Shown: in pieces, positions 1 through 64,000 of the stretch
Layout: the number at the start of each line of letters is the position of its first letter
Position numbering within the stretch: position 1 is the stretch's first letter
Assembly: GCA_944332475.1 (NCBI GenBank)
Contig: CALVKA010000001.1
Location: 434,001 to 498,000 of the forward strand
Source of the DNA: an uncultured Bacilli bacterium
GTDB taxonomy: Bacteria; Bacillota_I; Bacilli_A; RF39; UBA660
Length of the DNA stretch: 64,000 nucleotides
Reading direction: 5' to 3'
Notes under the pieces: model-generated
What the model was told of the DNA's origin: nothing
Seen by the model: only the letters and a program-made list of their open reading frames with translations
The model's database searches: none
Program-made: the position numbers and the translations under genes

Positions 1-653
1 GTGTCTTGTTTTTCTAGTAGGCAACCATCAAAAAACTCTTTTAGTTCATTACTATCTCCTGTTATTGCACTAACGATAGAGGCATGCATAAATTGTTGGC
101 TTGTTCGTTCTGTTACATTGGAAAAATCTAAGTCATAGTTAAAGCCTAAATATTCGTTCATACATTCTACGCATTCTCTCAAGTATTCTCTAGCAATTCT
201 TCCGTTTCCTTCTCTGAATGGGTGTATAATATTTAACTCTCCATATAAATCCGCCAACCAAGTTGTAATATCCTCTTTTGTAGTAATGCTTGGAAATTTT
301 TTCTTAAACATATTTAGAGTATCCGTCAAATAACTATAAATATATTCTGGTCTACAGAATGGTGTATTTCCTTTTGAAATATTTTCATTTCTAGTTTTCC
401 CTGCAAAACTATAAATTCTACCAAATACTTCTTTATGTAAATCAAAATAATACTGGGCAGTAAAAAGTTTTTGTGGTTTGGGATTTTTTCGCAATTGTAT
501 TGTAGCTAAAGCAAAGGTTGTAATTCTTCTTTCTGCAATATCTAGTTCTTCTTGAGTCCTAATATCTAATTTGTTTATTAAAACATTTGTTTCTGGATAA
601 CAATATTTAGATTGTCTATCTAGTGCTTCGTCCAAGCGCCCTTTGATCTCCAT
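1..653 (-). CDS. Fic family AMP-transferase toxin, 3' end beyond the window
   Basis: At least 217 codons read leftward off position 1. The Fic active-site motif HPFREGNGRIAR lies at about residues 144-155, with catalytic His144 and the GNGR phosphate-binding loop intact, so the enzyme looks active. Fic enzymes normally transfer AMP from ATP to a hydroxyl side chain of a target protein. The ATG at 653 is preceded by a GGAG ribosome binding site. The start lies inside the upstream antitoxin gene (38-nt overlap in another frame), as is common when toxin translation is coupled to the antitoxin. The family is clear; the target is unknown. Confidence 0.9.
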   Translation of the reverse strand, partial: MEIKGRLDEALDRQSKYCYPETNVLINKLDIRTQEELDIAERRITTFALATIQLRKNPKPQKLFTAQYYFDLHKEVFGRIYSFAGKTRNENISKGNTPFCRPEYIYSYLTDTLNMFKKKFPSITTKEDITTWLADLYGELNIIHPFREGNGRIAREYLRECVECMNEYLGFNYDLDFSNVTERTSQQFMHASIVSAITGDSNELKEFFDGCLLEKQD

Positions 654-858
654 TTTCTATTTCTCCTTCGTCTTTATTGGGTTCTTGCGTTATAACGTCC
701 TCTAATAATTCATCGATTGCTTCTTCAGTTGGTCTTCCGTGATACTGTTCTATGATTCTTGATATTAAATCTTTTTCGTATAATGTAATTGCGTGGCCTT
801 CTATCTCGGTATTTCCAGCTGCTTTTTCTACTTCTTGACGTATCAATTCTTCCGACAT
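616..858 (-). CDS. Antitoxin of the Fic toxin (VbhA-like)
   Basis: An 80-residue acidic protein upstream of and overlapping the Fic gene. Class I Fic antitoxins such as VbhA carry a helix with the motif (S/T)xxxE(G/N), whose Glu blocks the Fic ATP site. Here residues 16-21 read N-T-E-I-E-G: Glu20-Gly21 match, but the first position is Asn instead of Ser/Thr. A purine-rich ribosome binding site (AAGGAAGG) lies before the ATG. Order and overlap with fic support the assignment; it is inferred from position and motif. Confidence 0.8.
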   Translation of the reverse strand: MSEELIRQEVEKAAGNTEIEGHAITLYEKDLISRIIEQYHGRPTEEAIDELLEDVITQEPNKDEGEIENGDQRALGRSTR

Positions 859-871
859 TCTATCACCTTCC

Positions 872-1762
872 TTAACTCTTTCTTAGTTTAATTATATCAT
901 CTTTTTCTATATTTCCTATTAGTAAAGAGGAATTTTTATCATGCTGTTGTTGATGGAATTTTACTTTTTTTTCATCATAATTTGCATAACAATATTTACA
1001 GAAGTGGCTGCAAGTGTTATAAGCTCCAATATCCACCATTTCAACACAGTTACATTTTCCTCCCAATCTTGCTTTCCATTTTTTAAACTTGTCTTTTCCT
1101 GTTAATTGTTTGGCTAACTCTTTACTAAGGCAGTCGGCTTTTACGAAGCCATATTCTACCAGATTTTCGTCTTCAAAGCAAGTTTGTACTGTCATATGAT
1201 GTTTTTTTGCGATGGTTGAGAAGTTTTCTCCAATCGTTTTGTAGTCGTCTTTTGTTAGGGATTTGGGTTTTATTTCTTTTATATGATCTCTTACATTTTT
1301 ATAGTTATCTAAAAAGGAGATGATGATGTGTTCTATATATCCGTCTAGTTGATTACATAATCTTTCAAACATTTTTATATGGTATTGTAGACTATATTTG
1401 TTATTTATAAAAATTGGGTCATAACGTACATAAGTATATTCTTTTCCTATCATTTTTGATATTTTTTTGATACCTTCTAATATTTCTTTCTTGGGTGGTA
1501 AATTGGGTTCTATTTCTTTTAGATATGGTGTTAGGGTTATATGAAATATCTTGGGCTTATCTATTTTTTCTAAATATGGAAGAATTGGTAATGGATTCTT
1601 AGTACAAAACATAATAGCGTCTACATTTTGAAAATGAATTCTACTGACTAATTTTGGATTAAAAGGATTCCTGACATCTACATATCCTTCCTCATATCGT
1701 TTTACAAACCACGGAGTATAAAACGCTATAATATCTGTTCTGCCACTGACCATGAGAATCAT
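872..1762 (-). CDS. DUF1848 family protein with radical-SAM-like cysteine motif
   Basis: 296 residues of the DUF1848 type. The N-terminus has SGRTDI and a following FYTPWF stretch. The C-terminal region carries a Cys pair near 237-239 and then C251-x3-C255-x2-C258, the spacing of a radical SAM [4Fe-4S] motif. The family may therefore be a divergent radical SAM protein, but no reaction is established. It ends 13 nt before the Fic antitoxin on the same strand, so the three genes could be cotranscribed; whether it belongs functionally to the toxin module is unknown. Confidence 0.75.
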   Translation of the reverse strand: MILMVSGRTDIIAFYTPWFVKRYEEGYVDVRNPFNPKLVSRIHFQNVDAIMFCTKNPLPILPYLEKIDKPKIFHITLTPYLKEIEPNLPPKKEILEGIKKISKMIGKEYTYVRYDPIFINNKYSLQYHIKMFERLCNQLDGYIEHIIISFLDNYKNVRDHIKEIKPKSLTKDDYKTIGENFSTIAKKHHMTVQTCFEDENLVEYGFVKADCLSKELAKQLTGKDKFKKWKARLGGKCNCVEMVDIGAYNTCSHFCKYCYANYDEKKVKFHQQQHDKNSSLLIGNIEKDDIIKLRKS

Positions 1763-1791
1763 ATTACCACCTCTTCTTTTATTGTATCATG

Positions 1792-2820
1792 TTATATTCT
1801 TTCTAGAGCATCTTTTTTATACCATCCCATTGGGACAGTCGTGGATACTAAATATGGATATTTTGCTTCTGGTATGATTCTTGTAATGGTTCCTTCGATA
1901 CCGCTTCTTGCTGTGTTACTGTTGCCATCTGATGAGCCATTCCCTTTTTTTATTGTTCTTACTTTTGTGCCGATAGTAAATTTATCTCCTGTTGCAGATA
2001 AGATTAGGTCGTTGGAAAGCCATCCCGTTCCACGATTAATCAAATATGGTGCTGGTCTTCCGGTAATCACTCTCGTAATGGTTCCACTATGAATTTTGGA
2101 TGTTACTTTTCCTTCTGCATAACTGTTTTTATATAGATAATTAAAAGATACTACATCACCTACTTCATATTCTGCTACCTCTGGTGTTGGCGTTGGTGTT
2201 ATTTCCGTACCTTCAGGGTTTGCATATTTATCCCAGGTATCTCTTGTACCATAAAAATAATCTAAATCTAAGTTTTTCGAATATCCATTTATATAACCTT
2301 TTGAGGTATATTGCCATAAGATATAAAAAGGCCAGTAGCGATTGGTTGGAGGAGTTCCTGGTGCGCCAGTGTTAGCCCCATAACTCGCTACCCATAATCC
2401 GAAATTTCCATTTACTACTCTTGACCAATCATAGCTGTTTGCTGGAGATGCACTCATATATATAATTGGTCTTACTCCTGTTTTTTCATATACTGTTTTC
2501 AAAAAATTATAAGCCCAGGTGGTATTATTAATGCTACTTGCCACTTCCCAATCTAGTACTAATATTGCTTTTTTAATATAATCTTTGGCTTTTGATATGA
2601 ACCAAGTTGCTTCGTCTTCTGGTGTATTATTTAAATCTGGTCTTGCGTAATGATAAAGCCCTATTTTTTTATTATTGTTGATTGCCTGAGTTAAGTATTC
2701 TTTATAATTAGGATCTGTATAACCGACTCCTTCTGTAGCTTTGACAATTACAAAATCTATATCTAATGATGCAATATTAATTCCTGCTTGATATCTAGAA
2801 ATATCAATTCCTTTTAACAC
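1792..2820 (-). CDS. GH25 lysozyme (muramidase) with two C-terminal SH3-like repeats
   Basis: Glycoside hydrolase family 25 domain over about residues 1-215: GIDIS with Asp6, and the acidic pair D90-W-E92 on the strand LVLDWE, the positions expected for cleaving the MurNAc-GlcNAc bond of peptidoglycan. After a Pro/Thr linker come two related segments of about 55 residues (EVGDVVSF... and TIGTKVRT...) ending in GW-containing turns, probably cell-wall-binding SH3-like modules. There is no signal peptide, as in phage endolysins. The start is taken as the GTG at 2820 because AGGAGGTG precedes it by six bases; an upstream in-frame ATG would run through that site. No holin is seen nearby. Confidence 0.88.
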   Translation of the reverse strand: MLKGIDISRYQAGINIASLDIDFVIVKATEGVGYTDPNYKEYLTQAINNNKKIGLYHYARPDLNNTPEDEATWFISKAKDYIKKAILVLDWEVASSINNTTWAYNFLKTVYEKTGVRPIIYMSASPANSYDWSRVVNGNFGLWVASYGANTGAPGTPPTNRYWPFYILWQYTSKGYINGYSKNLDLDYFYGTRDTWDKYANPEGTEITPTPTPEVAEYEVGDVVSFNYLYKNSYAEGKVTSKIHSGTITRVITGRPAPYLINRGTGWLSNDLILSATGDKFTIGTKVRTIKKGNGSSDGNSNTARSGIEGTITRIIPEAKYPYLVSTTVPMGWYKKDALERI

Positions 2821-2960
2821 TTTTTCACCTCCTATCATATTATATAAACAAGTAAAAAAGTAAATCATATTATGTACCTATGATTTCTTTTGTTTTTTTA
2901 GAAAACTGATTTCACGTATGTTATTTTACTAATTTATGATAAAATATTATTGGTGATTTG

Positions 2961-4478
2961 ATGAAAAAATTGACAAAATTTATAAAAGAGTATCGACTAG
3001 TTATAGCAATTTTCTTAATTACTTCTTTATTGATACATCTACCTTTGTTTATAGAGAATATTTTGACAGCTGATGTGTTATTAAATACAAGATATTATTC
3101 TGGCTACGCTTGGGAGCTTTCTCTTGGCAGATTTGGGCTTTATTTTATCGGGCTGTTGAAAGGATTTATAGTATTTCCTCAAATAGAGATTACACTTGGA
3201 ATATTATTGTTATTAGCCAGTATTATTTTCATCTTTGATTTGTTTCATATTCAAAATAAAGCTTTACAAGTAATTTCTAGTATTGTCGTTGCGTGTTGTC
3301 CGATTGTATCTGCTACTTTATTGTTTCATTATTGTGCATTACCATATTGTTTGGCTTTCTTTGGAGGGGTTCTTGCGGTTTATCTTTTTTTCAAAGTGAA
3401 GAAAAGAATTTGGAAATATGGTATTTCTATCCTTCTCATTACGATGTTACTTAGTATGTATCAAGCTTATTTAGCAATTCCTATCACTTTACTTCTCTTT
3501 TACTGGATGATACAAGTATTGCAGAAAAAATTTTCTTGGAAGGAGTTTTTCTTATCTTTTGGGGTTGTTGTTCTAGGAGGAATTTTCTATTATATTTTGA
3601 TGAGGTTGTCTTTGGCTTTCTTCCATATTGATTTAAATAGTTATCGCGGTGCTAATTCCATTGGTTTAGAATCCATTTTTGATATTCCTAGTCGTATATT
3701 ATTGGCTTATCAAAGCTTTTACCAGTTTTATTTTACAGATTCTATCGTTACCAATTCTAATATTGGTATGCAATACGTCAATGTTTTCTTCTTTGTTCTT
3801 TTGGCTATTGGTATTGTTGTTTACTTTATACAAGAAAAGCTTCCTTGGAAATCTATTCTGCTATTTCTTTTCCTTGGTTTATTAATTCCTCTTGGCATAA
3901 ATGTTGTTGTGGTTTTGCTTCCTAATACTAGCATACAACTTCTTATGAGTTCTGGATATATACTAGTGTTTTTGTTTCTATGTTACATTGTGCAAGATAT
4001 TAAAATACTAAAAATTTTTAGTATTTTCCTACTTTTCATTATGATTCGTGGATATGTTATCCAAGATAGTGCAACCTATCAAACTCTTTCTATTACTTAT
4101 CAAAAAACTTATGAAGTGGCAAGTGATATTCGAAGTGAAATTATTAATTATCCTGATATGTCAGTTATGATTGTTGGCAACTTAGAAGATAACCCGATTT
4201 ATGCAAACTCTTATGCTACACAATTGGAACCCGTTTCTCATCTTACTTATGGTTTTGTCTCTAACTACCCTCTTTTTTGGGAAGAATATTCTAATGTAAA
4301 AAATGGATGGAGTCGTTTTATGAACTTCTACCTGGGTTATCCTATTCATTTCGTCGATGAAGATACCTATCATTCTATTTTAGATAGTTCTACTTATCAA
4401 AAAATGTCTTGTTATCCTGAAGATGGTGTTAAAATTATTGATGGTGTTGTAGTAGTAAAAATTGCAAAAGAAAACTGA
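2961..4478 (+). CDS. GtrII-like membrane glucosyltransferase
   Basis: A 505-residue integral membrane protein with about ten hydrophobic segments and a soluble C-terminal tail of roughly 110 residues. The N-terminal loop containing YYSGYAWELSLGRFGLYF resembles the conserved part of the GtrII family (PF14264). Those enzymes transfer glucosyl groups from a lipid carrier to surface polysaccharide. An acidic residue lies in the loop after the first membrane helix, as in GT-C enzymes. The ATG at 2961 follows GGTGAT. It is one of only four genes on the plus strand and has its own terminator. The acceptor is unknown. Confidence 0.7.
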   Translation: MKKLTKFIKEYRLVIAIFLITSLLIHLPLFIENILTADVLLNTRYYSGYAWELSLGRFGLYFIGLLKGFIVFPQIEITLGILLLLASIIFIFDLFHIQNKALQVISSIVVACCPIVSATLLFHYCALPYCLAFFGGVLAVYLFFKVKKRIWKYGISILLITMLLSMYQAYLAIPITLLLFYWMIQVLQKKFSWKEFFLSFGVVVLGGIFYYILMRLSLAFFHIDLNSYRGANSIGLESIFDIPSRILLAYQSFYQFYFTDSIVTNSNIGMQYVNVFFFVLLAIGIVVYFIQEKLPWKSILLFLFLGLLIPLGINVVVVLLPNTSIQLLMSSGYILVFLFLCYIVQDIKILKIFSIFLLFIMIRGYVIQDSATYQTLSITYQKTYEVASDIRSEIINYPDMSVMIVGNLEDNPIYANSYATQLEPVSHLTYGFVSNYPLFWEEYSNVKNGWSRFMNFYLGYPIHFVDEDTYHSILDSSTYQKMSCYPEDGVKIIDGVVVVKIAKEN

Positions 4479-4500
4479 GAAAACTCAGTTTTTTTATTTT
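4471..4500 (+). terminator. Rho-independent terminator of the GtrII-like gene
   Basis: AACTGAG and CTCAGTT form a perfect stem with an AAAA loop, followed by a T-tract. The TGA stop codon lies inside the left arm. Confidence 0.85.
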
Positions 4501-4798
4501 GATGAGGTTATTTCTTTACACTCTTCTGTTGTATATACTTTACTATCACCGGCTAATGTTACGAATAGACATTATTTTTTTGCAATTTGAAAGATATCTT
4601 TTATATAAACAACTATACTTTCCCCGGTCTTGTTAACATCACAATCACTAATCTTCCCCATGATTTTGTAATATTGGTTGTGTTTATATATTTATATCTA
4701 CAATCCTTTTTACCATTATCTAGTTTGTATAGGTAGGTTGAATGAGTTATTTCACTACTTCCTCCTTGAAATACCGCTATATAATATTTGATGCTTGG
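4494..4798 (-). pseudogene. Decayed coding remnants between ogt and the GtrII-like gene
   Basis: No intact gene lies in this 300-base stretch, but minus-strand frames read as protein. From about 4792 a frame runs IKYYIAVFQGGSSE and continues through NITKSWG. A frameshift near 4650 leads to a second frame (DCDVNKTGESIVVYIKD) that ends at a TAA near 4587. A third piece (LAGDSKVYTTEECK) ends at a stop at 4494. No start codons or ribosome binding sites serve these pieces. They look like one or two small degraded genes of unknown function. Confidence 0.5.
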
Positions 4799-5296
4799 CT
4801 AGTTTTCTTTTTCTAAAGTCAATAGGTAGGCTTTTTTTGAAATTCCACCTGCATAACCAACTAGATTCCCTGTAGTTCCAATGACTCTATGGCATGGAAT
4901 AATAATAGAAATAGGATTATGTCCTACTGCTTGACCAATTGCTTGGGCAGAAGTGGTTTTTCTTCCTAGTATCTTGGCTACTTTATGACTTAGTTCTTTA
5001 TATGTGATTGTTGTTCCATAAGGAATGTTGAGTAATTCTTTCCATACAATTTTTCTAAAATCAGTTCCAGCTGGCTTTAATTTCAAATCATTGGGATTTG
5101 GATTTTTTCCTGCAAAATACTGTACTAGCCAAGACTTTGTTTGCTTGAAGATTTCTAAATCGTCTTTTCTTTCCAAATTATTGGAGACACCTTCTAAAAA
5201 ATGTTTTTGCTGTTCTAAATATAATCCCGTCAAATATATACCATCACTTATTAAAATTAGAGGGCCTAGAGGAGATGTTTGCGTTGTTATATACAT
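4799..5296 (-). CDS. ogt: Methylated-DNA-protein-cysteine methyltransferase
   Basis: 165 residues with the active-site motif PCHR at 134-137 (acceptor Cys135) in the usual IIPCHRVIG context, and the conserved Asn before it (HNPISII). It repairs O6-methylguanine by moving the alkyl group irreversibly onto its own cysteine. The N-terminal small domain and C-terminal winged-helix domain together match the normal length of the family. It has no close operon partner. Confidence 0.95.
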   Translation of the reverse strand: MYITTQTSPLGPLILISDGIYLTGLYLEQQKHFLEGVSNNLERKDDLEIFKQTKSWLVQYFAGKNPNPNDLKLKPAGTDFRKIVWKELLNIPYGTTITYKELSHKVAKILGRKTTSAQAIGQAVGHNPISIIIPCHRVIGTTGNLVGYAGGISKKAYLLTLEKEN

Positions 5297-5389
5297 ATTT
5301 TCACCTATCCATTTATGATTAACATATCATATTTATACTTTATCGTAAAGAATATTTCCTTTTTTTACTACGAAAATGAAAAGCCCCTC

Positions 5390-5938
5390 TTATTTTAGAT
5401 ATTCTTTATAGAATTTCTCTATTTTATCAAAGGGAATGACTTCTTTCCTATCGTATAAGTCTGTATGTACTGCGTTTTGTATTATCATTAATTCCTTGTT
5501 ATCAGTGTGTTTGTTGTTTTCTATCATGTGTTGATAAGTATCTTTACTCATGTAATAAGAATGAGCTTTTTCTCTATGAATGATTAAAACTGCATTTCTA
5601 ATTTCATTAGCATAAGCGAGGATTGGTTGATTCATAAATGACATTGTTCCAATCACATTCCATCTTTCGTTAGAGTTTAGACTACGTTTGTGATAACCAC
5701 GTTTTGTTTTGTAATAGTCATGATAATCTTTTACGAAGAATGGAGCATTGTTTGATACTAGGTCTACAACTTCACCCAACCTTTTGTAAGTTTCTGATTT
5801 CTAATCTTTTATTCTTTGTACATTTAGAATAATTCTTTGGCTGTGTCTTGTTTCTTCGTTGTCGGCAGAGTCAAAATAACCATTTGCACTGATTCTTGAC
5901 ATATCATACATCGTTGATGCAACTGTTGCTTTATTCAT
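5390..5938 (-). pseudogene. Broken alpha/beta hydrolase (C-terminal part only, internal amber stop)
   Basis: An open frame of 129 codons (5390-5779) encodes the C-terminal part of a dienelactone-hydrolase-like alpha/beta hydrolase. It contains VLIIHREKAHSYYM and QNAVHTDLYD, the latter carrying the His of the catalytic triad. The same reading frame continues upstream through a TAG at 5801-5803 to 5938 (VASTMYDMSRISANGYFDS), still matching the family. The nucleophile-elbow half of the enzyme is missing upstream. The gene has lost its 5' half and carries an in-frame stop, so it cannot make an active hydrolase. Confidence 0.8.
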
Positions 5939-6050
5939 TTATTTCCTAAAATGAAGATTGATATGTATATGATGTGGAAGAAATTTCAATTTTTCTCCAA
6001 AACTAGGGCTGCTTTTTTAGAAAAAATAGAAAAACAGCTGCAAAAAGAAA

Positions 6051-6072
6051 ACGATTAAAATTATCTAATCGT
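6051..6072. terminator. Bidirectional hairpin downstream of the rhomboid gene
   Basis: ACGATTA pairs with TAATCGT; T-rich tracts follow in both directions. It sits just past the TAA of the minus-strand rhomboid gene. Confidence 0.65.
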
Positions 6073-6074
6073 TT

Positions 6075-6674
6075 TTATTTTAACCAAACACTAAAATCCA
6101 AGCCATTTATTGTTAGTATTCCAAATATCACTCCACAGATAGCACCTGTTATATGGCCAAGATGAGAAATGCCGTCTTTTTTTCTTCTAAATAGTTTAAT
6201 GATTTCATCTACTACAAAGAATAATATAATTAAAGTTAAAGTAATTGGAATTTTTCCGTTTTCTATGTTAACAAATGAACTTAAAATAATTAACATGTAA
6301 GCTATTCCACTAGCTCCTAAAATGCCATTTTTTCCAAGTAATCGATTAACAATTCCTATAATTAGGGATGTTAATACCATGGCAATTAATAAATTAATTG
6401 AGCCATATTTTTCTTCTATTAAAGGACCAATCAATAATATTTTAATAAAGTTACTGTATAAATGATCCCAGTCTGTATGACCTAAGGAGTGAGTGACTAA
6501 CTTAAAATATGTTAGCGGATTTAGTAAAGTATCATTTTTATACGTTGTGAAAAAAGTTGCACTAAATTTTCCTTTACATAATTTATCTATGATCAAAATA
6601 ATTAAACAGATAAAAAAGTACGTTAAAATGATGGGAGCATTATAATCAAATTTTGAAATAATTTCTTCTGTCAT
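6075..6674 (-). CDS. Rhomboid family intramembrane serine protease
   Basis: 199 residues with about six membrane helices. The catalytic pair of rhomboids is visible: GASG at 120-123 (Ser122) and SHLGHITGA with His171. An H-x6-H-x3-N pattern in the segment around 65-75 (HTDWDHLYSN) corresponds to the conserved region that forms the oxyanion hole. It cleaves membrane-spanning helices of unknown substrates. The gene is 10 nt downstream of the flavoprotein gene, so the two are probably cotranscribed. Confidence 0.85.
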   Translation of the reverse strand: MTEEIISKFDYNAPIILTYFFICLIILIIDKLCKGKFSATFFTTYKNDTLLNPLTYFKLVTHSLGHTDWDHLYSNFIKILLIGPLIEEKYGSINLLIAMVLTSLIIGIVNRLLGKNGILGASGIAYMLIILSSFVNIENGKIPITLTLIILFFVVDEIIKLFRRKKDGISHLGHITGAICGVIFGILTINGLDFSVWLK

Positions 6675-6684
6675 ATACTACCTT

Positions 6685-7308
6685 CTATAGTCCATCTGTA
6701 AAGTTGGTGAATGCTCTTCTTTCATTTTCAGGAAGACCATATTTTTCTTTTCCTAGCTTGATTGATTTCATTAAAAAAGACATATTATGAGCTAGGTTTC
6801 TTATGGTTTGTAATCCTTCTTTATCCTTTTCTACATCTTCTTTTTTAGAACCGTGTACTTCATTCCAATAAGTACTTGTTGCGATTGGCATACTACAAAT
6901 TCCAAAGTATTTATTAATTTCATCATAGGCAGATGTTGATCCTGCTCTTCTAGAGGAAATAACACAAGCTCCTACTTTCATAGATTTGTCAAAATGGGTA
7001 CTAAAAAATAGCCTATCTAATAATGATAATATTGTACCATTGGCTCCTGCATAATAGACTGGTGTTCCAATTACGATTCCATCTGCTTCTTCAAACTTTG
7101 GAGCAATCTCATTAACAATATCATCAAAGACACATTTTCCAGTACCTGCACAACTTCTACAAGAGATGCACCCTCTTATCTCTTTGTTACCAACTAAAAG
7201 GGTTTCTGTTTCTATATTTTCTTCATGAAATGTATTTTCCAATTCTTTTAGTGCTCTTGCGGTACAGCCGTTTGCTTTAGCACTTCCATTTAATATTAAA
7301 ACTTTCAT
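6685..7308 (-). CDS. Iron-sulfur flavoprotein / NAD(P)H-dependent FMN reductase
   Basis: 207 residues with a flavodoxin-like fold. The N-terminal strand and loop MKVLILNGSAKANG binds FMN phosphate, and TPVYYAG lies in the flavin-binding loop. A compact cysteine motif C47-x2-C50-x2-C53-x5-C59 matches the [4Fe-4S] signature of Isf-type flavoproteins. These transfer electrons and reduce O2 or peroxide in anaerobes. The ATG at 7308 follows AGTAGGTG and is preferred to the in-frame ATG at 7332. Confidence 0.85.
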   Translation of the reverse strand: MKVLILNGSAKANGCTARALKELENTFHEENIETETLLVGNKEIRGCISCRSCAGTGKCVFDDIVNEIAPKFEEADGIVIGTPVYYAGANGTILSLLDRLFFSTHFDKSMKVGACVISSRRAGSTSAYDEINKYFGICSMPIATSTYWNEVHGSKKEDVEKDKEGLQTIRNLAHNMSFLMKSIKLGKEKYGLPENERRAFTNFTDGL

Positions 7309-7348
7309 AATTACACCTACTTTCCTATTCATTATAATATTACTATAT

Positions 7349-7385
7349 AAAAAAACAAATTACAAATCGAAAAAACTAGTTTGTT
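7349..7385 (-). terminator. Probable terminator after ygjV-like gene
   Basis: Minus strand reads AAAACAAA ... TTTGTTTTTTT around an AT-rich loop just after the ygjV-like stop. The stem is weak (A/T pairs). Confidence 0.4.
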
Positions 7386-7888
7386 TTTCCTTTTATATCA
7401 AACTTATAGATAGCAAAAACTGCTCCTAAAAGTTCAATTATCGTTGCGATTAGGCCAGTAATTGCTAAAACCTTAATATTATAAATAATATATAAAGTAC
7501 AGGAGATGACTTCTGTTATACGGATCTTTGTTAAATTTCCATTCCATAAGGCTATACTATATATCACAACTGCTATCATTGGTAAAGTACTAATGATTCC
7601 TGTATAAGATAAACTAGAGGTATAAACCATGATTATAATTGTTATTATCAGCCAATAAATAGGTGGTCTTGTTTTGGGATATCGATTAAATATCCAATTT
7701 CGAATCATGCAAATTAAGTTCATAAAACAGCCTGTATTGGCTTTTAAAAAGAAATATTGAAGAGCGTATAATAAACTTGATATCATTTGATATGTTAATA
7801 GTCTTTTTTTGCTATTATTCTGTAAGCTAATTATTAAAATTATCAATGCTATGGCACCAATAATTTGAGCAATTATAAAATTCGTCAT
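7376..7888 (-). CDS. YgjV family inner-membrane protein
   Basis: 170 residues with five or six hydrophobic segments and the pattern of the Imp-YgjV family (PF10688): an N-terminal helix, then LLTYQMISSLLYALQYFFL and MNLICMIRNWIF. Function of the family is not known. It ends 67 nt before the flavoprotein gene. Confidence 0.75.
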   Translation of the reverse strand: MTNFIIAQIIGAIALIILIISLQNNSKKRLLTYQMISSLLYALQYFFLKANTGCFMNLICMIRNWIFNRYPKTRPPIYWLIITIIIMVYTSSLSYTGIISTLPMIAVVIYSIALWNGNLTKIRITEVISCTLYIIYNIKVLAITGLIATIIELLGAVFAIYKFDIKGKTN

Positions 7889-7930
7889 ATGACACCTTCT
7901 TTTATTCTATGTATTTATTATATCATAAGA

Positions 7931-7954
7931 AAAGATATCTTTTTTGATATCTTT
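7931..7954 (-). terminator. Terminator of the ferredoxin gene
   Basis: AAAGATATC and GATATCTTT form a nine-base perfect stem that overlaps the stop codon, followed on the minus strand by TTCTT. Confidence 0.75.
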
Positions 7955-8444
7955 ATTCATTTACTTCTAATTTATTTAATAATTTATCAATGGTTTCTTC
8001 TTTTTCTTTTGTTGTTTCCTTTAATTCTTCTAATAAGTCATGGGTATTTTTACTTTCTGGTAACATATACCCAGCTTCTCTCATCAAGTCCTCAATTATT
8101 ACTTTGTTGGCATGAATCAAGGATTTATAAAATTTCTTTTCCTCTTCGTTAGAGGCTGCAATCATCATTCCTCTTAATTTGTTTATAGTATCTATTTTTA
8201 TGTTAGCAACTTTAAATAGGACTTTTACGACTTCTTCTTGTTTTTCTTGTTGTTTTGGCATCTTGTTTGGGATTAATGTGATGGCATGAGATGGACAGGC
8301 ATTGGCACAGGCTCCACAGCCGATACATTTAGAAAAATCGATTTGACCAGTCTCTGTATCGCTTGCTCCTGTTGGACAGACAAATAAACATAGACAATCT
8401 TTGGAACATAGTTTTAGATCACGATATGCATGAAATTTAGCCAT
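7953..8444 (-). CDS. Two-cluster 4Fe-4S ferredoxin with helical C-terminal extension
   Basis: 163 residues. The second cluster site is canonical: C40-x2-C43-x2-C46-x3-C50-P. The first site is spaced C13-x3-C17-x-C19-x3-C23-P, which departs from the usual Cx2Cx2Cx3CP. Beyond residue 60 the protein is charged and probably helical (KQQEKQEE..., EELKETTKEKEE), an extension of about 100 residues. It starts where the rubredoxin-like gene stops, so the two are translationally linked and probably act together in electron transfer, for example in oxidative stress defence in an anaerobe. Confidence 0.85.
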   Translation of the reverse strand: MAKFHAYRDLKLCSKDCLCLFVCPTGASDTETGQIDFSKCIGCGACANACPSHAITLIPNKMPKQQEKQEEVVKVLFKVANIKIDTINKLRGMMIAASNEEEKKFYKSLIHANKVIIEDLMREAGYMLPESKNTHDLLEELKETTKEKEETIDKLLNKLEVNE

Positions 8445-9071
8445 TTATTTCACCTCCAATATTTTAAAACTTGGTACTTTACAAACAGGACAGACTTTAG
8501 GTGGTTCTTCTCCAATGTAGATAAACCCACAGATATCACATACCCAAATTTTTGTATTTTTGATATAATCTAGTCCTTTTGTTTCGTAATTTTCTAAAAT
8601 TATTTTCATCATATTAGAGGTTTTTGTGGCCCAGGTTAATACTCTTTTTGCTCCACGATCTGAGTTTTTATCAGCTGTTTTCATAGCAGATGCGATTTCT
8701 TTTCGTTCTTGTTTATTTGCTTGTTTGATGTCTTCTAGGTCTCCTGATTCTGCTTTTACTTTTTTCTCAAAATAAGTAGCTAGTTCTGTAAATAGATTTT
8801 GTTCTTCTTCCTTATATTCTTTTTCGCAGGCTTTGGCTAGATTGGAACAAATATAAGTGATTTCTTCGTTTGTTAGAGAACGTAACTCATCTGTTTCCTC
8901 TTCTGTAATCTCTTCTTGTTTTTGGGGCTTTTCTTCTATTATTTCTTCAAAAGCACTTTTTGGTGAACCACATAAAGGGCAAGTCCAATCATCTGGTAAG
9001 TCTTCAAACTTTACTTTTTCTTTAGCTTCATCATAGATATAGCCACAGATTATACAACGGTACTTCTTCAT
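8445..9071 (-). CDS. Rubredoxin-like protein with metal knuckles at both ends
   Basis: 208 residues. An N-terminal rubredoxin domain has C6-x2-C9-G-Y and C31-x2-C34-G. The middle, about 60-165, is helical and charged and resembles the rubrerythrin bundle without an obvious full set of di-iron ligands. A C-terminal rubredoxin-like knuckle follows: C178-x2-C181-G-F and C194-x2-C197 ([16 protein letters not shown]), as at the end of rubrerythrins. It lies directly upstream of the ferredoxin gene. Function is inferred as redox relay or peroxide reduction; the middle domain may not bind iron. Confidence 0.8.
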
Positions 9072-9120
9072 ATTTTTCTCCTTTACTATAGATTTAGTAT
9101 AACAAATTTACAAAAGAAAA

Positions 9121-9138
9121 GGAAGAAAAGTTTCTTCC
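9121..9138 (-). terminator. Terminator after the NatB-like permease
   Basis: GGAAGAAA/TTTCTTCC perfect stem with a two-base centre, followed on the minus strand by TTTTCTTTTG. Confidence 0.65.
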
Positions 9139-9142
9139 CTTA

Positions 9143-10291
9143 TTATTTAGTAAATAATACTTTTTCAGATTTATATTGTTTGATAATGTAATATAGCACA
9201 ATACTAATATAGATAATTGTTGATATTATCATTAATAAGACATGTAACATATTAATGTTTCCTGCTGTAATATCTGTGAATATGGTTGTGAAATTTAAAA
9301 ATGGTATGATTGCTATTAATGGCGTTGTTGTTATTCCTATCATGAATGCTATCATTCCTGGGAATAAAGATATAAATGTTAATGGTGTCAGAGCACTTTG
9401 TGCTTCTTTAAATGTTTTTGATGTGGAAGCAATCGCAATACATAGTCCACTGATAAAGAAAGAGTATGTAATAATTACTATAATGGCATAGATAATACTA
9501 CTTAATGAGTACATGGTATTTACTCCTTCATAAATCGTAAACATATCTTTTGTTAAAAATAGTGATATCACTGCTAAAACTAGACTTAATAGTCCTGTGA
9601 TGATAGATGATACAGTTACTCCTAAGAATTTACCAATAATAATATCTTTACTTTTCATTGGAAATGTAAGTAGAGTTTCTAGGGTTCCTCTTTCTCTTTC
9701 TCCGGCCGTTGTATCAGTTGCTGGATAGGTTGCTGAAACTGTTATTGCCATTATAATAAATAGAAAAGCATAATTTTTAATATAGCTTGCAAAGAAGTTT
9801 TCTTCTTCTACTACCTTTTCTTTTACTGTAATAATATTTAAGATTCGATTTGCATCAATATTATTTTCTTGTAGAGCTTGTTGCTGCAAAAATTCTTTAT
9901 AGGTATTAAAGTAGGTTTCCACTAAAGTAGAAGCATAGATACTGGCATCTGACCCATCACTATGAATTGTATATTGATTTTCTTTTTTAGTTATATATAA
10001 ATCAATATCTCCTTTTTTATATTTTTCTTTTAACTTTTTCGTTGTATTCTCTACTACATCAATATTCATTTCTTTGGCGATACTTTTTTCTGTTTTAGAA
10101 AGTTCATAATTAAAACCTATTTTGTTATATTCCTTCGTATCTACGTTCATTTGAGATTCAAATAAAGCTGACATTCCTATTACTAATAAGGGAATAAAAA
10201 TAGGAATAACTAGCATCATGGCAAGTGATTTTTTATCACGAAATAGTTCTCTTAGTTCTTTTTTTAAGATATTCCATAAATTATTCTTCAT
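9143..10291 (-). CDS. ABC-2 type exporter permease (NatB-like)
   Basis: 382 residues with one N-terminal membrane helix, a large extracytoplasmic loop of about 140 residues, then five C-terminal helices. This is the ABC2_membrane_3 layout of NatB and related exporters. The motif GERERGTLETLLTFP is the conserved coupling segment after the second helix. The ATG at 10291 has AGGAGGTG six bases upstream; it overlaps the ATPase gene by 11 nt. The substrate (Na+, antibiotic or peptide) cannot be told from sequence. Confidence 0.85.
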   Translation of the reverse strand: MKNNLWNILKKELRELFRDKKSLAMMLVIPIFIPLLVIGMSALFESQMNVDTKEYNKIGFNYELSKTEKSIAKEMNIDVVENTTKKLKEKYKKGDIDLYITKKENQYTIHSDGSDASIYASTLVETYFNTYKEFLQQQALQENNIDANRILNIITVKEKVVEEENFFASYIKNYAFLFIIMAITVSATYPATDTTAGERERGTLETLLTFPMKSKDIIIGKFLGVTVSSIITGLLSLVLAVISLFLTKDMFTIYEGVNTMYSLSSIIYAIIVIITYSFFISGLCIAIASTSKTFKEAQSALTPLTFISLFPGMIAFMIGITTTPLIAIIPFLNFTTIFTDITAGNINMLHVLLMIISTIIYISIVLYYIIKQYKSEKVLFTK

Positions 10292-11039
10292 TGTAAGCAC
10301 CTCCTATTAAAGTAAAGAAAGCATCTCGTAAATTCGTCGTTTTGGTATCTTTTTTAATTTCCTCTGGAGTTCCAGTTTTTATTACTGTTCCTTTGTTAAT
10401 CATAATAACTCTATCACAGATGTTTTCTGCTTCTTCCATATAGTGCGTTGAATAAAGAATCGTCTTTTTCTTTTTTCTTTCGCCTTTGATAAAATCTAAA
10501 ATAATTTGGCTAGAGATAATATCTAGTCCTGTTGTTGCTTCATCTAAGATATAATATTTCGGATCGTGTATTAGACATCTTGCAATGTTTACTTTTTGAG
10601 TTTGACCGGTTGAGAGGTTTTCTATTTTGTTGTGTAGGAAAGAATCCATCTTTAACACTTTTGTCACTTCTTTGATTCTTGCTTCTTGGTCTTCTTTTTT
10701 TACACTATAGATACCACAACACATCTTTAATAATTCATAACATGTTAATGTGTCATATAGTTTCGTATTACCTGATAAATAGGCAATTTGCTTTTTGATT
10801 TCAATTTCATTTTTTTGATACGTCATCTTATCAAATGTAATTGTTCCATTGGTTGGTTCTAAAAGACCGGCTATCATTCTAAGTAAGGTTGTTTTCCCGG
10901 CACCATTTGGTCCTAGTATTCCAATAATTTCACCATCTTTTGCTTCAAATGATATATCGTTGTCTGCAAAAAATTCTTCTTTTTGACGTTTGTTAATAAA
11001 ATGCTCAAACTTTTTTGTTACATGGTCTACTACTATCAT
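10281..11039 (-). CDS. ABC transporter ATPase (NatA-like)
   Basis: 252 residues with Walker A GPNGAGKTT, signature LSTGQTQK, Walker B YYILDEATTGLD and the switch His in STHYME. The LSTGQ signature and the pairing with a NatB-like permease are typical of NatAB-type exporters. It is the first gene of the two-gene unit. Confidence 0.92.
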   Translation of the reverse strand: MIVVDHVTKKFEHFINKRQKEEFFADNDISFEAKDGEIIGILGPNGAGKTTLLRMIAGLLEPTNGTITFDKMTYQKNEIEIKKQIAYLSGNTKLYDTLTCYELLKMCCGIYSVKKEDQEARIKEVTKVLKMDSFLHNKIENLSTGQTQKVNIARCLIHDPKYYILDEATTGLDIISSQIILDFIKGERKKKKTILYSTHYMEEAENICDRVIMINKGTVIKTGTPEEIKKDTKTTNLRDAFFTLIGGAYNEE

Positions 11040-11130
11040 TTTCTTCTCCTATATCTATAATTATTTTGTATTTGACATACATTTTAATCATACTAGATAT
11101 TTTAGTTTTACACAACTTTTTTTAAAAATA

Positions 11131-11154
11131 AAAACAAACACCTTGGTTTGTTTT
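11131..11154 (-). terminator. Terminator of the first thioredoxin-like gene
   Basis: AAAACAAAC pairs with GTTTGTTTT over a six-base loop; on the minus strand a T-rich run follows. Confidence 0.7.
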
Positions 11155-11761
11155 AACTATTGCATTCGTAACAAATTCCTGATTTATCAAGATAAGAATT
11201 TAATCTGTCTTTTAAATCATTTACTTCTTTTTTTGTCCAGTACTTACTTGGTTCATCATACCCTTTTGTATCATAAGCAGTTTCATCGTCAAACCCTAAA
11301 ATTTTCCCATTACTCATGAATATCACCGCTGGTACATAAACTCTAGGATTTCCTTCTTCATCTTCTTTTAAATAGTCTTTTAAAAGATTTACAATGGTTT
11401 TATAATTTTCTGTATTATTTTGTCTATCTTCTCTAATATTATAATACATGATTTCTGGTATATTTCTATTTTTCGCCAACTCATCTAGATAAACTGTATA
11501 TTGTTGACACCATTTACATTCTGGGAAACCTAAATATACAACTCCAGTTCCATCTTTTAAAGTGTCAATAACTTCATCGATATTTGCATATCTAAATCTA
11601 TTGTTTTTATCTACTAGTGTATATTCTTCTGCAAATCTTGATGCATCAGTTTCTAGGCTATTTTCATTTTCTGTATTATTATTTATTAGTAAAAAGATAA
11701 TTACTCCTACTAAAATGATGATCATTATTCCCATTAATATAATTATTTTATTCTTCTTCAT
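11153..11761 (-). CDS. Membrane-anchored thioredoxin-like protein, copy 1
   Basis: 202 residues. An N-terminal membrane helix (about 6-26) acts as anchor, then an extracytoplasmic thioredoxin fold. The likely active site is P-E-C82-K-W-C85 after the strand GVVYLGF, and the cis-Pro region is YVPAVIF. The last residues contain a second pair, C197-x2-C200, close to the C-terminus. It resembles bacteriocin-transport-accessory-type thioredoxins. A paralogue with the same layout lies at 21766-22377. The role is probably disulfide exchange outside the membrane; the substrate is unknown. Confidence 0.8.
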   Translation of the reverse strand: MKKNKIIILMGIMIIILVGVIIFLLINNNTENENSLETDASRFAEEYTLVDKNNRFRYANIDEVIDTLKDGTGVVYLGFPECKWCQQYTVYLDELAKNRNIPEIMYYNIREDRQNNTENYKTIVNLLKDYLKEDEEGNPRVYVPAVIFMSNGKILGFDDETAYDTKGYDEPSKYWTKKEVNDLKDRLNSYLDKSGICYECNS

Positions 11762-11816
11762 TTTACTTCACCTCATCTTGCATATTACCATATATTTTTT
11801 ATAAATAAAATAAAAC

Positions 11817-11841
11817 GGAACTAAACTTTGCGTTTACTTCC
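11817..11841 (-). terminator. Terminator of rarA
   Basis: GGAACTAAAC and GTTTACTTCC pair with one mismatch over a TTTGC loop; minus strand continues GTTTTATTTTATTT. A closely related hairpin lies upstream of the second thioredoxin-like gene. Confidence 0.7.
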
Positions 11842-13166
11842 TATTTTTCTTTGTGTTTCTTTTTCCAGTCTTTAATTTGTTCTAATCTTTGTTTAAATTT
11901 TATTTCGTTTCCTAGCACTCCTGGATGATAATATGTTTTTCCAAGTAAGGATTCTGGTAAACAATCCATGGTTGTTAATTTATCTTTTGTATCATGAGCA
12001 AACTGATACCCTTCTCCATAATGCAAATTTTTCATTAATGTTGTTGGAGCATTTCTAATTACTAGTGGAACTGGTTCGGCTAACATTTTCTTTGCATCAG
12101 CACTTGCCGATTGATAAGCAACATCACAAGAGTTTGATTTAGGAGCAAGTGACATATAGATTACTGCTTCTGATAAGTGGACATTACATTCTGGCATACC
12201 AATAAAATGACAGGCGTGATAAACGTTAATTGCAACATTTAGAGCATTCGTATCAGCAAGGCCTATATCTTCCGCAGCAAATCTTGTGATACGTCTTGCA
12301 ATATAAATTGGATCTTCTCCTGCTTCTAACATTCTAGCAAGCCAATAAACGGCAGCATCTGGATCACTATTTCTCATCGATTTATGTAGAGCTGAAATGA
12401 TATTATAGTGCTCTTCTCCATTTTTATCATATAAAAGAGTTTTTTTAGTTAAACAATCTTCTATGGTATCTTTCGTTACTTTTCTTGTACCATCTTTTTC
12501 TTCTTCAGCATTGGTAATAATCATATCTAATGTTGTTAGAGCACTTCTGGCATCTCCATTTGAAAAGTTGGCAATAGTTTTTAAATCATCTTCTGTAATA
12601 TCTATTTTTTCGTTACCAAAACCATTTTCAGATGTGATTGCTCGTTTTAATAGTGTTAAGATGTCTTCACTAGATAATTCTTTTAATACAAATACTCTAC
12701 AACGTGATAAAAGAGCGTTATTGATTTCAAAAGAAGGGTTTTCAGTTGTTGCGCCTATTAAGATGATAGATCCTTTTTCGACAAATGGTAAGAAGGCATC
12801 TTGTTGTGCTTTATTAAAGCGATGAATTTCATCTACAAAAACAATGGTTCTAATCCCTAGACTTTTATTTTTATCGGCATCTTCCATAACTTTTTTTATT
12901 TCTTTAATACCTGATGTTACTGCAGAAAAAGTAATAAATGCTGATTTTGTTTCATTTGCTATAATTCTTGCAAGGGTTGTTTTTCCTACTCCTGGTGGTC
13001 CCCAGAAAATCATAGAAGAAATATTATCTGACTCAATCATGCGTCTTAATAATTTATTTTCCCCTATTAAATGAGTTTGTCCTACTACTTCAATTAGTTT
13101 GGTTGGTCTCATACGTGATGCCAAGGGTTCATTTTTTGCTTTTTCAAAAAGAGATGTTTGTTCCAT
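11841..13166 (-). CDS. rarA: Replication-associated recombination protein A (AAA+ ATPase)
   Basis: 441 residues. Walker A GPPGVGKT at 56-63 and Walker B DEIH at 112-115, followed by HRFNKAQQDAFLPF, are typical of the RarA/MgsA/WRNIP1 family. The C-terminal tetramerization domain includes DPDAAVYWLARM and the ending HPGVLGNE. RarA acts at stalled replication forks and binds SSB and DNA ends. Normal length. Monocistronic, with its own terminator. Confidence 0.95.
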   Translation of the reverse strand: MEQTSLFEKAKNEPLASRMRPTKLIEVVGQTHLIGENKLLRRMIESDNISSMIFWGPPGVGKTTLARIIANETKSAFITFSAVTSGIKEIKKVMEDADKNKSLGIRTIVFVDEIHRFNKAQQDAFLPFVEKGSIILIGATTENPSFEINNALLSRCRVFVLKELSSEDILTLLKRAITSENGFGNEKIDITEDDLKTIANFSNGDARSALTTLDMIITNAEEEKDGTRKVTKDTIEDCLTKKTLLYDKNGEEHYNIISALHKSMRNSDPDAAVYWLARMLEAGEDPIYIARRITRFAAEDIGLADTNALNVAINVYHACHFIGMPECNVHLSEAVIYMSLAPKSNSCDVAYQSASADAKKMLAEPVPLVIRNAPTTLMKNLHYGEGYQFAHDTKDKLTTMDCLPESLLGKTYYHPGVLGNEIKFKQRLEQIKDWKKKHKEK

Positions 13167-13264
13167 AATATTTCCTCCCTGTTATTATTTTAACGCAAAA
13201 TATTTATAATTTAAATGATTATTTGTGATGTTTGATTGTATTTTTTATATTATCATGTTACTAT

Positions 13265-13453
13265 TTAGGTGTAAGCAAACTTACAAAAAAAAGAAGTACT
13301 TAACTTGCACTTGTTAAGTACTTGCCTTAATTGGTTTGCACTCAACAAACTATGTTGAGTGTCTTTTTTAATACTTTGCCATAAAAATGATAGGAAGGCT
13401 AGTAATAAAAATACGATTATAAAAAGTATACAAATTATTGTATCCTTTTTCAT
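13265..13453 (-). CDS. Small membrane peptide whose ORF spans two hairpins
   Basis: 62 codons behind a strong AGGAGG ribosome binding site (GGAGGCCGATAAT before the ATG). Residues 5-25 form one hydrophobic helix, followed by a basic tail. The last third is encoded by two inverted repeats. One (13294-13323) is a good minus-strand terminator, so many transcripts would end before the TAA at 13265. The other (13339-13361) is a plus-strand terminator and implies an antisense RNA. Size, membrane helix and antisense overlap recall type I toxins; a terminator before the stop recalls arfA/brfA. It could also simply be a short non-functional gene. Confidence 0.5.
   Translation of the reverse strand: MKKDTIICILFIIVFLLLAFLSFLWQSIKKDTQHSLLSANQLRQVLNKCKLSTSFFCKFAYT
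13294..13323 (-). terminator. Minus-strand terminator inside the small ORF
   Basis: AAGTACTTAAC and GTTAAGTACTT form an 11-base perfect stem with an eight-base loop. On the minus strand it is followed by CTTTTTTTTG. It lies about 30 nt before the ORF's stop codon. Confidence 0.8.
13339..13369 (+). terminator. Plus-strand terminator antisense to the small ORF
   Basis: CACTCAACA and TGTTGAGTG form a nine-base perfect stem followed on the plus strand by TCTTTTTT. No plus-strand gene lies upstream, so the RNA it would end is non-coding and antisense. Confidence 0.7.
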
Positions 13454-13590
13454 ATTATCGGCCTCCTTTCTTTTTGAAGGCAGATACTCAACAGTTAAAT
13501 ATTTCCAAGGTGTAACTTATCATATTATGTATTTTAAGACTAATCACTGTTTTTTTAATTTTGTCTTATTATTTTTTTCTAAAGAAAAAA

Positions 13591-13614
13591 GTTTCTAGTC
13601 AAAGACTTAGAAAC
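13591..13614 (-). terminator. Terminator of the four-helix membrane protein
   Basis: GTTTCTA(A)GTC pairs with GACTAGAAAC, and the minus strand continues TTTTTTCTTT. Confidence 0.7.
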
Positions 13615-13616
13615 CT

Positions 13617-14009
13617 TTACTTTTCATCTTTAAAGTTTTTGTATGCATTATGTAGATAATAGTATGGTATTAGTAACAATAATACATTTACAATAATTAA
13701 CAAAATATTTCCATCTAAGTGGATGAAAGATAATAGTTGTGGAATAAATAGGATAATACCAAATATTACAGTAATAATTGATTTCTTCTTAGATAACAAT
13801 AGACCAAAGATTCCAGCTATTACTTGGAAAGCAGCTCCTGCGTAGGTTGCAACCAATATACCTAATGCTTCTTTTCCTGTAATTCCTGCTACTACTAAAT
13901 CTTTACTTGTTAATGATCCTACTAGAAAGTAAGTTAATGCAATTGATGCTATCCCTAAAATTATTTGGATAACACTTGCTATTCTTAAATGTTTTGTACC
14001 ACTTCTCAT
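13617..14009 (-). CDS. Small membrane protein, four helices, function unknown
   Basis: 130 residues with four hydrophobic segments and a short charged N-terminus (MRSGTKHLRIASV). The ATG at 14009 follows AGAAGGAAAAG; an upstream in-frame start at 14063 would overlap the preceding gene by 26 nt. No family recognised; the layout resembles small DUF-type membrane proteins of Bacillota. Confidence 0.6.
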   Translation of the reverse strand: MRSGTKHLRIASVIQIILGIASIALTYFLVGSLTSKDLVVAGITGKEALGILVATYAGAAFQVIAGIFGLLLSKKKSIITVIFGIILFIPQLLSFIHLDGNILLIIVNVLLLLIPYYYLHNAYKNFKDEK

Positions 14010-14037
14010 ACTTTTCCTTCTTCTATTTATACATATA

Positions 14038-14340
14038 TTATAACGTATTTTTACTATTATCAAAATATATTATTTCTTTTTTATTTTCTTTGGCAAAAAT
14101 TATTTCTTTTTGTGTTTGTTTTCCAATATACCCTTCTACATTTACAACATATATTGCATTACTTAATTTTATTTTTGCAAAATGTAATTCGTTAAATTTT
14201 TTTATTTCTTCTTTTGTATAATTTTCCTTTGTAGGATAAATTGGTGTTAATACACAGTTACCTAAAAGTTCTAGTCTTTCTGCTTCTTCCATCATAGTTT
14301 TTTTAAATTTTAAACTGCCACAAATTGTTATAATTTTCAT
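14038..14340 (-). CDS. Nucleoside 2-deoxyribosyltransferase-like protein
   Basis: 100 residues starting MKIITICGSLKFKKTM, the phosphate-binding GS loop of the 2-deoxyribosyltransferase/SLOG-type Rossmann fold. It continues with LSNAIYVVNVEGYIGKQTQKEI, the D/N-x-V-N-GYIG..T..E segment of the family (Glu as likely nucleophile). It lies about 30 nt upstream of the membrane-protein gene. The substrate is not evident, and the protein is short even for this family. Confidence 0.65.
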   Translation of the reverse strand: MKIITICGSLKFKKTMMEEAERLELLGNCVLTPIYPTKENYTKEEIKKFNELHFAKIKLSNAIYVVNVEGYIGKQTQKEIIFAKENKKEIIYFDNSKNTL

Positions 14341-14370
14341 TCTACTCCCTTACTTCTTTTTGATAGGTTA

Positions 14371-14493
14371 CTAAGATTGTATACTTTTTACCCCGGCTTT
14401 TGTCCGGTTAATTTTTTTTCTTTTTTTCTCATCATTTTTTTTAATTACTTCTTCTATCTCATTTTGATCTAGATTAAAGTCTATTAGTTCATC
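14371..14493 (-). pseudogene. Small relic ORF lacking an in-frame start
   Basis: A 40-codon frame (DELIDFNLDQNE..., lysine-rich end) lies behind a good GGAGGGTGATAAG site. The ATG at 14492 is one base out of frame with it and gives only Met-Asn-stop. A one-base loss at the start would explain this. The rest of the 14341-14635 gap holds nothing else I can support apart from the terminator at 14601. Confidence 0.35.
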
Positions 14494-14600
14494 TTATCAC
14501 CCTCCAAAACTAGTTTACTATTTTTTCTATATTTTTTCTATCTATATTTTTTTACAATTATGCTACTAAAGATAACATTGTTTTATTTTATTACTAAAAA

Positions 14601-14628
14601 AGATACATATTTATTAAAAAATGTATCT
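14601..14628 (-). terminator. Terminator of the flavodoxin operon
   Basis: AGATACAT and ATGTATCT stem with a 12-base loop, followed on the minus strand by TTTTTTAG, just after the ABM-nitroreductase stop. Confidence 0.75.
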
Positions 14629-14635
14629 ATTATAT

Positions 14636-15433
14636 TTAAATAAATTCTACAGTTTCTTTTAGTTCTTTTCTATTATTATGTAGGGGATTACCTTTGAAAG
14701 TTTGATCTTTGTAGCCTAAAGGTATTAAACAAATTGGTTCTATATTTTCAGGAATATTAAACTCTTTTTTTAACTTGTTTTTATCAAACATTTCTATCCA
14801 AATGTTATCAAGATCTTGATTTGTTGCTTCTAGCATCATGTGTGTAGCAACTATACATGCGTCCATTTCAAAAGTTGAATAATTATCTTTGGTCCAAGCT
14901 ATATTTTTGTTGCTACAAACAATTAGAACAATTGGTGCATTATATCTACATGGAGTAATAGTATCAAGTTTTTCCAATGACTCTTTTGTTGTGGCCACAA
15001 ATATTTTTTGTGGTTGCATATTTTTAGCTGTTGGAGCTAGTCTTCCTGCTTCTAATATTTTTTGAAGTTTATCCTCTTCTACTTTTTTATCTGTAAATTT
15101 TCTAGTTGCTGTTCTTCTTTTTATTATTTCGTCATAATCATGAGATAAATCAGTGAATTGTTCTACTCTCATTTTTAAATGATATTTTTCTCTTAAGTTA
15201 GCAATTTCTCCCATCATAGCTGATTTATGATGAATATCTAGGGCTGTTTTATCTTTCCAACTATCTATCAATAATACAGTTTCTGCATCTTCTTTTGAAT
15301 AAAAATAATTATATCTTATATTACCTTCTTCGTTCCTAATTCTATCTACTATGCCAGAATTTATCATCTCTTCAGCAAATTTTTTTGCATTACCATTTTC
15401 TCCTGTATAATAAATGTTAATTGTTAAACTCAT
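14636..15433 (-). CDS. Fusion of an ABM monooxygenase-like domain and a nitroreductase
   Basis: 265 residues in two parts. Residues 1-95 resemble the antibiotic biosynthesis monooxygenase (ABM) fold, with ETVLLIDSWKDKTALDIHHKS. From about 103 a nitroreductase domain begins (IIKRRTATRKFTDKKV, with the FMN-binding Arg pair) and runs through GRLAPTAKNMQPQ and CLIPLGY. It is expected to bind FMN and reduce nitro, quinone or similar compounds with NAD(P)H. It is the third gene of the flavodoxin, CMD-cupin, ABM-nitroreductase operon. A decayed copy is at 21391-21750. Confidence 0.88.
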   Translation of the reverse strand: MSLTINIYYTGENGNAKKFAEEMINSGIVDRIRNEEGNIRYNYFYSKEDAETVLLIDSWKDKTALDIHHKSAMMGEIANLREKYHLKMRVEQFTDLSHDYDEIIKRRTATRKFTDKKVEEDKLQKILEAGRLAPTAKNMQPQKIFVATTKESLEKLDTITPCRYNAPIVLIVCSNKNIAWTKDNYSTFEMDACIVATHMMLEATNQDLDNIWIEMFDKNKLKKEFNIPENIEPICLIPLGYKDQTFKGNPLHNNRKELKETVEFI

Positions 15434-15443
15434 CTAATCACCT

Positions 15444-16184
15444 CTATTTTAATTTATTATAATCTTCATTTGAAATCGCATTTAGCCATTCATTACTTGT
15501 TTCTTCTCCAGGTATTTCTATAGCTAAGTGTGAAAACCAAGAATCTTTTTTAGCACCATGCCAATGCTTTACATTAGCTGGTATAGTAATGACATCTCCA
15601 GGGTGTAGGCTTTGAGGTTTTTCACCTTCTCTTTGATACCAGCCTTCTCCTTCAACACAAATAAGAATTTGGCCTCCACCGGTTTTAGCATGATGTATAT
15701 GCCAATTATTTCTACATCCTGGCTCAAATGTTACATTTGCAACAGAGATTGTTTTTGTAGAATCTGTTAACGGTTTTAGATAACTTTTACCAGTAAAATA
15801 TTTTTGATAAGCAACGTTTTCTTCTCCTTGACCAAATAATCCTCCATGAATTGTTGTATCTTTTTCATCTTGGTATATTTCTTTTGTCATATTAAAGGCT
15901 GCCCAGGCGTTTGGCCAACCTGCATAAAAAGCAATATGTGTTAATATTTCGGCCATTTCTTCTTTTGTTATACCATTGTTTTTAGCTGTTATTAAATGGT
16001 ATTTTAATGATTGATCCACTATTCCTTTAGAAATAAGTGATGATATGGTTACGGTTGATCTCATCTTTAGAGATAGCTTATCTTCTCTTGACCATACTTC
16101 ACTAAATAAAATATCATCATTAAGTTCAGCAAATTTAGGAGCAAATTCTCCTAATTGTTTTCTTCCAGCAGTTTGTTTTTCCAT
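15444..16184 (-). CDS. Fusion of carboxymuconolactone decarboxylase-like and cupin domains
   Basis: 246 residues. The first 110 are a CMD/AhpD-like helical domain (SREDKLSLKMRSTVTISSLI, EEMAEILTHIAFYAGWPNAW). It lacks the CxxC pair of AhpD, so a peroxidase role is unlikely. Residues about 130-235 form a cupin barrel with metal-ligand motif WHIHHAKTGGGQIL and HPGDVITIPANVKHWHG. Such fusions occur beside flavodoxins and nitroreductases in Bacillota and are linked to quinone or reactive aldehyde response. It sits 10 nt upstream of the ABM-nitroreductase gene and 8 nt downstream of the flavodoxin gene. Confidence 0.88.
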   Translation of the reverse strand: MEKQTAGRKQLGEFAPKFAELNDDILFSEVWSREDKLSLKMRSTVTISSLISKGIVDQSLKYHLITAKNNGITKEEMAEILTHIAFYAGWPNAWAAFNMTKEIYQDEKDTTIHGGLFGQGEENVAYQKYFTGKSYLKPLTDSTKTISVANVTFEPGCRNNWHIHHAKTGGGQILICVEGEGWYQREGEKPQSLHPGDVITIPANVKHWHGAKKDSWFSHLAIEIPGEETSNEWLNAISNEDYNKLK

Positions 16185-16192
16185 ATTTCCTC

Positions 16193-16660
16193 CTATTCAT
16201 ATATCCAATCATTATAAGCGTTTGTAGGTTCATTTCCAGTAAAACGTTTACAAGATATAAATTCTAAGTCTTTATATTCTTCTTTTAAAGCATTAAAACT
16301 TCCTTCAGAAGATGTTCCTCCACTTGTTACGAAGATATAAATCTTTTTACCTCTTAAATCATTTTCTTCTATAAAAGTATTAATAATTCTTGGAGGAAGG
16401 TACCACCACACAGGAAAACCTATAATAACTTTATCGTAATTATCTAAGTTTTCTATTTTATTTAAGATTTTAGGGCGTGTTGTTTTATCTTCCATTTCTT
16501 TCGATGATCTACTTAATTTATCATTCCAATTTAGGTCTTCTTCTGTATATTTTTGTTGGGGAATTATTTCAAATAAATCTCCTTTTATTTCTGCTGCTAT
16601 TTTTTCAGCAACACTTTTTGTTGTATTGGTAGCAGAAAAATAAGTAATTAATGTTTTCAT
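16193..16660 (-). CDS. Flavodoxin
   Basis: 155 residues with the flavodoxin phosphate loop YFSATNTTKSVAEKIA and flavin loops FPVWWYLPPRII and TSGGTSSEGS. It is a small FMN electron carrier, first gene of the operon and directly behind the MerR-type promoter. Start ATG follows AAGGAGT. Confidence 0.9.
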   Translation of the reverse strand: MKTLITYFSATNTTKSVAEKIAAEIKGDLFEIIPQQKYTEEDLNWNDKLSRSSKEMEDKTTRPKILNKIENLDNYDKVIIGFPVWWYLPPRIINTFIEENDLRGKKIYIFVTSGGTSSEGSFNALKEEYKDLEFISCKRFTGNEPTNAYNDWIYE

Positions 16661-16681
16661 TTTTTACTCCTTTCTAAACTC

Positions 16682-16712
16682 ATTATAATTGTTGAAGTTA
16701 ACTTTAAGTCAA
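16682..16712 (-). promoter_or_regulatory. MerR-type promoter with 19-bp spacer and dyad operator
   Basis: On the minus strand, TTGACT and TATAAT are separated by 19 bases, two more than optimal, and a dyad fills the spacer: TTAAAGTTAACTTCAA (16692-16707), symmetric at 14 of 16 positions. Overlong spacers containing such a dyad are the hallmark of promoters untwisted by MerR-family activators (SoxR, NmlR, AdhR). No MerR gene lies in the window. Confidence 0.75.
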
Positions 16713-16716
16713 TAAA

Positions 16717-16738
16717 AAAACAGAAAAAATTCTGTTTT
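16717..16738 (-). terminator. Terminator of the P-type ATPase gene
   Basis: AAAACAGA and TCTGTTTT stem followed on the minus strand by a T-run; it overlaps the stop codon. Confidence 0.75.
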
Positions 16739-19338
16739 TATTCATCTCTAAATTTTTTTACTAAGTATGGTTTTAGTAATTCAATAATAATTAAGGAAAT
16801 AATATTTACAACAAAGACATATATAAATTGTGAAATTGTTATTGTTGTTAGTCCAAATATTTTACCTAATGGTGTAAAGAATACTGCTACTTGAACTAGT
16901 ATTAGTACTAAAATACCAATGTTTAATGGCTTATTACTGAATAATCCTCGTTTATGGATTTGTTCTTTTAGAGAACGACAGTTATAGGCAAAGATAAATT
17001 CATTTAAGACAACACTTAATAAAGCAAGAGTTGAAGCAATTTCATGTCCTAATGGTAGGAAGTGATAAAAAACAAATAAACTTAGTAAAGTTTCTAAAAT
17101 AACGGATAGTATTAGAAAAGCCATAAAGAAATTAGTAAAGATTCTTTTATTTAGTCCATTTGGTTTTTCTTTCATAATATTTTTAGATGAACCTTCATAA
17201 GCTAAAGCAATAGATGGAACAGTATCTGCTACTAGGTCTATATATAAAACATGAATAGCTGAAATAATTGTATTTCCTGTAAACATACCAAAGATAATAA
17301 TTAATATTTCCGTAAAGTTACTAGATAAGTTATATAAAATATTACTAATGACATTATTATAAATTCTTCTTCCTTCGGATACTGCTGTTGTGATAGTTTC
17401 AAAACTATCATTTAATAAAATAATATCTGAAACATCTTTAGTGACATCAGTACCACTTTTTCCCATACCTACTCCAACGTTTGCTAGTTTTATGGCAGGA
17501 GCATCGTTTACTCCATCACCTGTCATGGCAACAACTTTTCGTTTCTTTTGAAAAGCTTTTACAATTTGAAGTTTGGTATCAGGACTTACTCTGGCGTAAA
17601 CATTATATTTATTTATATTTTCTTTAATATCGACTGCAGTTAAAGTTGAAGCATTTACACATTCTTTTTCACTTTTACAAATACCTGCTTCTTTGGCAAT
17701 TGCCATAGCAGTTTCAAGGTTGTCTCCTGTTAGCATAACAACGCGTATCCCCGCTTCTTGACAACGTCTAATAGATTCTTTTATATTTTCTCTAATTGGA
17801 TCTTTAAAGCCAGCTATTCCTACTAAAGTTAAGTCTTTTTCTTCTTTAAAATAGTCTTCTTCTTTAGTTATTGTTTTCTTTATTTCTTTATAGGCAAAAG
17901 CAAGAACTTTTAAAGATTCTTCTGACATCATTTTTTCTTCTCTTTTTAAAGAGTTAATATCTTGTGTTGTTATTTCAACTGTTTTGCCATTTTTTTCTAT
18001 TTTTTTACTTCTTTTAGCAAGAGATTCTAAACTACCTTTAATATATAAATAAGTTTTACCATTTTCTTCATAGACAGTACTCATCATTTTACGATCAGAA
18101 TCAAATGGTAATTCTATTATCTTTTTAGCTTTGGTTGATTTTATTTTGTTTTCTTGTAAATAGTTTTTAATAGCAACATCCATGGCATCGCCTGAATATT
18201 TATTATCTTCATTTAAAGTGGCAGCATTAGCATTATCCATAATATTAATTAAAATTTGATTGTCTTTTAGTGATTCTAATGGTTTTTCATTACCTCCAAC
18301 CACTATTTTTATTAACTGCATTTTGTTTTCAGTTAAAGTTCCTGTTTTATCTGTACAGATAACTTCAGTTGCTCCAAGGGTTTCAATGGCAGCAAGATTT
18401 TTAACGATTGATTTTTTCTTAGCCATTTGACTTACACCAATAGATAATGTTGCGGTTATAGCAATAGTTAGACTTTCAGGTACACTAGCAACAATCATGG
18501 AAATACATAACATAATTAAACTTAATATGGTATAGTCATTAAAGTAACCATATACTAAGACAAATATAACTAAGAAGAATGCTACTCCTGTAATAAATTT
18601 AGTAACTTTAGCAACTTTAGTTTGTAATGGCGTTGTGGGTTCTTCTTTGGTATCAAGAGATGCTGCTATATGTCCTAATTCAGTATTCATACCAGTGTCT
18701 GTAACAATAGCTTCTACTTTTCCAGAAGTTAGAACAGTTCCAGAATAAAGCATATTATAAGTTTCTGCTAAGATTGCGTCTTTTTCTATGACTTCATCTA
18801 TTTTATCTACGTTTTGACTTTCACCGGTTAAGATTGATTCATCTGTTTTTCCAAAATAATTTTTTATAATTCTGGCATCAGCTGGTATTTTATCTCCTGC
18901 TTCTAAGATAATATAATCACCGGGTACTAAGTATTTAGCATTAATTTCTTTAGTCTTACCACCACGTTTTACGGTAATATAGTTAGCTGAATATTTTTTT
19001 AATTTATTGGTAGCATCTTCTGCTTTAGCTTCTTGAAGGTATCCCATGATACAGTTTACTAAAGTTGTACCTAGTATTACTAAAGGTTCTAGGAAATCTT
19101 CTTCTGTTACAAGAGAATATATTAAAGATAAGAAGCCTACAATTAATAATAAGATTATCATCATATTTTTAAATTGACTTAAAAATATTTCTAATTTTGT
19201 TCTTTTGTTTTTATCTACTAAAGTGTTTAATCCAAATTTATGTCTTCGTGCTTTTGCTTCTTGTTCAGTTAAACCTTTCATTGTTGTTTCTAACTCTTTT
19301 AGTAGTTCTTCATTTGTCTTTTGATATGCTTTTTCCAT
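16738..19338 (-). CDS. Calcium-type P-type cation-transporting ATPase
   Basis: 866 residues, typical P2-type ATPase length. Actuator motif TGES at 171-174, phosphorylation motif DKTGT with Asp330, hinge TGDGVNDAPA, and ten predicted membrane helices. The M4 motif is VPESL (286-290), where calcium pumps usually have PEGL or PEAL. It most likely pumps Ca2+ out of the cell (LMCA1/YloB-like), though the M4 variant leaves the ion open. It has its own promoter and terminator. Confidence 0.9.
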   Translation of the reverse strand: MEKAYQKTNEELLKELETTMKGLTEQEAKARRHKFGLNTLVDKNKRTKLEIFLSQFKNMMIILLLIVGFLSLIYSLVTEEDFLEPLVILGTTLVNCIMGYLQEAKAEDATNKLKKYSANYITVKRGGKTKEINAKYLVPGDYIILEAGDKIPADARIIKNYFGKTDESILTGESQNVDKIDEVIEKDAILAETYNMLYSGTVLTSGKVEAIVTDTGMNTELGHIAASLDTKEEPTTPLQTKVAKVTKFITGVAFFLVIFVLVYGYFNDYTILSLIMLCISMIVASVPESLTIAITATLSIGVSQMAKKKSIVKNLAAIETLGATEVICTDKTGTLTENKMQLIKIVVGGNEKPLESLKDNQILINIMDNANAATLNEDNKYSGDAMDVAIKNYLQENKIKSTKAKKIIELPFDSDRKMMSTVYEENGKTYLYIKGSLESLAKRSKKIEKNGKTVEITTQDINSLKREEKMMSEESLKVLAFAYKEIKKTITKEEDYFKEEKDLTLVGIAGFKDPIRENIKESIRRCQEAGIRVVMLTGDNLETAMAIAKEAGICKSEKECVNASTLTAVDIKENINKYNVYARVSPDTKLQIVKAFQKKRKVVAMTGDGVNDAPAIKLANVGVGMGKSGTDVTKDVSDIILLNDSFETITTAVSEGRRIYNNVISNILYNLSSNFTEILIIIFGMFTGNTIISAIHVLYIDLVADTVPSIALAYEGSSKNIMKEKPNGLNKRIFTNFFMAFLILSVILETLLSLFVFYHFLPLGHEIASTLALLSVVLNEFIFAYNCRSLKEQIHKRGLFSNKPLNIGILVLILVQVAVFFTPLGKIFGLTTITISQFIYVFVVNIISLIIIELLKPYLVKKFRDE

Positions 19339-19367
19339 ACTTTAACCTCTTTCTATTTTATAAAACT

Positions 19368-19396
19368 ATTATACTCCATAGAATTTGTTTTTACAA
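19368..19396 (-). promoter_or_regulatory. Sigma-A promoter of the P-type ATPase
   Basis: TTGTAA, 17-base spacer, TATAAT on the minus strand, about 30 nt upstream of the start. The -35 overlaps the yolD stop codon. Confidence 0.65.
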
Positions 19397-19819
19397 CAGA
19401 GGAAAAACATATGGAAAATCTATTCCTACTATATTTATAATATCCTCTATTTTTATTTGTTTTTTATCCATTAAATAGATTATTTTTTCTAATTCATCTA
19501 TTTTTTTTATTTGTCCCGTTATTGTTTGATATTTACCACCACTTTTTTTCTGGTCTCTAAGAAAGTATGTAATACTAACTTGTGGATATAATTGTATATG
19601 TTTTTTTAACCATAGTAATTTTTCGTTTATCACTACTTTGCCTTCTTCGTCCAACTCTATTTTCTTATCTGTTATTCTAGCAGTTTCTCTAATTTTTTCA
19701 TCATATCCTATTAAAGCGGAGAATGGTGCAAATTGGGCGGAACGATTATTTAGTGACATGGGTTGATGTGCTTTCGAGATAGGTCTTGGTAATTCTATCA
19801 TATCTTCATAATTATTCAT
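19391..19819 (-). CDS. YolD-like protein
   Basis: 142 residues with the YolD-like signature RSAQFAPFSALIGYDEKI, followed by strands ending TYFLRDQKKSGGKYQ and KIEDIINI. YolD-like proteins are encoded with UvrX/UmuC-type polymerases and are thought to serve as functional counterparts of UmuD. Here it overlaps the 3' end of the polymerase gene by 8 nt and is controlled by the same SOS box. Confidence 0.9.
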   Translation of the reverse strand: MNNYEDMIELPRPISKAHQPMSLNNRSAQFAPFSALIGYDEKIRETARITDKKIELDEEGKVVINEKLLWLKKHIQLYPQVSITYFLRDQKKSGGKYQTITGQIKKIDELEKIIYLMDKKQIKIEDIINIVGIDFPYVFPLL

Positions 19820-21302
19820 GATGACCTCCTATTTGTACATTTCTTTCTCTTGTTGTTGCACCCTCTTTTAGGTTCATTCCTTTTAAAATAGAATTCTTAC
19901 CATACTTTTCTTTAATTTCTAATATTGTAGTCTGAAGATTTCTCTCTTCTTTTTCTTGTTTCTCTTCTTTTTTTCTGCTTTTTGTTTGGTCTCCGGTAGA
20001 AAATAAATCAAGTTGTAGATACTTGGTTTTTTCTTCTTCTGATTGACTTTTTACTTTGATTGCACTCATATTGATTCTTTTGATTAGTAGTTTGGAATTT
20101 ACAATTCTTTCATATAATTTTACTATTTTATTTCTTATGACGTTGGAGGAGGAAGTTTTGTGGTCAATGTGAATTGTTCCGTGAGCATGTTTTGGTATTT
20201 TTCTACCATAGTGGTCGATGGTTACTTCTCCATTATAATTGATTTTAGGATTTGTAATATTTTCAATATCATATCCTATGGTCAATACTAGTTGATCAGT
20301 TACTAGATGTTTGGATACTAAGTCTAAGGCTAGTAAGTCGGCCATTTCTCGAACGATTAATTTTGCTTTTTGATACTCATAGGGACAAGATAGGACTTGC
20401 CCAGTACTAATACTTTTTTCTATCGGTTTATATTCTTTTATAGATTGTATTGTACATGGTTCATAGCCCCAGGCATGGTCAATTAAAAGTTCGGCATTGA
20501 TACCGAATAGTTTATATAGTAATTCTTCATTTTCCATGGAACATCTAGCAATATCTCCAAGGGTTTTCATACCATATTTTTCTAGTCGTTTAGCTATTCC
20601 TGTTCCTATTCTCCAAATATCTGTTATTGGTTGATGATGCCAAAGAATTTCTCTAAAACTCTTCTCATTCAACTCTGCTATTCTTACACCATATTCGTTT
20701 GCTGCGGTATGCTTAGCTACTACATCCATCGCTACTTTTGCTAAAAACAAATTTGTGCCAATGCCAGCTGTAGCCGTAATTCCAGTTTGTTCATAAACAT
20801 CCTTTATTATCTTGGTTATCAATTCTTTAGGAGATGACTTATCATATTTTAAATAATTAGTAATGTCACAAAAGACTTCATCAATGGAATATACAAAAAT
20901 ATCTTCTGGTGCTATATATTTTAAATAAATATTATAAATTCTCGCTGAATATTCCATATAATGAGACATTCTAGGTGGTGCGATTATAAAATCTAGAGCT
21001 TTGGTATTATCTTTTTTTAATTCCTGATTGTTTATGGAACTTTTTGTTAATTTCTTTCCTTTGTTTTTGCTTTTCCTTTCTTGATTGATTTCTTTTACTT
21101 TTTGAATTACTTCAAACAGTCTTGCTCTTCCACTAATCCCATATTGTTTTAGAGATGGACTTACTGCAAGACAAATTGTTTTTTCCGTTCTCGTGACATC
21201 TGCTACTACTAGATTTGTTGTTAATGGATCTAGATGTCTTTCTACACATTCTACTGATGCATAAAAACTTTTTAAATCAATACATATATAAACCTTACCC
21301 AT
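19812..21302 (-). CDS. uvrX: Y-family DNA polymerase (UvrX/UmuC-like)
   Basis: 496 residues. Metal ligands are visible: Asp9 in CIDLKSFYASVE and Asp141-Glu142 in YSIDEVF. A lysine-rich insert around 73-100 lies between finger and palm. The little-finger domain is followed by QLDLF at 430-434, a sliding-clamp-binding motif, and then a charged tail. The protein performs error-prone translesion synthesis. A LexA box sits 25 nt before the ATG, and yolD overlaps the 3' end. UvrX/YqjW-type is more likely than DinB because of the YolD pairing. Confidence 0.92.
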   Translation of the reverse strand: MGKVYICIDLKSFYASVECVERHLDPLTTNLVVADVTRTEKTICLAVSPSLKQYGISGRARLFEVIQKVKEINQERKSKNKGKKLTKSSINNQELKKDNTKALDFIIAPPRMSHYMEYSARIYNIYLKYIAPEDIFVYSIDEVFCDITNYLKYDKSSPKELITKIIKDVYEQTGITATAGIGTNLFLAKVAMDVVAKHTAANEYGVRIAELNEKSFREILWHHQPITDIWRIGTGIAKRLEKYGMKTLGDIARCSMENEELLYKLFGINAELLIDHAWGYEPCTIQSIKEYKPIEKSISTGQVLSCPYEYQKAKLIVREMADLLALDLVSKHLVTDQLVLTIGYDIENITNPKINYNGEVTIDHYGRKIPKHAHGTIHIDHKTSSSNVIRNKIVKLYERIVNSKLLIKRINMSAIKVKSQSEEEKTKYLQLDLFSTGDQTKSRKKEEKQEKEERNLQTTILEIKEKYGKNSILKGMNLKEGATTRERNVQIGGHHE

Positions 21303-21326
21303 TTTATCACCAATATCATTTTATCA

Positions 21327-21340
21327 CGAACATTTGTTCT
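21327..21340 (-). promoter_or_regulatory. LexA (SOS) box of uvrX-yolD
   Basis: CGAACATTTGTTCT contains GAAC-N4-GTTC, the Gram-positive LexA/DinR core, 25 nt upstream of the uvrX start. Confidence 0.85.
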
Positions 21341-21366
21341 TGTTAAGTGGAAAATTTTAGAAAAAA

Positions 21367-21390
21367 AACAAGTTTATCAAAAAACTTGTT
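21367..21390 (-). terminator. Terminator behind the decayed ABM-nitroreductase gene
   Basis: AACAAGTTT and AAACTTGTT form a nine-base stem followed on the minus strand by TTTTTTTTC. Confidence 0.7.
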
Positions 21391-21750
21391 CTATTTTATT
21401 TTATAAATATAATGTTCTTTTCCTTCTTTTGTTTCAAAAGCTTCTTTGGTTCTATGTATCCAACCGGTTTCTAGTCCAAATGAATGTGCTGCTATCATCA
21501 TGTTTTCCATTACTAAACTTCCATCATAAATATAAGTTGGAGAAGATTTATCTGTTAATATCACTAACACAAAACGGGAGCACCATAAAACGGATCTGTG
21601 TCGGTACCCATAAGTTTTGCATCATTTCTGATTTATGGTGAATATATAGTGCTTCCTTATTTTCCCATCTATCGATTAATAGAACTGTTTCAGGATTATC
21701 CAATGGAAAGAAATATTCGTATTTTAAAATTTCTTTTTTTTAACACTTGT
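21391..21750 (-). pseudogene. Decayed ABM-nitroreductase copy
   Basis: Reading the minus strand, one frame gives KYEYFFPLDNPETVLLIDRW followed by ALYIHHKSEMMQ. This matches the ABM domain of the intact fusion at 14636 (ETVLLIDSW, ALDIHHKSAMM). A short sequence later, other frames give DPFYGAPVL, then LTDKSSPTYIYDGSLVMENM and AHSFGLETGWIH, which is the end of a nitroreductase. The middle of the enzyme is deleted and at least two frame changes occur, so this is a dead gene. It fills most of the gap between uvrX and the second thioredoxin-like gene. Confidence 0.75.
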
Positions 21751-21765
21751 ATTTTCTCCTTTATT

Positions 21766-22377
21766 TTAACTATTGCAGCTAATACAAATGCCGGAATCAT
21801 CTATATATGAATTCAATCTTTCTTTTAAGGCTGCTACTTTATCTTTTGTCCAGTATTCACTTGGGGTATCAACTCCTGCTGTATCATAGGATGTTTCATC
21901 ATCAAAACCAATAATATCTCCATTTCTTACCAAAATTACTGCTGGTACATAAATTCTTGGGTTTCCTTCTTCATCTTCTTCTAAATAGTCTTTTAATAAA
22001 TTTACAATTGTTTGATATTCTTCAGTGTTATCACTACGATCTTGTCTGATATTATAATAATATATAGTAGAAATTTCTCTATCTTTAGCTACCTCATTTA
22101 AATAAACTACATATTGTTGACACCATTGACATTCTGGAAAACCTAAATATACTATTCCAGTACCACTTTCTAATGTTTTAATAATTTGGTCTATTGTACG
22201 ATATTCAAATACATTATCTTTACCAACTAATGTATATTCTTCTGCAAATTTATTAGCATCGCTACTTGTAGTAGTTTTTGGAGATTCTTTTTGATTATTT
22301 ACTAGTAACACAATAATTACACCAATTAAAATTATAATCATGATTCCCATTGTAATAATAATTCCTTTATTTTTCAT
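21766..22377 (-). CDS. Membrane-anchored thioredoxin-like protein, copy 2
   Basis: 203 residues, collinear with the protein at 11153: N-terminal membrane helix, P-E-C83-Q-W-C86 active site, cis-Pro segment YVPAVIL, and a terminal C198-x2-C201 pair. The two copies share long identical stretches, for example around the cytoplasm-distal helix (TIVNLLKDYL). The linker after the anchor is the most divergent part. It lies beside decayed genes in what looks like a rearranged segment. Confidence 0.8.
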   Translation of the reverse strand: MKNKGIIITMGIMIIILIGVIIVLLVNNQKESPKTTTSSDANKFAEEYTLVGKDNVFEYRTIDQIIKTLESGTGIVYLGFPECQWCQQYVVYLNEVAKDREISTIYYYNIRQDRSDNTEEYQTIVNLLKDYLEEDEEGNPRIYVPAVILVRNGDIIGFDDETSYDTAGVDTPSEYWTKDKVAALKERLNSYIDDSGICISCNS

Positions 22378-22434
22378 CTTATCACCTCAATACTGAAATA
22401 CTATCATAATTTTTTTTAAAAGAAAATATTATGT

Positions 22435-22455
22435 AACTAAACTTTACGTTTAGTT
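22435..22455 (-). terminator. Hairpin upstream of thioredoxin-like copy 2
   Basis: AACTAAAC and GTTTAGTT form a perfect eight-base stem over TTTAC. It is similar in sequence and position to the rarA terminator before copy 1, and overlaps the end of the decayed exonuclease remnant. Confidence 0.5.
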
Positions 22456-22654
22456 GTCTTTTATGATACCTTGACACAAATTTTTATACACTTGGTTTGT
22501 TAAGATACAGTCGTTTAATGCTGTATGTTTTTTTTAGATAGTAATAGCTAATTATATTATCTAATTTATAATGCTTTAATTTTGGTAAGATTCGTCTAGA
22601 AAGTTTAAGTATGTCAATATCATTCACTAAATAATCTTCTAATTGTTCTCTCAT
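22450..22654 (-). pseudogene. Remnant of a DnaQ-like 3'-5' exonuclease
   Basis: A minus-strand frame reads DILKLSRRILPKLKHYKLDN; after a frame change it continues HTALNDCILTNQVYKNLCQG. This is the HxAxxD end (motif III) of an RNase T/DnaQ-type exonuclease. The N-terminal two thirds with motifs I and II are gone. The His and Asp of motif III are still readable but out of frame with the rest. Confidence 0.55.
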
Positions 22655-22770
22655 ACTTTCCCATACATTTTTCCTTCGTTATGAGAAGTGTTTAAAATGA
22701 TTACAGGTACCTTGTTTTCTTTTGTGATGGGATAATAGATTTCTATTTCTTTTCTATTTATTATTATCAT
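22651..22770 (-). pseudogene. Remnant of an esterase-like N-terminus
   Basis: An ATG at 22770 opens IEIYYPITKENKVPVIILNT, the start of an esterase-type alpha/beta hydrolase, and ends at a TGA at 22651. A shift of frame continues VWESMREQLEDYL directly into the exonuclease remnant, so two broken genes appear joined by a deletion. Confidence 0.45.
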
Positions 22771-22782
22771 ATTTTCTTCTCT

Positions 22783-23808
22783 TTATTTTTTATTTAGTTC
22801 TTTTTTTAATTTTTCTGGTATTCCTCTTGGACCACGGATAGACTTTATGCCATACTCTTTTAATTTTTCGAGCGAAAAAATATTCTGATTATATTTTTTT
22901 AATAATTTTAATTTCATTACATAAGACATGGACACATTTTTACTTTGATAGGAATCCGGTATATTTACTTCTATTGCTTCACATTGAAATAGTATAGCAG
23001 AATACGGTTTGGCAACATAAATATAGATGATGTCACCTATTCTTACTTTGCTGGATTGTTTCCAGGTTAATATATCCGTATTCTTAAATGCACCCACTAT
23101 ATTAAAGTATTCTGGATTAGCAGGAATTAGCCACTCTTTTCTTTGGAATGCTAGCTGGTAGCTTATTTCTACAAGTTTCATAATTTTTTGATCTGATAGT
23201 GTCTTATCTAGCATAATTGTTACCCAACTTTTTTTATTTAAGTGATAGGCCGGATAGATTCCAGGCTGGGTTAGATAGTATTGTGTCTGATCATCCAATT
23301 TTACATTTAGTATTTCTATTTCTCCTGTTTTGTTTGGAATTAGTTTACTTTTATCAATATTCATTATTACTCCAAACCACTTATCACTTTTTTTATTTCG
23401 AAAAACTGCATATTTAGGATATCTCTTCCATAAAAACTCTGGTTCTATATGATATTCTTCTTTTATTTTGCTCGTAATACTATTAGCCTGCGAAGTTGAA
23501 AAAAATTCTTTTGTAAAACATGATTTTTCGATATCTTTTAATATTTTTTCATATTCTTCTTTTACTGTATTTGCAAAATCGCCTATTATATTTTCTACTC
23601 TAAAATTGGTGTACTCTTCCTGAGTATCTAAATCGTATACTTTTCCTTGTACGTTTCCGTTTTCGTTTATTTTTATTTCCGCTTTCATGGTATTATTCAT
23701 CAATTTTTGAGTATAGATATAATTTTCTTTTTCTTTATGGAATCCATATAAAAGAAGGCTTTTGGTGTTTGATTTTGTATTTTTAAATATTTCTTCTTCA
23801 ATATTCAT
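22783..23808 (-). CDS. MmcQ/YjbR-like protein with C-terminal EVE domain
   Basis: 341 residues. Residues about 95-225 resemble the MmcQ/YjbR fold (FLWKRYPKYAVFRNKKSDKWFGVIM ... HLNKKSWVTIMLD). Residues about 235-341 form an EVE/PUA-like domain (WLIPANPEYFNI, VRIGDIIYIYVAKPYSAILF, IRGPRGIPE). EVE domains bind modified bases in DNA or RNA and often occur in defence and restriction contexts. No restriction partner is encoded next to it here. Function is inferred from domains only. Confidence 0.75.
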   Translation of the reverse strand: MNIEEEIFKNTKSNTKSLLLYGFHKEKENYIYTQKLMNNTMKAEIKINENGNVQGKVYDLDTQEEYTNFRVENIIGDFANTVKEEYEKILKDIEKSCFTKEFFSTSQANSITSKIKEEYHIEPEFLWKRYPKYAVFRNKKSDKWFGVIMNIDKSKLIPNKTGEIEILNVKLDDQTQYYLTQPGIYPAYHLNKKSWVTIMLDKTLSDQKIMKLVEISYQLAFQRKEWLIPANPEYFNIVGAFKNTDILTWKQSSKVRIGDIIYIYVAKPYSAILFQCEAIEVNIPDSYQSKNVSMSYVMKLKLLKKYNQNIFSLEKLKEYGIKSIRGPRGIPEKLKKELNKK

Positions 23809-23855
23809 AATTAATTCCTTTCCGATAATGAAAATAAAAAGGATACTTCTATCCT

Positions 23856-24062
23856 TTATTGTTTTCCTTTTTTATCATAAGTTGCGATACATATCAATAA
23901 TAAGATAATTCCTATTATTTCCATACCTATAGATAAACCTAATAATATCCCGGATGTAAAAGATGATAAGCTGCTAGTTCCTTCTGTAAAATATGTTCTT
24001 GATAAAGATATAACTTCTGCTAAAACGATTAAAATTGTTGCGGAAATTAACTTCTTAGCCAT
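23856..24062 (-). CDS. Small two-helix membrane protein
   Basis: 68 residues: helix at about 4-22, Ser/Thr-rich loop, helix at about 38-60, then a basic KKGKQ end. No family recognised. It lies 11 nt downstream of the ybaK-like gene and was probably cotranscribed with it. Confidence 0.6.
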   Translation of the reverse strand: MAKKLISATILIVLAEVISLSRTYFTEGTSSLSSFTSGILLGLSIGMEIIGIILLLICIATYDKKGKQ

Positions 24063-24073
24063 TGTTCCTCCTA

Positions 24074-24553
24074 CTACATTTTTTCTTCTATTTTTTTACA
24101 TACATCTATCCATTTTTGATAATTGGATGCGTCTTCTAATTCTTTGATTGTTAATTTTACTGCACTATTAGAACTACCACATGCTGGATAGACTATTTCA
24201 TATTTTTGAAGAGATTTATCTAGATAGACTTTTACTCCGTCTTTAATCCCAAAGGGGCAGACACCACCTACTCTATGTCCAATTAATTTTTCCACTTCAT
24301 CAAATGGTATCATTTTTGCTTTTTCATGGAACTCTTCTTTATATTTACTATTATCTACCTTGGCATCACCAGCAACGACAATTAAAATTGGTTCTTCTTC
24401 TACTAAAAATGATAACGTTTTGGCAATTTCACCTTCTTGGCATCCAATTGCTTTTGCAGCATCTTCTACCGTTGCGGAAGAAACCGTAAACTCCATAATA
24501 TTCTTTTCTAAGTTTTTTGTTTTTAAATATTCTTTTGCTTTTTTTATTGACAT
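24074..24553 (-). CDS. YbaK/EbsC family aminoacyl-tRNA deacylase
   Basis: 159 residues of the YbaK/ProX editing fold: KTLSFLVEEEPILIVVAGDAKVD, then RVGGVCPFGIKDGVKVYLDKSLQ with the conserved G-GV-PFG loop. Such proteins hydrolyse mischarged tRNAs in trans, for example Cys-tRNA(Pro). The gene is 11 nt downstream of the Imm26-like gene. Confidence 0.88.
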   Translation of the reverse strand: MSIKKAKEYLKTKNLEKNIMEFTVSSATVEDAAKAIGCQEGEIAKTLSFLVEEEPILIVVAGDAKVDNSKYKEEFHEKAKMIPFDEVEKLIGHRVGGVCPFGIKDGVKVYLDKSLQKYEIVYPACGSSNSAVKLTIKELEDASNYQKWIDVCKKIEEKM

Positions 24554-24564
24554 GTTTTTACCTC

Positions 24565-25638
24565 CTATTTTACTAAATTAAATTGTTCTAAAATGTCATG
24601 TAAGTCTTTACTATTTTCTGGATTTCTTAAATCTTCTTTTATTGTATATATTTTTTGTTTCCAATAGAAATCATTGGAGTTACTTTTTATGCATTCTCTC
24701 ATTATATTAATATTATTATATATTGTATAACCAATACTATTATTTGTATAATCTTTGCCCGTGGAACTGATAAGGAAATTATATTTATTTAAAGGTATCT
24801 TTTTATGAATTGTTCCCATTTGGAAATGAATCATATCTTTATCTTCTTTTTTTCTTCCTCTTCCATAGTGAATTGGATAGTCTATTTTTTTAGGAAGTGC
24901 TTTATGACCTATAATTTCATATTCTCCATATAAAACTACATTATTTAAAATTATTTGCGAGGGAAAGGTTTTTAAGGTTTCTAATTCTGTTATTGGAACG
25001 TTTTTCTTTGGTGTTATAATGTGAAATAATTCTATTATAATCGGTTGTCCCATAAAAATATCCCAATAATCTTCTTTTTGACGCTTTTCTATATCCATAA
25101 TGATTCTTCCATATCCATATAGGCCTTTATCTAGTTTTAATCTAAAATAATCACCCTCTTGATATTTGTATCTTTTTAATTTTTTATTTTTAAAAATTGT
25201 GATTTCTTTTAATTCTTCTTCCGTGGTATTTTTTATCCAATTCTTAATCCAATCTTTAAAATCATCTAAAGTAGAAATCTTTAATCCTGCGATATCTGAT
25301 TCATAATAGGATTGTTCGCATTTTCCACTAGCTAATATTACTTTATTATTCCACCAAAATAAATACACTCCATTTTTTAAATTTCTTACAGAAGATTCTG
25401 TTAGTTTTTTTGCTTTTTGATGTTTTGTTTTTGGTAATATTAATTTATAATCCTCACTTAGATTATATAAAACATCACTTTCATAATAACATTCTTTTTG
25501 TGATTGGATTCTTTTTACCAATTTATTTTCTTCTATATAAATTATATAATCTTTCGCTAATTCTTTTCTTATCCAGTTTTCTTTTACTTCATTTAAACCA
25601 AAGTACTTTCTTTCTTCATTTGATAATTCAAATATCAT
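24565..25638 (-). CDS. Protein with Imm26-like domain
   Basis: 357 residues. The central part, from about 165, has YQEGDYFRLKLDKGLYGYGRII, the G-D-F-x-L-x-x-G-x-Y-x-Y-GR pattern of Imm26 immunity proteins. The N-terminal 160 residues are not recognised, and the C-terminus is Asn/Lys rich. Imm26 proteins neutralise polymorphic toxins. No toxin is encoded next to it, so it may be an orphan immunity gene. The assignment rests on one motif region. Confidence 0.55.
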   Translation of the reverse strand: MIFELSNEERKYFGLNEVKENWIRKELAKDYIIYIEENKLVKRIQSQKECYYESDVLYNLSEDYKLILPKTKHQKAKKLTESSVRNLKNGVYLFWWNNKVILASGKCEQSYYESDIAGLKISTLDDFKDWIKNWIKNTTEEELKEITIFKNKKLKRYKYQEGDYFRLKLDKGLYGYGRIIMDIEKRQKEDYWDIFMGQPIIIELFHIITPKKNVPITELETLKTFPSQIILNNVVLYGEYEIIGHKALPKKIDYPIHYGRGRKKEDKDMIHFQMGTIHKKIPLNKYNFLISSTGKDYTNNSIGYTIYNNINIMRECIKSNSNDFYWKQKIYTIKEDLRNPENSKDLHDILEQFNLVK

Positions 25639-25658
25639 AACTTTTCTCCTATTATTTT

Positions 25659-26090
25659 TTATAATTTTTCCTTTGCTTTGGGATATATTCTTTTAAATTT
25701 TTCTGCGATTTTTTCTTTTCCAATTATTTGTACAAATGTAGAATCATAGGCAATAATTTCTATTTCTGCTAAAGGATGTTGTGGTTTTATTTCTTTTTTC
25801 TCGATATTATCTACTCCTGGTAACTTGTATTTTAAAATTTCTGCTTCCGTATAATTTTTGGGAATTGCAGAAAAAGTGCCCCAGATCCATTGAATTTTTT
25901 TCTTTTCTAATTTATCTAATAACTCATCATTTGATACTATTACATATTCATCATTAAAATAATCTCCAGTACTTGTTTCGATTTCTGTAATTAGCCAATT
26001 ATAATCTAAGTTTCTACCACCTATGGCATTTATTACTTTAAGCATATCTGTATAGTAGATATCTTCTTCTTTTGATATATATCGTTTCAT
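25659..26090 (-). CDS. Small protein of unknown function, possibly immunity-like
   Basis: 143 residues, acidic, with aromatic motifs LDYNWLITEIE and KIQWIWGTFSAIP, and an Asp-Ser segment IIAYDSTFVQII. There is no signal peptide or membrane helix. It reads like small cytosolic immunity or SMI1-type proteins, but I cannot place it in a family. The ATG at 26090 follows AGAGG; the earlier in-frame ATG at 26156 lacks a site. It lies just upstream of the Imm26-like gene. Confidence 0.6.
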   Translation of the reverse strand: MKRYISKEEDIYYTDMLKVINAIGGRNLDYNWLITEIETSTGDYFNDEYVIVSNDELLDKLEKKKIQWIWGTFSAIPKNYTEAEILKYKLPGVDNIEKKEIKPQHPLAEIEIIAYDSTFVQIIGKEKIAEKFKRIYPKAKEKL

Positions 26091-26159
26091 ACTCATACCT
26101 CTTTTTCTTATTATACCTAAAATTTTATTAAAGATAATCTGGATACTTCTACTCATTTT

Positions 26160-26405
26160 TTACTTTTCGTCTATAATTACTGCTTCTTGAATATCATCTT
26201 TTTTCTTTTTGGCTTTTTTCTTCCACTTTTTAAATTGCTTTTTTGTATTTTTAAAAAGAGAGGATTCTTTGATTAGGAAATATACGAAAGCGATTAACCC
26301 TAATACTAATAAAATTGGTAAGGCTATCGTAAAGAAGAACCATAAAAGAAGAAATGTTATGGCTGCTCCTAAAATCATAAAAATAATATTTTTTATTTTA
26401 TCCAT
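26160..26405 (-). CDS. Small membrane protein with Lys-rich tail
   Basis: 81 residues. One long or two close hydrophobic segments (about 7-46), then a strongly basic stretch (KKQFKKWKKKAKKKK) and an acidic end. Start overlaps the ABC-F gene by 8 nt, so the two are coupled. Function unknown. Confidence 0.6.
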   Translation of the reverse strand: MDKIKNIIFMILGAAITFLLLWFFFTIALPILLVLGLIAFVYFLIKESSLFKNTKKQFKKWKKKAKKKKDDIQEAVIIDEK

Positions 26406-28035
26406 TGTTACCTCCTGTTAGATCTGTATTTAAATAATAATAGTAATGAAGAAGTTCTCTTTGGTATTCTACGATTTTTCCTTCTGGCAATACTAACATC
26501 CTGGTTACTCCCACTTGTTCTACAAATGCTGGGTTATGACTAACCATGATTAAAGTGCCGGTATAGTTTTTAAAGTTTTCTCCAATGATAGCTTGTGTTT
26601 CTGGATCAAAGTGATTGGTTGGTTCGTCTAGAATAATAATATTTGTTCTTTGAATTAATATTTTACATAAGGCAACTCTTGCCTTTTCTCCAGGAGATAG
26701 AACACTTACTTTTTTAAACACATCATTGTTTGAAAATAAGAAGTTTCCTAGAAACGTTCTTAATTCTTGATCATTATAGTTTGGATTATCAATGTTTTCT
26801 AAAATTGTTTTGTTTTCATCTAAAATTTCTAATTCTTGTGCATAATAAGCTATACTTGCATGATAGCCATAGGTAATTTCTCCTTGGATGGGAGTTAACT
26901 CTTTCATAATCAGTTTTAGTAGTGTTGATTTTCCTACTCCATTTTCTCCAACAATTAGGAATTTTTCTCCTCTTGCCATTTGGAAAGATAGGTTACGATA
27001 TAAATCCTTTTTATTTGGATAATGAAAAGTTAGATGATTTACTTCTAGTGGGATTTTTCCACTGCGTTCTAATGGATCCACTTTCATAGTCACTGTTTTA
27101 TAGGTTTGTTCTCTGGTTTCTAATTCGCCTAATTTTTTCTCTAGCATTTTTCTTCTAGACTCACCCATTTTCTTTAATTTGTGATTGGTTGCGGATGCTT
27201 GCTCTGCCTTTTTTACAACTTCTTGTAGATGTTTTATTTCACGTTCTTGTTCTTTGATTCTTAATTCTTTTTGTATCATCTCACTCGCATATAACCTTTT
27301 AAATTCAGTATAGTTTCCTTTATAGATTTTTATTTTGTGGGTGACTTTATTAATAAACATCGTTTTTGTAATTACTTCATTTAAGAAATCAATATCATGG
27401 CTAATTACTAGGACCATACCATGATAATTTTTTAAATAATTTGTAATAAAGTCTTTGGCCTTCATGTCTAGATGGTTTGTAGGCTCGTCTAGTAGTAAGA
27501 TATCTGCATTCTCATATAGTAATCTAGCAAAGGCTATTTTTGATTTTTGTCCACCTGATAGGTTTCCTACTTTCATTTCTAGTAAGTCTGATTCTATCTT
27601 CATATTATCGATAATTGATAATAATTCATCTTCTGCGGAATATTGATGAAGACTGTCTAATTCGTTTTGAATGGTTTCTGCCTGATGTAATAATTTTGTT
27701 TGTTCTTTTTCGCTTGCATTTGGTAATTTTTCATAAATGGTGTTTAACTTGTTTTCTAGCTTTTCAATTGGTCTAGCGCTCGATAAATAGTCTAGTACTA
27801 TTGTATCTTGATCTTGAAAACTAATTTCTTGAGGAAGATAGCCTATTTTTTTCTTATTGGTGGTAACTTTTCCTCCATCTAGGCGTTCTTCTTTTAATAT
27901 AATTTTAAATAGTGTTGTCTTTCCAGCTCCATTTACTCCCACAACACCAACTTTATCTTTTTCTTCTATTCGAAAGTTGGCATCATCGTAGATTACTTCA
28001 CTGCCGAAAGACAAAAACATGTCTTCACCTTTCAT
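26398..28035 (-). CDS. ABC-F family ATPase
   Basis: 545 residues with two ABC cassettes and no membrane segment. Walker A motifs are GVNGAGKTT and GENGVGKST; signatures are LSGGQKSK and LSPGEKAR, the second a variant of LSGGQ. The linker between cassettes (about 240-320) is helical and charged, as for ribosome-binding ABC-F proteins that act at the E site as translation factors or antibiotic-resistance factors. The N-terminus is short because translation starts behind AGAAGGAGG at 28035; the first strand of the fold is trimmed. The subfamily cannot be decided. Confidence 0.88.
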   Translation of the reverse strand: MKGEDMFLSFGSEVIYDDANFRIEEKDKVGVVGVNGAGKTTLFKIILKEERLDGGKVTTNKKKIGYLPQEISFQDQDTIVLDYLSSARPIEKLENKLNTIYEKLPNASEKEQTKLLHQAETIQNELDSLHQYSAEDELLSIIDNMKIESDLLEMKVGNLSGGQKSKIAFARLLYENADILLLDEPTNHLDMKAKDFITNYLKNYHGMVLVISHDIDFLNEVITKTMFINKVTHKIKIYKGNYTEFKRLYASEMIQKELRIKEQEREIKHLQEVVKKAEQASATNHKLKKMGESRRKMLEKKLGELETREQTYKTVTMKVDPLERSGKIPLEVNHLTFHYPNKKDLYRNLSFQMARGEKFLIVGENGVGKSTLLKLIMKELTPIQGEITYGYHASIAYYAQELEILDENKTILENIDNPNYNDQELRTFLGNFLFSNNDVFKKVSVLSPGEKARVALCKILIQRTNIIILDEPTNHFDPETQAIIGENFKNYTGTLIMVSHNPAFVEQVGVTRMLVLPEGKIVEYQRELLHYYYYLNTDLTGGNNG

Positions 28036-28047
28036 AAGTACCTCCTT

Positions 28048-28677
28048 CTAGATGGATTTTTTATCTTGATAAGATGCATATTGGTTAATAAATTGAATTA
28101 AGGAGTTGCATATTTTTTCCATGTTATCGATATTTTCTATATCTCTATATTTTCCGTTAATTTCTATTTGAATAATATCAATATCTGTCATACCATAAAT
28201 ATATTTTGTAATTCCTCCGCCTTTAAAAGGATGATTCATCTTAATATTTATAACACCATTTTCTCTAAATGCTTCTTTTAGTTCCATAATTGTAGAAAAG
28301 TCTGCTGATAAATTATTTAGGGTCCCCAGTTCTACATCAAAATCTCTTTCTCTGCTTGCACCGTGAAGATCGATTACTAGTTTTATATTGTTCTTTTTTA
28401 TTTTTTCTTCCAGTAATATTTTAAAAGCATCTATTTCTTCCCAATTGGAATCTATTAAAGTATCTTTTTCTTTTATTAAATAACTACAGTTCATTTTTTC
28501 ACTTACATATTTAGCAATTGCTCTTGTAAATGGCTCTCTTACTTTAACGCTTCCATCTAAACGTTCTTGTTTCATAGTATGAGGAGCCGTTAAAATGATG
28601 GGAATTGTTCCTTCTTTTGTTATATAAGTTTGTGTGCTTGGTTTTTCTAATTGTACCATTTTTTGTTTGAATGTCAT
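28048..28677 (-). CDS. N-formylglutamate amidohydrolase-like protein
   Basis: 209 residues with PIILTAPHTMKQ near the N-terminus and VIDLHGASRERDFDVELGT in the middle. These are the His- and Asp-His-containing zinc motifs of N-formylglutamate amidohydrolases and related zinc carboxypeptidases. The true substrate may differ, since no histidine-degradation gene is nearby. Stop of the upstream DUF1810 gene overlaps its start by 4 nt. Confidence 0.7.
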   Translation of the reverse strand: MTFKQKMVQLEKPSTQTYITKEGTIPIILTAPHTMKQERLDGSVKVREPFTRAIAKYVSEKMNCSYLIKEKDTLIDSNWEEIDAFKILLEEKIKKNNIKLVIDLHGASRERDFDVELGTLNNLSADFSTIMELKEAFRENGVINIKMNHPFKGGGITKYIYGMTDIDIIQIEINGKYRDIENIDNMEKICNSLIQFINQYASYQDKKSI

Positions 28678-29123
28678 ATTCCTCTTCCTTTTTCCTTCTG
28701 ATATGATTTCGTATTTAATTTTTCTATTGTATTTTCATCTAAAGTGCCATCATAATATTTATCTAATACTTGTTTAAATACTTCTTCCTCTGGATTAGTT
28801 ATATGAAATAAGGTCATAGATGATTGTACTTTTATAGCGTCTAGTGTTCCAAATATTTCAAAGGAATTTTTTCCTTCTACTTCTAATAGAGCACTTGAAA
28901 TTTCTAATAGTCTTTGTTTTAATATGGGTTGTTGTAGGTAGGCTTTTGCTTCTTCTATATCTTCTATTCCATAATAATGGGATGCATAGCTTTGCCCTAA
29001 TCCTTCTATTTGAGGAAAGATATACCAAATCCAATGACTTGTCTTTCTTCCACTTTTTACTTCTTGTAGAGCCTGTTGATACGTAGTTTCTTGGGCCTCT
29101 AAAAATCTATTGATATCTTTCAT
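28674..29123 (-). CDS. DUF1810 family protein
   Basis: 149 residues starting with RFLEAQ and containing GRKTSHWIWYIFPQIEGLG, the signature of DUF1810. Biochemical function is not established. It overlaps the neighbouring tag gene (17 nt) and the downstream hydrolase gene (4 nt). Confidence 0.85.
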   Translation of the reverse strand: MKDINRFLEAQETTYQQALQEVKSGRKTSHWIWYIFPQIEGLGQSYASHYYGIEDIEEAKAYLQQPILKQRLLEISSALLEVEGKNSFEIFGTLDAIKVQSSMTLFHITNPEEEVFKQVLDKYYDGTLDENTIEKLNTKSYQKEKGRGI

Positions 29124-29664
29124 TTTTCCCTCCTAAAAAACAGTCTTTTTCATGGGAGTTAATCATACCTATTGCTTGTAAGTAGGAATAAATAATTGTT
29201 GAACCTACAAAACTCATTCCTCTTTTTTTTAAATCTTTTGAAATAGTGTCTGATAATGGTGATGTTGTTTTGTTTGTTTCATAGATTATTTTATTATCTG
29301 TAAAGTGCCACAAATAATTAGAAAATGACTGATACTCTTTTTGAATTTCTATAAATACTTGGGCATTTTTTATGGTTGCTAAAATCTTTCTTCTATTTCT
29401 TATGATTCCTTTATTCTGCATTAACTCTTCTACTTTGGATTCTGTATAGTTACTTATTTTTTTATAGTCGTAGTTATCGAAGGATTTTTGAAATGACTCT
29501 CTTTTATTTAAAATGCATTCCCAGGAAAGTCCTGCTTGAAAAGATTCTAGTAATAACATTTCAAATAGTTTATGATCATCTCGTACTGGTCTTCCCCATT
29601 CTTCATCATGATATTTTACATATATTGGATTGTTTAAGTTTAGCCAGGAACATCTTTTCATCAT
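29107..29664 (-). CDS. tag: DNA-3-methyladenine glycosylase I
   Basis: 185 residues with N-terminal RCSW and YHDEEWG, then LLLESFQAGLSWECIL and the end HEKDCF. The conserved Cys/His residues of the Tag zinc snap are present at both ends, and the catalytic-pocket Glu lies in LESFQAGLSW. It removes 3-methyladenine from alkylated DNA. With ogt it forms the alkylation-repair content of the window. Overlaps the GNAT gene by 4 nt. Confidence 0.93.
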   Translation of the reverse strand: MMKRCSWLNLNNPIYVKYHDEEWGRPVRDDHKLFEMLLLESFQAGLSWECILNKRESFQKSFDNYDYKKISNYTESKVEELMQNKGIIRNRRKILATIKNAQVFIEIQKEYQSFSNYLWHFTDNKIIYETNKTTSPLSDTISKDLKKRGMSFVGSTIIYSYLQAIGMINSHEKDCFLGGKNERYQ

Positions 29665-30143
29665 TCTACCTCTTTATATAATAAGTCTCCATAGCCACCT
29701 TCATTTTTTTCAACTTTTTGTTGGTAAGTGTAGCCTATTTTTTTATAAAATTCAGGGGCTTGGTCTGTCCATAAATAAACTTTATGATAACCTAACTCTT
29801 TGGCTTTGTTGGCTATTTCTTGTAGCATCTGGGTGCCATAACCTTTTCTACGATATTCATCAAAGATCATAACACTAGAAATCCATGGATAGATTTCTGG
29901 ATATTTTTTTAGATTGTGTTCTTGTAGGGTACAAAAGCCTACTAGTGTATCTTTGTCGTAGCAAGCATATCCAATTGGTAGCCCTTCTTCTTTTGTAAAT
30001 TGATTTTTAAATTTGTCTACTGTTTCATTCCAATCTAATGTTGGATTAAATTGTTTCCAATGCGTGTAATGCTTATTAATAATTCTTTCTAGTTCTTCTT
30101 TTGTAATATCCTTAAACTTTACTAATTTTACCATATTATTCAC
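29661..30143 (-). CDS. GNAT family N-acetyltransferase
   Basis: 160 residues with the acetyl-CoA loop EYRRKGYGTQML (Q/RxxGxG/A) and preceding strand WISSVMIFDE. A C-terminal strand YLWTDQAPEFYKKIGY is typical of GNAT enzymes. Substrate unknown. Overlaps the DUF1653 gene by 8 nt. Confidence 0.88.
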   Translation of the reverse strand: MNNMVKLVKFKDITKEELERIINKHYTHWKQFNPTLDWNETVDKFKNQFTKEEGLPIGYACYDKDTLVGFCTLQEHNLKKYPEIYPWISSVMIFDEYRRKGYGTQMLQEIANKAKELGYHKVYLWTDQAPEFYKKIGYTYQQKVEKNEGGYGDLLYKEVE

Positions 30144-30396
30144 CTTTAAACTTATCTATAACACTTTCTATTTCTTGTAATTCAAAACGATACTTTTGCT
30201 TTACTTTTGGATATTTATTATGATCTACTTCTCCTAGAAAATCTTTTAATGGTCTTACCCAGCAACTTCCATCTTCATATAATTTTCTATATACTACCAT
30301 ATCCTCTAATGTTTCACTGTTTTTGGCTATATCTTCTACTAGATAATAGTTTCCTTTAAAATGTCTATAAATTCCATGTATTTTTATTTCTCTCAT
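30136..30396 (-). CDS. DUF1653 family protein
   Basis: 86 residues: IHGIYRHFKGNYYLVEDIA, MVVYRKLYEDGSCWVRP and FLGEVD match DUF1653, a small beta-rich domain of unknown role. The ATG at 30396 follows AAGGAG; the longer in-frame start at 30432 would overlap the Fic-like gene. Confidence 0.85.
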   Translation of the reverse strand: MREIKIHGIYRHFKGNYYLVEDIAKNSETLEDMVVYRKLYEDGSCWVRPLKDFLGEVDHNKYPKVKQKYRFELQEIESVIDKFKGE

Positions 30397-30406
30397 TTCC
30401 TTCTCC

Positions 30407-31831
30407 TTAGTGTTTATAGTATCTTTTTCCAATGGTACTTTTGTTAAAAGTGGTTGGAGCGATGACTACTGGCATATTAAATGTATCCTCTTTCCAACTT
30501 CTTGATAATTCTTGTTCTTGGTCTAGTAGGGATTGTTTGGCTAGTACAAAATCAGCTGCATGACTTTCTGCAAAATCATACCATAAACTGTAATCATTCT
30601 GGGTTAAGTCCATAATTGGTGGCAATAGACCTCTTGATAACACCATTTTATTAAATAGACATTTCGCTGTTCTTTTGTTTCCTTGTCTTAATATTTGAGC
30701 CATCATCAGTTCTCCTGCTATTTCAATACACCCTTCTAAAAATTCATAATCGCTCGCGGTTTGATATAGATGATCATACTTGTTTTGAAGCTGTTGTAGA
30801 AAGATAGGTACTTCTTTTTTTGGTATTGGATAAATGGTATGATATGGGGCTAGATCAATCCTTTGAGATTCTGTTGCGGTAGCTGGGACTATTCTGTTTT
30901 CTCTTTGTGTTTCTACGATTGTTTTCTTAATGTTTATTGGTTCTTTTCCTTCTAAAAGGGAACAGAGTACTCCATTTACTAGTGGAGTAATTATCTCTTG
31001 TTTTTGTCTGTTGTTCTTCCAAATAATTCTTTTAGAGATTTCAGACATTGTTAAATTGTCATTTAAATCTTCTTCTACTTGTTCCATAGCTGGTTTTAAA
31101 AAACTTCTACTATTTTTTATTACTAATTTTGGAATATCTAGTTGACTTATTATCATCCTTCTAACATAGGCTTCTTCTTTTGTTTGAGGTGGCATTGTAA
31201 ATAGTGTTTCGATATCATGGCCTCTTAAATAGGCAACTGTTTTCGCTGCCTGTTCTTGCATTGATAATGGATTGGGAATTGGTTCTATATAATCGGGATA
31301 AATCTTCTTTAAATGTGGGAAAAAAGCTTTTATAATTTCATCGACGTTATGAGGAAATTTTATGTTTTTGTCATAGTTTAATTTTTTTACTTCTTTTAGA
31401 ACCTTTTCTTTTTCTTCCCAGGAATAGTCCGTCATTAACATCTTTTGATAAGCATGCCATAAGGTATGTAATTCCTGTTCTGTTGGTGGCGTTTGATTCA
31501 TGTGAAACAGTGAATATTGTTCTACCATATATTGAATATGATCTTTTATCTTTTGGGCTTGTTGATACACTTCATAATTTTCTTTTGTAATTGGATGCAT
31601 TGGCATATGATATGTTTGCCTATATAGTCTTTCTTTATGCCAATTCATTATCGTTCTAATAGAATAGTGGATAGGTTCTTCAAACAATTTATCATAACTT
31701 CCTCTTTTTACATCTTTTAAGAAGTTTTTCAATTCTTCTAATGTACATCCATTAATATCTTTAGAATAAATATTCCAAGTGGAAATTTCTCTTTTTATTT
31801 CCGATAAAAATTTTTCTTTTTCTTTACGCAT
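30407..31831 (-). CDS. Fic-like domain protein lacking the catalytic histidine
   Basis: 474 residues. The C-terminal part reads QILRQGNKRTAKCLFNKMVL at 379-398 and continues GLLPPI, which aligns with the Fic motif HPFxxGNGRTxR but with Gln in place of His and Lys in place of the second Gly. The Gly-Asn and Arg are kept, so nucleotide binding may remain while AMP transfer should not. The N-terminal 300 residues are charged, helical and unrecognised. The gene heads a run of tightly packed genes (DUF1653, GNAT, tag, DUF1810). The Fic relationship is my reading of the motif. Confidence 0.55.
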   Translation of the reverse strand: MRKEKEKFLSEIKREISTWNIYSKDINGCTLEELKNFLKDVKRGSYDKLFEEPIHYSIRTIMNWHKERLYRQTYHMPMHPITKENYEVYQQAQKIKDHIQYMVEQYSLFHMNQTPPTEQELHTLWHAYQKMLMTDYSWEEKEKVLKEVKKLNYDKNIKFPHNVDEIIKAFFPHLKKIYPDYIEPIPNPLSMQEQAAKTVAYLRGHDIETLFTMPPQTKEEAYVRRMIISQLDIPKLVIKNSRSFLKPAMEQVEEDLNDNLTMSEISKRIIWKNNRQKQEIITPLVNGVLCSLLEGKEPINIKKTIVETQRENRIVPATATESQRIDLAPYHTIYPIPKKEVPIFLQQLQNKYDHLYQTASDYEFLEGCIEIAGELMMAQILRQGNKRTAKCLFNKMVLSRGLLPPIMDLTQNDYSLWYDFAESHAADFVLAKQSLLDQEQELSRSWKEDTFNMPVVIAPTTFNKSTIGKRYYKH

Positions 31832-31871
31832 GTTTCAACTTCCTTTTATTTATTATATTATACCAAATAAA

Positions 31872-33080
<1,209 letters not shown>

Positions 33081-33593
33081 TTATCTTGCTTTTGCCACTT
33101 CTTGTTCTTTAGACGTTGTAGAAGTTTTTCTTAGACCAATAATTTCTCCAACAACTGTATTTCCGTTAGGAGCTTTATAACTGATTGTATCACCAGCTTT
33201 ATGTTGGTAAAGTGCTTGTCCAAGACTACTATCTAGTGTGTAGTAGCGAAGTGGTTTTTCCACCCCTGTTCTTTCAGCAATCAAAACTCCTGTTAACATT
33301 TTTTCTTTGCCATTTCTGGTTGTTACTAACAAATCAAATTCTGTTCCGATATCTACTTGTTCATCTGTCGTTTCTAATTGTAGTTGAGCAGTTTGCAAAT
33401 AATAGGTTAATGCTGCGATATCCTTATTGTTTCTAGCAATTGTTTCTTGTATTTCTGTCTCTATATCATTTGTTCCATTTGGAAAACAGAATCCGACTTG
33501 ACTACTTCTTCCTTGAATAAAATCTGCGGTTTCTTGCTGTAATCTATTTATTCTTTCCTTTATTGTTTCTACTTGTTCACCAATTAAAATCAT
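33081..33593 (-). CDS. GreA/GreB-like factor, copy B
   Basis: 170 residues. An N-terminal coiled coil (about 1-78) is followed by the Gre C-terminal FKBP-like domain (DIGTEFDLLVTTRNGKEK ... SLGQALYQHKAGDTISYKAPNG). The coiled-coil tip reads NGTNDIETEI instead of the GDLSENAEY of GreA, so the two acidic residues that chelate Mg2+ in the RNA polymerase channel are rearranged. It may be a Gre-type or Gfh-type regulator. It follows copy A by 31 nt and ends in a strong terminator. Confidence 0.8.
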   Translation of the reverse strand: MILIGEQVETIKERINRLQQETADFIQGRSSQVGFCFPNGTNDIETEIQETIARNNKDIAALTYYLQTAQLQLETTDEQVDIGTEFDLLVTTRNGKEKMLTGVLIAERTGVEKPLRYYTLDSSLGQALYQHKAGDTISYKAPNGNTVVGEIIGLRKTSTTSKEQEVAKAR

Positions 33594-33624
33594 AATGATA
33601 ATCCCCCTTTTTTATTTATAATTT

Positions 33625-34125
33625 TTATTTTATATGTCCTTTACTACTAATATTTTCTTTTCTTATTGCAGTAACAGTTCCAAACATTGTTTTACCATTC
33701 GGTATGGTATAAGAAAATTCTTCTCCTGCTTGTAGGCCTAGAATTGCTTTCCCTAAATCAGTTTCTAAGGTTAGATATTGTGACATATCCTCTAGTGTTA
33801 CTTTTGTTTCAATTAACGTTCTAGTTTCTTCTTTTACCCTTCCTCTAGGTGTTGTTAAAAGCATATCAAATTTTGTTCCAATACCGATTTTTCCATCCGT
33901 TCTAGGTTCTACTACTTCGGCGTTATCTAAAATTCTTTGTATCTTATTCATTCTTACATTTAATGTAGCAATACTATCAATTAACTCACGATCGTTATCT
34001 CCAGTTTGATTTTCGTGACAGATTGCATAAGTATTACTTTTCGAATCAATTAATTCTTGCTTTCTCTGCCTTAGCTTCGAAAGTTCAGCTTTCAATATTT
34101 CAACTTGTTGTGGTATTAATTTCAT
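33625..34125 (-). CDS. GreA/GreB-like factor, copy A
   Basis: 166 residues with the same layout as copy B: coiled coil, then IGIGTKFDMLLTTPRGRVKE and DLGKAILGLQAGEEFSYTIPNGK. The tip reads QTGDNDREL, nearer to GreA's GDLSEN but still lacking the Tyr. The two copies are only distantly similar, which suggests an old duplication with different roles. Has its own sigma-A promoter. Confidence 0.82.
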   Translation of the reverse strand: MKLIPQQVEILKAELSKLRQRKQELIDSKSNTYAICHENQTGDNDRELIDSIATLNVRMNKIQRILDNAEVVEPRTDGKIGIGTKFDMLLTTPRGRVKEETRTLIETKVTLEDMSQYLTLETDLGKAILGLQAGEEFSYTIPNGKTMFGTVTAIRKENISSKGHIK

Positions 34126-34164
34126 TTTTTTCCTCTTTTCTGTTCCCTTTTATAAAGTGTTCCT

Positions 34165-34193
34165 ATTATACCACAAATTGTATCATTAAGCAA
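34165..34193 (-). promoter_or_regulatory. Sigma-A promoter of the Gre-like pair
   Basis: TTGCTT, 17-base spacer, TATAAT on the minus strand, about 40 nt upstream of the copy A start; the -10 is extended by TGTGG. Confidence 0.7.
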
Positions 34194-34260
34194 GTAAAGA
34201 TTTATTTTATATAAACTTGTTATAAAAAATGATTTCTGTACCAATGATTTTTTTACATTG

Positions 34261-34290
34261 AAAAAGTGCTACTGTATTGTAACACTTTTT
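34261..34290 (-). terminator. Terminator of the 34.3-kb membrane-anchored protein gene
   Basis: AAAAAGTG and CACTTTTT close a hairpin with an internal partly paired loop, spanning the stop codon. Confidence 0.5.
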
Positions 34291-35069
34291 AGTCCATAAT
34301 TTCCTAATTCATCTTTTTCAAATGTAAACGTTGTTATAGGTAGAGTTGCTTGAACAGAATTATACTCCTCTTGCGTTATAATATGTTGTTCTTCATATGG
34401 TCCTAGTATGGAGTTTGTACCATTTCTACTATCATTTACTGTTGTATAATAACTGGTTGTTGGTCCACAGGTACTGTTACAGTAGTCACCATATAGAATA
34501 TTTACATTTACGGTATATGTTTGTTCATCTGTATTGCCATTTAAATAATAAACTTCATTGGGATAGATTCCTTGTCCTCCATGGCCATGATAATCCTGAA
34601 AACGATATTCTCTTTTGGCACTATCATAAATATATAATGTACCATCTCCTAGAAAACATTCTATATTCTCATGCTGATAAGGATGATTTTCTCCAAAATA
34701 TTGTTGTAAAACTTTTTCTAAATCACTTTCCATAAAGTCTTGCCCTGTTGATTCAAGTTGTATTAAACCAAATAATAGAACCTGTTGATTTTCTAATGGT
34801 GTTTCTTCATCAAATGGATATTGCCCGGCTAATGTGCTTGTATATGCTTCTATTTGTGACAATAGGGTTGCTTGTTCTTCTTCTATTAACTCTCTTTGGG
34901 ATGTTTCTTCCTCTTTTTCTTTTGGTGTTTCTTTCTTTTCTTCTTGAGATGGCTCTTTTTTTACTACTTTATCGTAGATAATATACCCTGTTGTCCCTAA
35001 TAATGCTATTAATAAGAGAATTATAATTATGATTGATCCTTTATTCTTTTTTTCTTTTTCTATTTGCAT
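34269..35069 (-). CDS. Membrane-anchored extracytoplasmic protein, unknown function
   Basis: 266 residues. Short charged N-terminus, one membrane helix (about 12-32), then an acidic Glu/Lys-rich linker (about 38-65) and a globular C-terminal part of about 200 residues. That part contains YYLNGNT and GDYCNSTCGPTTSYY, with a C-x3-C pair. The layout suggests type II anchoring with the domain outside the cell. No family recognised. Confidence 0.65.
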   Translation of the reverse strand: MQIEKEKKNKGSIIIIILLLIALLGTTGYIIYDKVVKKEPSQEEKKETPKEKEEETSQRELIEEEQATLLSQIEAYTSTLAGQYPFDEETPLENQQVLLFGLIQLESTGQDFMESDLEKVLQQYFGENHPYQHENIECFLGDGTLYIYDSAKREYRFQDYHGHGGQGIYPNEVYYLNGNTDEQTYTVNVNILYGDYCNSTCGPTTSYYTTVNDSRNGTNSILGPYEEQHIITQEEYNSVQATLPITTFTFEKDELGNYGLKSVTIQ

Positions 35070-35127
35070 ATATTACTCCTTTTCTTTTATTATACGGTAT
35101 CTTTTCACATTTATAGCGTAAATAAAA

Positions 35128-35155
35128 AAAGAACTGTCATAATTAACAGTTCTTT
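35128..35155 (-). terminator. Terminator of the ygjP-trmH-rimM-trmD operon
   Basis: AAAGAACTGT and ACAGTTCTTT ten-base stem, followed on the minus strand by TTTTATTTACG. Confidence 0.8.
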
Positions 35156-35159
35156 GACA

Positions 35160-35600
35160 CTATTTTCCTTTTCCTTGTTGAAGTGTATTTTCATATAAAG
35201 AGTTTTGTAATTCAATAAAGCGTATATTCGCTTCTTGTTTAAATACTTGTAATTGTTTTCCCATTTCTTCTAGTTCCTTCTTTTTTAAAAAGTGGCGGTA
35301 TTTATTTTTTATCTCTTGACGAAATTTTTCTATTCTATTTAGTGCTTCTCTAAATGTTTCTCCTGTATCATCGTCGCTTGTTAATAATTCCATTAAAGTT
35401 GCAACTAGTTTTTTGTACTCTTTGGCTACTTTTTTTGATATTAGCGGATGAGCTAATTTCGTATTAATAATTACAATATTTTTTATTGGTTCTTCTTGAA
35501 TCCTAAATATTTTTCTTTCACTTGCCATAGGGAACCCATAAATTTCGTCACTAAATTTTACTTTTTTTATTTTTTTCTTTTTTCTTACTACTTGATACAT
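35160..35600 (-). CDS. Conserved coiled-coil protein downstream of trmD
   Basis: 146 residues, basic N-terminus (VVRKKKKIKKVKF), a middle strand pair around NIVIINTKLAHPLISKKVAKEYKKL and a charged helical second half. The ATG at 35600 follows TAGGTGG; the GTG at 35609 lies inside that site. It is the last gene of the RNA-modification operon. Function unknown; perhaps RNA-binding from its basic character. Confidence 0.65.
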   Translation of the reverse strand: MYQVVRKKKKIKKVKFSDEIYGFPMASERKIFRIQEEPIKNIVIINTKLAHPLISKKVAKEYKKLVATLMELLTSDDDTGETFREALNRIEKFRQEIKNKYRHFLKKKELEEMGKQLQVFKQEANIRFIELQNSLYENTLQQGKGK

Positions 35601-35609
35601 AATTACCAC

Positions 35610-36275
35610 CTACTTTTCTAATAAATCCGGTCTCCTTTGTTTTGTTTTTTTCAGACTTTCTTGATATCTATACTCTTCTATTTTTTTATGATCTCCGGAT
35701 ACTAATACTTCTGGAACTTCCATTTCCCGAAATACTCTTGGTTTTGTATATGTCGGATAATCTAAAAGATTATTATTGAAAGAATCATTCTGATGTGATC
35801 CTTCTTCAATTACACCTGGCAGTAATCGTACAATAGAGTCCGCTACAACCATACTGGCTAATTCTCCTCCTGTTAATACATAGTCTCCAATGCTTAATTC
35901 CATGTCACAAATAGTACGAATTCTTTCATCAAAACCTTCATAGTGACCACAGATTAAGATGATATGTTCTTCTTTTGCTAGTTGATAAGCGATACCTTGC
36001 TGATAAGGTGTTCCATCTGGGGTTAATAAAATTACCTTGGTATTTTCTTTTTTTAGTGCTTCTACACAGTCAAAAATAGGTTGGCACGTTAATACCATTC
36101 CATTTCCTCCTCCATATGGAGTATCATCGACTTTATGGTGGGGATCTTTGGAATAATCTCTGAAGTTATGGAGACTGACTTCTACTTTTTTTTCTTCTAT
36201 GGCACGTTTCATGATAGATGAAGAAAAGACTCCTTCAAACATCTCGGGAAAGAGTGTTAAAATGTCTATTTTCAT
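35610..36275 (-). CDS. trmD: tRNA (guanine-N1)-methyltransferase
   Basis: 221 residues with the deep-knot SPOUT motifs: [26 protein letters not shown] and [12 protein letters not shown]. It methylates G37 of tRNAs next to the anticodon using SAM, preventing frameshifting. It follows rimM by 4 nt, the usual order. Confidence 0.97.
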
Positions 36276-36279
36276 ATTA

Positions 36280-36762
36280 TCACCTAGTTTCTAATATTTG
36301 ATCAATCATAACTTCTTTTTTGTCTATGTCTATTTTTATAAGTGGAGAATTTAGAGGTACTAAAATTTCTTTATCAGTTTCAACTCTCATAATTTTATTG
36401 GTTGGACTCGCATAAAATATTTCTTTTATTATTCCTTTTTTTCCTGAAGTTGTCAACACTTTGTATGTTATTAACTCTTCGTCTAAAACTTCTTCTTTGG
36501 ATAATTGCAATTCTTCTTTAGCAATATATACTTTCTTTTTTAACAAGAATAGTACTTCATTAATGTCATGATAATCATCTAACGTTACCATATCGAATCC
36601 TTTGTGAACACGATAGGTTTTTATTTCGTATTTTTCTTTATCTATGATTAGATGATTTCCTATTTTAAATGCTTTTTCTTTATAAGGAAAGGTACTTTTT
36701 ATTCTTAACTCGCCTTTAATCCCATGTGTTGTAATCACTCTTCCTAAATAGATATCTTCCAT
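36280..36762 (-). CDS. rimM: Ribosome maturation factor
   Basis: 160 residues; N-terminal [16 protein letters not shown] and C-terminal PRC-barrel with [13 protein letters not shown] match RimM. It assists maturation of the 30S head by binding S19. Overlaps the trmH gene by one base and is followed closely by trmD. Confidence 0.95.
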
Positions 36763-37496
36763 TATTTATCTAACTCATATAATAGAATGCTTGTAGCGAC
36801 TGCAACATTTAAGCTTTCTACTCTTTCATTCATTTTGATATATAGTCTTTTGTCACATTTTTCTAAAGTGGTTGAACGAATACCATTTCCTTCATTTCCT
36901 ACGATTAAAGCATATTTTTCTCTATCTTTTTTTTCTAGCTCACAAACATCGATTCCATAATCTACTGAACTTCCATAAATTGGAATCTCTTTATTTTTTA
37001 GTATCTCTAAAATAGGAGCTATTTTTCTACTGATTACATTTAAATGAAACAACATGCCTTGTGTTGCTCGGACAACCTTGGGATTATATAAATCTACAGT
37101 ATTTTCTGATAAAATTACAGTGTCAATATCAAATGCTTTTGCACTTCTTAATATTGTACCTAGGTTTCCAGGGTCTTGTACTTCATCTAGTATTAGGAAT
37201 TTATTTCCAATTAAATCTCTATCTGGTAGTTTTTTACATAGTGCCATAATATCCGTTGGGGTATCTAAATCTGATACTTTTTCGATGATTTCTCTTGTGA
37301 CATAAACATAGGGACAAGGTAATGGAATTGCACTATTTTCTTCCATAATTAATTCTACAATAATACCACTTTTAAATGCTTCTAATACTAAATGCATTCC
37401 TTCTACAATAAATTCCCCATATTCTTCTCTATACTTTCTTTTTTTCAATTTACGATATTTTTTTACTTTTTCGTTATCTAAACTTGTAATTACCAT
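36762..37496 (-). CDS. TrmH/SpoU family RNA 2'-O-methyltransferase
   Basis: 244 residues with N-terminal substrate-binding region (SLDNEKVKKYRKLK) and SPOUT motifs LDEVQDPGNLGTILRSA, LIVGNEGNGI and MNERVESLNVAVATSILLYE. It methylates ribose in rRNA or tRNA; the exact target is not fixed by sequence. One-base overlaps on both sides show tight translational coupling. Confidence 0.92.
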   Translation of the reverse strand: MVITSLDNEKVKKYRKLKKRKYREEYGEFIVEGMHLVLEAFKSGIIVELIMEENSAIPLPCPYVYVTREIIEKVSDLDTPTDIMALCKKLPDRDLIGNKFLILDEVQDPGNLGTILRSAKAFDIDTVILSENTVDLYNPKVVRATQGMLFHLNVISRKIAPILEILKNKEIPIYGSSVDYGIDVCELEKKDREKYALIVGNEGNGIRSTTLEKCDKRLYIKMNERVESLNVAVATSILLYELDK

Positions 37497-38134
37497 TAAA
37501 AGTCTTTCATCTCCTTCCGATATTTTTTATAATCTGGCATATTTTCTGCTACTAAATCCCAAAATTTAGAGGAATGATTGGCATGGATTAAATGGGACAA
37601 TTCATGAACAATGACATAGTCTAAATATTTGACATCCCTTTTGATTAATTCTAGATTTAAGGTTATTGTTTTACTTTTCACATTACAAACACCCCATCTT
37701 GTTGTCATCTTTCTTATTTTTAAATCTGGATAGGGAATTTTCCGTGAAAAGCGATGATAAATTTGGTCTAGATGGTCTTTAAAGATTATTTTAGCTTGTT
37801 TTTTATACCATTTATCAATATCTATTTTTTTATTTAAAAATACTTTGTTTTCTCCTAGGGAAATATCACAATATTCTACATATACAATATCATATTTTTT
37901 TCCTAAGTAAAAGAAACCAGTATTATTTTCATTTTTTACTTCTTGATGCTCTAACATCTTTTTTATTTTATCTGCATTTTCTTCTATTAATTTAGTAATT
38001 GCCTTCTCACTTGTAAAAAAGTTAGTGGTCACTTGTATTGTCATATCCTTTTTGACTCTAATATAGGTGTTTTTATTTGTCTTTTTTCTTTCTATTTCTA
38101 TGGGATATACTTTATCTTCTATTTGCAGTTTCAT
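37496..38134 (-). CDS. YgjP-type zinc metallopeptidase
   Basis: 212 residues. The C-terminal active-site motif HELSHLIHANHSSKFW holds the HExxH-like pattern HELSH, followed by the downstream His. The N-terminal half has the beta-rich part of DUF45/YgjP proteins, including TRWGVCNVKSKTITLN. Substrate unknown; related in fold to SprT-type proteases. First gene of the operon. Confidence 0.88.
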   Translation of the reverse strand: MKLQIEDKVYPIEIERKKTNKNTYIRVKKDMTIQVTTNFFTSEKAITKLIEENADKIKKMLEHQEVKNENNTGFFYLGKKYDIVYVEYCDISLGENKVFLNKKIDIDKWYKKQAKIIFKDHLDQIYHRFSRKIPYPDLKIRKMTTRWGVCNVKSKTITLNLELIKRDVKYLDYVIVHELSHLIHANHSSKFWDLVAENMPDYKKYRKEMKDF

Positions 38135-38221
38135 GTTATCACCAAGATTATTGTACTATAAAATGAAAAGAAAAGAAAGTTTCCTTTTCTTTTAGTAGTT
38201 TTGGTATCTTTTTTAAAACGT

Positions 38222-38250
38222 GTATATTTTTGTTGCTTTTATTCATACTA
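38222..38250 (+). promoter_or_regulatory. Sigma-G-like promoter of sspI
   Basis: GTATA, 17-base spacer, CATACTA: a match to the forespore sigma-G/F pattern GHATR-N17/18-CATWHTA, about 20 nt before the sspI start. Sequence upstream of the other genes I checked shows sigma-A-like boxes instead. Confidence 0.75.
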
Positions 38251-38268
38251 CAATTAGGAGGGAAAACT

Positions 38269-38505
38269 ATGAATTTAAGTATTAGAGAACATATTATTAA
38301 TAATTTTAAAGGAGATAATTATGATACTCTTCGTAGAGCTATCGACGAATCTGTTGCTTCACAAGATGAAGTTACTTTACCAGGCTTAGGTGTGTTTTTA
38401 GAAATTATTTGGGAAAATGCAGATCAGGAATTAAAAAATCAATTAATTGATATTATTAAACATAGAGTAGAAAAAGGATTAGAAGAACAAAAAAAGGAAA
38501 ATTAG
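38269..38505 (+). CDS. sspI: Small acid-soluble spore protein, SspI family
   Basis: 78 residues. The core TLPGLGVFLEIIWENADQ is close to the SspI core TLPGLGVLFEVIWKNA, and the N-terminus MNLSIREHIINNFKGDN also aligns. SspI is a minor small acid-soluble protein made in the forespore. The ATG at 38269 follows AGGAGGG; a sigma-G-like promoter lies upstream. This is direct evidence of spore biology in the genome. Confidence 0.9.
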   Translation: MNLSIREHIINNFKGDNYDTLRRAIDESVASQDEVTLPGLGVFLEIIWENADQELKNQLIDIIKHRVEKGLEEQKKEN

Positions 38506-38516
38506 TTTTTTCCTTT
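38491..38516. terminator. Bidirectional terminator between sspI and the HPt-REC gene
   Basis: AAAAAGGAAAA pairs with TTTTTCCTTTTT; T-runs on both strands. It ends two converging genes. Confidence 0.7.
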
Positions 38517-38519
38517 TTT

Positions 38520-39335
38520 TTATTCCATTTCTTTAAAATATATTGTCTTTTCTACTACTCTTTTAATATCCATATCATTAAATGGTTTTTTTATCATGTC
38601 AACGATTGGATACGTGAAGGCTCTATCAATCGTTTCTTTTGTTGAATCTCCTGAGATGATGGATACGGGCATTTCTTGTAATAAGTTATTTTCTTGCATA
38701 TAGTCTAATACTGCAAAGCCATCTACTTGTGGCATATTCAAATCTAGAAGAATGGCTTTGATGTTGTCGTTTCCTTTATTAGATTCTATAATTTCTAATA
38801 CTTCTTTTCCATCTTTTGCTACTCCGACATTGTAAGTGTCACTAAAAATTCTGCTAACAAAGTTTCTTACTATATTAGAATCATCTGCTACTAAAATTGT
38901 TGGCTGAGAATAAACTTCTCGATTTGCTTCAATACTAGGTTTTGCTTCTTGTTGTGTTGGTTGAGAACTTGGTTCTTCTTCTCCTAAGTATTGTTTAACT
39001 ACATGAATTAAGCGATTTACTTCGTTTACTAATTCGTCATATGTATCATATATGTAATAGACATCTCCTGCTTTGCTTTTCATTTCCTGATTTTCTGCAA
39101 GTTCTGCCAATTTTGTAAAGCCAAAATATTTAGCATCACTTTTTAAAGAATGTGCATAGATTGCATAATTATTCATGTCTTTTGCATTTTTATACTCTTC
39201 TAATCTTGGCAATTTAGAAGAGGCACCTAAAATAAACTCTCCAATCGTATCATTGTATGTTTCCATATCTCCGAATAACTCTAGACTTTGATCTACATTT
39301 ACTCCATTTTCTTTTAAAAATTCAACATTCATCAT
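38520..39335 (-). CDS. HPt-receiver signalling protein without output domain
   Basis: 271 residues. Residues about 1-110 form a histidine phosphotransfer domain with AHSLKSDAKYFGF (His near 62). After a Gln/Ser/Pro linker, a receiver domain runs from about 145: ILVADDSNIVRN (acidic pair), LLDLNMP (phospho-acceptor Asp), SGDS and KKPF. There is no DNA-binding or enzymatic output. It could relay phosphate between a sensor kinase and another regulator. Promoter is shared in sequence with the next gene upstream. The start may be either of two adjacent ATGs. Confidence 0.85.
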   Translation of the reverse strand: MMNVEFLKENGVNVDQSLELFGDMETYNDTIGEFILGASSKLPRLEEYKNAKDMNNYAIYAHSLKSDAKYFGFTKLAELAENQEMKSKAGDVYYIYDTYDELVNEVNRLIHVVKQYLGEEEPSSQPTQQEAKPSIEANREVYSQPTILVADDSNIVRNFVSRIFSDTYNVGVAKDGKEVLEIIESNKGNDNIKAILLDLNMPQVDGFAVLDYMQENNLLQEMPVSIISGDSTKETIDRAFTYPIVDMIKKPFNDMDIKRVVEKTIYFKEME

Positions 39336-39367
39336 AATACCTCATCCTTTATTTTTATCTTACTTTG

Positions 39368-39396
39368 ATTATATCGCAAAAATTGTTCTTCTTCAA
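39368..39396 (-). promoter_or_regulatory. Sigma-A promoter of the HPt-REC gene (duplicated cassette, copy 1)
   Basis: TTGAAG, 17-base spacer, TATAAT on the minus strand, about 35 nt upstream of the start. About 45 surrounding bases recur almost unchanged at 40110-40155. Confidence 0.75.
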
Positions 39397-39403
39397 TGGC
39401 CTT

Positions 39404-40093
39404 TTACAATAATTGAATTACTATTATGACAATTGATAAAGCTGTCATCACTAAAGAAATAATCCCTTTTTTTCTTTTCTTGGTCGATAATCCTTGATAA
39501 GCTAAAAATATATCTATCAAATAAACAATTGCTCCATAGGAAACTCCTAATAATGAAATAATAAGGCCAAAGATGGATAGATAAAATCCAACTTCACACA
39601 TTTTTTCTTTTCTCTCATTATTTTGTGCTTCGAATGTTTGGGCTACTTGATTGGTTGTATTATTCTGAGTTGAAGTTGGTTGATTTACTTGATTTGTCAT
39701 ATTGTTTTGTTGTAACGGTTGACCTGTATTAGGGTCAAAATTCATAGGTGTAGTGTCCTGTTGCGTTGTTCCTTTATTTACTTTCTCTATTTCTTGAAAT
39801 AAGGTGTTTAATTTTTCTCTATAGGCCATGATTGGAATACTAATTCCAGCTGGTTCCAACTTGAATTCTCCTGTTATTCCTTTTAACCATGCATAAATAG
39901 TCAATGTTTGGTTTGCAATATTATAATTGAAATATTGATATCCTTGCATGCTGTTTCCTGCACGATAATATTGTTCTTTCTCATCTTGTATTAACTCATA
40001 GTTGTTTCCTGTAATAAATCCTTGTACTACATTATTGGCTACCTCTGGGTTGCATGATAATTGGAAAGTATACTCACTTCTTCCTTTTTCCAT
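39404..40093 (-). CDS. Two-helix membrane protein with Asn/Gln-rich linker
   Basis: 229 residues. The N-terminal half (about 1-110) is globular, with strands such as YQYFNYNIANQTLTIYAWL. A low-complexity Asn/Gln/Thr linker follows at 115-160. Two membrane helices near the C-terminus frame a short KKRKKG loop. The ATG at 40093 follows AGAGGTG. No family recognised. It lies just upstream of the HPt-REC gene and has the same promoter sequence. Confidence 0.65.
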   Translation of the reverse strand: MEKGRSEYTFQLSCNPEVANNVVQGFITGNNYELIQDEKEQYYRAGNSMQGYQYFNYNIANQTLTIYAWLKGITGEFKLEPAGISIPIMAYREKLNTLFQEIEKVNKGTTQQDTTPMNFDPNTGQPLQQNNMTNQVNQPTSTQNNTTNQVAQTFEAQNNERKEKMCEVGFYLSIFGLIISLLGVSYGAIVYLIDIFLAYQGLSTKKRKKGIISLVMTALSIVIIVIQLL

Positions 40094-40124
40094 TATTTTC
40101 ACCTCTTTTTTTTATCTTATTTTG

Positions 40125-40153
40125 ATTATATCGCAAAAATTATTCTTCTTCAA
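40125..40153 (-). promoter_or_regulatory. Sigma-A promoter of the two-helix protein gene (duplicated cassette, copy 2)
   Basis: TTGAAG, 17-base spacer, TATAAT; the same boxes and nearly the same spacer as at 39368-39396. Confidence 0.75.
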
Positions 40154-40223
40154 TATTTTCTTAGTTTACGTTTACGTGAATGTAGTTTCATTATATAAAT
40201 CTAGCTTCAGATTTCCATTTAAA

Positions 40224-40250
40224 AAAACAGTCTAATTATTAGACTGTTTT
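40224..40250. terminator. Strong palindromic hairpin downstream of obg region
   Basis: AAAACAGTCTAA and TTAGACTGTTTT form a 12-base perfect stem around TTA; T-rich on both sides. Confidence 0.7.
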
Positions 40251-40439
40251 GTTGTGATATTTTCTCTTGGTATTTATAATTTCTTTCAATATCGTGAAAT
40301 AAAGCTTTTATCTGTGGCACAAATTACATATTTTCTTCTGCTTCTACATTGCATTGCATAATTTCGTAAACATTGTATTGAGTTCATTTATTCTGGTTGC
40401 AGGAGTTCTAACTTGTTGTTCTTCTTTTCTCTTTGTCAA
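40251..40439 (-). pseudogene. Degraded small ORF between obg and the hairpin
   Basis: The minus strand after the obg stop reads TKRKEEQQVRTPATRINELN and on to CNAM-stop. After a frame change it gives AEENM-stop-FVPQIKALFHDIERNYKYQEK. The pieces look like one protein of about 60 residues broken by a frameshift and a stop. No similarity recognised. The rest of the 40154-40439 gap holds only the hairpin. Confidence 0.4.
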
Positions 40440-41720
40440 TTATTTTCTATAATCAAAATAGAAATCTAATATTCTTACTTGATCTCCTTCTTCTGCACCT
40501 AATTGTTCTAGTTTTTGATCAATTCCCATTCTTGATAATTTTTTAGCGAATTTATAGGCTGCCTCATCAGATGAAAACTTTGTCATTTTGAATATTCTTT
40601 CTACTTCTTTTCCTTGAATAGCCCAGGTACCATCATCATCTCTAGTAATAGTAAATGGTTCTTCTTTTTTGAATTTATATAGGACATGGCTTTCGATTTG
40701 TGAATCATCATATAGTGGATTGTTTGGCACTTCATCTACTAAATCAGCTAGACGATCCACTACTTTTTGTAGACCTTGATGAGTGGCGGCAGATACTTCG
40801 TATATTTCTATATCCTTTCCTATTTTTTGTTTGAATTTTTCTAATTGTTCTTTAGCGTTTGGAAGATCCATTTTATTGGCTATGATAATCTGAGGCTTTT
40901 TCATTAGTTTTTCATTAAATGCCTCTAACTCTTTATTGATTAAGATATAGTCTTCATATGGATCTCTCATTTCACTAGCACTCATATCAATGACATGAGC
41001 AATTACTTTTGTTCTTTCTATGTGTTTTAGGAATTTATCTCCAAGGCCTTCGCCTTCACTGGCTCCTTCAATCAACCCTGGAAGGTCTGCCATAACAAAG
41101 CTTCTTCCGTCACTTGCTTTTACAACGCCTAAATTAGGAGATAGTGTCGTAAAGTGATAAGCGGCAATTTTTGGTTTAGATCTTGATACCATAGAAATAA
41201 TTGTACTTTTTCCAACGCTTGGAAGACCAACTAGACCAACATCTGCTAGCATTTTTACTTCTACTTTTAAATTTTTCTTTTCTCCTTCTTCTCCATTTTC
41301 TGAATAATCTGGAGCTGTATTCGTCTGGGTTTTAAAGGCTGTATTTCCTCTTCCACCACGACCTCCTTTGGCAATGATTTCTTGGTCATCTTTTTTTGAT
41401 AAGTCGGCAATAATTAGGCCTGTATCCATATCTGTTACTACTGTTCCTTGAGGCACTTTAATGATAACAGGTTCTGCTCCTTTGCCATGTTGATTTTTTC
41501 CACGGCCATTCTCTCCTTTTTTTCCTTTGATTAACTTTTGATAACGTAAATCTAGGAGAGTATGAAGTCCTTCATCTACCTTAAAAATAATATCAGAACC
41601 ATGTCCTCCATTTCCTCCATATGGACCTCCCATAGGAACATATTTTTCTCTTCGAAAAGCAGTACAACCATCTCCTCCGTTTCCTGCTTCTACTCTAATT
41701 TCTACTTCATCTACGAACAT
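40440..41720 (-). CDS. obg: Obg/CgtA GTPase
   Basis: 426 residues in three parts: glycine-rich Obg fold (about 1-158, GGNGGHGSD, GGRGGRGNTAF), G domain (GLPSVGKST, DLPG, NKMD), and a C-terminal OCT domain from about 345. Obg assists 50S assembly and links GTP level to stress and sporulation. The gene is near rplU-prp-rpmA, as in Bacillus. Confidence 0.97.
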   Translation of the reverse strand: MFVDEVEIRVEAGNGGDGCTAFRREKYVPMGGPYGGNGGHGSDIIFKVDEGLHTLLDLRYQKLIKGKKGENGRGKNQHGKGAEPVIIKVPQGTVVTDMDTGLIIADLSKKDDQEIIAKGGRGGRGNTAFKTQTNTAPDYSENGEEGEKKNLKVEVKMLADVGLVGLPSVGKSTIISMVSRSKPKIAAYHFTTLSPNLGVVKASDGRSFVMADLPGLIEGASEGEGLGDKFLKHIERTKVIAHVIDMSASEMRDPYEDYILINKELEAFNEKLMKKPQIIIANKMDLPNAKEQLEKFKQKIGKDIEIYEVSAATHQGLQKVVDRLADLVDEVPNNPLYDDSQIESHVLYKFKKEEPFTITRDDDGTWAIQGKEVERIFKMTKFSSDEAAYKFAKKLSRMGIDQKLEQLGAEEGDQVRILDFYFDYRK

Positions 41721-41789
41721 ATACTCTCCTCCTTTTCGGCTATATTATATCATTAAAAAAAAAGAAAGAAAAGAGAATTTTCCCTCCTC

Positions 41790-42746
41790 TTATGCGGCTT
41801 TTTTAAACTCTTGTGCTTGTTGTTGCTGCATTGCTTGTTGATTTTGTTGCTTTATTTGTACTGCTTCTTCAGCAAGAGATGCTGCTGTTATTGTTTTATC
41901 TTCTGGTGGTAAGATGATATGAGCATCAGGGTTTGGTTGTGGTCCAGGTAAGATGATTGGAGGTGGTTGTTCAACTGGTTCTTGTTGTGTTGTTTGTGGT
42001 GCACTGCTCATATTTTGTCTCTTAGCTTCTACTACTTTCTTTGGCAATACTGTAACATTAGCTCCTTGGAGATGGATATTACCATGTTTTTCTTTCACTC
42101 TTTCCAACACATCTTGTGCATGACTTAATTTCTTTTGATAATACTGACCTCTAATATCATAGAATGCTCCTTTTATATTATCGATGATGCTATTAGGATT
42201 TAGTGTTTGTTTTAATAATTCATTATCTTTGATATTAGCTTCTACAACATTTACTTTTCCTTGTTTTCTAGATAATAATTTTAATTTCCTCATTGTACGA
42301 TAATATTTTGGATACATAATGACTCTTTGTGCCATATTTAAACGTCCATGCTTTTTTTGAAGCCTTTGGATGATTTGTTGTTGATGTTTGATTTGTTTAT
42401 CTATTTTTCTTTGATATCTTTTGGTTGTTACTTGTTGTTTTAGGCTCTCTAGTTGTCTAATTTTATCTACAGAATCTTGTTGTCTTTCTATAATTTTATC
42501 TACTTTATCGTCAATAAAATCTAAGCCGGTTTCCCCTGCTTTTGACACTTCTATTCTTTGGTTATAACTTTGTAGTTCTTGAGCGATTCTTTGGTACTCT
42601 GTCTTATACCCTTCAATTTCTACGGCTGTTTGATCGGTTATTGCTCGTAGACCTCTATTTTTTCTTTCTAAGGAAGTTATTTGTTGTTGTAGTTGTTTTA
42701 GTGTTCTTTGTAATAGTTCCTGATAAACTCTATCTGAATTATTCAT
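41790..42746 (-). CDS. Coiled-coil protein with Pro/Gln-rich tail, unknown function
   Basis: 318 residues. Heptad-rich Gln/Lys/Arg helices at about 1-150, a basic middle segment (YPKYYRTMRKLKLLSRKQGK), then a Pro-rich stretch (PPPIILPGPQPNPD) and a Gln-rich end. No signal peptide or membrane helix. Overlaps the DUF1292 gene by 8 nt and sits upstream of obg. Not recognised; perhaps structural or RNA-associated. Confidence 0.65.
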   Translation of the reverse strand: MNNSDRVYQELLQRTLKQLQQQITSLERKNRGLRAITDQTAVEIEGYKTEYQRIAQELQSYNQRIEVSKAGETGLDFIDDKVDKIIERQQDSVDKIRQLESLKQQVTTKRYQRKIDKQIKHQQQIIQRLQKKHGRLNMAQRVIMYPKYYRTMRKLKLLSRKQGKVNVVEANIKDNELLKQTLNPNSIIDNIKGAFYDIRGQYYQKKLSHAQDVLERVKEKHGNIHLQGANVTVLPKKVVEAKRQNMSSAPQTTQQEPVEQPPPIILPGPQPNPDAHIILPPEDKTITAASLAEEAVQIKQQNQQAMQQQQAQEFKKAA

Positions 42747-43020
42747 CTGTATCTTCCTCTTCTAGGGCTATTCCTTCCTCGATTGCTTTTTGGACATTTT
42801 TCCATTCTTCCGTATCTTTGATTTCTGTTAAGGAAAAATTATCTCCATCCTCTTCTAAAATAGAAACATAAGCTCTTTCATGCTCATCGTCCACTTCTTC
42901 TCCTAAAGTATACAAAATATAGTCTTTTCCTTCATATCCTACTACATTAAAAATATCTAACACTTCTACTTCTAGTTGCCTATTATCTGGTGTTGTTACT
43001 GTTATTTTGTTATCATCCAT
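42739..43020 (-). CDS. DUF1292 family protein
   Basis: 93 residues, acidic, with VLDIFNVVGYEGKDYILYTL and YVSILEEDGDNFSL, typical of DUF1292 (YrzB-like) proteins. Function unknown. Confidence 0.85.
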   Translation of the reverse strand: MDDNKITVTTPDNRQLEVEVLDIFNVVGYEGKDYILYTLGEEVDDEHERAYVSILEEDGDNFSLTEIKDTEEWKNVQKAIEEGIALEEEDTDE

Positions 43021-43062
43021 ATTATCACCTCTATTATATAGTTAAGTTTATCATAAAAAAGC

Positions 43063-43091
43063 AAAAAGGGAAATTAATTCATTCCCTTTTT
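43063..43091. terminator. Second hairpin between rpmA and the DUF1292 gene
   Basis: AAAAAGGGAA and TTCCCTTTTT form a perfect ten-base stem; T-rich on either side. Confidence 0.65.
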
Positions 43092-43107
43092 GTATTATTT
43101 GACAAAA

Positions 43108-43129
43108 AAAGAGCCTATTAAGGCTCTTT
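43108..43129 (-). terminator. Terminator of rplU-prp-rpmA
   Basis: AAAGAGCC and GGCTCTTT stem followed on the minus strand by TTTTG, immediately after rpmA. Confidence 0.85.
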
Positions 43130-43130
43130 C

Positions 43131-43421
43131 TTATTCTCCTACTGGATAAACTGAAGCTTGTTTTTTATCTCTTCCTAAACGTTCAAATTTAACAATTCCG
43201 TCAACTGTTGCGAATAAACTATCATCATTTCCACGACGAACGTTCGTTCCTGGGAAAACTTTTGTTCCACGTTGACGATATATAATAGAACCTGCTGTTA
43301 TAAATTCGCCATCAGCAGCTTTTGCTCCTAGTCTACGTCCTGCAGAATCACGTCCATTAGATGTTGATCCTTGCCCTTTATGGTGAGCAAATAATTGGAT
43401 ATCTAATTTTAAAAATTCCAT
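43131..43421 (-). CDS. rpmA: 50S ribosomal protein L27 with Prp-cleavable leader
   Basis: 96 residues. The body [15 protein letters not shown] and following [12 protein letters not shown] is typical L27. It is preceded by a 12-residue leader [12 protein letters not shown]. In Firmicutes this leader is removed by the cysteine protease Prp after the FA pair, exposing the N-terminus that reaches the peptidyl transferase centre. The prp gene is next upstream. The same KLDIQxFA sequence begins L32 at 51749. Confidence 0.97.
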
Positions 43422-43432
43422 AATTCTCCTCC

Positions 43433-43735
43433 TTACTTTACTTCGATATTTGCTGGATAATTTTTTTCCAACTCTTTTAAAAGACTAACCATATTTGCGA
43501 TTAGTATTTGTGTGGTACTGTCTTCATCTTTGATATTTACAGTGATTCCCTTTTTACTAATCATATAACTTAGACTCCCTTTATCTAATGCTAAAACTCC
43601 ATTTACTGTTGTTGTAACGATGCTACTGGCTGCTGCACAGACAATGTCTTTTCCATAATCATCATATAGTGCATGACCTAAAATCGTTACTTTTTTGTAT
43701 TTGGAATGCTCTTTTTCAACTTTTACTTGAATCAT
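43433..43735 (-). CDS. prp: Ribosomal-processing cysteine protease Prp
   Basis: 100 residues. The catalytic pair His21 (GHALY) and Cys33 (DIVCAAAS) align with the known His22/Cys34 of the Staphylococcus enzyme. Prp cleaves the N-terminal leader of L27. It sits between rplU and rpmA in the standard order, 2 nt after rplU and 11 nt before rpmA. Confidence 0.95.
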
Positions 43736-43737
43736 AA

Positions 43738-44040
43738 TTAACCATTGATTTTTGTAATTTGAATTTTTGTATAAGGTTGTCTATGTCCTTGTTTCTTACG
43801 GTTAGATTTGTCTTTACATTTGTATTTGAAGACAGTAATTTTCTTTTGTTTACCGTTTTTGATTACTTTACCTTCTACAGTAACATTAGTAAGATAAGGA
43901 CTTCCTATTTTACTATCAAGCATTAATACTTGGTCGAATTTAACAACATCACCAGCGTTAGCGTTTAATTTTTCTACAAAAATTTCTGAACCTTCTGTTA
44001 CGTAATATTGTTTTCCTCCAACTTTAATTACAGCGTTCAT
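43738..44040 (-). CDS. rplU: 50S ribosomal protein L21
   Basis: 100 residues with [24 protein letters not shown] and the end [11 protein letters not shown]; standard L21 length. First gene of rplU-prp-rpmA behind a leader RNA. Confidence 0.97.
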
Positions 44041-44140
44041 TCATATACCTCCTTTTTTATAACTTAAGACTCGCTCTTAAGGTACCAAATGGTTTTTTTA
44101 CCTTTTCAATGCGGTTTGAGCATGAGGCGTCAAACAGTTA
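44041..44140 (-). ncRNA. Probable L21 leader (autoregulatory 5' UTR)
   Basis: The roughly 100-nt untranslated region between the promoter and rplU contains the pairing elements CTTAAGAGC...GTCTTAAG (near 44063-44082), GGTAC...GTACC-like strands and the segment AAACCGCATTGAAAAGGT. Position, length and hairpins fit the ribosomal L21 leader of low-GC Firmicutes, by which L21 is thought to repress its own operon. Not confirmed by model. Confidence 0.6.
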
Positions 44141-44141
44141 G

Positions 44142-44170
44142 AGTATATCATAACTAAATAAAGCTGTCAA
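44142..44170 (-). promoter_or_regulatory. Sigma-A promoter of rplU-prp-rpmA
   Basis: TTGACA, 17-base spacer, TATACT on the minus strand; near-consensus, as expected for a ribosomal operon. Confidence 0.85.
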
Positions 44171-44337
44171 CTTTTGCAGATGGTATTTTTCCTTATACTT
44201 TTTCTCTCTTATGATTATAGTTTTATCTTGTAATATTCCTTATGGGATATTCTTTTATGTTAAGTCATTTAACTTTTCCTTACTTTTTTATATTTTTTTA
44301 ATTGTTTGTGGTACACTATATGGTAAAGGAGTGTTTT

Positions 44338-45036
44338 ATGAAGTATAGACGAGTTTTATTGAAATTTAGTGGAGAAGCATTAGCTGGGGATAAGAAGTTG
44401 GGAATTACGTTTGATGATGTGTTGAGTTTTGCTAGAGAAATTAAGGAATGTGCAGAAATGGGGGTTGAAATTGCGATTGTTGTTGGTGGAGGAAATTTCT
44501 GGCGAGGAAAAGCAAATCCTTATATGGACCGTGCTACTAGTGATTATATTGGTATGTTAGCAACCACTATGAACGCTTTGGCTTTAGGAGATGCTTTTAA
44601 GCAGGTGGGACAAGAAGTTAGAGTTCAAACTGGTATTGAAATGAGACAGGTAGCGGAATTTTATATTAAGGATCGGGCGATTCGACACTTGGAAAAAGGA
44701 AGAATTACTATTTTTGGGTGTGGAACTGGTAGTCCTTTCTTTTCTACGGATACCGCTGCTGCGTTAAGAGCTGCTGAAATCAAGGCTGATGCTTTAATTA
44801 AGGCAACTAATGTAGATGGTATTTATGATAAGGATCCAAACCAATTTGATGATGCAAAATTTATTCCTCATACTACCTATTTAAATGTTTTAAATCAGAA
44901 ATTAAAAGTGATGGACTCTACCGCAATCAGTTTATGCATGGAAGAAGATATTCCTATTTTGGTCTTTAATATCCATACTCCTGGTAATCTTCAAAAACTA
45001 TTAAAAGGAGAAAAAATTGGTTCTATTGTAGCTTAG
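44338..45036 (+). CDS. pyrH: UMP kinase
   Basis: 233 residues. N-terminal RRVLLKFSGEALAG, GGGNFWRG, ATTMNALALGDAF, and TNVDGIYDKDPN mark the bacterial amino-acid-kinase-fold UMP kinase. It phosphorylates UMP to UDP. ATG at 44338 follows AAAGGAG; an upstream in-frame start at 44302 has no site. It stands alone here, not beside tsf or frr. A TGG-TACACT box lies just upstream as a possible extended -10. The 44171-44330 stretch is otherwise empty. Confidence 0.95.
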   Translation: MKYRRVLLKFSGEALAGDKKLGITFDDVLSFAREIKECAEMGVEIAIVVGGGNFWRGKANPYMDRATSDYIGMLATTMNALALGDAFKQVGQEVRVQTGIEMRQVAEFYIKDRAIRHLEKGRITIFGCGTGSPFFSTDTAAALRAAEIKADALIKATNVDGIYDKDPNQFDDAKFIPHTTYLNVLNQKLKVMDSTAISLCMEEDIPILVFNIHTPGNLQKLLKGEKIGSIVA

Positions 45037-45042
45037 GAATAA

Positions 45043-45072
45043 AAAAGAACAGTGACTATTTACTGTTCTTTT
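45043..45072. terminator. Bidirectional terminator between pyrH and addA
   Basis: AAAAGAACAGT and ACTGTTCTTTT form a perfect 11-base stem ending two converging genes. Confidence 0.85.
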
Positions 45073-48000
45073 ACTTTGCGATAATTTTCATCCATAATAG
45101 AATACAGATAGCAATCTACTTCCTTTTTGGTTTTCTTTTTTAGAAAGCTTCGATACCCATTTAACTGTTTATCATAATTTTCATCATCAATATTTTTTAG
45201 TTTATAATCTATAATAATCATTTTTTCTGCCTGTTCTATTACTAAATCCATAATCCCATGAGTATGTTCGATTGGATCGATAAACTCGTATTCTGGATAA
45301 AATGTTGCTTCTTTACTTTCTTTTATTAATGGTGTATCTAAGAATGCTTCTATTTTTTGCTTGATTATATCCGTAAAACCTTCTAGATTTGGATTTTTAA
45401 AATCTAGTTGTTCTAATACTTCGTGTACTTTGGTACCAAATTGCATTTTTTCTTGCTCCTCTTTTGTCGATACATGAAGAATGTCTTTTGAGTATCTAGC
45501 GTGTTCAATTGGTATTTTTTCTAAATTTAATTCTTCTACTATTAATTCATCTTTTGGTAACATTAAATTTTCTTTTTGTATTTGGTTCTTGGTTAATAAG
45601 TAGTCCTTGGAAGCTGTTACTTCTGTTTTTCTTTCATATGGTAGTAAGGATGTATAGATGCTTTTTATCATCGATAGAAAAGAATTGTAGTTACTACGAA
45701 TTGCACTACTTACCAATCCTCTACTTTCAATTTTTTCATCTTGTTCTTCTGTTACCATGATGATTTTTTCTTTTGCTCTAGTTAACGCTACATAGAATAA
45801 TCTTATTTTTTCTGATACTTCTTCTTGTTTTGTCTTTTCTTTTACTAATGTTTTTAAAATAGTATCTTTATAAAATTCTGTTACTTTTGGTAGGATGATG
45901 CCATATGTATTATCAAATAAAATTCTTTCTTTTAAATCTCTTAGATTGAACTTAGAGGCTAAACCTGCAAAATAGCAGATAGGAAATTCTAATCCTTTTG
46001 ATTTATGAATGGTCATAATTTTACAAGAGTTGCTACTGTTGGTATTTACATTGAATTTTAAATCTTGTCCACTATCAAAAATAGCATCTAAGTGGTTGAT
46101 AACATCTTCCATTGTATATCCATTTTTTTCTAAGTTACCAATTAAATTATAGGTATATTCTAGACGTATTTGAAAAGAGGTAACATTTCCAATCGTCAGT
46201 AGTTTTTTCTCATACTCTACTCTTTTCATTACTAGCAAGAAAAATTCACTAGCAGAGGTTTCTGTTATATGTGTAGATAAGTCTTCACATAATTGGTATA
46301 GTTTAGTTTCTTTTATTTTATTATGAATGATTGCCTCATATATCTCTTCATCTGAGATAGAAAACAAATAACTTCTAGCAGTTGCGACAAAACTATATTT
46401 TAGGCTTTCGTAATCATCTTTTTTATGAATTCGAATAATTAAATTTAATAAATTTTTAATTACTAAAATATCATTATCTTTACTAAGAGATTCTTCTTTT
46501 AGAATGGATAATGGGATTCCTAAATATTCAAATATCTTTTTATATAACTCAAAATTTTTACTTTTATCTAATAAAATTACAAAATCTTTATATTCAATCG
46601 GTCTTAACTTTCCAGTTTCTTTATCTAGTACTTGGTAGTGATTTTTCACTTTATCTTGAATATCTTCTCCTATGATAAAGGCTTCTTGTTCATCTTTGGT
46701 AATCGGGTTTGTTTTATCTAAGTTGTAAGTTAAAAGTTCCATATGATGATTATCTTCCGTTTTTCCATTTGTTTCATAGGTCATATTACCAAATACCATT
46801 TGGTGAGATGCTTCGTAGTCTGCTCCGCCAATTGCATCATCCATCCATTGATTAAATAACAAATTAATGTCTTCTAGTACTTCTCTTCTAGAACGGAAGT
46901 TTTTTACTAAATCAATTTTAATTCCTTGATTGGTATCACGATATGTATCATATTTTTGTTTAAATAAATAAGGATTAGCATTTCTAAAACGATAGATAGA
47001 TTGTTTGATATCTCCTACCATATACACATTATGATTGGCAATTAAATTGATAAAAGCTTCTTGGGTGTCTGAAGTATCCTGATATTCGTCTACCATAATT
47101 TCATGAAAACTAGAGGTTAATTCTTTTCTGATTTCTTCATTTTCAGATACAATTTTAATGGCTAATCTGGAAATGTCCGTAAAGTTATAAATTTCTTCTT
47201 GTTCTTTGTAGAGAGAAAGTCTTTTATCCAACTCTTTTAAAATGTCTATGATTTCTTCTTGATTAGAAACTGTGCTATCTAACTCTTCTTTGATTTCATC
47301 TATTGTTGTATAAGCCATCTCTTCTTTGATTTCATCTAGTAGTTTTTTCACTTGGTCTTTTAACTGCTTTCCTTCTTCTTGTGAGTTTTTTGGTAAAGTC
47401 GGAAATCTACTTTCTAGATGGTCTAGAGCTTTCTTTTGCTCTTCATATGTTGGTTGATTTAGAAAATTAGATAGATAATCTTCCACTTTTGTCATGTATT
47501 TTCCGTCAAAATAAGATGACATTTCAGCTATCAATTTTTTTATTTCTTGTCTTTTATTATTTAGACTTTGCTGAAAATCTTCTATAGCTTTATCCCAAGA
47601 TTTTGTATAATTTTCTAAATAAGTTGCTAGAAATTTTTCTTTGTCATATTTTAATTCTATTTTTTGATAGATATCTAGTAGAGCTTTTTTCAACTCTTTA
47701 TCGTCTTTATAACAAAAGTCGTGAATTAGTTTTGTAAAACGTTTATCTTGTAATAAATATTTCTCATCTAATATTTGATCTAGCAGTTCTTGTTTTTTGA
47801 TGTTGATTACCACATCATCTGTTATTTGAATGTTATTGGTACAATTTATTACTGTATGATATTTTTTTACAATTGATAGAGCAAAGGAGTCAAAGGTTGT
47901 AATATAGGCTCCATCAATTCTATTCATTTCGTCTTCTAGACCTGGTGTTTTTCTGATGGCTTTTCGTATTCTTTCTTTCATCTCGGCTGCTGCGGCATTG

Positions 48001-48167
48001 GTGAATGTTAAGACTAGAAGTTCATTGATGTGAATACCGCTTTTTAATTTACGTATTACTCTTTCTGTTAATACTGCTGTCTTTCCACTTCCCGCTCCTG
48101 CCGATACGATAATGTTAGTGCCCTCTTCATCGATTGCTTGTTGTTGTTCTTTCGTCCAAGTTGGCAT
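45060..48167 (-). CDS. addA: Helicase-nuclease subunit AddA
   Basis: 1035 residues. UvrD-type helicase motifs: SAGAGSGKTAVL (Walker A), MVDEYQDTS (motif II), IMTIHKSKGLEFP and LFYVALTRAKEK. The C-terminal nuclease domain shows GIMDLVI then IIDYKLK, the D-x(n)-DYK pattern of RecB-type nucleases. Slightly shorter than Bacillus AddA. With AddB it resects double-strand breaks. Overlaps addB by one base. Confidence 0.93.
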   Translation of the reverse strand: MPTWTKEQQQAIDEEGTNIIVSAGAGSGKTAVLTERVIRKLKSGIHINELLVLTFTNAAAAEMKERIRKAIRKTPGLEDEMNRIDGAYITTFDSFALSIVKKYHTVINCTNNIQITDDVVINIKKQELLDQILDEKYLLQDKRFTKLIHDFCYKDDKELKKALLDIYQKIELKYDKEKFLATYLENYTKSWDKAIEDFQQSLNNKRQEIKKLIAEMSSYFDGKYMTKVEDYLSNFLNQPTYEEQKKALDHLESRFPTLPKNSQEEGKQLKDQVKKLLDEIKEEMAYTTIDEIKEELDSTVSNQEEIIDILKELDKRLSLYKEQEEIYNFTDISRLAIKIVSENEEIRKELTSSFHEIMVDEYQDTSDTQEAFINLIANHNVYMVGDIKQSIYRFRNANPYLFKQKYDTYRDTNQGIKIDLVKNFRSRREVLEDINLLFNQWMDDAIGGADYEASHQMVFGNMTYETNGKTEDNHHMELLTYNLDKTNPITKDEQEAFIIGEDIQDKVKNHYQVLDKETGKLRPIEYKDFVILLDKSKNFELYKKIFEYLGIPLSILKEESLSKDNDILVIKNLLNLIIRIHKKDDYESLKYSFVATARSYLFSISDEEIYEAIIHNKIKETKLYQLCEDLSTHITETSASEFFLLVMKRVEYEKKLLTIGNVTSFQIRLEYTYNLIGNLEKNGYTMEDVINHLDAIFDSGQDLKFNVNTNSSNSCKIMTIHKSKGLEFPICYFAGLASKFNLRDLKERILFDNTYGIILPKVTEFYKDTILKTLVKEKTKQEEVSEKIRLFYVALTRAKEKIIMVTEEQDEKIESRGLVSSAIRSNYNSFLSMIKSIYTSLLPYERKTEVTASKDYLLTKNQIQKENLMLPKDELIVEELNLEKIPIEHARYSKDILHVSTKEEQEKMQFGTKVHEVLEQLDFKNPNLEGFTDIIKQKIEAFLDTPLIKESKEATFYPEYEFIDPIEHTHGIMDLVIEQAEKMIIIDYKLKNIDDENYDKQLNGYRSFLKKKTKKEVDCYLYSIMDENYRKVKEQ

Positions 48168-50479
48168 TATTCTCCCTCCTCTAAAAACGATAAGTCTGCT
48201 ACTTTATCTAGATATATCATATCTTTTTGACTATGATAACAAATATCTTTAAAATTACAATATTCACAAGATAAGTTTTTACCATCATATATTTTAGGGT
48301 TGATAGCAAAATCTCCTTCTAGTATTTGATTCATCACTTTTGTGATTTGTTTTTTCGTATAAGAAATCATGTTATATACTTCTTGATCTGTTAATACTTT
48401 TGTATAATGAGCAAATCCTTTATCCGTATATTTCATACTTTTGATTACTTCACTATTTTCATAAGTTGGATCAAAACGTTCTAATATTTCTAAGTTATCA
48501 GTAGAATATCCTTGTAGTTTGATTCTATCTTTTTTAATCCAGTCTATGCCTTTTTTATCAAAGGTTGGATAATTAAATAAAATATTTTGATAATATATTC
48601 CTGTAAAAATAGGATTATCAAACAGTTTGGAAGTACTCATTAAATATAAATAGATTGGTAGTTGCATCGATAAACCGTATTTCATTTTTTCAATTCTAGT
48701 ATCAATAGTTCCTGATTTATAATCGACGATGGCAAAATAAGTATCTTCTATTTTTTTATAATACATAATTTTATCAATTGTTCCTGTAAAGATTACTTCA
48801 ATTTCTTTTTTTAGAGAAATTTCTATTTTTCGTTCATTATATTCTTCTTGATAGCCTAAAACTATATCTTGTTTTTTTTCTTGTTCTAACAAGTCTAGTA
48901 ATTCTTTTTTTAATCTTACCAATAGTACTTTTTCTTTTAAAGAAAGTTCTCTTTTTTCTAGGTATTTTTGATATTCTTCTTCAAAATTAAAATTTGGTTT
49001 TTTATAAAGTTGTAGAATTCTATGATATAGTGAACCAATAAAAGCTGCAAATGTATCTTCATAAGAATTTATTTTTAAAACATAGTTTAAATAATATTTA
49101 AATTTACATTCATTATAAGAATTTATACTTGTGTAAGATAGTTTTAAAGGATATGGTAGGTTTTCTAAATAGGTATCATGATTGATTCCTGTAAAACTAT
49201 TATCGTATGTTTGATAGGCAATCTTATAGTGTGTATATAATTCTTTTAACATTGGTGTTATTTCTTGATATCTGTTATATGTATCTAGTTTGCTTCCTAG
49301 CCGGAGTTCGTTATATAAATTACTAGCCGTATAGGTATCTTTCTTTTTCTCTATTACTTGCATTTTATATTCTTCTATTATACTAGATGGATACATACTT
49401 TGAAATGGTGTTTGAAGTTTATAAGATAAATATAGGTTTTTTATCGAATAAAATATATTCATTAAGGAAGATTTGGCTATTTTATTTTTTTCATCGGTTG
49501 TATATAAGTCTACCTCTTCTTTTTCCTTATCTGCAATATAGTCTGTATCTTTTGCTAATTTTGGTAGATTATCTTGATTTAATCCTAATACGAAAACATA
49601 TTCATCTTCCATAAACTGTTCTTTTTCTAAGTCTTTTACTTGGATTGCGTCTTGATATTCTTCGTTTGTGATAGATGCTTCCTTTATTTTAGATAATAAT
49701 AATTCTTGATATTCTTTACTGTCGTCTTCTATCTCTACTAATGTATTTAAAATGGAAACTAATTTTTTTGTTATTTTATTACTGTGTTCTAAATCTATGT
49801 TTTTATTTTGTAAATACTCTTTTACAATCTCAGTACCAAAAATAGGATATTGAAATGGTAGATTGATTGGAATTTTATAATAGGAAAAGATTCTATCAAT
49901 CGTATAAAAATAATCTTTAGAAATATTGGTTAAATAGATTTTATTTATATCTACGTTCTTTTTTAACAACTCTAAAATTTGTAGTGCAACACCATTTACC
50001 TCTTCTTCCATTGTTTGATATTCAGTTACTGTTAATTCTTTTGGTATTAGATTGCGTTGTTGTTGGACACCTAGAGCTTTTTGTTCAAACAAATCTAATT
50101 TTGGATAGTTTAGGACTAATCTCTTTTTTGTTTGAAGATATTTTTTAAAAGCATTATTATATTCTAATAGATTATTCTCTTGTAGTTCTTTTTTTAGTTC
50201 TTGTAAAAACTTTAATTTTTGGTTGTGATATTTTTTCTTTTCATCTATTACATATAAATATTTTAAATATACTTTACAAACATCTACTTTATAATGATAT
50301 TTTTTCATTAGGTACAAAATTGCTTTGTCTTGGTAAGAGAAAAAATAATTTTTTAAATATTCTTCTTTGGTCATGAACTTTATATTATATAGTTTGGATT
50401 CTTGTTGTAATTGGTTTAATATTTTTAGTTTTTGCTCATTTGGGCAGATTACTAATATATTATTTTCTAGTTTTTCCAT
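48167..50479 (-). CDS. addB: Helicase-nuclease subunit AddB-like
   Basis: 770 residues, well below the 1150 or so of Bacillus AddB. The C-terminal nuclease domain holds FAAFIGSLYHRILQLY, AIVDYKSGTIDT, and a cysteine set ending CEYCNFKDIC that would hold the [4Fe-4S] cluster with an earlier Cys. No Walker A motif is visible near the N-terminus (ILVICPNEQKLKIL), and the inactivated helicase part appears reduced. ATG at 50479 follows TAGGTG. Position next to addA makes the assignment firm. Confidence 0.85.
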   Translation of the reverse strand: MEKLENNILVICPNEQKLKILNQLQQESKLYNIKFMTKEEYLKNYFFSYQDKAILYLMKKYHYKVDVCKVYLKYLYVIDEKKKYHNQKLKFLQELKKELQENNLLEYNNAFKKYLQTKKRLVLNYPKLDLFEQKALGVQQQRNLIPKELTVTEYQTMEEEVNGVALQILELLKKNVDINKIYLTNISKDYFYTIDRIFSYYKIPINLPFQYPIFGTEIVKEYLQNKNIDLEHSNKITKKLVSILNTLVEIEDDSKEYQELLLSKIKEASITNEEYQDAIQVKDLEKEQFMEDEYVFVLGLNQDNLPKLAKDTDYIADKEKEEVDLYTTDEKNKIAKSSLMNIFYSIKNLYLSYKLQTPFQSMYPSSIIEEYKMQVIEKKKDTYTASNLYNELRLGSKLDTYNRYQEITPMLKELYTHYKIAYQTYDNSFTGINHDTYLENLPYPLKLSYTSINSYNECKFKYYLNYVLKINSYEDTFAAFIGSLYHRILQLYKKPNFNFEEEYQKYLEKRELSLKEKVLLVRLKKELLDLLEQEKKQDIVLGYQEEYNERKIEISLKKEIEVIFTGTIDKIMYYKKIEDTYFAIVDYKSGTIDTRIEKMKYGLSMQLPIYLYLMSTSKLFDNPIFTGIYYQNILFNYPTFDKKGIDWIKKDRIKLQGYSTDNLEILERFDPTYENSEVIKSMKYTDKGFAHYTKVLTDQEVYNMISYTKKQITKVMNQILEGDFAINPKIYDGKNLSCEYCNFKDICYHSQKDMIYLDKVADLSFLEEGE

Positions 50480-51698
50480 GTTGTTCACCTACTTTTTTTG
50501 GTTTGTTATCTAATATATAGCCTAGTGTAATACAGGCTAGAATGGCTTCTAATGTCTGCATAGCATACGCATATCTTGGCATTACTTCTATTAATAAGTA
50601 GACTCCAAAATATACAAGCAATATTAGCGTAATTAGTATTTGTGGTTTTTTATATATTTTTTTGAATATCGTAATTGCACTTAATAGTGCCATAATAAAG
50701 AAGAAATAGATAAAACATTGATTAATTGCTTCTAATATTTTTACTTGGTCCTGATTTTTGATATGTCCTAGCGACCATGATAAGTCTGAATTTAACCATG
50801 TAATTTTTATTTTCTTTAAAAATAATTTAGGGAATTGTAAATAGTTGTTTTCTATTCTCTCTTGTAAGGCTTTCTGTGTTTTTTCTTTATCATATGCATA
50901 TTTTTCAGCATCTTCTGCACTATAACGTCCACTGGTACTTACGTTGAGTCCTTCTAAGAATTTCCAAGATGAATTATTATTATCTAGGCCACTTGGACTA
51001 ATATTTGTTGTTTTTAATAAGAAAGAGGTTCCTTGAAAAATTACCATATAACTGATTAGGATACATAGAAAGCTTATGATTACTTTCTTTTTGTTTTCCT
51101 TGGTAACAAGCAAGAAGATGCTATATAAGAATAAAGCTACAATGATGACGATTGTTTCACTTCGAAAGATATTACTAAATCCTAATAATATACCAATTAT
51201 AATTGGTAAATGAATAGATTCTTTTTTCTTTTTTATTAGAATATAGATTGCAATTAAAATGAGTAGCATAGGAAGGAATTGGTTAGTTAAGACCGTATTT
51301 AATAATAGTGGGAATAAAAATATGGAATAGATTACACTAATAATTCTGGCTGCTTTTTCATTGGATAGTTCTTTTCCAATTAAATAAATGAATACTACTG
51401 TTAATGATGTAATGATTGCGTTCATTATTTTTAGAAACGTCACACTATTGATAATAGCCAGTAGTATAGCTTGATAGATGACATGTCCCATTTGGTAGCC
51501 CCAACATATAAAGTATGGCATACTTTTATAGCTATCTGTTCCATTTATTAACTCTAGGGATGCTTCATACATGGTTTTAAAATCTGAAATAATTGGTGTT
51601 TTTATCCATAGCACAACCCCTAATCTTATAATAAGGGAAAATAAAAGCAAAAATATTATCCACTTATGATTACCTATCCATTTTTTTACTTTACTCAT
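50460..51698 (-). CDS. Membrane glycosyltransferase, GT39/PMT-like
   Basis: 412 residues with about ten membrane helices. The first loop carries an acidic motif (ISDFKTMYEASLELINGTDSYK) as in GT-C enzymes, and FRSETIVIIVALFLY lies in the middle. Such proteins transfer sugars from polyprenyl phosphate to outer acceptors. The ATG at 51698 follows GTGGTGA. It overlaps addB by 20 nt. The substrate is unknown. Confidence 0.75.
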   Translation of the reverse strand: MSKVKKWIGNHKWIIFLLLFSLIIRLGVVLWIKTPIISDFKTMYEASLELINGTDSYKSMPYFICWGYQMGHVIYQAILLAIINSVTFLKIMNAIITSLTVVFIYLIGKELSNEKAARIISVIYSIFLFPLLLNTVLTNQFLPMLLILIAIYILIKKKKESIHLPIIIGILLGFSNIFRSETIVIIVALFLYSIFLLVTKENKKKVIISFLCILISYMVIFQGTSFLLKTTNISPSGLDNNNSSWKFLEGLNVSTSGRYSAEDAEKYAYDKEKTQKALQERIENNYLQFPKLFLKKIKITWLNSDLSWSLGHIKNQDQVKILEAINQCFIYFFFIMALLSAITIFKKIYKKPQILITLILLVYFGVYLLIEVMPRYAYAMQTLEAILACITLGYILDNKPKKVGEQHGKTRK

Positions 51699-51739
51699 TT
51701 TTATCACCACTTCTATTATAGCAAGTTTTTTTACAAGAA

Positions 51740-51764
51740 AAAAGAAGCTTATTCAGCTTCTTTT
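51740..51764 (-). terminator. Terminator of yceD-rpmF
   Basis: AAAAGAAGCT and AGCTTCTTTT stem over TATTC, followed on the minus strand by TTCTTG; contains the rpmF stop. Confidence 0.75.
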
Positions 51765-51958
51765 GGTGCAACAACTGTTTTTCCTTTATAAGTTCCACAT
51801 TTTGGACAAACTCTATGAGCTTTGATCATTTCTCCGCAATTAGGACATTTTACCATACCAGGAATTTCCAATGCGTTATGACTTCTTCTCATTCTTTTTC
51901 TTGTCTTTGAAACTCTATGATCAGGAACAGCAAACATTTGGATGTCTAGTTTCATCAT
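51749..51958 (-). CDS. rpmF: 50S ribosomal protein L32 with an L27-type cleavable leader
   Basis: 69 residues from the ATG at 51958. The body [17 protein letters not shown] and the zinc site C-x2-C ... C-x2-C (CPNCG, CPKCG) are normal for L32. Instead of starting MAVP, it has the leader [10 protein letters not shown]. That matches the L27 leader of this genome at seven of eight positions from KLDIQ to FA, with VP following directly. Prp should cleave after the FA pair. The ribosome binding site GAGGAGTGAT overlaps the end of yceD. Confidence 0.93.
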
Positions 51959-51963
51959 ATTTA

Positions 51964-52449
51964 TCACTCCTCTTTCATCTTTTCTAATAACTCACTAAAT
52001 GGGTTGTTATTGTCTGTAAGTTCATTTTCACTCACTAATTTCCATCCATCTCCACGAAATTTTGAAAAGTCTTTTACTTTTGTAAACTGTAGAGGGACCT
52101 CTAGTACAATATTTTCCCATAAAAACGAAAATATATCAAGTGTATTTTCACTTTTTTTACAATTTTCTTCTATTATATCGTCATATTCAATAGAAAATGG
52201 GTACTCTACTGGCTCTAACGAAATAGAATCTTCAATTATCATATTTCCTTTTACTTGGCATTTGATGCTATCTACTTCTTCTGCTACATCATCTTCAGAT
52301 GGCGTTAAATAGATATACCCTTCTACTTGAACATGATCTAATTTTTTTACACCTGTTGTACCAAAATATTCTTCTGGAATGGAATAAGTATTGGTAATAT
52401 CTATTTGGTCTACGATATGACTATGAAGAGGTGTTAAATCTATGTTCAT
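51964..52449 (-). CDS. yceD: YceD/DUF177 family protein
   Basis: 161 residues, acidic, with the internal motif [24 protein letters not shown] and the end [16 protein letters not shown]177 genes almost always precede rpmF, as here, and the protein aids 23S rRNA accumulation. It overlaps the rpmF leader region and was probably cotranscribed. Confidence 0.88.
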
Positions 52450-53043
52450 TTATTTTCTCTCCTTTATGTCTAAAATTGCTACTTGACTATCATCTTCTAC
52501 AATTTGAATTTTTCCATGGTAGTGTCTTGTACTTCCCGCTTGAATAGTTGTGTCTTGCGTTGTCCAAACTCTAATCGTATATTCTTTTTGTCCTAATGGA
52601 TCAATTTTTGTTTGGTTAATCACTCCATCTGGTAGCTCTGTTAAATTAGAAATTTTATTTTCTTTGTTATCTTCTCTTATCGATATACGAATAATTTCTT
52701 TTGGCATTTGATACTCACTACAGTTATCTTCAAATATGGTCTCTAGATCATCTACTAATTTAATTGTATAGTTTACAGGTATTGTCATATTGTTTTTGAT
52801 GGTAAACGTATAAGCTTGAGAGGCTAACCCTACAGAATCTGTTACGGGCGTTACTCTTGTTAACGTTACTTTATCTCCTGTTTCTTCATGAAACGTAATA
52901 TCTAATGACTCTGAACTATAATCGATATTTCTTTCGTCTTGAAAACTGTAATATATATGATGTGTGGCAAAAATCGCTAATGCTAGAATGAAGCAAATGA
53001 TTAGCGCACTTTTGATTCTTTGTTTTTTATATTTGTTATACAT
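52450..53043 (-). CDS. Anchored extracytoplasmic protein, camelysin/TasA-like beta fold
   Basis: 197 residues. An N-terminal membrane helix (about 12-30) follows basic residues. The rest is beta-rich with the pattern ITFHEETGDKVTLTRVTPVTD and YTFTIKNNMTIPVNYTIKLVD, resembling the camelysin/TasA class of surface or matrix proteins. The resemblance is in pattern only. It starts the unit followed by yceD and rpmF, with its stop adjoining the yceD start. Confidence 0.5.
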   Translation of the reverse strand: MYNKYKKQRIKSALIICFILALAIFATHHIYYSFQDERNIDYSSESLDITFHEETGDKVTLTRVTPVTDSVGLASQAYTFTIKNNMTIPVNYTIKLVDDLETIFEDNCSEYQMPKEIIRISIREDNKENKISNLTELPDGVINQTKIDPLGQKEYTIRVWTTQDTTIQAGSTRHYHGKIQIVEDDSQVAILDIKERK

Positions 53044-53094
53044 AATACACCTCTGTTAGTATGATAATATTTATTTTGCATTTCGTCAACTTTT

Positions 53095-54663
53095 TTAAAT
53101 TTCTAAATCAATTACATTTAAAAAATCTGTTGCGACTTTTTCAGGGGATGTGCCTAATTCATCTACTTGATAGTTCAAATCTTGCATTACTTCATCTGTC
53201 AAATATGGTCCTAAGGCATTTAATACATCTTCTATTTCTGGATATTCTTCTAGTATGTTACTTCTTACTAGAGGAATTGCATTGTATGGTGGGAAGAAAC
53301 TCTTATCATCTTCTAAAACCACTAAGTTAAATTTCTTTAATAAGCCATCCGTTGTAAAAGCATCGATTACTTGAGCGTTATTATTTTCTAAAGCGGTATA
53401 CCTTGGACTTCCATCTATTCCAATCGTGTCTTTGAATGTTAAACCGTATTCTCTTTCTAATCCTGGAAGTCCATCTTCTCTATTAATAAACTCTAGTGTT
53501 GGTGCTATTACTAAATTTTGTGATACTTTTGTTAAGTCACTAATTGTTGTTAGATTATAACGTTGGGCAGTTTCTTTTGTCACTGCTAAAGCGTAGGTAT
53601 TATTAAAAGCCATTTGATTCAATACTTCAATATCATATTTTTCTTTCATTTCTTTTTTTACGGTATTGTAAACTTTTTCTACGTCTGAAATCGGTTCGTG
53701 ATCTAGGATATCTGTATAGTCTGTACCTGCATAGTCAATATATAAATCAATATTGTCATTGGTTAATGCGGAAAATACAACTTGTGCTCCCCCTAGATTA
53801 CATTCTTCTTCTACTTCGATATCTGTATAATTTTCAATGGCATGTGAAGTTAGATAACATAATATTTCTTGTTCTGTAAAATCTTTGCTTCCTACTCTTA
53901 CTACATTTTCACTTCTTTTCGATAAATCAATTTCACTTAAAAATAATAATAAAACTAAAATGATTGTTATGATTACGATTATTTTATCTTTCGTGCGTTC
54001 TTTTCTTATTTTTTCTTTTGATTTGTTTTCACTTTGGAGGCTGATAGGTGTTACTAATTTTTCGATTGCTCCAAAGAAGTAGTCTACTAGTAATGCTAAA
54101 ATACAGGCTGGTATGGCTCCGGCTAAAATTTGATAATTATTTACCGTACGAATACCTGAAAAAATTAAGTATCCTAAACCTCCACCGCCGATAAACGCTG
54201 CCATGGTCATTAGTCCGACTGCACTGACAGATGAGATTCTTACTCCTGCCATGATAATTGGCAAAGCTTGGGGAATTTGTATTTTGGTTAATATTTGTGC
54301 TTTTGTTAAACCGATTCCTTGTGCTGCTTCTATGGTGGCAGGAGAAATGTTAGAAATTCCTGTATATGTATTTTTTATGATAGGTAGTAGTGAGTATAGT
54401 ACTACAACAACAATTGCAGGAGCAGTTCCTATTCCTAAAAACGGAATCATAAATCCAAGGAGTGCCATACTTGGTATTGCTTGGGTAACACTGGTAATTC
54501 CTAGTACTGGCTTGTTTAATTTTCTTTTATAGCTGATTAAAATACCAATGGGAACACCAATGATAATTGCAATGATTAAGGCTAAGGAAGTTAACTCGAT
54601 GTGTTCTATACATAAAGATATAATTTGGTCTTTATTCTCTATCATGTAATCTATAAATTCCAT
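53095..54663 (-). CDS. Glycine betaine/choline ABC permease fused to substrate-binding domain
   Basis: 522 residues. The N-terminal part (about 1-205) is the OpuB-type permease with six helices and the EAA loop region GIGLTKAQILTKIQIPQALP. A hinge helix then anchors the extracytoplasmic substrate-binding domain (about 255-522, VRVGSKDFTEQEIL ... GLTFKDTIGIDGSPRYTALENN). The fused layout matches OpuA/OpuC-like transporters of Gram-positive cocci. Imports osmoprotectants. Starts one base before the ATPase gene ends. Confidence 0.9.
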   Translation of the reverse strand: MEFIDYMIENKDQIISLCIEHIELTSLALIIAIIIGVPIGILISYKRKLNKPVLGITSVTQAIPSMALLGFMIPFLGIGTAPAIVVVVLYSLLPIIKNTYTGISNISPATIEAAQGIGLTKAQILTKIQIPQALPIIMAGVRISSVSAVGLMTMAAFIGGGGLGYLIFSGIRTVNNYQILAGAIPACILALLVDYFFGAIEKLVTPISLQSENKSKEKIRKERTKDKIIVIITIILVLLLFLSEIDLSKRSENVVRVGSKDFTEQEILCYLTSHAIENYTDIEVEEECNLGGAQVVFSALTNDNIDLYIDYAGTDYTDILDHEPISDVEKVYNTVKKEMKEKYDIEVLNQMAFNNTYALAVTKETAQRYNLTTISDLTKVSQNLVIAPTLEFINREDGLPGLEREYGLTFKDTIGIDGSPRYTALENNNAQVIDAFTTDGLLKKFNLVVLEDDKSFFPPYNAIPLVRSNILEEYPEIEDVLNALGPYLTDEVMQDLNYQVDELGTSPEKVATDFLNVIDLEI

Positions 54664-55781
54664 TAGTCATCCTCCTCTACAAATTGTTGACTCAAGGCTG
54701 TTATTAAGCTACTTCTCGTAATTAGTCCCGTCAGATGATTTTTTCTATCTATAACAGGAATAGTTGCAGATTTGGTATCTTTAATTATTTTGGCCAAATC
54801 GACGATGGAATCATTTTCTTTTACTGATACAATATCTTTTTCAATATAGTCTTTGATTCCGTTGGCTTTTTTATTTTTTAATCTTAGACTTTCTGCATAT
54901 AAAATTCCTAATAACTCTTTTTCATCGTTTACTACCATTAAACTATCTACTTTACTCATACGCATTTTGTTAATGCAATAAAATTTAGAATCCTCTTCTT
55001 TGCAAGTAATTGGTCTTGTAATCATAATATCTTTTACTTTAATAAACTCCGGTGAATTCCAAATCCTTTTATGACCAACAAAGTCTTCTACAAAGTCATT
55101 GGCAGGATGTTTTAAAATGTTTTCAGGAGTATCATATTGAATTAGTTCTCCTTGGTCCATAATTGCAATTTTATCTGCTAGTTTGATTGCTTCATCCATA
55201 TCATGAGTAACAAAGACAATTGTTTTATGAAATTTTCTTTGTAATTTTAATAATTCATCTTGTAGAGATGTTCTACTCATAGGATCTAGGGCACTAAATG
55301 GTTCGTCCATTAGGATAATTTTAGGGTCTGTCATGAAGGCTCTTGCGATTCCTATTCTTTGTAGTTGCCCTCCCGATAGTTCATTAGGATAACGATCTAG
55401 TAAGTTTTCATTTAAATCTACCATTTCCATCATTTCTCGAACTCTTTTTTTTCGTTTTTCTTCTGGCATATGCTCTATTTTAGCTATAATTTCTATATTT
55501 TCACGTATCGTCATATGGGAAAAAAGTCCTGTTTGTTGAATGACATATCCCATTTTTCTACGTAATTTAATGTCATTTATATTTTTTATATTTTGTCTAT
55601 TAATGGTTATTTCTCCAGAAGTTGGTAATAATAATTTATTAATCATTTTTAGTGTTGTTGTCTTTCCGCAACCAGATTCCCCAATTAAACAAACCAAATC
55701 TCCATCCTCTATCGTAAAGGAGATGTTTTTTAAAACGGTTACATTTTTATAGTTTTTGCTTACATCTTTAAATACGATCAA
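54663..55781 (-). CDS. Glycine betaine/choline ABC ATPase with CBS domains
   Basis: 372 residues. Walker A GESGCGKTT, signature LSGGQLQRIGIA, Walker B IILMDEPFSALD and switch THDMDEA. Two CBS domains follow from about 255, sensing ionic strength in OpuA-type systems. A TTG start at 55781 is preferred: AGGAGG lies seven bases upstream, and the in-frame ATG at 55823 reads through that site. A TATAAT-like -10 lies at 55807-55812. Confidence 0.9.
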   Translation of the reverse strand: MIVFKDVSKNYKNVTVLKNISFTIEDGDLVCLIGESGCGKTTTLKMINKLLLPTSGEITINRQNIKNINDIKLRRKMGYVIQQTGLFSHMTIRENIEIIAKIEHMPEEKRKKRVREMMEMVDLNENLLDRYPNELSGGQLQRIGIARAFMTDPKIILMDEPFSALDPMSRTSLQDELLKLQRKFHKTIVFVTHDMDEAIKLADKIAIMDQGELIQYDTPENILKHPANDFVEDFVGHKRIWNSPEFIKVKDIMITRPITCKEEDSKFYCINKMRMSKVDSLMVVNDEKELLGILYAESLRLKNKKANGIKDYIEKDIVSVKENDSIVDLAKIIKDTKSATIPVIDRKNHLTGLITRSSLITALSQQFVEEDD

Positions 55782-55860
55782 GTTTACTCCTCCTATTCTC
55801 TTTTTTATTATAGCATGGAGCAATCTTTTTTTCTTTTCTTTTTTTGTTTTTGTTCATAAA

Positions 55861-55884
55861 AAAAGAGTTTTAGAAAACTCTTTT
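55861..55884 (-). terminator. Terminator of the second ABC-exporter operon
   Basis: AAAAGAGTTTT and AAAACTCTTTT form an 11-base stem with T-run on the minus strand, at the permease stop. Confidence 0.75.
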
Positions 55885-57178
55885 ACACATCTTTACTTTT
55901 CAGTGCCTTGGCAAAGCGTGACCAAATTTTTTCGTTGGAATAATTTAGTATTCCTATTTTATATACTTTTAGACCATATTTTATCATAACTAGTATTGTA
56001 ACTATTAATACTATGATTGAAATAATTACATCTATCATACTGATCTGTCCAATGATATATAAAGATGGTGATACTAAACAGGAAATAAATGGTACATATG
56101 ATAATATTCTTATCAATATAGAGCCATCAAACATACCTGCCATAATTGCTAGATAATATCCAGCTAATAATACTAACATAATCGGTGTTTGAATTTGGTT
56201 GAAGTCTTCCATATTAGTAGTCATCGCAGCTAATATTCCAGCAATCAATGAGTAGGCTAAGAACGATAATAGCATCATAATTAGTATTGCAGGAAGCAAG
56301 GTAATTATTTTATCTAAAAATCCTGATTCTACCGTTGCAGTTAATAGACTGTCTACATTTGGATCTATTGATAGTTGTCCTTTCGTACTGATTAATATTC
56401 CAACTGCAGAATATAATACTAATAATAGCCCTTGAATAATTATGAATAGATTACTGGCTATTACTTTTGATAGAAGATGAACTTTAGGACTGACATTAGA
56501 AATGATGATTTCCATACTTTTAGTTGTTTTTTCTTCACAAATTTCTCCACCTATCATTTGTACTAAAAAGATAATTAGCATAAAGAATGGGAGAATTAAT
56601 GTCGGAAAAAGACTCCCCATGACCATTTCCATGTTTTCATCTACTGATTTTTTGTCATTTAATACTATTCTTTCAGTAGTCATAGGTGAAGATATTTTAG
56701 CAAGCAATGCAGGGTCTGTATTTGTTTTTACTAAAGCTACACTTGTTTTTGTACTATTTAATCCTTGAGAAATATATTGGTAAGTACTACTATCTATTTT
56801 TTCTTTACTGATAACTTTTGCTGTAACGAAGTTTTCTTCATCGTTTTCAAACACAATAGCTACCTGATTATCTTTTAAATCTTTTTTTAGTTGTTTTTCC
56901 GTTTTATTACTTGCTTTTACAACAACCTTTTCCTCCTCTTCTTCTTTGGTTATCTCTTTCATACTCTGTTTAAATACTTCAAAAGAAATATCTGTTTTAT
57001 CTACTACTAGAATTTTAGTCTTTTCATTAAAATCCCCACCAAAGAAGGCAATAATTGAATTAATGTTGATTAAGGCGATAATTACTAGTGCTAGCATAAT
57101 GTTAACGCCGATAAACCATTTTGACTTTATTTTTTTTCTTAAACTTTGTTTTGTCAAATACCAAAACTTATTACTCAT
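55883..57178 (-). CDS. ABC-2 type exporter permease
   Basis: 431 residues, one N-terminal helix, an extracytoplasmic domain of about 160 residues, then five membrane helices. The coupling motif GEICEEKTTKSMEIIISNVSP lies after the second helix. NatB/LinL-like family. The ATG at 57178 follows TAGGTG and overlaps the ATPase gene by 8 nt. This unit is a second exporter, unrelated in detail to that at 9143-11039. Confidence 0.85.
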   Translation of the reverse strand: MSNKFWYLTKQSLRKKIKSKWFIGVNIMLALVIIALININSIIAFFGGDFNEKTKILVVDKTDISFEVFKQSMKEITKEEEEEKVVVKASNKTEKQLKKDLKDNQVAIVFENDEENFVTAKVISKEKIDSSTYQYISQGLNSTKTSVALVKTNTDPALLAKISSPMTTERIVLNDKKSVDENMEMVMGSLFPTLILPFFMLIIFLVQMIGGEICEEKTTKSMEIIISNVSPKVHLLSKVIASNLFIIIQGLLLVLYSAVGILISTKGQLSIDPNVDSLLTATVESGFLDKIITLLPAILIMMLLSFLAYSLIAGILAAMTTNMEDFNQIQTPIMLVLLAGYYLAIMAGMFDGSILIRILSYVPFISCLVSPSLYIIGQISMIDVIISIIVLIVTILVMIKYGLKVYKIGILNYSNEKIWSRFAKALKSKDV

Positions 57179-58067
57179 GTACTTCACCTACTTTCGCAAT
57201 GAAAATTTCATTTAAGGTTGGTTCTGTTACATCATATTTTGTAATATTGCAATTTTTAATTTTGGTAAATACTTTAGATGCAATATTTTCATTTTCTATT
57301 TTTACTTCATATTCATCTTTTTGTTTGGTAACAGATATTACCCCTTTGATTTTTTCTATTTCTTTTAGTGGTAAATCTTCTCCTCGAATTAAAATATTTT
57401 TCTTTTTATATTCTTTCTTTATATCTTTTACATAACCATCTACGATAGCTTTTCCTTTTACTAAAATAATTAATTTTTCACAGAAGTTTTCAATGTGTTC
57501 CATTTGATGAGACGAGAAAATAATTGAGCAACCTTCTTTTTGAAGTTTGAAGATAGCTTTTTTCATCAGTTCCACATTAATGGGATCTAGGCCTGTGAAT
57601 GGTTCGTCTAGTATTAATAGTTTGGGATGATGAATGATGGCAGATATAAATTGAATCTTTTGTTGATTACCTTTTGACAATTCTTTTATCTTTCTGTTTT
57701 CATAACTTTCTATTTGGAACTCTTTTAACCATTTTTTTAGTTCTTCTTCAATTTTGCTTTCTTTCATTCCCTTTAAAATTCCATAAAAAACAATTTGTTC
57801 TTTGACTGTCATCTTGGTTAATAAACTTCTTTCTTCTGTTACAAAACCGATTTTGTCCGTAATAGAATAGTTGATGTGTTTGCCATCTAATAGTACTTCT
57901 CCTTCTGTTGCTTCTAGTAATCCCATGATGATTCTAAAGGTTGTGGTTTTACCGGCTCCATTTTCTCCTAATAGACCAAAAATTTCTCCATCTTTTACTT
58001 CAAAAGATAGATTGTCTACTGCTTTATTATTTCCATAGTATTTTACAATGTTCTTTACTTGTAGCAT
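57171..58067 (-). CDS. ABC transporter ATPase (exporter type)
   Basis: 298 residues with Walker A GENGAGKTT, signature LSKGNQQKIQFI, Walker B LLILDEPFTGLDPIN and switch SSHQMEH. After about residue 215 comes a C-terminal extension found in NatA-type and YhaQ-like ATPases. The variant LSKGN signature is typical of this subgroup. Confidence 0.92.
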   Translation of the reverse strand: MLQVKNIVKYYGNNKAVDNLSFEVKDGEIFGLLGENGAGKTTTFRIIMGLLEATEGEVLLDGKHINYSITDKIGFVTEERSLLTKMTVKEQIVFYGILKGMKESKIEEELKKWLKEFQIESYENRKIKELSKGNQQKIQFISAIIHHPKLLILDEPFTGLDPINVELMKKAIFKLQKEGCSIIFSSHQMEHIENFCEKLIILVKGKAIVDGYVKDIKKEYKKKNILIRGEDLPLKEIEKIKGVISVTKQKDEYEVKIENENIASKVFTKIKNCNITKYDVTEPTLNEIFIAKVGEVHE

Positions 58068-58154
58068 AGTTTACTCCTTTCTATCAATATTGTAGCAAAT
58101 AACTTTTATTTTTCCTATTATTTTCTTTCATAATTATCCTTTCTTGGCAAAAAG

Positions 58155-58181
58155 AAAACACTAGCAATCATTCTAGTGTTT
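58155..58181 (-). terminator. Terminator of the M18 aminopeptidase gene
   Basis: AAAACACTAG and CTAGTGTTT stem over AATGATTG, then TTCTTTTT on the minus strand. Confidence 0.85.
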
Positions 58182-58192
58182 ATGATATGTAT

Positions 58193-59581
58193 TTATGCAT
58201 TTTGAAGGAATGCAATATAGCCACGATAGGCTTCATAGATATCTGATTTAGAAGTGACTTCCCATGGAGCATGCATGCTTAGTACACCTACTCCACAATC
58301 AATTACTTCGACATTGTAGTTTGCTAGAATATAGGCAATCGTTCCTCCACCACCAATATCTACTTTTCCTAGTTCTGAGATTTGGAAAGCTACATTGGCA
58401 TCATCCATAATTTTTCTTAGTTCTGCGATATATTCTGCGTTGGCATCATTGCTGCCACTTTTTCCACGAGAACCAGTGAATTTACAGAATACAACACCGA
58501 AACCAAATTGTGATGCGTTCCTTTTATCCATTACAGATTTGTATAGTGGGTCGTAAGCTGCATTTACATCGCTTGATAACATTTTTGAATGATTTAGTAC
58601 TCTTCTTACAGCAAGTGGAGAGTCATTTCCCATTAGGGTGCAGATTTCCGCAATGGCATTATCAAAGAAATGAGATTCCATACCTGTTGCTCCTACGCTA
58701 CCAATTTCTTCTTTGTCTACTAAGATACAACTTAATGTTTTTTCGGTGCCTTCTATCTCTAAGAATGCTTCTAAGGAAGTATAAGCACATACTCTATCAT
58801 CTTGGCCATAAGCCATTATCATACTTTTATCTAGTCCAAAATCTCTAGCATGTCCTGCTGGAACCGCTTCGATTTCTGCTGATAGAAAGTCTTCTTCTTC
58901 TATATCATATTTATCTTTTAATAACGTTAAAATATTCTGTTTTACTTCTTCTTTTTCTTGCTTTTTTTCTATTTTTACTGGTTTACTTCCGATTAATATA
59001 TCTAAATCTTCTCCTTCAATTAGTTTAGATGCTTCTTTTTTCATTTGTTCTTGTGCTAGATGTGGAAGTAAATCTGTAATACCTACGACAGGATCACTTT
59101 CTTCTTCACCCAATGCAATTTCTACTTTTGTGCCATCTTTCTTTACAATTACCCCATGTAGAGCAAGTGGTATGGTTACCCATTGATATTTTTTGATTCC
59201 TCCATAGTAGTGAGTATCAAAATAAGCAAAACCATCGCTTTCGTAAACTGGATTTGCTTTTAAATCAATTCTTGGTGAGTCAATGTGTGCTCCTAAAATA
59301 TTCATTCCTTCTGTGATTGGTTTTGTTCCTATGTTAAATAAAGCCACTGCTTTTCCTTTGTTGTTGACATAAATCTTATCTCCAGGAAGAATTCTTTTAT
59401 TGTTTTTTATATACTCTTCTAAATCTTGATAGCCTTTTTGTTCTGCTCTTCTTATAATTTCTTTTGTTGCTTCTCGTTCCGTTTTTGCAACATTTAAAAA
59501 GTTTTTATAGTCATCACAAATATTATTTAATTTTACTACATCTTCTTCTGTATACTTTAACCAAGCATTTTCTCTTTCCAT
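58193..59581 (-). CDS. M18 family aminopeptidase
   Basis: 462 residues. Zinc-site motifs are NILGAHIDSPRIDLK (His-Asp), VDKEEIGSVGATGMESHFF (Glu pair) and the closing GVGVLSMHAPWEVTSK (His). M18 enzymes are dodecameric cytosolic aminopeptidases that prefer acidic N-terminal residues. ATG at 59581 follows GGAGGATGA; the start at 59626 has no site and overlaps the divergent gene. Confidence 0.93.
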   Translation of the reverse strand: MERENAWLKYTEEDVVKLNNICDDYKNFLNVAKTEREATKEIIRRAEQKGYQDLEEYIKNNKRILPGDKIYVNNKGKAVALFNIGTKPITEGMNILGAHIDSPRIDLKANPVYESDGFAYFDTHYYGGIKKYQWVTIPLALHGVIVKKDGTKVEIALGEEESDPVVGITDLLPHLAQEQMKKEASKLIEGEDLDILIGSKPVKIEKKQEKEEVKQNILTLLKDKYDIEEEDFLSAEIEAVPAGHARDFGLDKSMIMAYGQDDRVCAYTSLEAFLEIEGTEKTLSCILVDKEEIGSVGATGMESHFFDNAIAEICTLMGNDSPLAVRRVLNHSKMLSSDVNAAYDPLYKSVMDKRNASQFGFGVVFCKFTGSRGKSGSNDANAEYIAELRKIMDDANVAFQISELGKVDIGGGGTIAYILANYNVEVIDCGVGVLSMHAPWEVTSKSDIYEAYRGYIAFLQNA

Positions 59582-59681
59582 TTTATCATCCTCCAATAAT
59601 AGTATATCAAATTTTTGAGTGTTCATAAACCTTTTCTTTATGATATACTATTTTATAAGATTTAATAATGGGAGATTTCTT

Positions 59682-60230
59682 ATGAAAATTAAAAAGCCAC
59701 GAACTATAGATTCTTATATTACTGAGGCGAAGATTGATATTTTTATTTATTTTTTTGTCTATGGTTTTCTTCTTAGCATTCTTTTTTATCTTTCTTATAA
59801 AGTTCTTTTTTATCCTTTTTTTGTTATTTTTTTATTATGGTTTCTTTTTGCCTGGATGAAAAGAATACAGATATATTATCATATTATTATTGTAAAACGA
59901 TATTTAGCTAGTCATCATTTATTAGATAAACTAGGAGATATTCTCTTTTGGAACAATGATTGTTATTTTTTAACAGAAAATTATTTTATTATCGTTGTGA
60001 AAGGTCAGATTGAAGTTTTTTCTTATCAGGATATTTCTTCTATTCGAAAAGAGACACATTCTTTTCTTGGACGGAATAGTCATATGGATGAAAACTTATT
60101 TATTACTTTAAAAAATGAAAAACAATATCAGATATTACTCTCTTCTACTCTTCTTACGATAGAAATACAAAAAGATATTACTGAATTTTTATTAGAGAAG
60201 AATCCACATATCAAAGTAGAACAAAAATAG
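59682..60230 (+). CDS. Two-helix membrane protein with cytoplasmic YcxB-like domain
   Basis: 182 residues. Two adjacent membrane helices (about 25-62), then a soluble domain with NYFIIVVKGQIEVFSYQDISSIRKE and FITLKNEKQYQILL. This strand pattern resembles PH-like YcxB-type domains. Function unknown. The ATG at 59682 follows GGGAG. It is transcribed divergently from the aminopeptidase and convergently with the tetR gene. Confidence 0.6.
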   Translation: MKIKKPRTIDSYITEAKIDIFIYFFVYGFLLSILFYLSYKVLFYPFFVIFLLWFLFAWMKRIQIYYHIIIVKRYLASHHLLDKLGDILFWNNDCYFLTENYFIIVVKGQIEVFSYQDISSIRKETHSFLGRNSHMDENLFITLKNEKQYQILLSSTLLTIEIQKDITEFLLEKNPHIKVEQK

Positions 60231-60252
60231 GAAGCATTCACTTCCTATTTTT
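60223..60252. terminator. Bidirectional terminator, plus-strand gene and tetR
   Basis: AAAAATAGGAAG and CTTCCTATTTTT form a perfect 12-base stem with a six-base loop, overlapping both stop codons. Confidence 0.88.
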
Positions 60253-60838
60253 CATTTATCATATAGTTTATTATTTCTTTTATTTCTTTGATTAAAATGT
60301 CTTCTTGTAAATTTTCATGGTGATGATAGATTACTTCATGTGCTAGATTATCAATTAATCCTAACATAATGTGTGTCTTTTCTAATGGACTCGTTAGTGT
60401 TATGTTGTTTTTTTCTAGATAAGAAACTACTTCTTTAGTAATTTTCCATTCACTTTCTTGATATAGTTTGGATAGTTCTTTATCTTGATGTACTAGGGCG
60501 ATTAGTTCTTCATGTTGAAGTTTATATTTTTTATGATTTTTTATTGTAGAGTCTATTAAGTCTTGGATTAATTCATCTGTTGTTTTATAACTTTTTTCAG
60601 TATTAATTACGGGAAACATAATTTTTGTTAAATATTCATTGATTCCGGCGGTTAAGATATCTTTTTTATTTGAGAAGTATTGATAGATACTTCCTGTTGA
60701 TACTCCGGCGTATTTTGCAATATTGGCACAATTAATATGATGATATCCTTCTTTACAAATTAATTCAAAACCTTTTTCTACTATTTTTTGTTTTGTTGCG
60801 ATAGATGTTTTTTTGATTGGTTCTCTTATTTGTGTCAT
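60245..60838 (-). CDS. TetR/AcrR family regulator
   Basis: 197 residues. The N-terminal helix-turn-helix reads NIAKYAGVSTGSIYQYFSNKKDIL, classic for TetR. The ligand-binding helical domain follows. It is separated from gpmA by one base, and is the last gene of sufC-sufB-gpmA-tetR. What it represses is not evident; no divergent target lies here. Confidence 0.88.
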   Translation of the reverse strand: MTQIREPIKKTSIATKQKIVEKGFELICKEGYHHINCANIAKYAGVSTGSIYQYFSNKKDILTAGINEYLTKIMFPVINTEKSYKTTDELIQDLIDSTIKNHKKYKLQHEELIALVHQDKELSKLYQESEWKITKEVVSYLEKNNITLTSPLEKTHIMLGLIDNLAHEVIYHHHENLQEDILIKEIKEIINYMINEK

Positions 60839-60839
60839 G

Positions 60840-61535
60840 TTATCTTTCCTCTACATAGTAGTGTCTAATTGGTTTTAAATCGTCATTTAATTCATAACAA
60901 ATAGGATTTCCTGTTTCTATTTCTAAGTTCATAACTTCGTCGTCTGATAGATTATCTAAATATTTCATTAATCCTCTTAGGCTATTACCGTGGGCAACAA
61001 TTATAACATTTTTTCCAGCTTCTACATCTTGTTTGATAGTTTCTTCCCAGTACTCTACTACACGCTTGATAGTATCCATTAAATTTTCTGTAGTTGGTAA
61101 TTTACTTTCTGGTAAATCTTTATATTTTGGATCATTTCCTGGGTATCTAGAATCTTCTTTTGAAAGTTCCGGAGGACGTACTTCGGCACTTCTTCTCCAT
61201 AATCTTACTTGTTCTTCTCCGTATTTTTTCTTAGTTTCCTCTTTATTCAGTCCTTGTAGGGCCCCATAGTGTCGTTCATTTAATTTATAACTGTAGTGAA
61301 TTGGAATATTTTGCTTTCCTAATTCTTGAAGGATATATTTTAATGTGTCGTTTGCTCTTTTTAGAACAGATGTATAGGCAACATCGAAGGTATATCCTTC
61401 TCTTTTTAAGGCAATACCTGCTTCTTTGGCTTCTTTAATTCCTTTTTCTGATAATGGAACATCTGTCCAACCAGTGAATTTATTTTCTAAATTCCACATA
61501 CTTTCTCCATGACGAACAATTACTAACTTTTTCAT
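60840..61535 (-). CDS. gpmA: 2,3-bisphosphoglycerate-dependent phosphoglycerate mutase
   Basis: 231 residues with catalytic [21 protein letters not shown], then [15 protein letters not shown] and [14 protein letters not shown], the second catalytic His. It interconverts 3- and 2-phosphoglycerate in glycolysis. 9 nt downstream of sufB, which is an unusual neighbour. Confidence 0.97.
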
Positions 61536-61544
61536 ATTCCCTCC

Positions 61545-62462
61545 TTATTTTAAGAATCCATTTATAATAACGTCTTCCGCTTCTTTTTCTGATAATCCTA
61601 AGGACATTAATTTCATTAGCTGTTCTCCAGCAATTTTTCCGATTGCTGCTTCATGAATTAAATTGGCATCTACATTTTTGGCATAAATTTCTGGAACTGC
61701 TTTTACTTTTCCATTTCCTTTGATAATGGCGTCACATTCCACATGTGCATAGCATTTTGTATTTCCAGTAATATTAGATATAAACTCTTGATAGGAATCG
61801 TCTGTTGCGACAGAACGGGAAGTCACATGAGTAGACGCATTTTCTCCTTTTAACTCTACTTCAAATTCTGTTTTTGCTTGTTGATCGTTACTAGTTAAGA
61901 TTTTTTCTGTAATGACTAAGGTAGTATCTTCTTCTAGTTTTGCTTTCGTGGTACGGATGGTGTCGTCAACACCTTTAATCTGCGTGGTATCCATTACCAT
62001 ATAAGATCCTTTTTTCATATAGATTTCTGTTACTGGATTTAGAACTCTTTTGCCATCTCCTACTCCTAGTCCACAGTGACGTTCGATATATTTTACTTTT
62101 GCACCTTCTTCTAGGTAAAACCTATGGATTCCATCATGTCTTGCATCCCAGTGTCCATTGTTAGATATACCACAACCAGCGACAATAATGATATTGGCAT
62201 TTTTTCCAATATGAAAATCATTATAAACAACGTCTGTTAGCCCACTTTCAGTAATGATAACTGGAATGTTTACGGTACCAAATAGTGTATCATCTTTCAC
62301 ATAGACGTCGATTCCACTATTATTTTCTTTTGGTGCAATATTAATATTAGGATTTACTTTTCTATCAATTCCCTTTCCATTTTTTCTAATGTTGTAACTA
62401 TCGGCTTTTGTTGGGTCTTCTCCTACTACTTCTTCTAGTAATTCTTTATCTTCTTTATTCAC
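61545..62462 (-). CDS. sufB: SufB/SufD-type Fe-S scaffold protein (short form)
   Basis: 306 residues, shorter than the roughly 465 of full SufB. The beta-helix core has GISNNGHWDARHDGIHRFYLEEGA and VKYIERHCGLG, and the end LIHEAAIGKIAGEQLMKLMSLGLSEKEAEDVIINGFLK is typical of SufB. The GTG at 62462 follows AAGGAGGTG by seven bases and overlaps sufC by 8 nt. No SufS, SufU or second SufB/D gene is beside it, so the locus is the minimal two-gene type known from archaea and some anaerobic bacteria. Confidence 0.88.
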   Translation of the reverse strand: MNKEDKELLEEVVGEDPTKADSYNIRKNGKGIDRKVNPNINIAPKENNSGIDVYVKDDTLFGTVNIPVIITESGLTDVVYNDFHIGKNANIIIVAGCGISNNGHWDARHDGIHRFYLEEGAKVKYIERHCGLGVGDGKRVLNPVTEIYMKKGSYMVMDTTQIKGVDDTIRTTKAKLEEDTTLVITEKILTSNDQQAKTEFEVELKGENASTHVTSRSVATDDSYQEFISNITGNTKCYAHVECDAIIKGNGKVKAVPEIYAKNVDANLIHEAAIGKIAGEQLMKLMSLGLSEKEAEDVIINGFLK

Positions 62463-63168
62463 AAGGTGCCACCTCCTTACCACATTTCTTTGGTTTAAAG
62501 ATATGATCAAACACTTCTTCTTTGGCTCCTACTTTTTGGATGGTTCCTTGACCTAGGAGTATAATTTCGTCAGCAACATTTAAAATTCTTTCTTGATGAG
62601 ATATGACTAATGTCGTTCCTTGAGAAGTGGCTCCTATTTCTTTAAACACTTCTGTTAGGTTTTGAAAACTCCATAAATCAATTCCTGCTTCTGGTTCATC
62701 AAATATAGCTATATATGGTTTTCTTGCCATAACTGTTGCGATTTCAATTCGTTTTAATTCTCCACCTGATAGAGAGCGATCGACTTCTCTATCTACGTAT
62801 TCAATGGCACAAAGTCCTACCTTGGACAAAATATCACATGCTTCTTTTTTAGACAATTCTTTGTTGGTGGCAAGTTTTAGTAAATCGTATACTGTAATTC
62901 CTTTAAATTGAACGGGTTGCTGGAAAGCAAAGCCAATTCCCATTTTAGCGCGTTCATCTATTGCTTTATTTGTTATATCTTCTCCATTTAACAGTATGGT
63001 TCCAGAGTCTGGTTTTTCTATTCCCATGATGATTTTTGCTAAAGTAGATTTTCCTGATCCATTTGGTCCTGTAATGACATAAAATTTCCCTGTATCTAAT
63101 TTTAAATTAATATGATTTAGTATTTTTCTATCGTTTCTTTCAAAACATATATCTTTTAATTCTAACAT
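62455..63168 (-). CDS. sufC: Fe-S assembly ATPase SufC
   Basis: 237 residues. Walker A TGPNGSGKST, Q-loop GFAFQQPVQFKGITV, signature SLSGGELKRIEIAT and Walker B YIAIFDEPEAGIDLW match SufC. ATG at 63168 follows AAGGAG; the longer in-frame start at 63252 is not supported and contains the leader of the promoter region. First gene of the operon. Confidence 0.95.
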   Translation of the reverse strand: MLELKDICFERNDRKILNHINLKLDTGKFYVITGPNGSGKSTLAKIIMGIEKPDSGTILLNGEDITNKAIDERAKMGIGFAFQQPVQFKGITVYDLLKLATNKELSKKEACDILSKVGLCAIEYVDREVDRSLSGGELKRIEIATVMARKPYIAIFDEPEAGIDLWSFQNLTEVFKEIGATSQGTTLVISHQERILNVADEIILLGQGTIQKVGAKEEVFDHIFKPKKCGKEVAPCE

Positions 63169-63299
63169 AAATCTCCTTTCTATCTTAATTATCATCATTA
63201 AGATAAATTCACATGTTATTTCATTTGCAAATACATTAGCATGTTTTTTCATAGGTATTACGCTAATATTTTGCTTGTTTCTTAATTACCAAGTATAAC

Positions 63300-63315
63300 A
63301 TGAAATATATTTCAT
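63300..63315. promoter_or_regulatory. Perfect 16-bp palindrome downstream of the sufC -10
   Basis: ATGAAATATATTTCAT lies 4-20 bases after the -10, overlapping the likely start of transcription. It is a candidate operator for a dimeric regulator of sufCB; the regulator is unknown. Confidence 0.5.
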
Positions 63316-63319
63316 ATTA

Positions 63320-63347
63320 ATTATATCTTTTTCTATTCATTTGTCAA
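63320..63347 (-). promoter_or_regulatory. Sigma-A promoter of sufC-sufB-gpmA-tetR
   Basis: TTGACA, 16-base spacer, TATAAT on the minus strand; about 150 nt upstream of the sufC start, leaving a long untranslated leader. Confidence 0.75.
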
Positions 63348-63362
63348 TGTTTGATAAAAATA

Positions 63363-63384
63363 AAAAGAAGTAAATACTTCTTTT
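63363..63384 (-). terminator. Terminator of the family 2 glycosyltransferase
   Basis: AAAAGAAGTA and TACTTCTTTT stem followed on the minus strand by TTATTTTTAT. Confidence 0.75.
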
Positions 63385-63394
63385 GGTTATGATA

Positions 63395-64000
63395 TTAATT
63401 AAAATTTACAAGACTATGAGCAAACCGATAACCTATCTTCATCATGAATCTACCAATTTTTCCTGGAACAGAAACAAAGGCTGCTATACTGAAATAGCGC
63501 ATACGATGATATAATTTCGGATTTTTTTCTTTTACACTTTTCCATAAATCTTTATATTGTTTTTCACCTTCTTTGGTAAAAGAAAGTCTTGAGAATACTA
63601 CTCCTAAGCACATTAGAAAGATACATTCTCTTGTCATTAGTCTACGCAATTTTTTGTTTTTTATTTCTGTTAAGTCATATGCTGTGCATACTTTTTCTGA
63701 TACTAATACTTGGTGAGAGCTTCTTTTAATTAGTTGTGTCTCCTGTACAGATTGATCAGCTCTTCCTATATAGTAACGATAAAGGTCTAAATTTAAGTAA
63801 TATATGGTATTGGTATTTACTAATGGCAAATAGATAAATAGGTTATCTTCATAAAATACATGTTTTGGTAAATCGATATTACTTTTATCTAACACACTTT
63901 TTTTGTACATCATCGAATGAAGAGATGGGTATTGTGTTAATTTGAAACGATGAATATCATTCCATGTTAATACTTTTCCTTCTTCATATACATTAACAAA
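63395..64000 (-). CDS. Family 2 glycosyltransferase, 5' end beyond the window
   Basis: 202 codons reading in from position 64000 with no start; the true start is outside. The visible part is the end of a GT2 (GT-A) enzyme: YPSLHSMMYKKSVL, HVFYEDNLFIYLPL with the E-D pair, and YYLNLDLYRYYIGRADQS. These lie after the catalytic base region of cell-surface glycosyltransferases. A membrane or amphipathic helix ends the protein. Confidence 0.8.
   Translation of the reverse strand, partial: FVNVYEEGKVLTWNDIHRFKLTQYPSLHSMMYKKSVLDKSNIDLPKHVFYEDNLFIYLPLVNTNTIYYLNLDLYRYYIGRADQSVQETQLIKRSSHQVLVSEKVCTAYDLTEIKNKKLRRLMTRECIFLMCLGVVFSRLSFTKEGEKQYKDLWKSVKEKNPKLYHRMRYFSIAAFVSVPGKIGRFMMKIGYRFAHSLVNFN

Follow-up and report, generated by a model that had tools for sequence, protein, structure and literature searches.

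The locus between 13236 and 13547 of the window (the whole 64-kb stretch of DNA that was analysed) raises the question of how to read a small membrane-peptide gene that has one transcription terminator inside its reading frame and a second terminator facing the other way. The original prediction combined two answers: a transcript without a stop codon, as in arfA and brfA, and a toxin mRNA that is silenced by its own folding and by an antisense RNA. Comparison with related sequences indicates that the toxin and antisense half of this interpretation is right, whereas the arfA/brfA half arises from a frameshift. We read the locus as very probably a copy, without the normal reading frame, of a type I toxin-antitoxin module that belongs to a new family. 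Its parts are as follows.

13236..13264, plus strand: antisense promoter TTGTAT-17-TGT-TACTAT with an extended -10, read from the sequence and also found in the related locus L004
13265..13453, minus strand: toxin-like ORF, 62 codons in the window, with AAAGGAGG directly before the ATG and one hydrophobic stretch
13270..13369, plus strand: predicted antisense (antitoxin) RNA of ~100 nt, with a 5' hairpin GTAAG-CAAA-CTTAC at 13271-13284, then the a-hairpin, then the b-hairpin
13284..13323, minus strand: a-hairpin and T run, the predicted toxin mRNA terminator and partner of the 5' leader; stem 13323-13294, 11 pairs in the scan
13338..13369, plus strand: b-hairpin and T run, the predicted antisense RNA terminator; stem 13338-13362, 10 pairs in the terminator scan
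13461..13481, minus strand: predicted hairpin sequestering the Shine-Dalgarno sequence, GCCTTC...GGAGGC, from folding; the Shine-Dalgarno is mostly paired in the MFE folds of the family
13479..13493, minus strand: leader element b (TGTTGAGTATCTGCC), pairing partner of the terminator hairpin's 5' arm or alternatively of the 13338-13362 hairpin
13494..13506, minus strand: leader element a (GGAAATATTTAAC), the predicted mRNA 5' end and pairing partner of the terminator hairpin's 3' arm
13519..13547, minus strand: toxin promoter, with -10 TATGAT at 13524-13519 and a weak -35 GTGATT at 13547-13542

The window copy and its closest relatives

The 62-codon ORF, its strong Shine-Dalgarno sequence and its single hydrophobic stretch were all confirmed in the window sequence. 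The scan recovered both predicted terminators with their T tails, the minus-strand one at 13294-13323 and the plus-strand one with its stem at 13338-13362, and the 1.6 kb covered contained two terminator-like sites compared with 0.5 (sd 0.7) in shuffles. The mRNA region of the window is more stably folded than shuffled sequences (z -5.5). Pairing between 13483-13493 and 13353-13363, also part of the original prediction, holds at 10 of 11 positions as claimed, but the 5' leader pairs chiefly with the 13294-13323 hairpin and not with the 13353-13363 segment. No Rfam family matched anywhere in the 64-kb window, and the 62-aa protein had no significant Pfam match.

In the same genus, L004 and L005 share the locus, between rarA and a gene for a 130-aa membrane protein, at 88-90% identity, and a third genome of the genus has a more distant copy at a different place (L006). 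When L006 was searched as DNA against 147 relatives, approximately 35 true homologs were obtained from many genera of the window's taxonomic family. Extraction and a second profile, including loci from named public genomes, brought the collection to 162 distinct full-length loci. A second BLAST match in the window genome (L002) was an unrelated gene start, and L007-L010 were chance A+T-rich matches rather than homologs. The gene for the 130-aa membrane protein (window 13617-14009, minus strand) adjoins the locus. Of 16 genomes in the genus, 3 have this gene, and they are exactly the ones with the locus at the same place.

Alignment showed that the window is without one base, near 13390-13395, that is present in both L004 and L005. 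Conservation of the peptide in relatives extends over the N-terminal ~20 codons of the window ORF, which correspond to the conserved membrane peptide, but not over the remainder, which is out of frame. ORFs in the relatives have 34, 28 and 27 codons, and those of the two closest end at 28 and 34. Among 157 homologous loci, the stop codon lies before both hairpins in 151, inside the first hairpin region in 5 and past both in a single case, the window. The window ORF runs through the hairpins because of the base missing relative to its closest relatives, and the 62-codon ORF looks like a frameshift product. The terminator placed ahead of the stop codon in the original prediction is therefore real in the window, but it results from the loss of one base that L004 and L005 have.

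This result bears on the arfA/brfA-like explanation, in which a terminator within the coding region produces a non-stop mRNA and the peptide accumulates only if trans-translation fails. The window ORF indeed continues across both hairpins as far as 13265, a transcript ended at the T run would have no stop codon, and the layout is identical to that of BrfA, in which a terminator inside the coding region gives a transcript without a stop (PMC6881298). However, this explanation fails because the long ORF is specific to the window, one of the 157 loci. In the relatives the reading frame closes ahead of the first hairpin or at it, the tail of the window ORF is out of frame relative to every one of them, and what is conserved, a membrane helix, matched nothing in Pfam or NCBIfam. 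We regard a non-stop design as extremely unlikely.

A variant of the toxin-antitoxin explanation is that the frameshift is a sequencing or assembly error and that the window copy is intact. This is a real possibility, although the less likely one, as the difference is a single base in a single assembly, and the genome, in 7 contigs, may have been assembled from long reads, in which case single-base indels readily arise. Against an error, the leader-terminator duplex is weaker in the window (-24.0, compared with -26.7 in L005 and -29.4 in L004) and the -35 element is poor, as decay predicts. The window copy is probably best read as a decayed member of the family, and it is probably inactive as a toxin because of the C-terminal frameshift, the weakened leader-terminator pairing and the poor toxin -35.

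Promoters, the predicted antisense RNA and the predicted mRNA fold

The peptides of the family are mostly 24-30 aa long, with a consensus of about MKKKDLLISFLILIIILLIVSLMILCIKK and a second type that begins MKKRxFIIKVLR. Their median hydrophobicity is 72%, and the pN/pS of 0.27-0.33 across three length classes indicates purifying selection. The named records that carry them are gut metagenome assemblies, mostly labelled Bacilli, Bacillales, Mycoplasma or Tenericutes, and include Candidatus Faecisoma and Candidatus Onthousia. Some loci stand in tandem arrays of two or three (L042, L157, L179, L213 and L038), and decayed copies that keep only the 3' hairpins also occur (L036, L050 and the first copy of L037).

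A sigma-70 toxin promoter, TTGnnn-17-(TGn)TATAAT, precedes element a at a fixed distance in nearly every intact locus. On the other strand, the antisense promoter of the family, TTGnnn-17-TGn-TATnAT, lies at a fixed distance beyond the mRNA terminator. One hallmark of a type I system is present at the sequence level, a predicted antisense RNA that has its own promoter and terminator and overlaps the mRNA. In the window this overlap is at approximately 13290-13369. The antisense RNA that was predicted over the 3' end of the gene is thereby supported, with an overlap of about 75-80 nt conserved in more than 150 loci and with the promoters in place. The two separate one-way terminators, at 13284-13323 (minus) and 13338-13369 (plus) in the window, are likewise conserved in the family. 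As part of the antisense strand, the b-hairpin is more stable than as part of the mRNA in 146 of 153 loci (p 1.6e-25), and the a-hairpin in 107 loci against 45 (p 6.7e-11), because a common G.U pair of the antisense RNA is an A.C mismatch in the mRNA; in the window's genus both hairpins are nearly perfect on either strand, and the asymmetry is a trend of the family rather than a universal feature.

RNAalifold, run on 29 loci, predicted unprompted that the mRNA leader (elements a and b) pairs with the whole 3' terminator hairpin and leaves out the loop, and 16 of the 36 consensus pairs contained double changes. A direct count found 95.9% of cells paired compared with 31-44% when slid. In shuffle and permutation tests, which remove shared ancestry only in part, double-change cells numbered 58 compared with 16 (sd 3), the covariation score was 0.289 compared with 0.183, the leader paired with its own terminator hairpin at a mean of -31.9 kcal/mol compared with -26.7 when permuted among 153 distinct loci (z -18.5), and in the same loci it also preferred its own b-hairpin (z -13.3). 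Compensatory changes recur in the separate subfamilies L029, L037, L054 and L087. A panhandle of at least 15 bp is present in the MFE fold of 149 of the 162 loci. As in hok- and aapA-type mRNAs, the 5' end is predicted to pair with the 3' end, and covariation is present; the folded, silenced mRNA that had been proposed for the window is a conserved feature of more than 150 loci with compensatory base changes. Pairing of the leader with the a-hairpin of the antisense RNA was dropped as a candidate, with little cognate preference (z -2.3).

These features are consistent with the following scheme. An intact member would produce a membrane peptide of 24-30 residues from an mRNA of ~225 nt. The Shine-Dalgarno sequence would first be hidden by the local hairpin, and the finished transcript would then lock itself when the 5' leader (a+b, ~26 nt) pairs with its own 3' terminator hairpin. 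The convergent RNA of ~100 nt, which matches the 3' third of the mRNA with perfect complementarity and can also pair with the leader, would prevent the mRNA from refolding or from being translated and make it a target for RNase III. Once the antisense RNA is gone, an mRNA trimmed at its 3' end would be open to translation, and the resulting peptide would harm the membrane. Removal or blocking of the mRNA by the antisense RNA and release of the toxin by 3' trimming in its absence are proposed by analogy with known systems, and transcription, toxicity, the order of the folding steps and the role of RNase III are what we infer. The layout, the promoters at fixed spacing, selection on the coding sequence, compensatory pairing and a lineage-wide multicopy distribution support the scheme at the sequence level.

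Known systems and alternative explanations

The par locus of plasmid pAD1 (RNA I/RNA II, Fst) and the chromosomal par loci have convergent promoters, an mRNA of ~230 nt that encodes a membrane peptide of ~30 residues, a small antisense RNA, repeats common to both RNAs, a Shine-Dalgarno stem-loop and a sequestered 5' end (PMC7472228). The family shares with them the convergent promoters, an mRNA of ~225 nt, the common repeats, the Shine-Dalgarno stem-loop, the sequestered 5' end and a short membrane peptide with N-terminal charges, and these similarities would fit membership in the par/Fst (Fst/Ldr) family proper. However, the family has two nested terminators, each working in one direction, where par has a single bidirectional one shared by both RNAs, its antisense RNA is ~100 nt long, and its leader complements the whole terminator hairpin. 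The Fst signature is also absent: the peptide alignment contains no conserved Trp, Pro or Gly and no PxxxG-type motif, and 27 peptides compared with the Fst models of Pfam and NCBIfam gave no match up to E = 1. Membership in Fst/Ldr is accordingly unlikely.

In aapA/IsoA of Helicobacter pylori and in hok/sok, the full-length mRNA is locked by a long-distance interaction of its 5' and 3' ends, and a local Shine-Dalgarno hairpin protects hok and aapA mRNA during transcription (PMC6733600). A locked full-length mRNA and a local Shine-Dalgarno hairpin are likewise predicted for the family, but its peptides are unrelated, its antisense RNA overlaps the 3' end of the mRNA, and it is the terminator hairpin itself that forms the locking helix with the leader. 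The convergent transcripts of txpA/ratA and bsrG/SR4 of Bacillus subtilis overlap at their 3' ends by ~75-120 nt (PMC4147584). The predicted antisense RNA of the family overlaps the 3' end of the toxin mRNA as in txpA/ratA, but TxpA has 59 aa compared with 24-30 aa for the family peptides, and no Rfam, Pfam or NCBIfam match pointed to txpA/RatA homology. We know of no leader-terminator complementarity in txpA/ratA or bsrG/SR4. By analogy, the design looks like a combination of the par/Fst layout with the locked mRNA of Hok/AapA, with the Fst signature absent. Two aspects of this RNA design are unusual: one short leader complements a whole terminator hairpin, and the sense and antisense versions of these hairpins tend to differ in stability through G.U pairs and A.C mismatches.

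The locus could also be a mobile repeat of the MITE or REP kind, with the ~26-nt inverted repeats being transposon ends and not RNA-pairing elements. The inverted repeats bound the locus, which is multicopy, sometimes tandem and found at varying genomic places; mobility of the cassette is compatible with the toxin-antitoxin reading too. However, conservation reaches past the repeats on both sides to promoters at fixed spacing, the peptide is under purifying selection, the stability of the hairpins is strand-biased, and no conserved target-site duplications were seen by eye at the repeats, which makes a simple mobile repeat very unlikely. It is less easy to dismiss a harmless regulated membrane peptide under the control of a cis-antisense RNA, since toxicity is a prediction, some copies consist of 3' parts only and some genomes do not have the locus. 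Type I toxins are usually recognized by a short hydrophobic peptide that is charged at its ends, by several layers of silencing, by a patchy distribution in multiple copies and by decayed copies, and all of these are found here, so that a harmless peptide is rather unlikely and a type I toxin-antitoxin module is preferred.

Distribution and association with tRNA genes

A model of the antisense RNA matched 210 of 291 genomes of the window's taxonomic family, with several matches per genome and a maximum of at least 12. Outside this family it matched 2 of ~340 genomes in a class-wide sample, and a phylum-wide sample gave one further, weak match. One strong locus (L097, G469:C32) lies in a genome from a different family within the class and reflects either horizontal transfer or assembly contamination. 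Searches of IMG/VR, PLSDB and phage records by DNA pattern, blastn or tblastn gave no match, Pfam, NCBIfam, PADLOC, PHROGs, Rfam and the PDB contained no relative, and a literature search for type I systems in the window's lineage found no relevant paper. An Rfam match to HPnc0260 (IsoA) in L042 (E 0.94) was mostly outside the locus and below threshold, and was rejected. From these comparisons the loci appear to form a new, undescribed family of a known kind, the type I toxin-antitoxin systems. A large and apparently undescribed family of this kind would thereby be added in an uncultured, genome-reduced gut lineage, where it is present in ~70% of the sampled genomes of the taxonomic family, often in several copies per genome of 1-1.5 Mb.

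A tRNA gene lies within 500 nt of 31 of 159 loci, compared with ~5 expected from background density. It is always on the same side, with its 3' end towards the locus and mostly ~100 nt away. The sequence just after CCA is conserved (GATTGATAGGAAACTCGAACTTTCGAGT) behind tRNA-Leu, -Arg, -Thr and -Ala and is shorter or variant after tRNA-Lys and -Phe. A 22-nt pattern for the post-CCA site occurred 59 times, in 35 of 98 genomes of the taxonomic family, and a reversed control pattern gave no occurrence. In L210, direct repeats that lie 484 bp apart (867 and 1351) flank the locus. These data suggest integration at tRNA ends, alone or within a larger element, which we take as a lead and not as a result. 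The tRNA-linked copies offer a handle on how such modules spread. More speculatively, and with considerable doubt, the family may be a mobile cassette of ~0.5 kb whose insertion at tRNA 3' ends uses an att-like repeat (CACCA-GATTGATA...) and whose only cargo is its own addiction module. The mRNA leader would in that case be a built-in copy of the antitoxin hairpin, in competition with the antitoxin itself for the mRNA 3' end.

The att-like site CACCA-GATTGATAnnnAACTCGAACTTTCGAGT is found with several tRNA species, often with a locus of the family ~107 nt further on, and it also occurs without a tRNA; examples are L210:867 and 1351, L139, L017 and G056:C1:16869. The window genome has a second full-length locus, L087 (G000:C1:315284-315401), which is of the other peptide type (MKKR...) and adjoins a GCACCAGATTGATA site without a tRNA. 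At L137:2465-4162 (minus strand), a gene for a large serine recombinase, with an HTH gene nearby, lies beside two tandem loci of the family that stand at a tRNA-Ala 3' end.
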